The position numbers and the translations under genes were made by a program. This document shows, in pieces, positions 1 to 22,581 of a DNA stretch of 22,581 nt. Where the stretch lies: positions 1-22,581 of IMG/VR virus record IMGVR_UViG_3300050821_005068; one strand, written 5' to 3'. The stretch's first letter is position 1; the number at the start of each line of letters is the position of its first letter. Source of the stretch: a virus. The notes under the pieces are model-generated. The model made no database searches, had not been told where the DNA came from, and worked only from the letters and a program-made list of their open reading frames with translations.

Positions 1-1
1 A

Positions 2-562
2 TCATGGTTGCACCTTCTCGAACATCCAGGGTTCGGTTCGGAATGTTGGGACGCACTTGCCGTTCACCCACGGCTCCAGCATCACGCTCTGTGTCTTGAG
101 CTGCGGGCTCTCCAAGAACAGCACCACGGTGCCCTTGTCGAACACGACACTGTGGATCTCGTCGGGCTGCATCGAGTAGGTCTTGCCCTTGCCGTAGCTC
201 GTGGTCTGCTGCGTCCAGCGGCTCGCGGTCGTGTCGCGGACGTGGCAGTAGTCGCGGAGCCCGTCCGTGCCGCAGACCTGATCGATCGTAGATAAGCACC
301 ACTGGTCGGCGAGCCGGTAGTCGTCCGGGTGCCGGTAGAACAGCGTCTGGTGGGCCGCGCCAGAGATGACCAGTGCGGTGAAGCTGAACCGGTGCGAGTG
401 GGGTGTGATCCAGTCGCGCGCCTCGCGCGTCTGGTGGAATATGCGCACCTTGCCGTGCTCACCGCCACCGACGAGGTAGCTCTCCAGGCCCGGCACGATG
501 TAGTTGTCGAGCCTGTTGTGGATCATGCCGGCCAGCTCGAAGATCAGTTTCTCACTGTCCAT
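2..562 (-). CDS. Cupin-like phage protein
   Basis: A 186-residue protein with the pattern of a single cupin (double-stranded beta-helix) domain. Residues around 54-60 read PHSHRFSF, which supplies two candidate metal-binding histidines. A later strand near residue 135 reads PDEIHSVVF and supplies the third His and an acidic residue. Cupins of this type usually bind a divalent metal and act as small enzymes or binding proteins; the substrate cannot be read from the sequence. The ATG is preceded by AGGAGAAGGG, a strong ribosome-binding site. It is the last gene of the leftward operon in view and overlaps the upstream gene by 11 bases. The fold is fairly secure by motif and the function is unknown. 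Confidence 0.75.
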   Translation of the reverse strand: MDSEKLIFELAGMIHNRLDNYIVPGLESYLVGGGEHGKVRIFHQTREARDWITPHSHRFSFTALVISGAAHQTLFYRHPDDYRLADQWCLSTIDQVCGTDGLRDYCHVRDTTASRWTQQTTSYGKGKTYSMQPDEIHSVVFDKGTVVLFLESPQLKTQSVMLEPWVNGKCVPTFRTEPWMFEKVQP

Positions 563-731
563 TGCCCTTCTCCTGCAGGTCCACGACCCAGGCCTTCCGG
601 TGGAAGATGTCGCTGAAGATCGCGCGATCCTCCTGGGCCACCTTGAAGTCCGTGCGCGACACTTCGAGGAACTCGAACGGCTCTCCCTCCTCGGGAACGT
701 GTCGGCTCCATACCTGATAACGTGTGCTCAT
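552..731 (-). CDS. Small hypothetical protein, 59 aa
   Basis: A short gene encoding 59 residues, beginning MSTRYQVWSRHV. It has a very strong ribosome-binding site, GAGGAGGAAGG, just before the ATG. The start overlaps the upstream gene's stop as ATGA, and the end overlaps the cupin-like gene by 11 bases, so it is well fixed in the operon. The protein is charged and soluble-looking, with aromatic residues spread through it, no cysteine and no membrane segment. The pattern RYQVWSRHV...FLEVSRTDFKVAQ suggests a small alpha/beta fold. No family is recognised. Confidence 0.75.
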   Translation of the reverse strand: MSTRYQVWSRHVPEEGEPFEFLEVSRTDFKVAQEDRAIFSDIFHRKAWVVDLQEKGNGQ

Positions 732-943
732 ACCTTCCTCCTCTCGATGCCAGCGGCCTCGAACTGCGTGTAGCTGATGAACAGCTGGTTCAGCCCCCGT
801 GCCAGATCCTCGTCCGACACGTAGTAGAGATCCACGCCGATGGCGTTACTGAGGATCTGTCCCAGGCGGAGCTGCGGGTACCTCTCCGACAGCGTCTCCA
901 GATTCTGGATGAGCTGCGCTCTCACTCGTTGCGGGTCTAGCAC
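728..943 (-). CDS. Hypothetical phage protein, 71 aa
   Basis: Starts at a GTG preceded by GAGGAGG with six bases of spacing, which decides the start. The product is largely helical (LIQNLETLSERYPQLRLGQILSNAI) followed by DLYYVSDEDLARGLNQL, a pattern common in small phage proteins of unknown role. It has no transmembrane segment and no cysteine. Its 5' part overlaps the 3' end of the upstream gene by 98 bases in a different frame. Its stop is coupled to the next start by an ATGA overlap. No function can be assigned. Confidence 0.75.
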   Translation of the reverse strand: MLDPQRVRAQLIQNLETLSERYPQLRLGQILSNAIGVDLYYVSDEDLARGLNQLFISYTQFEAAGIERRKV

Positions 944-1154
944 GTTCTGCCTCCTCGTAGATGTCGCCGTAGTACTCGTGACGGCGCTTGATCAGGGCCT
1001 GATGGTTGGTATGCTGCCTGGGCAGCCCGGGCCCCAGCTCACGGATCACCGCGAGCTGGTCCCGCCGGTCGGCGAGCCGCGCGAGTCGCTTCGCGCGGTT
1101 CATACCGATGTTCAGGGGTTTGCCGCCCTTGCGGCTTGGGTAGAGGACTCTCAT
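846..1154 (-). CDS. Hypothetical basic protein, 102 aa
   Basis: The start chosen is the ATG of MRVLYPSRKGG, because it overlaps the stop of the upstream mini-gene as ATGA. A longer frame reaching 1184 lacks a ribosome-binding site. Residues 1-70 are basic and helical (MNRAKRLARLADRRDQLAVIREL), which may indicate nucleic-acid contact. The last 32 residues are Pro/Ala/Ser-rich and lie over the start of the next gene in another frame, so this tail may be loosely constrained. No family is recognised. Confidence 0.6.
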   Translation of the reverse strand: MRVLYPSRKGGKPLNIGMNRAKRLARLADRRDQLAVIRELGPGLPRQHTNHQALIKRRHEYYGDIYEEAERARPATSESAAHPESGDAVGEVPAAPPGTDPQ

Positions 1155-1255
1155 CCGAATGCCACCGGTATCGCCAACAGGCATACCGTGCCGATGATGG
1201 GATGCTTGGTGCCGAACGACACCATCGCGGCCAGGAACAGAATTAGAACGATCAT
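1151..1255 (-). CDS. 34-aa membrane mini-protein
   Basis: A gene of 34 codons plus stop. AGGAGAG lies five bases before the ATG, an excellent ribosome-binding site, and the stop is coupled to the next gene by ATGA. The product (MIVLILFLAAMVSFG, then a polar TKHP turn, then IIGTVCLLAIPVAFG) is two hydrophobic stretches joined by a short basic turn, so it could form a membrane hairpin in the inner membrane. Mini-proteins like this in phages act as holins, antiholins or modulators of host membrane enzymes. Nothing here singles out one of those roles. Confidence 0.65.
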   Translation of the reverse strand: MIVLILFLAAMVSFGTKHPIIGTVCLLAIPVAFG

Positions 1256-1270
1256 GTGTGCTCTCCTAAG

Positions 1271-1852
1271 TTAGACGTTGCCATCTTCTGCGGGGTTGAA
1301 TACGTTCTGGTAGTACAGGTATTGACCGACGTACGTGCTCTCGAAGCTCTGGATGAGGCAGAAGCGCTTCATCGCCTCGCGCACGCGTCGGCGTGTGTCG
1401 CCGCTCGCGACGAGGTCGTCCACGAACACCCACCGCTTGCCGATGTTGCCCTCGACGTTGTTCGTGCTGTGCGTGCTGTCCGTCTCCTTGCGCACGATCG
1501 CGAAGTTGACTCCCAGCGCGCGGGCGAACAGCTGCGCGGAGAGGGTGCCGCTGATCCCGGTCCCGACCAGGGTGTCGAAGTCCACGGCGCGCATCTTCAC
1601 GCGGAACTGCTGGATGGCGACGTCGGGCTCATCGAACAGCTGGGTGAGATAGCTCGCGTGCGAGCGGACCACGGCGCGCTCGTCCTTCACCGGCTGCACG
1701 TCCGGGTCGCGCACGAGGTTTTCAAGCGGGTAGAAGTTGATGGGCGTGACGGGCGGTGTCGTGTCGTACGTGTACTGGTAGGGCAACCGCACCGGGACCG
1801 GCTTGGTGCCGCCCGTGAACACGGTCCCGCGCGTGATGTTCCGACCTTTCAT
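1271..1852 (-). CDS. Phosphoribosyltransferase family protein
   Basis: A 193-residue type I phosphoribosyltransferase. The PRPP-binding signature is FVDDLVASGDTRRR at residues 143-156: two adjacent acidic residues followed by the small-residue loop that holds the 5-phosphate. Residues 95-114, LVGTGISGTLSAQLFARALG, match the preceding strand-loop-helix of the family. Members swap a base and pyrophosphate on ribose-5-phosphate in nucleotide salvage or synthesis, and some only bind nucleotides as regulators. The base specificity is not visible. The start has GGAG seven bases upstream. It is downstream of a terminator-like hairpin, so its expression may depend on readthrough. Confidence 0.85.
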   Translation of the reverse strand: MKGRNITRGTVFTGGTKPVPVRLPYQYTYDTTPPVTPINFYPLENLVRDPDVQPVKDERAVVRSHASYLTQLFDEPDVAIQQFRVKMRAVDFDTLVGTGISGTLSAQLFARALGVNFAIVRKETDSTHSTNNVEGNIGKRWVFVDDLVASGDTRRRVREAMKRFCLIQSFESTYVGQYLYYQNVFNPAEDGNV

Positions 1853-1874
1853 GTCCTAGCTCCGTGTTGGTCCA

Positions 1875-1905
1875 GAAAAGGCCCCTGGGTTGGTCCCCCA
1901 GGGGC
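1875..1905 (-). terminator. Terminator-like hairpin after DUF932 gene
   Basis: Read on the minus strand, GCCCCTGGG, a seven-base loop and CCCAGGGGC form a perfect 9-bp GC-rich stem, followed by CTTTT. This is the layout of a rho-independent terminator with a short U run. It sits in the 68-base gap between the DUF932 gene and the phosphoribosyltransferase gene. Because no obvious promoter follows it, it may act as a partial terminator that lowers expression of the distal genes. Confidence 0.65.
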
Positions 1906-1920
1906 TAGCTCTCGACCAGC

Positions 1921-3045
1921 TCAGGCCGCTGACAGTGTGCTGACCGCGCCCGTGTTGGCGCTCATCAGCATCTTGCCGGCCACGCGCTCGATGTCGATGC
2001 GCGCGTCCTGATACTGCAGACCGCGAGCGTAGGCGGTGGTAGCAACCACTGCGTCCCAGATGGACGTGCTGTTGAGTCCCAGCTCGATCCCTTCATCGGA
2101 CTTGTACGCGGCCTTGATGCCCGCCACCTGGGACCGGCTGAACTTCCGGTTCTTCAGGAAGGCGTCGAGGTCATCGATCTTCGCGTTCTGGGCCGCGACG
2201 ATCTGGGCCTGCTTCAGGGTGACGTTGCTGCGAGCGATCTCGCGGAGCATCGGCACCACCTCGGACAGGAACCGGTGGGGAGCGCTCGCCGTGTGGCGGA
2301 TCGAGAACTCCTCAAGGTCGCGCATCCCCCAGATGATGCGGTTGCAGCAGATGTAGTCGAAGGCCCACTGGGCGAACCAGAGCTTGCCGCCGCCAACATC
2401 GCTGTTGCCGATGGCGATCCCGGTGGACACCCGACCGGACTTGCCGTCACGTCGGTTCGGAACCTCGGTGGACTTGTCCTCGTCGGCCAGGAACACGACC
2501 ATGTCGCGATCGCTCGCGTAGAGGGTCGTGTTGTCCTTGGTGATGGCAACCTGCTTGCCGAACTCACCAGGGATGCGGAAGGTACCCGTGCGGCCGTCGC
2601 CGAACGCTTCGACCAGGGCGTCTGACAGGCGCGCATCCCAGATGCGGCCGTAGTTCGGGCCGGTGACCGCGTGCAGCTCCGCGGGTCCGCCGTTCTTGTA
2701 GAGCAGGACGCCGATGTCCTCAACCGGGCGCGCGACGTGCAGGCCGTAGTTGAGGCAATCGACCACCAGCTCCTTCGGGAGGCCCCGGAGGTAGCCGGCG
2801 GGTGCACCGGCACGGGCGGCGAGCTGACCGAACGCCCAGTGCGTCGGCTTGGCGGGCGAACCGCTCGGGCCGCGAATGACGAGGTCGTTGCCGTCGATGT
2901 CGGCGGTGAGTGACTTCGAGGCAACTACGCGGGCGTTGCTGTGCTCGAAGCGGTGATTGGTGGCAGCCTGAAGGTCGGTGAGCGAGGTGAAGCGCTCATC
3001 GGCCGGACGGGTTGACCACTCGCTGTTGATGCTGAACTGATGCAT
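1921..3045 (-). CDS. DUF932 phage/plasmid-like protein
   Basis: A 374-residue protein recognised as the DUF932 family (also called phage/plasmid-like protein). Features include an N-terminal DLVIRG...THWAFGQLAARAGAPAGYLRGLP segment, the central GKQVAITKDNTTLYASDRDMVVFLADE strand region, and FDYICCNRIIWG near residue 240. The family is common on phages and plasmids near replication and recombination genes, and its biochemical role is not settled. AGGAGAG lies six bases before the ATG. It heads the segment downstream of three small genes transcribed from the 3866-3894 promoter and is followed by a terminator-like hairpin. Confidence 0.85.
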   Translation of the reverse strand: MHQFSINSEWSTRPADERFTSLTDLQAATNHRFEHSNARVVASKSLTADIDGNDLVIRGPSGSPAKPTHWAFGQLAARAGAPAGYLRGLPKELVVDCLNYGLHVARPVEDIGVLLYKNGGPAELHAVTGPNYGRIWDARLSDALVEAFGDGRTGTFRIPGEFGKQVAITKDNTTLYASDRDMVVFLADEDKSTEVPNRRDGKSGRVSTGIAIGNSDVGGGKLWFAQWAFDYICCNRIIWGMRDLEEFSIRHTASAPHRFLSEVVPMLREIARSNVTLKQAQIVAAQNAKIDDLDAFLKNRKFSRSQVAGIKAAYKSDEGIELGLNSTSIWDAVVATTAYARGLQYQDARIDIERVAGKMLMSANTGAVSTLSAA

Positions 3046-3056
3046 GTGAGTCTCTC

Positions 3057-3284
3057 CTAGTTGCCCCGATCCGCCGGGGCGTGCGATTGCTGCTGGAGCA
3101 GCGAATTGATGCGGGCCGCTTGCCAGTCCAGCGCGGTCTGCGCGTTGTCAGCGGTGAGGGTCGGGAACCGCTCGACGAACTCGCGCCGAACCTGGGCCAG
3201 GATCGCGTCGTGCGCTGCCAGCTCGGCCGGGGTGCGGCCCGGCTTCGGGGCGAACATGCTGCGACGTGACTGGTTGAAGCTCAT
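3057..3284 (-). CDS. Hypothetical protein, 75 aa
   Basis: A short, mostly helical, soluble protein. It has a basic N-terminus (MSFNQSRRSMFAPKPGRTPAELAAHDA) and a helix-rich middle (ILAQVRREFVERFPTLTADNAQTALDWQAARINSLL, shown here only as visible composition). The ribosome-binding site GAGGAGG is five bases before the ATG. It lies 11 bases upstream of the DUF932 start, so the two are probably co-translated from one message. No family is recognised. Confidence 0.7.
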   Translation of the reverse strand: MSFNQSRRSMFAPKPGRTPAELAAHDAILAQVRREFVERFPTLTADNAQTALDWQAARINSLLQQQSHAPADRGN

Positions 3285-3294
3285 GGGTTCCTCC

Positions 3295-3618
3295 TCAGAA
3301 CTCGATCGTGACAGGGTCCATGGTCGGAGTCAAGCGCTCTTTGAAGGCCTGGGCCAGGGCCGCGACGTTCTCGGGCTTGACGGCCTGGGGGCTGGGGGCC
3401 TTGGGTGGCTGCGGGGGCTGGAACGGGCCGCGCGCGTGGGCGATGTCCCGCTTCAGGTCGGCGAGGTCGCTGGTGAGCAGCTTGGTGGACCAGGGCGTGC
3501 CCGGGCCCGCTATGCGCTCCCAGGCGGCCGCAGCGGCCTTCCAGGCGGCCTTGTCGCGGGGGTGGGGTGCCAGCTCGGCTGCGGCATGGGCGGCCGCTGC
3601 GCGCTCGCGAGGGCTCAC
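3295..3618 (-). CDS. Hypothetical Ala/Pro-rich protein, 107 aa
   Basis: Begins at a GTG that overlaps the upstream stop as GTGA and has GGGGTGAGG just before it. Residues 5-40 are alanine-rich helix with regularly spaced Trp (AAWKAAAAAWERIAG). A KLLTSDLADLKRDIAHA helix follows, then a proline-rich linker near residues 66-80 and a C-terminal helix. It looks like a small helical protein with a flexible hinge. A competing frame on the same strand at 3281-3625 is Arg/Pro-rich shadow sequence. No function is recognised. Confidence 0.65.
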   Translation of the reverse strand: MSPRERAAAAHAAAELAPHPRDKAAWKAAAAAWERIAGPGTPWSTKLLTSDLADLKRDIAHARGPFQPPQPPKAPSPQAVKPENVAALAQAFKERLTPTMDPVTIEF

Positions 3619-3833
3619 GCCTCACCCCGTGCGCGGTAGATGACCTGCAACAGGGCCTCGTGCTCGTCCGACGTGAACGTCGGGCTGCCGCTGTTGGCGT
3701 TGATGCGATCCGCCAGCGCCATCAGCGCGGCGACCGCCTCGCCCTGAGTCTGCGCGAGCGCGAAGCGCCCGGCCACCAGGGCCTTCTTGTTCCGCGCGAT
3801 GGCTCGCGCGATGGGGTTGCTCTTGATGCTCAC
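3615..3833 (-). CDS. Hypothetical protein, 72 aa
   Basis: First gene after the strong leftward promoter at 3866-3894. It starts at a GTG with GAGGAG six bases upstream, and that ribosome-binding site lies in the 3' arm of a hairpin. The product has a basic helical N-terminus (MSIKSNPIARAIARNKKALVAGRF) and a helix ending FTSDEHEALLQVIYRARGEA. It has no membrane segment and no cysteines. Its stop overlaps the next start as GTGA. Function unknown. Confidence 0.7.
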   Translation of the reverse strand: MSIKSNPIARAIARNKKALVAGRFALAQTQGEAVAALMALADRINANSGSPTFTSDEHEALLQVIYRARGEA

Positions 3834-3838
3834 AGTCT

Positions 3839-3863
3839 GCTCCTCGGGTTTTTGCCCAGGAGC
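3839..3863 (-). promoter_or_regulatory. Hairpin covering the SD of the 72-aa gene
   Basis: On the minus strand GCTCCTGGG, a CAAAA-rich loop and CCCGAGGAGC pair almost perfectly with one bulged G. The 3' arm contains GAGGAG, the ribosome-binding site for the GTG at 3833. The predicted transcript from the adjacent promoter would begin near 3859, inside the 5' arm. Only a shortened stem would form on that message, while readthrough transcripts from upstream would form the full hairpin. Confidence 0.4.
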
Positions 3864-3865
3864 GA

Positions 3866-3894
3866 ACTATGAGGCCGCCGGGGGTTGGTGTCAA
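3866..3894 (-). promoter_or_regulatory. Sigma70-type leftward promoter
   Basis: On the minus strand a perfect -35 box TTGACA (3894-3889), a 17-base spacer and a -10 box CATAGT (3871-3866) stand in the 84-base gap between two genes. The expected start of transcription is about 3859, giving a leader of roughly 26 bases to the GTG at 3833. It would drive the segment from the 72-aa gene through DUF932 and onward. It is the best consensus promoter seen in the window, and its -35 box lies inside a palindrome. Confidence 0.7.
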
Positions 3895-3913
3895 CCCCCA
3901 TCGTCAATTTGAC
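3880..3913. promoter_or_regulatory. Two palindromes at the leftward promoter (operator candidates)
   Basis: GGGGGTTG-GTGT-CAACCCCC (3880-3899) is a perfect 8-bp inverted repeat with a four-base centre, and it contains the whole -35 box. Three bases away, GTCAA-T-TTGAC (3903-3913) is a second perfect palindrome just upstream of the promoter. Neither is followed by a T run on either strand, so they do not look like terminators. Their position suggests repressor or activator binding. Which protein binds is unknown. Confidence 0.5.
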
Positions 3914-3917
3914 AGAA

Positions 3918-4166
3918 TCAGTGCCCATCCACTGCGGACGCAGCGGTCTGCTGGTCCACCTCCGCGCGTTTCTTTTCCTGGGCCTCGTGCTGCTCGATGT
4001 TCTTCAGCACACGCTCGGCGATGTGCTTCAGGTCTAGCTCACCGATCACGTGCATGAAGAACGGGTTCGGGTGGGTGTTGATGCTCAGCCCCGGTGAGTT
4101 GAGTGTTTGGATGCCGTGGCGCAGTGCCGCGACCACGCACATCAGCTTCGCGTCTACGTTACTCAT
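3918..4166 (-). CDS. Hypothetical protein, 82 aa
   Basis: The start chosen is the ATG of MSNVDAKLM. A longer open frame to 4307 is mostly the shadow of the upstream gene. The N-terminal half (LMCVVAALRHGIQTLNSPGL) is compact and mildly hydrophobic. The C-terminal half is a long charged helix (AERVLKNIEQHEAQEKKRAEVDQQ) that may form a coiled coil. It overlaps the upstream membrane-protein gene by 8 bases. It is the last gene before the internal promoter region. No family is recognised. Confidence 0.65.
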   Translation of the reverse strand: MSNVDAKLMCVVAALRHGIQTLNSPGLSINTHPNPFFMHVIGELDLKHIAERVLKNIEQHEAQEKKRAEVDQQTAASAVDGH

Positions 4167-4440
4167 TGGTGGTGCCCCCGTACGATACGATCTCGCGATC
4201 ATCGTGCTGCATACCAACACAGGTGACCGTGCCGTGGGCCGGCACATAGATGGGCGTGTCGAACTCCAGCCCGCTGATGCGCGCCTCGTGGTCCTCGAAC
4301 AGATCACCGACCGAGTCGATCGTGTCTTCGTGCTCCTCCTCCAGCCGCGCGATCTGCACGCTGCCGCCGATGGCGAGCACGAGCGCGAGCACGCTGCCGA
4401 GGAGGCTCACGACCCCCAAAGTAACTGCCAAGGTAATCAT
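4159..4440 (-). CDS. Membrane-anchored coiled-coil protein, 93 aa
   Basis: The N-terminus (residues 1-30, MITLAVTLGVVSLLGSVLALVLAIG) is one strong transmembrane segment with no basic signal-peptide head. It is followed by an acidic heptad-like stretch (QIARLEEEHEDTIDSVGDLFEDHEARI) that probably forms a coiled coil, then a short beta-rich tail containing one cysteine. AGAGGAG lies six bases before the ATG. It is coupled to the upstream zinc-ribbon gene by ATGA. It resembles small phage inner-membrane proteins of unknown function; a spanin role is not supported by position. Confidence 0.7.
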   Translation of the reverse strand: MITLAVTLGVVSLLGSVLALVLAIGGSVQIARLEEEHEDTIDSVGDLFEDHEARISGLEFDTPIYVPAHGTVTCVGMQHDDREIVSYGGTTNE

Positions 4441-4625
4441 CGTCCGCTCCTCTTGAATGCTTTCCTATCCATCTGGCGGAAGGTTGTTGGTGTTGCCGAC
4501 ATGATCGGCGTTGCTACGTCAAGGCACCCCTCGTGCGTGCACGGGGTGTGTGCCGGTTTGTTTTCCAGCTTGACCATCAGCTCGCTGATGTGCCCAGCCT
4601 CACACTGGTACTCATAGATTCCCAT
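4437..4625 (-). CDS. FmdB-like zinc ribbon protein, 62 aa
   Basis: The N-terminal MGIYEYQCEAGH matches the start of the FmdB family zinc ribbon (normally YEY.C..CG). The second knuckle is CTHEGC at residues 29-34. In this copy the first knuckle is Cys-x3-His rather than Cys-x2-Cys and the second is Cys-x4-Cys, so metal binding may be altered. FmdB-like proteins are small, often regulatory or accessory, and common in phages. The start is fixed by a near-perfect AGGAGGTGA ribosome-binding site. It overlaps the sigma-like gene by 14 bases. Confidence 0.7.
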   Translation of the reverse strand: MGIYEYQCEAGHISELMVKLENKPAHTPCTHEGCLDVATPIMSATPTTFRQMDRKAFKRSGR

Positions 4626-5367
4626 CTCTCACCTCCTGGGCGATTCGTTTCTTACGTCGTTCAGTCCAGAGCACGGCGGCCTTGACGCTGCGCTCGTTGA
4701 TGTCCATCCGCACATCTTTGCGCGGTCCTGGCAGGTACCCCTCGAACCATTTGCAGCGCCAGCATGGCGGGCACTCTTTGCCCTGGGCCGGCGCGAACTC
4801 CAGGGCCGCGATGTCCTTGTCGATCTGAGATAATGCGTCGCTTGCGTTGTCGCTATCGGTTGGCCCAACCACGCGGCGTAGTATAGTGTTCACGTGCGCG
4901 CTCGACGGCAGCTGTGCAGATAGCTTGTTCAAGCGCTTTGTGATCGCTGAGCGCTCTATCTTGAGCGCTGTGCTGATCTCTGAGTGCGTCTTATCATCGA
5001 GTCTCATGCGCACGACGGCACGATCTATCTCGTCCATGTTGGATTCGAGCGCGCGTACTGCATCCTGAAGCATCACGTTATACTCCGGGTCATCTTTCCC
5101 ACCCATCTCCTGCACAATCTCCGTGGCCCCATTCAATCTCTCACCCCGGGCCCAGGAAGTGTACGCATTCTTTACCGCGCCCAGGAACCACTGCTCCAGC
5201 GTCGCTGTGAGGCTGTAGTTGTCTCGATTTTCCCAGCACCACAACACTGCCGTCGAGATCACATCGTTGCGATCATCGCTGTTGAGCCCACGCGTACGCA
5301 GAAACCGCGTGGCCTGACGTGATGCACGCGCCAGCTGCAGTGTAAATGCTTCAGCCGCGCTGTTCAT
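4612..5367 (-). CDS. ECF-like RNA polymerase sigma factor with Cys-bearing tail
   Basis: A 251-residue protein with the layout of an ECF sigma factor. Residues 15-77 fit region 2 (DDRNDVISTAVLWCWENRDNY, then WFLGAVKNAYTSWARGER). Residues 101-150 fit region 4, with a helix-turn-helix (VRMRLDDKTHSEISTALKIERSAITKRL). Residues 199-205 read CPPCWRC, and this C-terminal extension of about 90 residues is not part of a minimal ECF factor. It would redirect host RNA polymerase to phage promoters. It sits inside the leftward operon between a zinc ribbon gene and a small membrane gene. The sigma-like fold is likely; promoter activity is inferred. A terminase-small-like or other HTH protein is a weaker alternative. 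Confidence 0.7.
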   Translation of the reverse strand: MNSAAEAFTLQLARASRQATRFLRTRGLNSDDRNDVISTAVLWCWENRDNYSLTATLEQWFLGAVKNAYTSWARGERLNGATEIVQEMGGKDDPEYNVMLQDAVRALESNMDEIDRAVVRMRLDDKTHSEISTALKIERSAITKRLNKLSAQLPSSAHVNTILRRVVGPTDSDNASDALSQIDKDIAALEFAPAQGKECPPCWRCKWFEGYLPGPRKDVRMDINERSVKAAVLWTERRKKRIAQEVRDGNL

Positions 5368-5546
5368 TCTTTACCGATCAGCGACGCGACCTGAGTGCGT
5401 AGCCGCTTCACTTCCTCGAAGATCTCATTCATCTGTTTCGTGTGTTCGATCTTGCTCAGCTCTAGTATCGCAGTCTTCCAGGCGTCCACAGCGAACGCGC
5501 CGATGAGCGCGCCGGCAATGAAGATCATCGAGCCGAGAAATATCAT
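5364..5546 (-). CDS. Small membrane protein, 60 aa
   Basis: Residues 1-24 (MIFLGSMIFIAGALIGAFAVDAW) form one transmembrane segment. A charged helix follows (ELSKIEHTKQMNEIFEEVKRLRTQVASLIGKE is the visible tail, with heptad spacing of hydrophobics), likely a short coiled coil on one face of the membrane. The design matches the 93-aa protein at 4159-4440. AAAGGGCGG lies before the ATG, and both ends are coupled by four-base overlaps. Function unknown. Confidence 0.7.
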   Translation of the reverse strand: MIFLGSMIFIAGALIGAFAVDAWKTAILELSKIEHTKQMNEIFEEVKRLRTQVASLIGKE

Positions 5547-5851
5547 GTGCCGCCCTTTGTTTGTGATCGTTGTGCCGTCTTCAGCTCGAAGTGCGCGCGT
5601 GCCTTCAACACGATCGAGGCGATCTTGGCCTGCATCGCCTCAGGGAGTGAGTTGAACTCGGGCATCAGCATCAGCTCGCGCAGCCCGTTGTCCCAGAGGC
5701 ACTCGTTGAAGTTCTTGCGGTTCCAGTACTCCTGACAGAGCATGTCGATGTCCTCGACAGCTTTACCTGACCACTTGAGCCGGATGCCAAACAATCTCGC
5801 ACGTACCTGCAGCAGCTGGGAGAGCGAGTCGCCCTGTGAGAACGCGTCCAC
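5543..5851 (-). CDS. Hypothetical protein, 102 aa
   Basis: Begins at a GTG whose G is shared with the TAG stop of the primase-helicase gene (TAGTG), a typical coupled junction. The product is soluble and helical. It has two cysteines (DIDMLCQEYWNRKNFNECLWDN), a mid segment LRELMLMPEFNSLPEAMQAKI and a basic tail. Position directly behind the primase-helicase suggests a replication accessory role, but no family motif is visible. Confidence 0.7.
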   Translation of the reverse strand: MDAFSQGDSLSQLLQVRARLFGIRLKWSGKAVEDIDMLCQEYWNRKNFNECLWDNGLRELMLMPEFNSLPEAMQAKIASIVLKARAHFELKTAQRSQTKGGT

Positions 5852-8544
5852 TAGGTCAGATCCATCCGAACGAACTTCCAGCGCATGCCCTTGCGGTCCT
5901 CACCAGCGTGCACCAGCTTGAGGCCGCGACCGATACGATCGCGACACTCGCGCAGCCAGTATCCGACCTTCTTTGGGCTGTTCGGTTCGGGGCATCCGTT
6001 CTCGATGAGTGAGTTGGCTAGCTCACCATCCGGGTCAGCAAGTCCGTTGACCAGATGAACCACCTCACGAGCCCCGAACTCGCGATCAGCAAACTGTTCG
6101 TACAGCGTCTCAAATACGTTGCCCACGTGCTTCGTTTCATCGTCCGTCTCTTTCTGTGTGATCACCGGGTCCGCGAGCCCTAGCCAGATGAGCGGGTCGC
6201 GGCAGAACTTCGACCACTGCCCGAAGCTGGCCAGCGCCACGGGCGGCTTGAATATGACGTTGGCGGCATGAAATGCTTTTATGACGGTTAGTGCATCAAC
6301 CAGCATCTGCGCTCGCCGCTCCATGACGTACGGGCGCATCGTGCCCTCGGGGATCTTGAATGTGCGGCCTTTCAGGTTCTCCGTGTTCGCGTCCATCCGA
6401 ACCACAAGACTCCGTCGTGCCATATCACCCACAGGTGTAATGTTGTTGCCAGAACCCACGAGCACGACCTTGTTCGGGACACCCAGGGTCTCGCTCTCAC
6501 CCAGCTTGCGATCCTTCCACGTGGGACTTGTAATAAACGAACACAGCTCTGGCGAACGGACCTTACTCCCGTTGGGGATGTTGTCGAACCACAGACTTCG
6601 ATCACCAGCCAGGACGCTCGCGTAGAGCGATTTGCGTATTTCATCTCCGTCACTCACCCAGGTACGTATCGCGGGCTCGGAACCGTGAACGATTCGAGCG
6701 GCCATCTCCTGAAGCAGTCCTTTCCCTGTACCTGCGATCGGTGCGTCATAAAAATACATGGGGCACTGGTCAACGGCGAGACGAGACGCTTCCGCGAGAA
6801 TATGCGATAGAAAAGCGGACTCGCTGGCGGGTTCCTTCCAGGGAAACTCATCGAATACTCCACGAATCCGCTCGATAGCTTCTCGCGCACAATCCTGATC
6901 TGGGTTTGCGGGGATGTCGGGGTACTCGGTGCTAGGAACGTAAAGAACTCTTGTTCCAGAATCGTATCCGGGTTGGTCACAGATGCTCCCATCGGGCCGC
7001 ACAAACGGCGACCGTGCGATTGCGTCGAGCGGTCGGATGCGTGTCCAACCGCCCAGGTTCAAGAGTCCGTTCACGTACTTCTCGGCGATGTCGTCGTTCA
7101 CCCACTTGGTCTCTGACTTCATCCACTTCTGCACGATCGAGATCTCGCCGAAACGCTTGGCCATCCACTCCTTGGTGACCTTGATGAGCATGATCGCGTC
7201 GCTCTCGCGCCTGATCTTGGCCTCGGTGTGTGCCTGTGACCGTCGCGTGAGGTGCGGGCCCTGCACGTACACCTCGGGCACCATCAGCGCCTCCATCTGG
7301 TCGATGATGTTGCTGTAGTTGCCCTGGATCAGCTGGATGATCGGCTGGGTCGGTGCGTCGGGGACGACACGAACATCCTCGCTCGCGCCTGTTCCAGCCC
7401 CAGGGCCAGGGACAGGTTGTTCTTCGCCACCTTCAGCGCTTCCCGTCTCCACAACGGGGGTAAAGGCGGACACGTCTGCGACTCTAGCCAGTCCACGATC
7501 TCGCGCCATCTTGAAGATGTGCCGGTAGTCAGTACGAGGTGTTTGACGGAAGTGGTTGCCCCACCAGATCTCGGCCGCGCCTTCCTCGTACCCAACAGCT
7601 TTGCGGCTGAAATCTTTCCAGAGCGCTTCCGCTGGGCGCGTGGCTTGGATCGAGAGGAGCGCGTAGCCGACCTCGGACCATGTGTCATTGTCCGCTACCT
7701 TGTCCAGCAGAAAACGTAATGCTGATATGAGCTGGTCCCAGTCGGAGTCCGTGATGGTCGTTAGACAGGACCATGTGCTGGTATCTACCGAAGGTGACCC
7801 AGTCGCCGGGCTGGACGTAGGCGTCGGCGTCGTAGTTGCCTCCCCACCCTGTGCAATCTGGTTGGCCTTCTGTGATTCTGGTGTCGCATACGTCCGTGTC
7901 AACGTCGCCCAGATCTGGTTCAGCTGATCCATGCTGATCGTCGGCAGGGTTTGTGGCAGCCCTGGCTGCCACTGATAGCGCGCACCCGATGAGTGCGAGC
8001 CCGCCGCCACAAATTGCTGACCGTCGGCTAACAGCTCGATCGCTGGGCCCCTGGCCGTGTTGTCTAGCTTGATCTTTCGCTTTTTGCATGGTGTGTCCAT
8101 CCTGAAAGGGATAAGGAACTTGCGGCTAGGTCCGGTGCGACCACGATAGACCATCGGGCGCGTGTTACCCTCTGAGAATGCTGTATAGAGTAGGTCGCCG
8201 ATCTCGGGGCTCAGTGTTGGGTCGTCAACATCGACGTCCAGGGCGTACACGCCACTAATCGGGCCGGTGCGCACGCAGATGTTCAGGCGTGGGTCAGCGC
8301 TCCATATCTGCAGCTCATTGCTCAGGATCTCGCGCTTTTGCCACTCTACCAGTCCATGTGCCTCGCCCTGGCGATTGAATTGGCTTGGGATCTTGCCGAC
8401 CTTCCCCTCCAGAGCGCTCCCAGCAAGAACTCGCACATCTTCACCAGCCGGAACACAAGGTAGAAGGTTGCCACCGAGTCCCAGCACGAAATCAAAGTGA
8501 AACCACTCATCGGGCGTCGCCCCTCGTGTGTTGATATCTGTCAT
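5851..8544 (-). CDS. Bifunctional Prim-Pol primase and helicase
   Basis: An 897-residue replication protein. Residues 30-215 form a Prim-Pol domain, with acidic metal-binding residues in ALDVDVDDP at 101-109 and the later GSHSSGARYQW strand at 182-192. A Thr/Pro/Ser linker (225-260) leads to a primase C-terminal type 2 domain at 265-350 (DTWSEVGYALL...DYRHIFKMARDRG). After a second linker comes a helicase ATPase. It has Walker A APIAGTGKG at 601-609, Walker B RSLWFDNI at 649-656, a sensor-like VVLVGSGNN near 693-701 and a possible Arg finger RRSLVVR at 710-716. It would unwind DNA and lay primers at the fork. GGAG stands five bases before the ATG. It lies on the same arm as the putative origin and is coupled to the SLOG gene by ATGA. 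Confidence 0.9.
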   Translation of the reverse strand: MTDINTRGATPDEWFHFDFVLGLGGNLLPCVPAGEDVRVLAGSALEGKVGKIPSQFNRQGEAHGLVEWQKREILSNELQIWSADPRLNICVRTGPISGVYALDVDVDDPTLSPEIGDLLYTAFSEGNTRPMVYRGRTGPSRKFLIPFRMDTPCKKRKIKLDNTARGPAIELLADGQQFVAAGSHSSGARYQWQPGLPQTLPTISMDQLNQIWATLTRTYATPESQKANQIAQGGEATTTPTPTSSPATGSPSVDTSTWSCLTTITDSDWDQLISALRFLLDKVADNDTWSEVGYALLSIQATRPAEALWKDFSRKAVGYEEGAAEIWWGNHFRQTPRTDYRHIFKMARDRGLARVADVSAFTPVVETGSAEGGEEQPVPGPGAGTGASEDVRVVPDAPTQPIIQLIQGNYSNIIDQMEALMVPEVYVQGPHLTRRSQAHTEAKIRRESDAIMLIKVTKEWMAKRFGEISIVQKWMKSETKWVNDDIAEKYVNGLLNLGGWTRIRPLDAIARSPFVRPDGSICDQPGYDSGTRVLYVPSTEYPDIPANPDQDCAREAIERIRGVFDEFPWKEPASESAFLSHILAEASRLAVDQCPMYFYDAPIAGTGKGLLQEMAARIVHGSEPAIRTWVSDGDEIRKSLYASVLAGDRSLWFDNIPNGSKVRSPELCSFITSPTWKDRKLGESETLGVPNKVVLVGSGNNITPVGDMARRSLVVRMDANTENLKGRTFKIPEGTMRPYVMERRAQMLVDALTVIKAFHAANVIFKPPVALASFGQWSKFCRDPLIWLGLADPVITQKETDDETKHVGNVFETLYEQFADREFGAREVVHLVNGLADPDGELANSLIENGCPEPNSPKKVGYWLRECRDRIGRGLKLVHAGEDRKGMRWKFVRMDLT

Positions 8545-8909
8545 TTGATCTCCAATATGGGGATCCCAGCGGCACGCGCGCGGCGCACCATATCAGCTGT
8601 CCCTCGCCCACCAGGGAACGCGACGATCACATCGAGGTGTCGGTTGTCGTCCAACATCTCCTGATTGCGTATCGGGCCAGCTGCGTTGCCGTGCTTGGCC
8701 CAGTCGGCCGGGTGGCGCTTGATCAGCTTGATCTTGCGCGACTCGGCCCACTGGTCAGCGAGCCTGTCAGCTCCCGCCGCGCACCCGTGCACGAGCTTGC
8801 GCACGCCGTACAGCGTCAGCAGCTCATCGAGCGTGCGTGACAGCTTCTCGATGTCATTGAAGTCGCGCCCGCCACAGACGAGCACGGCCAATGGTTCGCG
8901 GTCTGTCAC
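8541..8909 (-). CDS. YspA-type SLOG family protein (DUF2493)
   Basis: A 122-residue Rossmann-like SLOG protein. Signatures are VLVCGGRDF at residues 9-17, VHGCAAGADRLADQWA at 40-55 and VAFPGGRGTADMVRRA at 96-111, the three conserved loops of the YspA/DUF2493 group. SLOG domains bind nucleotides or nucleotide-derived ligands and often sit in stress or defence-related loci; an enzymatic role here is not established. The GTG start was chosen because it overlaps the upstream stop as GTGA. The longer open frame to 9020 is Arg-rich shadow. It is coupled to the primase-helicase, which suggests a nucleotide-sensing or metabolic accessory role. Confidence 0.85.
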   Translation of the reverse strand: MTDREPLAVLVCGGRDFNDIEKLSRTLDELLTLYGVRKLVHGCAAGADRLADQWAESRKIKLIKRHPADWAKHGNAAGPIRNQEMLDDNRHLDVIVAFPGGRGTADMVRRARAAGIPILEIK

Positions 8910-9148
8910 AGGCCGTGCTTTGCTTTGAACTCGGCGCAGAGTCTCGCGCGCTCGGTGCGTGCGTCCTGCACCGCTGCGGTCTTGATGTATTTCTCTATGG
9001 TGGCGGGCTGGAACGTGCACCCCAGCAGGAACTGCTCGAACGCGGCGAGCACGTCCTCGATGAACGGGTCTTGCGTGTCATCGAACTCGGCGGCGATGTG
9101 CACGCCGCCCTGGATCTCATTCTTGTAAACGAACGTGTAGGTGCCCAT
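8906..9148 (-). CDS. Hypothetical protein, 80 aa
   Basis: Starts at ATG with AGAGAGGA upstream, in a TAATG junction with the preceding membrane gene; a longer frame to 9226 is shadow. The N-terminal half is beta-rich (GTYTFVYKNEIQGGVHIAAEFDD). A helical part with DPFIEDVLAAFEQFLLGCTF follows, a pattern seen in small phage proteins without known role, and then a basic C-terminal helix. Two cysteines are present. No function is recognised. Confidence 0.7.
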   Translation of the reverse strand: MGTYTFVYKNEIQGGVHIAAEFDDTQDPFIEDVLAAFEQFLLGCTFQPATIEKYIKTAAVQDARTERARLCAEFKAKHGL

Positions 9149-9297
9149 TACTTGTCCTCTCTGACGAGCGAGTAGATCACGCTCAGGCTGATCGAGATGA
9201 CCATGCCCAGCACGTCGTGTTGCCACGTGAAGTAGTATCCGGCAATACCAGCGCCCACGCCGAGTATGCTGAGCGCGACCTTCTGTGTGCTGTTCAT
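9148..9297 (-). CDS. Two-segment membrane mini-protein, 49 aa
   Basis: The short product has two hydrophobic segments, about residues 8-24 (ALSILGVGAGIAGYYFT) and 29-44 (VLGMVISISLSVIYSL), separated by a polar WQHD turn and ending in REDK. It should span the inner membrane as a hairpin with both ends on the cytoplasmic side. The ATG overlaps the upstream stop as ATGA and AAGG lies eight bases before it. The size and shape would fit a holin-like or membrane-modifying early protein, but no lysis genes are nearby. Confidence 0.65.
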   Translation of the reverse strand: MNSTQKVALSILGVGAGIAGYYFTWQHDVLGMVISISLSVIYSLVREDK

Positions 9298-9467
9298 CGG
9301 CGTGCCTTCATGTGTGTTGCCAGACCATGGTCCCAGCGGCCCCAGGTGCAGCGTGCACAGGGGCAACCCGGGCGCACGATCTGAGGTGGGAGCTTACCGA
9401 AGCCGACCTCCCAGGGCATCACAGCGATCCAGGGGCGCTTCCCGCCGTCGATGGGTATGGTGATCAC
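9294..9467 (-). CDS. Cys-motif mini-protein, 57 aa
   Basis: A small gene starting at a GTG that overlaps the previous stop as GTGA. The much longer open frame to 9698 is Arg-rich shadow. The product begins MITIPIDGGKRPWIAVMPWEVGFGKLPP and then has CPCARC at residues 35-40 followed by a basic tail with a single His region. Three cysteines in six residues plus nearby His could hold zinc. It lies next to the Acb2/Tad1-like gene in a chain of coupled mini-genes. Function unknown. Confidence 0.6.
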   Translation of the reverse strand: MITIPIDGGKRPWIAVMPWEVGFGKLPPQIVRPGCPCARCTWGRWDHGLATHMKARR

Positions 9468-9667
9468 GTGTACGCCTTCACGGCCCACATCACGGCCTGT
9501 TCGAGGTTGGTCATCGCGAGCGCGATCATGCGCGCCTGGGCATGGTCGTGTGCACCGTTGACGTTGCGGATGAGCAGCTCCAGCCCCAGGGCGCTGTCCT
9601 TGATCTGCTCGACGTGCTCTTTCTCGGCAGCTGACAGCTCGCGGTACTGTTTGCGGAATGTGCTCAT
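9464..9667 (-). CDS. Acb2/Tad1-like hairpin protein (candidate cyclic-nucleotide sponge)
   Basis: A 67-residue all-helical protein. Its pattern YRELSAAEKEHVEQIK (residues 8-23) followed by a second helix ending TNLEQAVMWAVKAYT matches the Acb2/Tad1 hairpin family (DUF7681) as I know it. In Acb2 the residues reported as critical for ligand binding are a Tyr and a Lys 15 positions apart. Here Tyr8 and Lys23 have exactly that spacing. Acb2 proteins bind CBASS cyclic oligonucleotides and Tad1 proteins bind Thoeris signals, which blunts host defence. The start is an ATG coupled to the upstream gene by ATGA. The family assignment is from memory of motifs and the ligand is unknown. A non-immune member of the family is possible. 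Confidence 0.65.
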   Translation of the reverse strand: MSTFRKQYRELSAAEKEHVEQIKDSALGLELLIRNVNGAHDHAQARMIALAMTNLEQAVMWAVKAYT

Positions 9668-9888
9668 GTCTCGTAGCTCCCGAACTGGCCCCTGGCAAAC
9701 ATTGTTGGGTATGCGACGTTGGCCTCGTCGGCCACTGTCACGTGGTCGTGCCCCACCAGGGCCTGCCACAGCTCGGTGTACAGCTGGAACCCTGTGAGCC
9801 CGTAGGTGCCCCCGACCAGCTTGAGGGTGCCCAGCGCCTCGTCGCGTGTCAGCTCAAGTACGATCTCGATCTTGGGTGTCTTGGTCAT
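9664..9888 (-). CDS. Hypothetical protein, 74 aa
   Basis: A soluble protein with GGAG before its ATG. It begins TKTPKIEIVLELTRDEALGTLKLVGGTYGLTGFQLYTELWQAL, a beta strand leading into helices, which resembles small alpha/beta phage proteins with an LTxDEA motif. It lies immediately upstream of the Acb2/Tad1-like gene in the transcript and is coupled to it by ATGA, so the two are made together. No function is recognised. Confidence 0.7.
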   Translation of the reverse strand: MTKTPKIEIVLELTRDEALGTLKLVGGTYGLTGFQLYTELWQALVGHDHVTVADEANVAYPTMFARGQFGSYET

Positions 9889-10109
9889 TGTGCGTGCTCC
9901 GATTGGTCATGCCATGTGATTAGTGCGTCGCGGCGTATGCATGCCTTGTGGCCGCCGCTCTCCAGCACGAGCACCCCGCCCTTGTGGTCGCATTGGATCT
10001 CTTCCAGTCGTGTGTCGTGCGTGCTGCGCTCAGCGATCAGGCCCACGCTCAAGAAGATCACGAGCGCGCTCGCGCAGACGGCCCAGGTGATTGCGCTCTC
10101 TTCGCTCAT
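9885..10109 (-). CDS. Membrane protein with short soluble tail, 74 aa
   Basis: Residues 8-27 (TWAVCASALVIFLSVGLIA) form one transmembrane segment after a short acidic N-terminus. About 47 polar residues follow, including two cysteines and DHKGGVLVLESGGHKACIRR, which looks beta-rich. The N-terminus is probably outside and the tail cytoplasmic by the positive-inside rule, but charges are balanced and this is uncertain. It is coupled at both ends by four-base overlaps. Function unknown. Confidence 0.65.
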   Translation of the reverse strand: MSEESAITWAVCASALVIFLSVGLIAERSTHDTRLEEIQCDHKGGVLVLESGGHKACIRRDALITWHDQSEHAQ

Positions 10110-10354
10110 CGCGAGGGCTCATCGAAACGGACGTGCGCGACCCACGTACCGGACAGGGCGTCGAGCTTGCCGCTAATCTCTTCGAGCAGCTCGATCTTGC
10201 GGCTCTCTGGGTCCGGTGCGGATCGCTGGCGTGTGTCTGCCGCGTCCTCCAGCTCGATGATGCGGTTGATGGCCTTGCAGAGCGCGTTCTTGAGATTGAA
10301 CACGCTCTCGCTCTGGTTGTAGGCGTTGGTCAGCTCGTCCAGTAGTCGGCTCAT
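10106..10354 (-). CDS. First leftward gene: coiled-coil-like protein, 82 aa
   Basis: The start is the ATG of MSRLLDELTNAYN, with GAGGTGAG close before it; a longer frame to 10390 lacks this. The protein is almost entirely helical with regular hydrophobic spacing (FNLKNALCKAINRIIELEDAA, then IELLEEISGKLDAL), separated by a Pro/Arg-rich joint. It may form a short coiled coil. As the gene nearest the noncoding origin-like region it should be the first translated from any leftward early transcript. No family is recognised. Confidence 0.7.
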   Translation of the reverse strand: MSRLLDELTNAYNQSESVFNLKNALCKAINRIIELEDAADTRQRSAPDPESRKIELLEEISGKLDALSGTWVAHVRFDEPSR

Positions 10355-10394
10355 GCGCTCACCTCGCGATGATGTGTGGGGCTCCCTCACCCTG

Positions 10395-10424
10395 AGTGTG
10401 GCCCCGTGTTTTGCGATCCGTCAA
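10395..10424 (-). promoter_or_regulatory. Weak candidate leftward promoter
   Basis: On the minus strand TTGACG (10424-10419) is followed after 18 bases by CACACT (10400-10395). The -35 box is good and the -10 box matches the consensus at only three positions. It would give a leader of about 34 bases to the ATG at 10354. A leftward promoter must lie somewhere upstream of this arm, but this one is only a candidate. Confidence 0.3.
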
Positions 10425-10474
10425 GCCCGGCCAGGGCGTTGAGATGATGGACATCCACCCCAGCCCTCCAGGGG

Positions 10475-10540
10475 TATAAATATACGTATGTACTGTATAT
10501 ACGTACATGTGTTGTGTATAACCTGTGGATAACTATTTAC
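10475..10540. other. AT-rich block, probable DNA unwinding element
   Basis: Only 19 of these 66 bases are G or C, in sharp contrast with the GC-rich surroundings. The block contains TATACGTA twice, 17 bases apart (10481 and 10498), and the palindrome GTATATAC at 10495-10502. Such a stretch next to DnaA boxes is typical of a duplex unwinding element, and it could also contain -10 promoter elements. Confidence 0.6.
10513..10532 (-). promoter_or_regulatory. Two tandem DnaA boxes
   Basis: On the minus strand TTATCCACA (10532-10524) and TTATACACA (10521-10513) both fit the TTATNCACA consensus perfectly. They have the same orientation and their starts are 11 bases apart, one helical turn. They lie at the edge of the AT-rich block. 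This is the arrangement used by host DnaA to open origins. Confidence 0.75.
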
Positions 10541-10592
10541 CCCCGCGTAGTGCTACTTGATGTCCATCATCTCAACGGATTCGCCTCCTACA

Positions 10593-10900
10593 CCCCAGGG
10601 TTGATGTCCACATGTCCACGCCTAGGCAGCCTGCCCACTCGTACCCCAGGGCATCCGACCCCGGAGCGCCCCGCGCTAGTGTGCACTCACCAATAGCTCG
10701 CGCCTGCCTCTCGCTCCCTGGGGCTCTGACAGTCGCGCCCCCGTCTGTCAGCTCTAACCCCTTGATTTGCCAGGGCAGAAGGCATACCCCCGAACCCCAG
10801 GGCCCAGCCAGGAAACGCAAAACCCCAGGGCGAGCCGCCGTTGCGGTGACCCCGCGATCGTCGCGCCGCCGGAAAATCTCGTTACAAACTTTCCCTGGGG
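10593..10900. repeat. Six CCCCAGGG motifs in 308 bases
   Basis: CCCCAGGG is found at 10593, 10644, 10795 and 10823 on the plus strand. Its reverse complement CCCTGGGG is found at 10716 and 10893. Two of these directly or closely precede the GATGTCCA direct repeats. The motif also appears now and then inside genes elsewhere in the window, so part of the enrichment may be compositional. Confidence 0.5.
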
Positions 10901-10921
10901 AGTGGGGGTTGATGTCCACAT
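10598..10921 (+). repeat. 16-bp direct repeats carrying the GATGTCCA core
   Basis: GGGTTGATGTCCACAT occurs identically at 10598-10613 and 10906-10921. The same GATGTCCA core is in both arms of the 19-bp inverted repeat (right arm on the plus strand at 10559, left arm on the minus strand at 10455-10448), so there are four copies in 490 bases. They look like iterons or operator sites for a phage initiator or regulator. Confidence 0.7.
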
Positions 10922-11000
10922 CTCCGCACCCCACCACATAGGCCGGTCGAGACACACATACATAGGTGGAGGGGACATTGTCACATCCCCGGAGATTCCG

Positions 11001-11348
11001 ATGACCGTGTTCCCACCCGTCAAGGCCCTGGCCGATGCCCAGGCCGCGAACCTAGAGGCCACGGCCGCGATCGAGCGCGCCGCGCTCCTACCCAAGGCCC
11101 CGTTCCTCACGACCGCGCCCCACCCGCGCAAGATCCCGCTCCCCCTGGGCGGCGACGCGCTCATGTACACCCGCGAGAACCTGACCCAGCTCTACCGATG
11201 CTCGCACGGAGAGCTGGGCCGTCTGCTCGCACGGAAGATGGCACCGCTCCCGATCCGGATCGATCAGCAGATCCTCTGGTACGTTGACGAGACCCTGGCC
11301 ATGCAGGCACAGGTCCAGCGCACCATCGAGCGGTGGAGGAAGCGATGA
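11001..11348 (+). CDS. Excisionase/AlpA-like HTH DNA-binding protein
   Basis: First gene of the rightward arm; 115 residues, started at the ATG with GGAG six bases before it. The N-terminal 50 residues are Ala/Pro-rich and probably flexible. Residues 55-98 (MYTRENLTQLYRCSHGELGRLL, then APLPIRIDQQILWYVDE) follow the pattern of the small winged helix-turn-helix domains of excisionase and AlpA-like regulators: a helix, a recognition helix, then a strand with Pro, Arg, Ile and Trp. Position next to the repeats makes it a candidate to bind them, as initiator accessory or transcription regulator. This role is inferred. Confidence 0.6.
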   Translation: MTVFPPVKALADAQAANLEATAAIERAALLPKAPFLTTAPHPRKIPLPLGGDALMYTRENLTQLYRCSHGELGRLLARKMAPLPIRIDQQILWYVDETLAMQAQVQRTIERWRKR

Positions 11349-11656
11349 TGAAGATCCCGCGCAAGCCCTTCCCGCCCGGCGCTGTCCGCGAGTGCCAGCA
11401 GTTCAGCATCGACCCACCGGACGTGTACCGCTGGGACTTCGCGTGGCGCGACCCCGCGAGCGGCAAGGTCTGGCAGTACAGCACGCAGGCCATGGTCATG
11501 CCCGGCATGTCCGAGGCCGACTTCGCTGAGCAAGTCCGCGCGCCGGCCATCGCCTGCCTTGAGCGTCAGGTGCACCGCAAGTGCGGGATGGACTACGCCA
11601 TGAAGAATCAATACCCGCTCGAACTGCCGCGCAACGTCCCTGGGAGATTCGTTTGA
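11345..11656 (+). CDS. Hypothetical protein, 103 aa
   Basis: Starts at the ATG overlapping the previous stop as ATGA, with GGAGGA five bases upstream. An adjacent second ATG at 11348 is equally possible. The product begins MMKIPRKPFPPG. It has a beta-rich section with YRWDFAWRDPASGKVWQYST and a later cysteine-containing helix (APAIACLERQVHRKCGMDY). It is soluble and mildly basic. No family is recognised. Confidence 0.7.
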   Translation: MMKIPRKPFPPGAVRECQQFSIDPPDVYRWDFAWRDPASGKVWQYSTQAMVMPGMSEADFAEQVRAPAIACLERQVHRKCGMDYAMKNQYPLELPRNVPGRFV

Positions 11657-11898
11657 CGAGATGGAAGATCGACAGCACCTCGCTCGATGAGCGTGAGCAC
11701 GACTACACGGCCGGGTTCACCTGCCACAACATGGACACGGGCACCGAGATCAAGTTCACCATGACCCAGGGCAAGGGCAAGGACGGCCCCGTCACCGACA
11801 TCATCGGCGGGCTCCGCGCGCTCGCGCAGCTGTTCGTGAAGGCCGCGACGAGCGACAGGCCGGACATGCCCGACGAGAACACGGTGAAACTCAATTGA
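11653..11898 (+). CDS. Hypothetical protein with TTG start, 81 aa
   Basis: The start chosen is a TTG that overlaps the previous stop (TTGA) and has GGGAG six bases upstream. The longer frame from 11581 overlaps the neighbour heavily and is Arg-rich. The protein begins MTRWKIDSTSLDEREHDYTAGF, with probable beta strands through EIKFTMTQGKGK, then a helix (GGLRALAQLFVKAAT) and an acidic tail. No cysteine cluster or membrane segment. Function unknown. Confidence 0.65.
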   Translation: MTRWKIDSTSLDEREHDYTAGFTCHNMDTGTEIKFTMTQGKGKDGPVTDIIGGLRALAQLFVKAATSDRPDMPDENTVKLN

Positions 11899-11993
11899 GC
11901 CCGATCTTTCACTGGACCGCGATCCATTTCACCCTCGGCATGATCGCCGGGGCCGCGTTCACCGTGTTCGGTTACTGGTGGACCGGGCGATGA
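11895..11993 (+). CDS. 32-aa membrane mini-protein
   Basis: A tiny frame beginning at TTG, overlapping the previous stop as TTGA and the next start as ATGA. The product (MSPIFHWTAIHFTLGMIAGAAFTVFGYWWTGR) is a single aromatic-rich hydrophobic helix with a basic end. No good ribosome-binding site is seen, so it would depend on coupling. It fills the gap exactly, which supports it being real, but its size limits confidence. Confidence 0.5.
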   Translation: MSPIFHWTAIHFTLGMIAGAAFTVFGYWWTGR

Positions 11994-12343
11994 CGAGCGC
12001 CGGTCAGTGGGTGGCCATAGCCACCGCGCAGCTGCTCGGTCTGGTGGTTCTAGTACCCTTCTGCCTGCTGCAGGCCTGGGAGCCGTGCGAGAGCACGGAC
12101 AACCCGTACGGCCGCAAGCCGCGCACAATTTCTCGGTGGAGCTGGGCTCCACTCAACGCCATCTACGGTAACCCCGAAGACGGCGTCTCCGGTGGTGAGG
12201 CACTGATATGGAACTCCACAGGCACCGCTCGCGTGCCTTACATGCCAGGGGCCTGGGCCCCGTGGCGTGCCTACTGCTGGTCCGCGGGACGTAACCGCGC
12301 CGACCAGCTCACTCACTACACCTTCGGGGACAGACACCAATGA
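11990..12343 (+). CDS. Membrane-associated phage protein, 117 aa (DUF7338-like)
   Basis: The start is the ATG of MTSAGQWVAIA, coupled to the previous gene. Residues 6-30 are one hydrophobic segment (VAIATAQLLGLVVLVPFCLL). The rest is soluble and rich in aromatics and Asn/Arg, with NPYGRKPRTISRWSWAPLNAIYGNPEDG and, near the end, RAYCWSAGRNRADQL. The WxWAP...GNPEDG and RNxADQL patterns resemble the DUF7338 group of phage proteins, an assignment from memory. The function of the group is unknown. Confidence 0.65.
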   Translation: MTSAGQWVAIATAQLLGLVVLVPFCLLQAWEPCESTDNPYGRKPRTISRWSWAPLNAIYGNPEDGVSGGEALIWNSTGTARVPYMPGAWAPWRAYCWSAGRNRADQLTHYTFGDRHQ

Positions 12344-12819
12344 CCTTCGGAAATTTCGGCGCGGCATCCGGCGCGCAGCCAGCATCACCCAACGTAACGG
12401 GCGTGCAGCCGTTCGCTCCAGGCGCAGTCGGGCAGCCGCCCGGTCAGGCCGGCGCGACCCTGCCGCCATGCTACAACACCCAGTTCGAGTCACTGCTCGC
12501 GGCCGTGAGCCGCGGCGAGGTGTCGCTCAACCAGTACGTCGCGGCCGGTAACCAGTTCGGCGGCGTCGGCAACGCGAACGGCAACCCAACCCTGATGCAG
12601 GCGTTCTCCCAGGGCGGACAGATGAACGGCACGAACGGGCTCAACGGCAACGGTGCCGGTGGCGGGACCGTCAACTCCAGCTACGCGAGCGCGAACACGG
12701 TCGGCGGCACGTTCGGACCTTCGCAGCAGACGCAGACGGTCAACGCGAAAGTACCGCTCGGTGACCCCGGCTACGCCAGCTCACCGCTCGCGGCCCCGGC
12801 ACAGTACGGCGGGAACTAA
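12340..12819 (+). CDS. Gly/Asn-rich protein 1, 159 aa
   Basis: Low-complexity protein dominated by Gly, Asn, Ala and Gln, with a short ordered-looking segment QFESLLAAVSRGEVSLNQYVA near residues 48-67. The rest has runs such as GNANGNP and NGLNGNGAGGG. A related SLLAxxxRGxxxLNQ segment appears in the fourth protein of this cassette (13767-14219). It has no signal peptide or membrane segment, so it is not an obvious secreted protein. It may be a virion surface or fibre component. It is coupled to the previous gene by ATGA. Confidence 0.7.
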   Translation: MTFGNFGAASGAQPASPNVTGVQPFAPGAVGQPPGQAGATLPPCYNTQFESLLAAVSRGEVSLNQYVAAGNQFGGVGNANGNPTLMQAFSQGGQMNGTNGLNGNGAGGGTVNSSYASANTVGGTFGPSQQTQTVNAKVPLGDPGYASSPLAAPAQYGGN

Positions 12820-12820
12820 G

Positions 12821-13294
12821 ATGACACTCTTCAGACAGACTGACGGCATCGTCGCCGGGCAGCCCATCAACCCCAACTTCGGTGCCGCGAACGGTGCCGC
12901 AGCGGCGGGTAACGCGACCATCCAGCTCCCGGCCGGTATGCCGCTCCTCGTAGCGGCCAGCCTCGGGCTCGTGCCCGCGAACGCGCTCGTCTCTACCGTG
13001 AACGGTGTGCTCGTGGGCGGCGCGGTCACCCCGGCCGGTATCGGCGCGGACCCGTGCTCGGTGATGGAGCTGCTCTCCTCGGGCAACGGTAACCAGTCCA
13101 ACGGCGGCGTCGGGTACGGCGCGCTGCCCACCTCTCAGGGAGAGAACCAGCAGTACATCGTGAACGAGACCGCGATCGCGATGTCCGCGAACGGGCCAAC
13201 GCCCGTGAACGTGGACACGCTCGGGCTCGCACCCGTCGCGGCAGGCGTACAGGCCAACCTCGTCGGTCTCACCGCCAACGGATTCACAGGGTAA
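12821..13294 (+). CDS. Gly/Ala/Asn-rich protein 2, 157 aa
   Basis: The start is the ATG of MTLFRQTDGIVAGQPINPNFG, one base after the previous stop; the longer frame from 12653 is Arg-rich shadow. The protein is rich in Ala, Gly, Asn and Val, with repeated beta-prone stretches (MPLLVAASLGLVPANALVSTVNGVLVGG, and later NETAIAMSANGPTPVNVD). It resembles bead-like or fibre-type phage structural proteins rather than an enzyme. One cysteine. It is the second of four adjacent proteins of similar size and composition. No named family is recognised. Confidence 0.7.
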   Translation: MTLFRQTDGIVAGQPINPNFGAANGAAAAGNATIQLPAGMPLLVAASLGLVPANALVSTVNGVLVGGAVTPAGIGADPCSVMELLSSGNGNQSNGGVGYGALPTSQGENQQYIVNETAIAMSANGPTPVNVDTLGLAPVAAGVQANLVGLTANGFTG

Positions 13295-13298
13295 CCAT

Positions 13299-13763
13299 AT
13301 GACCATCTACGGCACACCGGGCGGGACACCGCTCAACACGACACCGTTCCAGGGGACGGCCCCGGGCAACGCGGCCCAGGCCACTATGCAGCCCGTGAAC
13401 CCGGGCGTGGGTCTCTTCCCACCGAACTCGAACAACCTGAGCGGTGACTCGGTCGCCGCCTCGCAGTCGCGCGCGGCGATCCCGGCCAACACCTACATCA
13501 CCAATGAAGGCGTCGGCAACAACATCACCATCAACAGCGCGCTCGGTACCGGCTCGGACGGCGGCAATCAGGCCAGCGCAACGAACGGCGTCCCCTACGG
13601 CTCAGCGGCCGGCGGCGGACAGGCCGGCGTAGGCGGCCAGGGCGGCGCGAACTTCAACGACAAGACCGGCGCGGTCGGTGACGTGCAGCTCGGTGCCCAG
13701 GCCAACCCCGGCAACCTGACCTTCCAGGGCGGCGGATCTCAGCCCGTCCAGTTCGCGGGCTAA
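13299..13763 (+). CDS. Gly/Asn-rich protein 3, 154 aa
   Basis: Very rich in Gly, Asn, Ala, Thr and Gln, with no cysteine and few charged residues. It has stretches such as NEGVGNNITINSALGTGS and GGGQAGVGGQGGANF. The N-terminus MTIYGTPGGTPLNTTPFQG and the NPGVGLFPPNS motif recall its neighbour's NPNFG start. Composition suggests an extended or beta-solenoid-like structural protein. It follows the previous gene after four bases and precedes the next by three, so all four are translated as a unit. Confidence 0.7.
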   Translation: MTIYGTPGGTPLNTTPFQGTAPGNAAQATMQPVNPGVGLFPPNSNNLSGDSVAASQSRAAIPANTYITNEGVGNNITINSALGTGSDGGNQASATNGVPYGSAAGGGQAGVGGQGGANFNDKTGAVGDVQLGAQANPGNLTFQGGGSQPVQFAG

Positions 13764-13766
13764 GCC

Positions 13767-14219
13767 ATGACCAACCTCTACGCTCCCGGTGACTTCACCC
13801 AGACAGCCGGCAACGACAACGGTCAGCCCGGCGGCGCGCCCGTGGGCGCGACCATGCAAGGCAACCCGCAAGAGTCATCCTACAAGCCATACGGCGCGTA
13901 CCCACCGGCACCGCAGGCCGGCGGCGCGGCGCAGACCGTGAACACGCCACTCTCGCACCACCTGATGAGCACGGGCGCGATCCCACTGCAAACGCACCCG
14001 ACCAACGCCGCGGGCCCGCCAGGGGTGGACTCGCTCCTCGCCCAGCTCGCGCGCGGACAGCTCATCCTGAACCAGTCCACCTACGGCCAGGGATCACTGA
14101 CCCCGGCCAACGGCGGCGCAGGACCGCAGAACGTACCGGCCGCACAGGTCGTGTCCATCCCGGTCGGCATCGCCAGCACACTCAACGTCGCCAACCCACC
14201 CATCTACACAGGCACCTAA
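13767..14219 (+). CDS. Gly/Pro/Asn-rich protein 4, 150 aa
   Basis: Pro- and Gly-rich N-terminal half, then an ordered segment VDSLLAQLARGQLILNQSTYGQG at about residues 87-109 that matches the SLLA...RG...LNQ segment of protein 1. The C-terminus (AQVVSIPVGIASTLNVANPPIYTG) is beta-prone. The shared segment suggests that proteins 1 and 4 arose by duplication, or that both bind the same partner through it. Probable virion component; no family recognised. Confidence 0.7.
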   Translation: MTNLYAPGDFTQTAGNDNGQPGGAPVGATMQGNPQESSYKPYGAYPPAPQAGGAAQTVNTPLSHHLMSTGAIPLQTHPTNAAGPPGVDSLLAQLARGQLILNQSTYGQGSLTPANGGAGPQNVPAAQVVSIPVGIASTLNVANPPIYTGT

Positions 14220-14220
14220 C

Positions 14221-14490
14221 ATGAAGACCTACCTCGCCGTCCTCGCTCTCGGTTTTCTCTGCAGCTGCGCCCCGGCCGCCCACAAGGCGGACGCGGTCGT
14301 GTCCGTGGCCATCGCCTACGCCAAGGACGGTAGCGTGATCGAGGCCGAGGTGTTGCACGTCGGTGCCGGCGACCAGATGCAGAACTGCGTGAAGCAGTCC
14401 AAGCAGTCCATCGACGGCGGCGCGCTGGCCAACATACCGGACGGGATCAGCATCAAGATCGCCTGCGTCGAAGCCAGCTTCCTGAACTAA
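14221..14490 (+). CDS. Putative lipoprotein, 89 aa
   Basis: The N-terminus MKTYLAVLALGFLCSCAPA is a short signal peptide. Leu-Cys-Ser before Cys16 forms an acceptable lipobox, so signal peptidase II would cut and Cys16 would be lipid-modified. The mature part (about 74 residues) is beta-rich, with SVAIAYAKDGSVIEAEVLHVG and two further cysteines that may form a disulfide. Phage lipoproteins usually act in superinfection exclusion or as outer-membrane spanins. The position among virion-type genes, with no lysis genes in view, leaves both open. Confidence 0.7.
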   Translation: MKTYLAVLALGFLCSCAPAAHKADAVVSVAIAYAKDGSVIEAEVLHVGAGDQMQNCVKQSKQSIDGGALANIPDGISIKIACVEASFLN

Positions 14491-14491
14491 C

Positions 14492-15583
14492 ATGGCAGTG
14501 GTCATCCCACCGGCCATCCCTACGGGGACGGGGGACGGCCAGTTTCTATCTCACGACCCGAACGATCCGGCACTGAACGTCAAGGCCGGGTTCGGCGGCG
14601 ATATCTGGGGCGCGCTCGGTGGCGGGTACATCCCAGAGCAGTTCTCATCGAGAGGGCTGCTCGTCCAGTTATCCGGGGCCATCCAACAGCACACGACCAC
14701 GATCGCTGGCGATCCGAACCAGATCGCGGTACTCGTGGCCATGGCCAAGGCGGCGATCCCTGGTACATTGGTCCCGCCCATTGTTCTGACCTCATCGACC
14801 GCGGGCACGGTCAACTTCGCGTTGCCCGGTGGATGGACCCGTATCGTTGCCATCGTCCAAGGTCCAGGCGGCGGTGGCGGTGGCGGCGACACGATCAACA
14901 GCGGCCCCTCGGGCGCGGGCGCGGGCGGCGGCGGCGAGCAGCGCACCAAGACCTACCTCGCGGGCCAGCTGCCCACACTGGTGAGCGGGTTCATCGGCAC
15001 GGGCGGCCTGGGCGGCCTGGGCGATCCCAACAACGGCGCTACGGGCAGCGCGGCTACCACGTTCAACAGCAGCGACATGGTCGCCAACGCCGGCCTCGGC
15101 GGCGGCAGCTTCACCAACGGCTCGAACGGCGGCACGGGCGGCACGGGCGGCTCTGGTGGTGTCGGCATCAACGGCGGCCAGGGCGGCGGCGGACGTCAGT
15201 CCCTCCAGGGCGACCCCGGACTCTCGAACGGCGGGTGCGCTGGCGGTGGCGGCGGCGGCGGCAGCACCCTCAGCGGACCCGCAACGCAGGGCGGTAACGT
15301 GCCACTGTTTCCAGCTATCGGCGGGCTCGGCGCGACCGTGAATGGGGCCAATCAGACGGCGCAGGCCGGCAACGGCATCAACGGGTCCGGTGGCGGCGGC
15401 GCGTGCGATAAGGGCCTCGCGAACTGCGCGGTCAACGCCGGCAACGGCGGCACCGGTCTACCCGGTAACGGCGGCGGTGGCGCGGGCTCGGGCGCGAAGT
15501 CCGGCGGCGGATCCACTGGCAGTAACGCCAACGGCGGGAACGGCGGGAACGGTTCGATCACACTCACGGTCTTCTTCAACTAG
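14492..15583 (+). CDS. Glycine-rich fibre or adhesin-type protein, 363 aa
   Basis: Residues 1-125 are an ordinary folded region, with a helical part (IQQHTTTIAGDPNQIAVLVAMAK) and a strand WTRIVAIVQGPG. From about residue 125 to 350 the protein is extremely glycine-rich, with repeats such as GGTGGTGGSGG and GGGGGGGS. It ends in a strand GSITLTVFFN. This layout, a beta strand, then glycine loops, then a closing strand, is the glycine-rich domain seen in phage tail fibres and adhesin tips, where polyglycine helices pack together. It probably binds the cell surface. The four preceding Gly/Asn-rich genes may belong to the same structure. Confidence 0.7.
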   Translation: MAVVIPPAIPTGTGDGQFLSHDPNDPALNVKAGFGGDIWGALGGGYIPEQFSSRGLLVQLSGAIQQHTTTIAGDPNQIAVLVAMAKAAIPGTLVPPIVLTSSTAGTVNFALPGGWTRIVAIVQGPGGGGGGGDTINSGPSGAGAGGGGEQRTKTYLAGQLPTLVSGFIGTGGLGGLGDPNNGATGSAATTFNSSDMVANAGLGGGSFTNGSNGGTGGTGGSGGVGINGGQGGGGRQSLQGDPGLSNGGCAGGGGGGGSTLSGPATQGGNVPLFPAIGGLGATVNGANQTAQAGNGINGSGGGGACDKGLANCAVNAGNGGTGLPGNGGGGAGSGAKSGGGSTGSNANGGNGGNGSITLTVFFN

Positions 15584-15592
15584 GATGACACG

Positions 15593-15874
15593 ATGAACAA
15601 ACAACGCGGCGGCGGGTTCACGGTGAACGGGTACCTCGCCATGCTGCTGCTCGCGGTAGCGGTCGCGAGCGGTGCCTTCAACTGGTACCAACACAAGCAC
15701 CGCACGATCGAGATCAACGTGGCCCTCCCGGCCATGAAGATCGTCGGTCACACATCGAGGATCACGGACTGGGATGAGGACAGCTACAAGACGCACGTCT
15801 TCCCGGCAGATACTGCGGAGGCCAACAAGGTGTGCGGAGCTTTCAATGTCGTCCAGTGCTGGATCAGAATCTGA
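15593..15874 (+). CDS. Membrane-anchored protein, 93 aa
   Basis: Residues 12-30 (NGYLAMLLLAVAVASGAF) form one transmembrane segment after a short basic N-terminus, so the bulk should face the periplasm. The exported part (about 60 residues) has two cysteines near the C-terminus (KVCGAFNVVQCWIRI) that may pair. AGGA lies before the ATG. It follows the glycine-rich protein gene after nine bases. With the nearby lipoprotein it could be compared to an inner/outer membrane spanin pair, but gene order and lack of a long helix argue against that. Confidence 0.7.
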   Translation: MNKQRGGGFTVNGYLAMLLLAVAVASGAFNWYQHKHRTIEINVALPAMKIVGHTSRITDWDEDSYKTHVFPADTAEANKVCGAFNVVQCWIRI

Positions 15875-16085
15875 GCGCAAGTGGAAGTGGTGCGTCTGCA
15901 CCCGCGCGCAATACACCGGTGTCAAGTGCCCCGACTGCGGGAAGCCGCTCGGGATCTACGACATCATCATCGAATATGCCGGCAAACACTGGCACCTATC
16001 ATGCCTGCTGGACACCCTCACACAGGGTGCCCGGCCGGTAGATAATCCGCTCTCGCTGTTCGGCGGAGCGGGGTTTCATCCCTAA
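15846..16085 (+). CDS. Small zinc-finger-like protein, 79 aa
   Basis: The start chosen is the ATG with GGAG six bases upstream, inside the end of the preceding gene (29-base overlap). Residues 16-53 contain Cys16, Cys18, Cys28, Cys31, His48, His50 and Cys53. The CPDC knuckle and HWHLSC tail recall a LIM-like or treble-clef zinc finger. It could bind nucleic acid or protein. The tail (VDNPLSLFGGAGFHP) is short and flexible. No named family is recognised. Confidence 0.65.
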   Translation: MSSSAGSESERKWKWCVCTRAQYTGVKCPDCGKPLGIYDIIIEYAGKHWHLSCLLDTLTQGARPVDNPLSLFGGAGFHP

Positions 16086-16097
16086 GAGGAAAACACA

Positions 16098-16577
16098 ATG
16101 GGTTCACTAGGCGTCTTCCGAGACGAATTCTACAACGCAGCGGACGCGCTGACTGTAGCGCAGTTCACCAGCACATCACAGGCGTCTGGTACACTGGTGG
16201 CGGCGGCGATGGCCGGCGCACGGGTGACCTACGTGCTGTCGTCTGGCGCGACCGCGTTGACGACCGACACAGCGGCCAACATCATCGCCCAGCTGCAGAG
16301 TGCAGTGGCGGCGGCGCAGAAGGCCAACGTCGGCGGGTTTGCCGCAGCTCTGGGATCAACCCCACCGCCCGGCGTCCCGAATCTGTTCAACATGTCCTAC
16401 ATTCTCACCATTGAGAACACGAACGCGGGCACGTTGACCATCACCGGTGGAACCGGCGTGACGCTAGTTGGAACGGCCACCATGCTGACCGTTACCCAGC
16501 GTACTTGGGTCGTGACCGTCACCGGTCCGGCATCGATCACTATGCAGACCGTTGGCTCTCAGGCCACCGCCGTCTAA
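16098..16577 (+). CDS. Putative virion structural protein, 159 aa
   Basis: The first half is alanine-rich and partly helical. The second half, residues 100-155, is a beta-rich section with YILTIENTNAGTLTITGGTG, then TMLTVTQRTWVVTVTGPASITM. This pattern of short strands and TITGGTGVTL turns is common in small phage head-decoration and tail proteins. AGAGG lies eight bases before the ATG. Cysteine-free and low in charge, as expected for an assembled virion protein. The exact place in the particle is not readable. Confidence 0.7.
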   Translation: MGSLGVFRDEFYNAADALTVAQFTSTSQASGTLVAAAMAGARVTYVLSSGATALTTDTAANIIAQLQSAVAAAQKANVGGFAAALGSTPPPGVPNLFNMSYILTIENTNAGTLTITGGTGVTLVGTATMLTVTQRTWVVTVTGPASITMQTVGSQATAV

Positions 16578-16594
16578 TCAAGAGGTATATTCAC

Positions 16595-16843
16595 ATGGGC
16601 AAGAAAGAAGCAGCCAACATGAAAGGCGAAGAGTACTTGAAAGGCCGCAGGGCCGGTGTAGAGGGAACCCACGGCGCGTCGCGTAAGGGCGTGGCCGAGA
16701 AGACCCTGCTCCCGCACAGCGACACCAACGACAGCGGTGGCGAGTCCGAGCTGAACGAGTGCGCCAGCCGCATCTACCAGAAGGCCCGCAAGAACGGCGG
16801 CGCTGGTGACGGCGAGGGCGATCAGGCTCTGACAGAGCGATAA
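16595..16843 (+). CDS. Small charged protein, 82 aa
   Basis: The start is the ATG of MGKKEAANMKGEEYLKG, with AGAGG upstream; a longer frame from 16505 overlaps the previous gene. The protein is rich in Lys, Arg, Glu and Gly. It carries a run of GRRAGVEGTHGASRKG and an acidic tail (GDGEGDQALTER). It has no hydrophobic core segment and is probably disordered alone. It is the first of four small Lys/Arg-rich proteins in this stretch. Function unknown. Confidence 0.7.
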   Translation: MGKKEAANMKGEEYLKGRRAGVEGTHGASRKGVAEKTLLPHSDTNDSGGESELNECASRIYQKARKNGGAGDGEGDQALTER

Positions 16844-16846
16844 GCC

Positions 16847-17047
16847 GTGCCTTCGGTATCACCGAAGCAAGCGAAACTGATGCGGGCCGTCGCCCACGGG
16901 TGGCACAAACCCGGTGGCGGCGGCCCCAGCGTCGGTGTAGCCAAAGATTTCATGCACGCGGACGAGGCCAAGAAAAAGGGCCACCGTAACCGCGAGCAGC
17001 GCGCTGATCGTAAGCGTGAGACATCCGCCTGGGCGGAGGGGAAGTAA
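16847..17047 (+). CDS. Small basic protein with PSVSPKQAKLM start, 66 aa
   Basis: A GTG-started gene three bases after the previous stop. The N-terminus (PSVSPKQAKLMRAVAHGWHKP) and VAKDFMHADEAKKKG follow the pattern of small phage proteins resembling DUF3008, which begin with a short KSxxQ..LM..A helix and a VAKxF.xAD segment. The C-terminus (KKKGHRNREQRADRKRE) is very basic, consistent with contact to DNA. The family function is unknown. Confidence 0.65.
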   Translation: MPSVSPKQAKLMRAVAHGWHKPGGGGPSVGVAKDFMHADEAKKKGHRNREQRADRKRETSAWAEGK

Positions 17048-17048
17048 C

Positions 17049-17366
17049 ATGATCGGCGACGCATTCGCGCGCGGTAAGCGCCACAGCACGAAGGCCCACG
17101 GCCCAGAGTACAAGAAAAAGAACTCTCGCGGCCAGAGCCATAAGCACGTGCCCGACAGCAAGGGCGAGAACGACACGGACAGCGGGGGCGACTCGCTGAC
17201 CCGCAAGACATCGAAGGCCATGCACTCGAAGGGCACCAAGCCCGGCGTGGGTGTGTCCGACCGTCAGGCCCCACACAAGCAGGTGCGGACCAAAGAATTG
17301 AAGCACGTAGACCAGCGCAACATCATCAACGAATGGTGCAGCGGCAAACGAGGATCGTACAAGTGA
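17049..17366 (+). CDS. Highly basic hydrophilic protein, 105 aa
   Basis: Begins at the ATG of MIGDAFARGKRHSTKAHG one base after the previous stop; the upstream extension from 17016 overlaps that gene. The sequence is full of Lys, Arg, His, Gly and Ser with very few hydrophobics (EYKKKNSRGQSHKHVPDSKG, then SLTRKTSKAMHSKGTKPG). It should be disordered and cationic. A role in binding packaged DNA or in virion assembly is plausible but inferred. Confidence 0.7.
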   Translation: MIGDAFARGKRHSTKAHGPEYKKKNSRGQSHKHVPDSKGENDTDSGGDSLTRKTSKAMHSKGTKPGVGVSDRQAPHKQVRTKELKHVDQRNIINEWCSGKRGSYK

Positions 17367-17710
17367 GCATAGACACAACCTTCAAGCCGGCCACCGACCT
17401 GCTGGTCGTGGACAACTCGGTAGCGGCACAGGTGCCGGGCGCGTCGCAGAAAGGTGTCACCACGTTCCGGTGCGTGGCGCGCGTAGCGAACGCGTACCTC
17501 GCCTGGGGTCGTGCCAGCACGGTCGCAGCTCCAGCCGCGCCCGCCGCTGTCGGTGTGAAACCGGGCACACAGGGTGGCGGTATCGTCGGCCTTACGGTCG
17601 GCGTCGCGTGCTATCTCGAACTACCCCCAGACTCATTTTTCATCTCCAGTGCCGCGTTTGCGACATCGAACGTCGAGATCATCGGCGGCACGGGCGGAGA
17701 GGGAGGCTAA
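17363..17710 (+). CDS. Putative virion structural protein, 115 aa
   Basis: Starts at a GTG overlapping the previous stop as GTGA, with AGGA eight bases upstream. It is beta-rich, with TTFRCVARVANAYLAWGRAS, an Ala/Pro stretch, then ACYLELPPDSFFISS and a final EIIGGTGGEGG. The order (a strand ending in YLAWG, a VxLPPxSxFI segment, a Gly-rich tail) is like small head-decoration proteins of several phages, an assignment from pattern memory. Likely part of the capsid or tail. Confidence 0.65.
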   Translation: MSIDTTFKPATDLLVVDNSVAAQVPGASQKGVTTFRCVARVANAYLAWGRASTVAAPAAPAAVGVKPGTQGGGIVGLTVGVACYLELPPDSFFISSAAFATSNVEIIGGTGGEGG

Positions 17711-17711
17711 C

Positions 17712-17942
17712 ATGGCAGGCGGACTACTGATATTCGACAAGACCCCAGCGGACGGCAAGCTCCGTCCCAAGCCCAAGACGACCAAGTACAAGGGCCACCG
17801 GGTGACGCACGGCGAGAAGTCCGTGACCCAGAAGCACCAGCAGCACGGCGAGCTGCTCGTGGGGAACTCTCCGAAACGTATCACCGACATCGGCAAATCT
17901 CGCGGGAAGCGGGCCGATGCGTTCATGCGCACGGGCAAGTAA
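17712..17942 (+). CDS. Small basic protein, 76 aa
   Basis: The start is the ATG of MAGGLLIFDKTPADGK, one base after the previous stop. After the short hydrophobic start it is strongly basic and hydrophilic (KLRPKPKTTKYKGHRVTHGEK, then SPKRITDIGKSRGKRADAF). It has a similar composition to the proteins at 16847-17047 and 17049-17366, so the three may be related in role. No family is recognised. Confidence 0.7.
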   Translation: MAGGLLIFDKTPADGKLRPKPKTTKYKGHRVTHGEKSVTQKHQQHGELLVGNSPKRITDIGKSRGKRADAFMRTGK

Positions 17943-17945
17943 CAC

Positions 17946-18395
17946 GTGGGCCTGATCATCGGCAACCGCGGGCTGCAGGGCAGCCCCAACCTGCCGTACC
18001 TGCAAGACACCGTGCTTGCGGGCTCGGACACGTACCTCGCGTTCGTGTTCCTAGATCGTAGCAACACCCCGGTCGTGCCCAGCTCGATCAAGGTCGAGCT
18101 GGATGACCTGACCAACAACATTCAGATGGACAATGGCCCGCTCACTCTAGCGGCTGCGGGCGCATCCGGAACCTTCTACGTTTACCCGGCCTTCACCAGC
18201 GGAGCTAACCCCCCGTGGGAACTGCAGCTGACGGCCAACCTCATGCAGATGACGTACCCGTACCAGGGCTCGCAGATCTGCAAGCTCACGCTCGTGTGGA
18301 CCGGCGTCGATTCAGTGCTCGGCAACCCGTTCACGGGCCGGTTCGAGAACATCATCGAGCTGGTCGCCACGCCGACCGTGAGCGGAACACTTTAA
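17946..18395 (+). CDS. Putative virion structural protein, 149 aa
   Basis: GTG start three bases after the previous stop. The product is beta-rich, with alternating strands: LAGSDTYLAFVFLDRSNTPV, SSIKVELDDLTNN, GTFYVYPAFTSG, WELQLTANLMQM, and a closing ENIIELVATPTVSG. This looks like an immunoglobulin-like or jelly-roll domain used in phage head or tail proteins. It ends the structural run; the tRNA cluster begins three bases after its stop. Exact role unknown. Confidence 0.7.
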   Translation: MGLIIGNRGLQGSPNLPYLQDTVLAGSDTYLAFVFLDRSNTPVVPSSIKVELDDLTNNIQMDNGPLTLAAAGASGTFYVYPAFTSGANPPWELQLTANLMQMTYPYQGSQICKLTLVWTGVDSVLGNPFTGRFENIIELVATPTVSGTL

Positions 18396-18397
18396 TT

Positions 18398-18471
18398 CAG
18401 GGCGAAGCGTTACGGTAGCGTACCTGCTTTGGAAGCAGGCGGCGGTTGTTCGACTCAACCCGTCCTGACCA
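18398..18471 (+). tRNA. tRNA-Pro(UGG)
   Basis: A complete cloverleaf of 74 nt. The acceptor stem CAGGGCG pairs with CGTCCTG at 18461-18467. The D arm is GCGT/GCGT with GG in the loop. The anticodon stem CCTGC/GCAGG encloses TTTGGAA, giving anticodon TGG. The T arm GGTTG/CAACC has the TTCGACT loop. The C1-G72 pair is typical of bacterial tRNA-Pro. The 3' CCA is encoded. Confidence 0.9.
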
Positions 18472-18476
18472 TCTTC

Positions 18477-18550
18477 TCACCGCTAGTTCAACGGCAGAAC
18501 TACTGGCTCTGAACCAGTCGATTGAGGTTCGAATCCTTGGCGGTGATCCA
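18477..18550 (+). tRNA. tRNA-Gln(CUG)
   Basis: A complete cloverleaf of 74 nt. The acceptor TCACCGC pairs with GCGGTGA. The D arm is GTTC/GAAC. The anticodon stem ACTGG/CCAGT encloses CTCTGAA, giving anticodon CTG. The T arm has the TTCGAAT loop, with two wobble pairs in its stem. The T1-A72 pair fits bacterial tRNA-Gln. The 3' CCA is encoded. It starts five bases after tRNA-Pro. Confidence 0.9.
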
Positions 18551-18552
18551 TT

Positions 18553-18628
18553 TGGCCTGTAGCTCAGTTGGTAGAGCGCAGAGCTGTTAACTCTGTGGTC
18601 GCACGTTCGATCCGTGCCGGGCCAGCCA
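18553..18628 (+). tRNA. tRNA-Asn(GUU)
   Basis: A complete cloverleaf of 76 nt. The acceptor TGGCCTG pairs with CGGGCCA. The D arm is GCTC/GAGC. The anticodon stem CAGAG/CTCTG encloses CTGTTAA, giving anticodon GTT. The T arm GCACG/CGTGC has the TTCGATC loop. Discriminator G and an encoded CCA follow. It starts two bases after tRNA-Gln, so the three are probably cut from one transcript. Confidence 0.95.
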
Positions 18629-18642
18629 CATGTATCGTATCT

Positions 18643-18668
18643 TAGACAAAAGGTGAGAGGTTTGTCTA
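18643..18668 (+). promoter_or_regulatory. Hairpin with the SD of the GroES-like gene in its loop
   Basis: TAGACAAA (18643-18650) and TTTGTCTA (18661-18668) are a perfect 8-bp inverted repeat. The ten-base loop between them is AGGTGAGAGG, which contains the ribosome-binding site of the next gene. The ATG at 18671 follows the stem by two bases, and an in-frame TTG at 18662 lies inside it. It may control translation or stabilise the message end left by tRNA processing. Confidence 0.55.
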
Positions 18669-18670
18669 CA

Positions 18671-18973
18671 ATGAGTGACATCCAATTCAAACAGACGCTG
18701 CTTGATGACTTCATCGTGGTGGCGCTGATCGATACCCCCGCATCGCAGGGGATGATCAAACTGCCAGACTGGCAGCGCACGTTGCGCGGAGAAGTTACGG
18801 CCACTGGACCCGGCCGCATGTTACCTTTCGGTGGTAGGGCTCCAATGGAGACCAAGGTCGGAGACATCGTGACCTTTGCGGCCACAGCGGGCATGGACAC
18901 TGACTATGGTGTTGGCCGCAAGATCCGCATGATGCATGACACTGACGTTGACACCATCGAGGAGAAGACATGA
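18671..18973 (+). CDS. GroES-like (cpn10) co-chaperonin, 100 aa
   Basis: A cpn10-length protein. Residues 11-50 (LDDFIVVALIDTP...GMIKLPDW...RGEVTATGPGR) match the GroES barrel start and its VxxxGPG turn. A KVGDIVTFAATAG strand lies at residues 62-74 and the final strands at 85-97. The segment at 20-31, between the first strands, stands where the mobile loop that contacts GroEL would be. It would cap host GroEL during folding of phage proteins, most likely the capsid. An in-frame TTG nine bases earlier, closer to the AGGTG, is an alternative start. A second GroES-like gene follows two genes on. Confidence 0.8.
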   Translation: MSDIQFKQTLLDDFIVVALIDTPASQGMIKLPDWQRTLRGEVTATGPGRMLPFGGRAPMETKVGDIVTFAATAGMDTDYGVGRKIRMMHDTDVDTIEEKT

Positions 18974-19128
18974 ACGTATACAGCGCAGAAGAACAGCGTG
19001 AGCGAGTGAAGCAGGATCTGCTCCAGAAGTTCGCACGCGAAGATTGGCACGGCGTGGCCGACGCGGCCATGGACCTACGAGACATCGATGCTTTCATCGC
19101 CGGCCGCGACGGAAAGACGCATCCATGA
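18970..19128 (+). CDS. Small hypothetical protein between GroES-like genes, 52 aa
   Basis: A short frame coupled at both ends: its ATG overlaps the GroES-like stop as ATGA, and its stop overlaps the next start as ATGA. The product is helical and charged (MNVYSAEEQRERVKQDLLQKF). It then has DWHGVADAAMDLRDIDAF, a motif I have seen as a short conserved helix in phage proteins. It has no cysteine and no membrane segment. Its place between two co-chaperonin-like genes suggests a shared role, but no function is known. Confidence 0.7.
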   Translation: MNVYSAEEQRERVKQDLLQKFAREDWHGVADAAMDLRDIDAFIAGRDGKTHP

Positions 19129-19670
19129 TCCTGACACCAGAACTGGAGAACGTCGCGAAGAATACTCGCGTCCTTCAGGATCGCGTGCTCGTGAAGCCGC
19201 TCCCCTACATACACCCGACACTGGCAACGCCCGGGGTCGAGATCCAGAAGGGCGTCGTTATTGCTGTCGGCTATGGCCGACGCCAGCGCAAGAAGGTCGA
19301 ATTCAAGCAGACCATCGACGGCGGCGCTCCTATCGTCGCGCCGGACGGTAAAACGGTGATGAAGTTCGGTAAGAGCAAGCTCACCAACAAGACACTGTAC
19401 TTCGAGGACGGCGACGAGACCGGGCTGATCATACCGATGACCGTGAAACCGGGCGATGTCGTGGAATTCTCGTTCCGCAATATCGAGATCATCGATTTCG
19501 ATCGTGTGGGGTTTCCTGGCATCGGCCCCCTCGCGTTCATTTGGCAGAAAGCGATCTACAGTATCGATCCCGAAGAGTCGCTGAACGAGTGCCTGCTCTG
19601 GCAACAGAGCGCGGGCTACGACCGGAACGGGAACTGGATGAGCGGCGCGGAAGATTGGCACCGGGCGTGA
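19125..19670 (+). CDS. Second GroES-like protein with inserted loop, 181 aa
   Basis: The start is the ATG coupled to the preceding 52-aa gene; the longer frame from 19044 is shadow. Residues 15-50 (TRVLQDRVLVKPLPYIHPT, GVVIAVGYG) are a close match to the cpn10 N-terminus with its DRVLVKPL strand. Residues 108-118 (KPGDVVEFSFR) match its GD-strand. Between them lies an insertion of about 55 residues including FKQTIDGG...FEDGDETG, and there is an extra C-terminal part of about 50 residues with AFIWQKAIYSID. So this is a cpn10 fold enlarged well beyond the usual ~100 residues. It may be a co-chaperonin variant or a structural protein that uses the fold. Confidence 0.65.
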   Translation: MILTPELENVAKNTRVLQDRVLVKPLPYIHPTLATPGVEIQKGVVIAVGYGRRQRKKVEFKQTIDGGAPIVAPDGKTVMKFGKSKLTNKTLYFEDGDETGLIIPMTVKPGDVVEFSFRNIEIIDFDRVGFPGIGPLAFIWQKAIYSIDPEESLNECLLWQQSAGYDRNGNWMSGAEDWHRA

Positions 19671-20488
19671 GCAACAAAGGAAAAAAATCAGAGTTTGCGC
19701 GGTTGGTCACGGACGGTATCGTAGATAACCGGCCCGACATGTACAACTACGTCGCGAAACGGATCGTGGAACGGGTCGAGGCCGAGAAAATGGGCTGGAT
19801 CCACTACTACGATGGGCACTCCATGTGCGCGAACGGGCACATCGCGGCCCGGTACGTGTCGAAACCCGCGCTCTGCGTTGACTGTAAGCGCTTGGCGGAG
19901 GGGAAACCGGCCATCTATACGCCCGGCGCGTCCGTGGAGAGCCTGACAGGGTTCCCAGAGTACGTTGCGCCCATCGCGCAATCGAAATTCGCGTGGACCG
20001 ACGACAAGAAGCAGCAATTGCTCTCTGCGTGGATCAACACCGGGGGCGACATGCTCGCCGCAGCGAAGGTTGTAGGCTGCCAGCCCGAACACGTCATCGA
20101 TCTGAAGTCATCTGACGCTGAATTCCAGGCCGCGTACGAAGCCGCGCGCCTCAAGGTCGATCAGGTGCAGCTCTGGAGCATGGAATCGCGAGCCGGCGGC
20201 AACGACCGTGTCGGTTTGTCGATGGCGCAGAGCAAATTCACAGAATTTGGGGCCAAGCAGGGCTTGGCCGACCGGCCGGCCATAAACCCGGAGCAGATGC
20301 GTGCAGAACTTGCCAACATCCTATCAAGCATTAAGCGATCGATTGATGCAGAAGAAGGACTTCTTGCAACTATCCGATCTAATCGAAAACTTCCACCGTC
20401 TAACACCCCCGCAGCAGCTGCGGCAGATGACGGCCTGGAAATTGAGGCTGTACTGGCACCACCATACGACGGTAGCGACTTGGTTTAA
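19667..20488 (+). CDS. Probable terminase small subunit, 273 aa
   Basis: Starts at a GTG overlapping the previous stop as GTGA; the upstream extension to 19541 is Arg-rich shadow. Residues 54-73 (CANGH...CVDC) form a possible zinc knuckle. Residues 108-165 (AWTDDKKQQLLSAWINTGG, AAAKVVGCQPEHVIDLKSSDAEFQAAYEAA) look like the helix-turn-helix DNA-recognition region of small terminases, and a helical segment follows. The gene sits directly before the large terminase and its last 188 bases overlap that gene in another frame. It would bind the packaging site and hand DNA to TerL. The role is inferred mainly from position and the HTH-like segment. Confidence 0.65.
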   Translation: MSNKGKKSEFARLVTDGIVDNRPDMYNYVAKRIVERVEAEKMGWIHYYDGHSMCANGHIAARYVSKPALCVDCKRLAEGKPAIYTPGASVESLTGFPEYVAPIAQSKFAWTDDKKQQLLSAWINTGGDMLAAAKVVGCQPEHVIDLKSSDAEFQAAYEAARLKVDQVQLWSMESRAGGNDRVGLSMAQSKFTEFGAKQGLADRPAINPEQMRAELANILSSIKRSIDAEEGLLATIRSNRKLPPSNTPAAAAADDGLEIEAVLAPPYDGSDLV

Positions 20489-21191
20489 GAATGAAGAAAT
20501 TCGCGCTGCGTATCCTAAGCAGATGCGCCATTTCAAGCTTGGTGCACAGTACGACGAGCGTGCCCTCTTCGGCGGTAACCGAACGGGAAAGACGCACGCA
20601 GGAACTTACGAAGACACTCTACATCTCACGGGTCTCTATCCGGAATGGTGGGAAGGACGACGATTCGATCGCCCGATTGGTGCCTGGGTGGCAACCGACA
20701 CCGCGAAGAACGTACGAGACATCCTGCAGGAGAAGTTCTGCGGTGAGCCCGGCGTCCCGTCGCTGATGGGGACGGGCATGATCCCGATCGACCTGTTCGC
20801 GGGCGACCCCACATCGAAGCACGGGATCGCGAACGCGTTCGAGTCGGTGTTCGTGCACCACCACACGAACGGCGTATATGACGGGATCTCGTCATTAGCG
20901 TTCAAATCGTATGATCAAGGACGTCAGGCATTCCAGGGCACGCAGCAAGACCTGATCCACCCCGACGAGGAACCGAAGATCGAGATCTACACGGAGTGTA
21001 GTTTGAGACTTATGAGTACCGTCCCAGGGGAAAGGAACGGGATGATGACACTCACGGAGACCCCTTTGCTGGGTATCTCGCCATTGATGATTTCGTTCAT
21101 GCCAGAGCTGAACCCGGCCCACGACCTCCTGAAGCGGAAGGAGTGGAACCACGATCAGGACGACTACGACATGGTGATCGAAGGTGAATGA
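20301..21191 (+). CDS. Terminase large subunit, ATPase part
   Basis: A 296-residue N-terminal half of TerL, the packaging motor. Residues 85-98 (DERALFGGNRTGKT) hold Walker A. The Walker B-like segment LIHPDEEP is at 218-225 and the coupling motif LTETPLLGIS at 251-260. The GTG start is chosen because GGAG lies seven bases before it and the following N-terminal residues look like true TerL sequence. A start at the ATG 20346 is also possible. The frame ends at a TGA where a normal TerL would continue into the nuclease domain, which instead starts in the +1 frame. It is therefore a split or frameshifted gene. Confidence 0.85.
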   Translation: MQNLPTSYQALSDRLMQKKDFLQLSDLIENFHRLTPPQQLRQMTAWKLRLYWHHHTTVATWFKNEEIRAAYPKQMRHFKLGAQYDERALFGGNRTGKTHAGTYEDTLHLTGLYPEWWEGRRFDRPIGAWVATDTAKNVRDILQEKFCGEPGVPSLMGTGMIPIDLFAGDPTSKHGIANAFESVFVHHHTNGVYDGISSLAFKSYDQGRQAFQGTQQDLIHPDEEPKIEIYTECSLRLMSTVPGERNGMMTLTETPLLGISPLMISFMPELNPAHDLLKRKEWNHDQDDYDMVIEGE

Positions 21192-21984
21192 CCTTCCCAA
21201 CGAGAGCCGCACCGCCACGTTCTTGGACATGGACGACGTGCCGCACCTGACCGAAGCGGAAAAGCGAAAGATCTTACGAGGACTCATGCCGTACGAGATC
21301 CAGGCCCGAAAGAGCGGGATCCCAGGCCACGGCCAGGGCTCGATCTACCCGATCGCGGAGTCGCAGATGACCTGCGTCCCGTTCGAGATCCCCGGCCACT
21401 GGCCACGCAGCTACGGGATGGACCCGGGCTGGAACTGCACCGCGGTGATCTGGTTCGCGTGGGACATCGATCACCCGTACGCTGACCGCGACAACACGGT
21501 ACGGTACCCGGCCGTCGCCTACGACGAGTACTACGTGGGCCAGGAACACCCGGCCGTGCACGCGGCTGCGATCAACATGAGGGGCGGCAAGTGGTGCCCT
21601 GGCGTGATCGACCCGGCCGCTGAGAAGGCGCGCGGGCCAGACGGCGAGCGGCTGATCGAGGCGTACCGGTCCCTGGGCCTGAACGTCCACAAGGCAGACA
21701 GCACGATCAAGTCTGGACTGCTCACCTGCTGGGACGCGCTCTCCACACAGAAGCTGCGGATCTTCACCACGCTCGTGCACTGGGCGAAAGAGGTGAAGCT
21801 CTACCGGCGCGACGAGAAGGGCGAGATCATCAAGACCAACGACCACCTGATGGACGCGATGCGCTACAACGTGATGAGCGGGTTCGCTGTGGCCAAGGTG
21901 CCACCGGACGAGAGCGGCACCGGCACACCCTGGTACGCGTGGACGCCAGAGATGGCAACACCCGGTGGGGTATGGAGCGGCTGA
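21184..21984 (+). CDS. Terminase large subunit, nuclease part
   Basis: A 266-residue frame that starts at a GTG overlapping the ATPase stop by eight bases. Residues 17-60 (MDDVPHLTEAEKRK, ARKSGIPGHGQGSIYPI) are the usual TerL linker into the nuclease. The RNase H-like nuclease has Asp80 in YGMDPGW, Asp143 in GVIDPAAEK and Asp220/Asp224 in NDHLMDAMRY as probable metal-binding residues. This part cuts concatemer DNA at the start and end of packaging. An in-frame ATG at 21229 could also begin a separate protein. No ribosome-binding site is seen, so coupling or frameshifting must feed it. Confidence 0.85.
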   Translation: MNDLPNESRTATFLDMDDVPHLTEAEKRKILRGLMPYEIQARKSGIPGHGQGSIYPIAESQMTCVPFEIPGHWPRSYGMDPGWNCTAVIWFAWDIDHPYADRDNTVRYPAVAYDEYYVGQEHPAVHAAAINMRGGKWCPGVIDPAAEKARGPDGERLIEAYRSLGLNVHKADSTIKSGLLTCWDALSTQKLRIFTTLVHWAKEVKLYRRDEKGEIIKTNDHLMDAMRYNVMSGFAVAKVPPDESGTGTPWYAWTPEMATPGGVWSG

Positions 21985-22163
21985 TCTCCGTTGCGGGGAT
22001 CGAGTACGAGTTTCGACGGTATGGTCACGTGCTGTTCGTGGAAACGAACGGCTCGCTAGTCTCCTGGGGCAGAGCCTCCACGCGACGACTGCTGTGGCCG
22101 CTACTGACAGGCAGGGAAGATGAAATGAAGCGATTCCTTATGGCGAGAGCACTACGTGAGTAA
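21972..22163 (+). CDS. Hypothetical protein, 63 aa
   Basis: The start is the ATG of MERLISVAGIEYEF with GGTGGGG close upstream, overlapping the terminase nuclease gene by 13 bases. The product begins with beta strands (RLISVAGIEYEFRRYGHVLFVETNG) and ends in a basic helix (REDEMKRFLMARALRE). It has no cysteine and no membrane segment. It is followed by the HNH gene with an eight-base overlap. No family is recognised. Confidence 0.65.
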   Translation: MERLISVAGIEYEFRRYGHVLFVETNGSLVSWGRASTRRLLWPLLTGREDEMKRFLMARALRE

Positions 22164-22491
22164 TCAACGGAAAACGGAATCTCGCGAAGCGTACTTGGCG
22201 CGGCAGCGCAAGAATGCTAATGCACACTACCACAAGCACAAAGAACGTTTGCGTATCGTGAATAGAGAAAAGGCCAGGGCAAAACTGCCCGCGCCGTCCC
22301 GACCATGTCCTGATCTATGTGAATGCTGCGGTCGGCCGCCTAACGGCAGAGGCTCGCTACACCTAGATCACGATCACATTACCGGTGCATTCCGGGGATG
22401 GTTATGTGGCAGCTGCAATCTAGGTATCGGGCTGCTAGGAGATTCTATGGCTGGCACTCAACGCGCCACCGCATACTTACAGAGAGGGTGA
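22156..22491 (+). CDS. HNH endonuclease of the endonuclease VII family
   Basis: A 111-residue protein with a basic helical N-terminus. It then has CECCGR (first zinc knuckle), LHLDHDHITGAFRGWLC with the catalytic His-Asp-His core, and CGSCNLGIGLLGD (second knuckle). This order is the recombination endonuclease VII signature. Members cut branched DNA or act as free-standing homing nucleases in phages. It lies just after the terminase, where an HNH protein is also often needed for packaging. The GTG start overlaps the previous gene by eight bases. Confidence 0.9.
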   Translation: MSNQRKTESREAYLARQRKNANAHYHKHKERLRIVNREKARAKLPAPSRPCPDLCECCGRPPNGRGSLHLDHDHITGAFRGWLCGSCNLGIGLLGDSMAGTQRATAYLQRG

Positions 22492-22496
22492 GACCA

Positions 22497-22581
22497 ATGG
22501 CTATCCAACTCAAGCTGACACACGAAGAGGGCCTGCGCCTCCGTCAGCAGACCGCGCACAAGGTTGAACGCGCGCCGCTAC
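22497..22581 (+). CDS. Start of a gene cut by the window end
   Basis: An ATG with AGAGGGTGAG before it opens a frame that reads MAIQLKLTHEEGLRLRQQ and remains open to the last base. Only 28 codons are visible, so the product cannot be named. Its position after the terminase would suit a portal or other head gene, but this is positional inference only. Confidence 0.55.
   Translation, partial: MAIQLKLTHEEGLRLRQQTAHKVERAPL

What the first reader, a model, noticed from the sequence alone, without database searches (positions are those of the whole stretch)
10437..10921. Phage origin with 19-bp inverted repeat, twin DnaA boxes, AT-rich block and GATGTCCA iterons
A perfect 19-bp inverted repeat with a 103-base centre encloses an AT-rich block and two consensus DnaA boxes one helical turn apart. 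The arms share GATGTCCA with two further 16-bp direct repeats. The region is the only large gap and separates the two arms. The combination suggests an origin opened by host DnaA plus a phage protein binding the GATGTCCA sites.
Basis: seen in the sequence. Interest (0 to 1): 0.8.

Follow-up and report, generated by a model that had tools for sequence, protein, structure and literature searches.

The report
Swappable stem-loop origin in soil phages
A short DNA stretch that can fold into a large hairpin, probably where this uncultured phage starts copying its genome, keeps its shape across related phages while its letters, and apparently the gene beside it, are exchanged as a unit; only some relatives also carry landing sites for the host's own replication starter, DnaA.

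Summary
In detail: a perfect 19-bp inverted repeat (10437-10455/10559-10577), two DnaA boxes 11 bp apart, an AT-rich block and GATGTCCA repeats lie in the 646-bp divergent gap.

Seventeen relatives share the locus beside the same right-arm gene; 16 have a clear stem-loop. Arms stay paired while their sequence varies. Two phages 99% identical alongside differ in the stem-loop; another pair, 94-95% identical on both sides, has exchanged the stem-loop plus the neighbouring left gene, and left-gene type predicts arm sequence (Mantel p=0.0001). These phages encode a PrimPol/PriCT-2 replication protein whose model best matches pRN1 ORF904; pRN1 needs a ~100-bp stem-loop of variable sequence to replicate.

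Best explanation: a pRN1/BPP-1-type stem-loop origin. The DnaA boxes are real (5 of 7 boxes in 661 kb lie inside stem-loops) but occur in only 3 of 18 loci, so DnaA is probably accessory, not the general initiator. The suggested binder (11001-11348) has a near-invariant DNA-binding region and is an unlikely reader of such variable repeats. No origin has been mapped. New variant of a known kind.

The parts
10437..10455 (.). Left arm of the stem-loop (perfect 19-bp inverted repeat)
10456..10558 (.). Loop of the stem-loop, 103 nt, AT-rich in its centre; candidate melting region
10475..10509 (.). AT-rich block TATAAATATACGTATGTACTGTATATACGTACATG
10513..10521 (-). DnaA box TTATACACA
10524..10532 (-). 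DnaA box TTATCCACA
10559..10577 (.). Right arm of the stem-loop
10598..10622 (+). Distal repeat GGGTTGATGTCCACATGTCCACGCC (shares GATGTCCA with the arms)
   Evidence: same repeat family in L112
10906..10930 (+). Second distal repeat GGGTTGATGTCCACATCTCCGCACC
10593..10900 (.). Six CCCCAGGG sites (10593, 10644, 10716-, 10795, 10823, 10893-); several relatives have 20-22-bp phased CCGTCGGG/CCGCTGG arrays in the matching place
10727..10750 (.). Imperfect palindrome TGACAGTCG-CGCCCC-CGTCTGTCA; symmetry kept in most relatives, sequence differs between lineages
10816..10886 (+). Conserved block AAAACCCC..ATCGTCGCGCCG..GAAAA..CGTT, function unknown
10106..10354 (-). First gene of the left arm (82 aa, no known family); in relatives this slot is exchanged together with the stem-loop
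5851..8544 (-). Replication protein: PrimPol + PriCT-2 + P-loop ATPase + possible C-terminal winged helix; presumed initiator
11001..11348 (+). First gene of the right arm; predicted small winged-helix-like protein, nearly invariant in relatives

Best explanation
The region is the replication origin of the phage, of the stem-loop kind proposed for PrimPol-type replication proteins. Two inverted arms (10437-10455 and 10559-10577) flank an AT-rich loop. The phage PrimPol/PriCT-2/ATPase protein (5851-8544), perhaps helped by a cassette-specific protein encoded next to the stem-loop, would assemble at the arms, melt the loop and prime synthesis toward both genome arms. In this phage, in G010 and in G019, host DnaA would bind boxes inside the loop and assist opening. 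Shown by sequence: conserved place, conserved stem-loop with variable sequence, joint exchange with the left gene, location of DnaA boxes inside loops, and the primase type. Inferred: origin activity, which protein binds what, bidirectional firing, and DnaA use.
For: Eighteen loci lie upstream of the same right-arm gene. Longest-inverted-repeat test: 7 of 13 regions exceed all 200 shuffles. In 432 kb only 12 perfect repeats of 12 bp or more with 30-150-nt loops exist, and 7 are at this locus. ssDNA folds have z of -2.9 or lower in 14 of 18 loci. Sequence differs while pairing holds: G001 and G002 are 99% identical from +126 on but 44-58% in the stem-loop. PrimPol relatives of 54-61% identity were found in 7 of 13 related records searched, the others being too short on that side or cut, and in the MAG relative. 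The primase model's best solved-structure match is pRN1 ORF904 (1rni, probability 1.00, E 6.5e-3). pRN1 needs a ~100-bp stem-loop (21-nt stem, 58-nt loop at 75 C), of low sequence conservation between conserved flanks, and restoring stem symmetry restored replication (PMC4234260). BPP-1, a close relative of the phage named in that paper, has a 22-bp inverted repeat with a 60-nt loop near its PrimPol gene. DnaA boxes: 7 in 661 kb, 5 of them inside stem-loops totalling 2.2 kb.
Against: No replication mapping exists and no relative has been cultured. In pRN1 the stem-loop lies 3' of the replication gene; here it lies about 1.9 kb upstream of the PrimPol start, at the head of its operon. Distal direct repeats are present, whereas pRN1 lacks iterons. 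The full-length primase model is poor (pLDDT 43.5), so helicase class and winged helix are unproven. Stem-loop limits were chosen by eye, so the fold z-scores are partly circular. The stem is short in G001, G003 and G014 and not convincing in G016. GC and AT skew follow gene orientation, so skew minima are not independent evidence.
Confidence: 0.6

Rival explanations
1. A classical iteron origin (P4/PICI type): the distal direct repeats and arms are binding sites flanking an AT-rich melting region. The DNA never extrudes a hairpin; the inverted arrangement only reflects two oppositely oriented helicases.
For: PICI origins have two iteron sets flanking an AT-rich region (PMC6092414). Arms resemble the distal repeats in several loci (ATCRTCACC clusters). 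P4 alpha binds its origin repeats through a winged helix (stated in PMC4234260).
Against: Arms pair perfectly over up to 35 bp, longer than short binding sites need, and unrelated arm sequences pair equally well. The primase is of the PrimPol type, not the Toprim type of P4.
Confidence: 0.17
2. The region is mainly a divergent operator/promoter switch, an immunity-like module. The left gene encodes a regulator that binds the two arms and loops the DNA to control early and late operons, and the cassette swap is heteroimmunity as in lambdoid phages.
For: It lies between divergent arms; left-gene type and arm sequence co-vary; the cassette is exchanged with the adjacent gene; it contains an imperfect palindrome and conserved blocks; a sigma-like protein is encoded in the left arm.
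Against: Arms are long asymmetric sequences about 100 bp apart, not short palindromic operators. DnaA boxes inside loops are hard to explain by transcription control alone, though DnaA can act as a transcription factor. No repressor domain or integrase was recognised, and the sigma-70 promoter scan found nothing.
Confidence: 0.15
3. DnaA-driven origin: host DnaA opens the AT-rich block and a phage protein binding GATGTCCA helps.
For: Two DnaA boxes matching TTATNCACA, 11 bp apart, next to AT-rich DNA; boxes in three phages all sit in the loop.
Against: No TTATNCACA in 15 of 18 homologous loci; GATGTCCA-type repeats are shared only with L112; the 11001-11348 protein is nearly invariant while repeats vary.
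Confidence: 0.06
4. The stem-loop is a double-strand origin for rolling-circle replication.
For: Rolling-circle origins often lie in stem-loops, and this was proposed by others for pRN1 (discussed in PMC4234260).
Against: No HUH-type nickase was recognised among the conserved left-arm genes scanned; the phages carry a family A DNA polymerase, SSB and helicase.
Confidence: 0.02

Closest known systems
pRN1-family plasmid origin (Sulfolobus) with ORF904
   Same: PrimPol-type replication protein; roughly 100-bp stem-loop; stem sequence poorly conserved between conserved flanks but structure kept (PMC4234260).
   Different: Here the stem-loop lies in the divergent gap at the head of the replication operon, has distal direct repeats and a second palindrome, carries DnaA boxes in 3 of 18 loci, and is exchanged with an adjacent gene.
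Bordetella phage BPP-1/BIP-1 proposed stem-loop origin
   Same: PrimPol + PriCT-2 protein; 22-bp inverted repeat with 60-nt loop.
   Different: BPP-1 arms are clean 9-bp tandem repeats and lie 3' of the primase gene; its helicase part matches D5_N, which was not detected here; sequence similarity is weak and confined to the PrimPol/PriCT region.
P4 crr/ori and PICI origins
   Same: Repeat clusters flanking an AT-rich region next to a primase-helicase.
   Different: Toprim-type primase in P4; no long paired arms described in the papers read.
NrS-1 phage PrimPol
   Same: AEP primase-polymerase of a phage; recognises GTGA/GTGG (PMC8718748), words found in most arms or repeats here.
   Different: No stem-loop origin described in the paper read; such short words occur often by chance.
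PLE origins of Vibrio cholerae and the origin-directed nuclease Odn
   Same: Replication modules exchanged between otherwise similar elements; origin restructuring escapes an origin-directed nuclease (PMC8263062).
   Different: RepA_N initiator and semi-palindromic iterons; no selecting nuclease is known here.

Membership tests
pRN1/BPP-1-type stem-loop origin | Replication protein with PrimPol domain | tested here: met
   PF09250 E 3.1e-11; Foldseek best match 1rni
pRN1/BPP-1-type stem-loop origin | PriCT-type domain after PrimPol | tested here: met
   PriCT_2 in all 7 members scanned
pRN1/BPP-1-type stem-loop origin | SF3 (or D5-like) helicase domain | tested here: inconclusive
   Walker A GTGKS and FDN/SGNN motifs visible in A4 but no Pfam helicase match
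pRN1/BPP-1-type stem-loop origin | C-terminal winged-helix domain | tested here: inconclusive
   Predicted helices then beta hairpin at 801-893, block pLDDT 47-65
pRN1/BPP-1-type stem-loop origin | About 100-bp stem-loop, structure conserved, sequence variable, flanks conserved | tested here: met
   weak or absent in G016
pRN1/BPP-1-type stem-loop origin | Stem-loop located 3' of the replication gene | tested here: not met
   It lies at the head of the left operon, upstream of PrimPol
pRN1/BPP-1-type stem-loop origin | Stem integrity required for replication | not testable with these tools
   needs mutants
DnaA-dependent origin | DnaA boxes next to AT-rich DNA | tested here: met
   met in the window; absent in 15 of 18 loci
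DnaA-dependent origin | Initiation requires DnaA | not testable with these tools
   needs a dnaA-ts strain or in vitro opening
Classical iteron origin (P4/PICI) | Regular direct repeats of about 9-22 bp | tested here: inconclusive
   Two to four short distal repeats and triplet periodicity (3, 6, 9) rather than a clean 9-bp period; phased 20-22-bp arrays only in some relatives

The most novel reading that the evidence does not exclude
The origin of this phage clade is a swappable 'origin type' cassette: a hypervariable stem-loop plus a matching small DNA-binding protein gene beside it, exchanged as a unit between nearly identical phages, possibly under selection from superinfecting relatives, satellites or origin-directed nucleases. 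Some cassettes have recruited host DnaA by placing boxes inside the loop.
Probability: 0.35. Interest if true: 0.75.

Novelty: new variant of a known kind. Interest (0 to 1): 0.55.

Why it matters
Stem-loop origins for PrimPol replicons were proposed in 2014 from one plasmid family and one phage group. Eighteen natural variants with largely unrelated stems give a ready comparative test that pairing, not sequence, is selected. Exchange of the stem-loop with its neighbour gene between phages that are otherwise 94-95% identical suggests that origins can be immunity-like, diversifying modules, and DnaA boxes confined to loops show one way a phage origin may be coupled to host replication control.

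Tried and rejected
Exact 19-mer search of viral contigs: no hit. Near-DNA search of phage and plasmid collections: no match; a distant search gave only 22-nt matches to the DnaA-box pair in unrelated phages. Primase single-sequence scan of viral contigs found no relative; relatives came through the terminase and then the 11001-11348 protein. GC/AT skew: minima at or near the locus in the long contigs, but confounded by gene orientation, so not used as proof. Rfam: only tRNAs. Sigma-70 promoter and terminator scan: nothing. PDB sequence search of the primase, alone and as a profile: no meaningful match. Fold search of the 11001-11348 model: no match at E 0.001 or better. 9-bp iteron periodicity in arms: not clean, triplet periodicity instead. 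Invertible segment, protelomerase site and phage attachment site were considered: arms are too far apart for a telomere palindrome and no integrase was recognised. Host: one relative lies in a Solirubrobacterales bog MAG contig, but none of 200 other genomes of that order has the primase, so the host stays open; that MAG holds only 5 TTATNCACA sites in 3.9 Mb.

Full report
Observation. The sequence at 10437-10921 is as described. The 19-bp inverted repeat is perfect with a 103-nt centre; 0 of 200 shuffles of the intergenic region reach it. The DnaA boxes TTATACACA and TTATCCACA lie 11 bp apart on the minus strand, and GATGTCCA occurs four times here.

Setting. The window is a 22.6-kb linear IMG/VR fragment. 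The left arm (minus strand) carries a PrimPol/PriCT-2 replication protein, a sigma-like protein, an Acb2/Tad1-hairpin protein and a YspA-SLOG protein. The right arm carries a conserved operon with the terminase. Larger relatives add portal, major head protein and head closure on the right, and family A DNA polymerase, SNF2-type helicase, exonuclease, Enc34-type SSB and a resolvase on the left. The gap 10355-11000 separates the two arms.

Relatives. The terminase and then the right-arm protein 11001-11348 led to 17 relatives with enough upstream sequence, 16 from IMG/VR and one in a contig of a Solirubrobacterales bog MAG. The protein has no match in the named phage collection. PrimPol relatives of 54-61% identity were found in seven of the records and in the MAG; the records without a hit end before that gene or were not long enough on that side.

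The stem-loop. Sixteen of 17 relatives have a clear inverted repeat in the same position (G016 is doubtful), with perfect arms of about 9-35 bp and loops mostly of 55-106 nt. Across 432 kb only 12 perfect repeats of at least 12 bp with loops of 30-150 nt occur, and 7 are at this locus. ssDNA folding gives z from -2.9 to -13 in 14 of 18 loci, -5.8 for the window; limits were set by eye, so the unbiased tests are. The arm sequence is not conserved: the window's arms are shared only with L112. G001 and G002 are 99% identical for 2.3 kb on the right but 44-58% in the stem-loop, and both still pair; G002 ends just left of it, so for this pair the left flank is unknown.

Exchange as a cassette. G021 and G022 are 94-95% identical on both sides, but the stretch from about -520 to +176 relative to the stem-loop start, which holds the stem-loop and the first left gene, does not align. 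The left genes fall into types: type 1 (G010, G011, MAG) with arms containing GTGATACT, type 2 (G012, G013, G017, G022) with GATGAT-rich arms, type 3 (G015, G021) with TGACGATG..TATGATA arms. Arm similarity follows left-protein similarity (12 loci, Mantel r 0.51, p 0.0001; same after removing relatedness of the right-arm gene; label permutation on 9 typed loci p 0.001). The types were noticed before the test, and physical linkage alone could produce this pattern, so it shows a joint cassette, not binding.

DnaA boxes. TTATNCACA occurs 7 times in 661 kb of phage contigs, and 5 of these lie inside stem-loops totalling 2.2 kb: two in the window, two (inverted, 3 bp apart) in G010, one in G019. 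Shuffled stem-loops give 0.13 on average and never 5 in 2000. The boxes are therefore not chance, but most relatives lack them.

Which protein reads the repeats? The right-arm protein's DNA-binding region is almost invariant, so it is an unlikely reader of variable sites. In PrimPol the C-terminal region falls to 46% identity between window and the main group against 79% within that group (ratio 0.58), while the PrimPol, PriCT and ATPase parts have ratios of 0.81-0.90. The C-terminus is predicted as helices followed by a beta hairpin, compatible with a winged helix, at low confidence.

Comparison with the known. The best structural match of the primase model is the PrimPol domain of pRN1 ORF904. 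For pRN1 a 100-bp stem-loop is required for replication, its sequence varies between plasmids while flanks are conserved, and restoring stem symmetry restored replication; the authors proposed the same for phage BIP-1 and its near-identical relatives (PMC4234260). In BPP-1 I find a 22-bp perfect repeat with a 60-nt loop near the PrimPol gene. PICI origins have two repeat sets flanking an AT-rich region (PMC6092414). The present locus works like the pRN1 type but differs in position, in its distal repeats, in the cassette exchange and in the DnaA boxes; SF3 helicase and winged helix are not proven, so it is filed as a new variant, not a plain member.

Mechanism. Most likely the PrimPol protein, perhaps with a cassette-specific partner, assembles on the two inverted arms, melts the AT-rich loop and primes outward; DnaA assists in three phages. 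The main alternatives are an iteron origin without hairpin extrusion and a divergent regulatory switch exchanged as immunity modules are. None of the evidence is experimental.

Noticed in passing
window 9464-9769 (-): Acb2/Tad1 hairpin-domain protein, a likely sponge against cyclic-nucleotide defence signals; a homologue sits in the same place in G001.
   Followed up: no
window 8541-9020 (-): YspA, cpYpsA-related SLOG family protein upstream of the PrimPol gene.
   Followed up: no
window 20301-21984 and 22156-22491: Terminase large subunit lies in two adjacent reading frames (N-terminal and C-terminal matches), followed by an endonuclease VII-type HNH gene; the same split holds in relatives.
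   Followed up: partly
window 18398-18628: Three tRNA genes (Pro, Gln, Asn) in the right arm.
   Followed up: no
L124 9408-9500, L118 756-805, L122 7245-7296, L123 matching region: Tandem CCGTCGGG or CCGCTGG arrays with 20-22-bp period directly right of the stem-loop; the window has irregular CCCCAGGG sites instead.
   Followed up: partly
L161 2370-2820: Repeated CRP-like palindromes such as AGTGTGATGTAGTTCACACT in the place of the single palindrome of other relatives.
   Followed up: no
L114, L119, L153, L170: Extra genes (some endonuclease VII/HNH-like by eye) are inserted between the distal repeats and the right-arm gene.
   Followed up: no
L153 (PLES01000005.1): A relative lies in a contig binned into a Solirubrobacterales bog MAG; possible host hint or binning error.
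   Followed up: partly
L143 2849-3376 (-): A small serine resolvase gene is conserved in the left arm of four relatives; its target could be the imperfect palindrome, untested.
   Followed up: no
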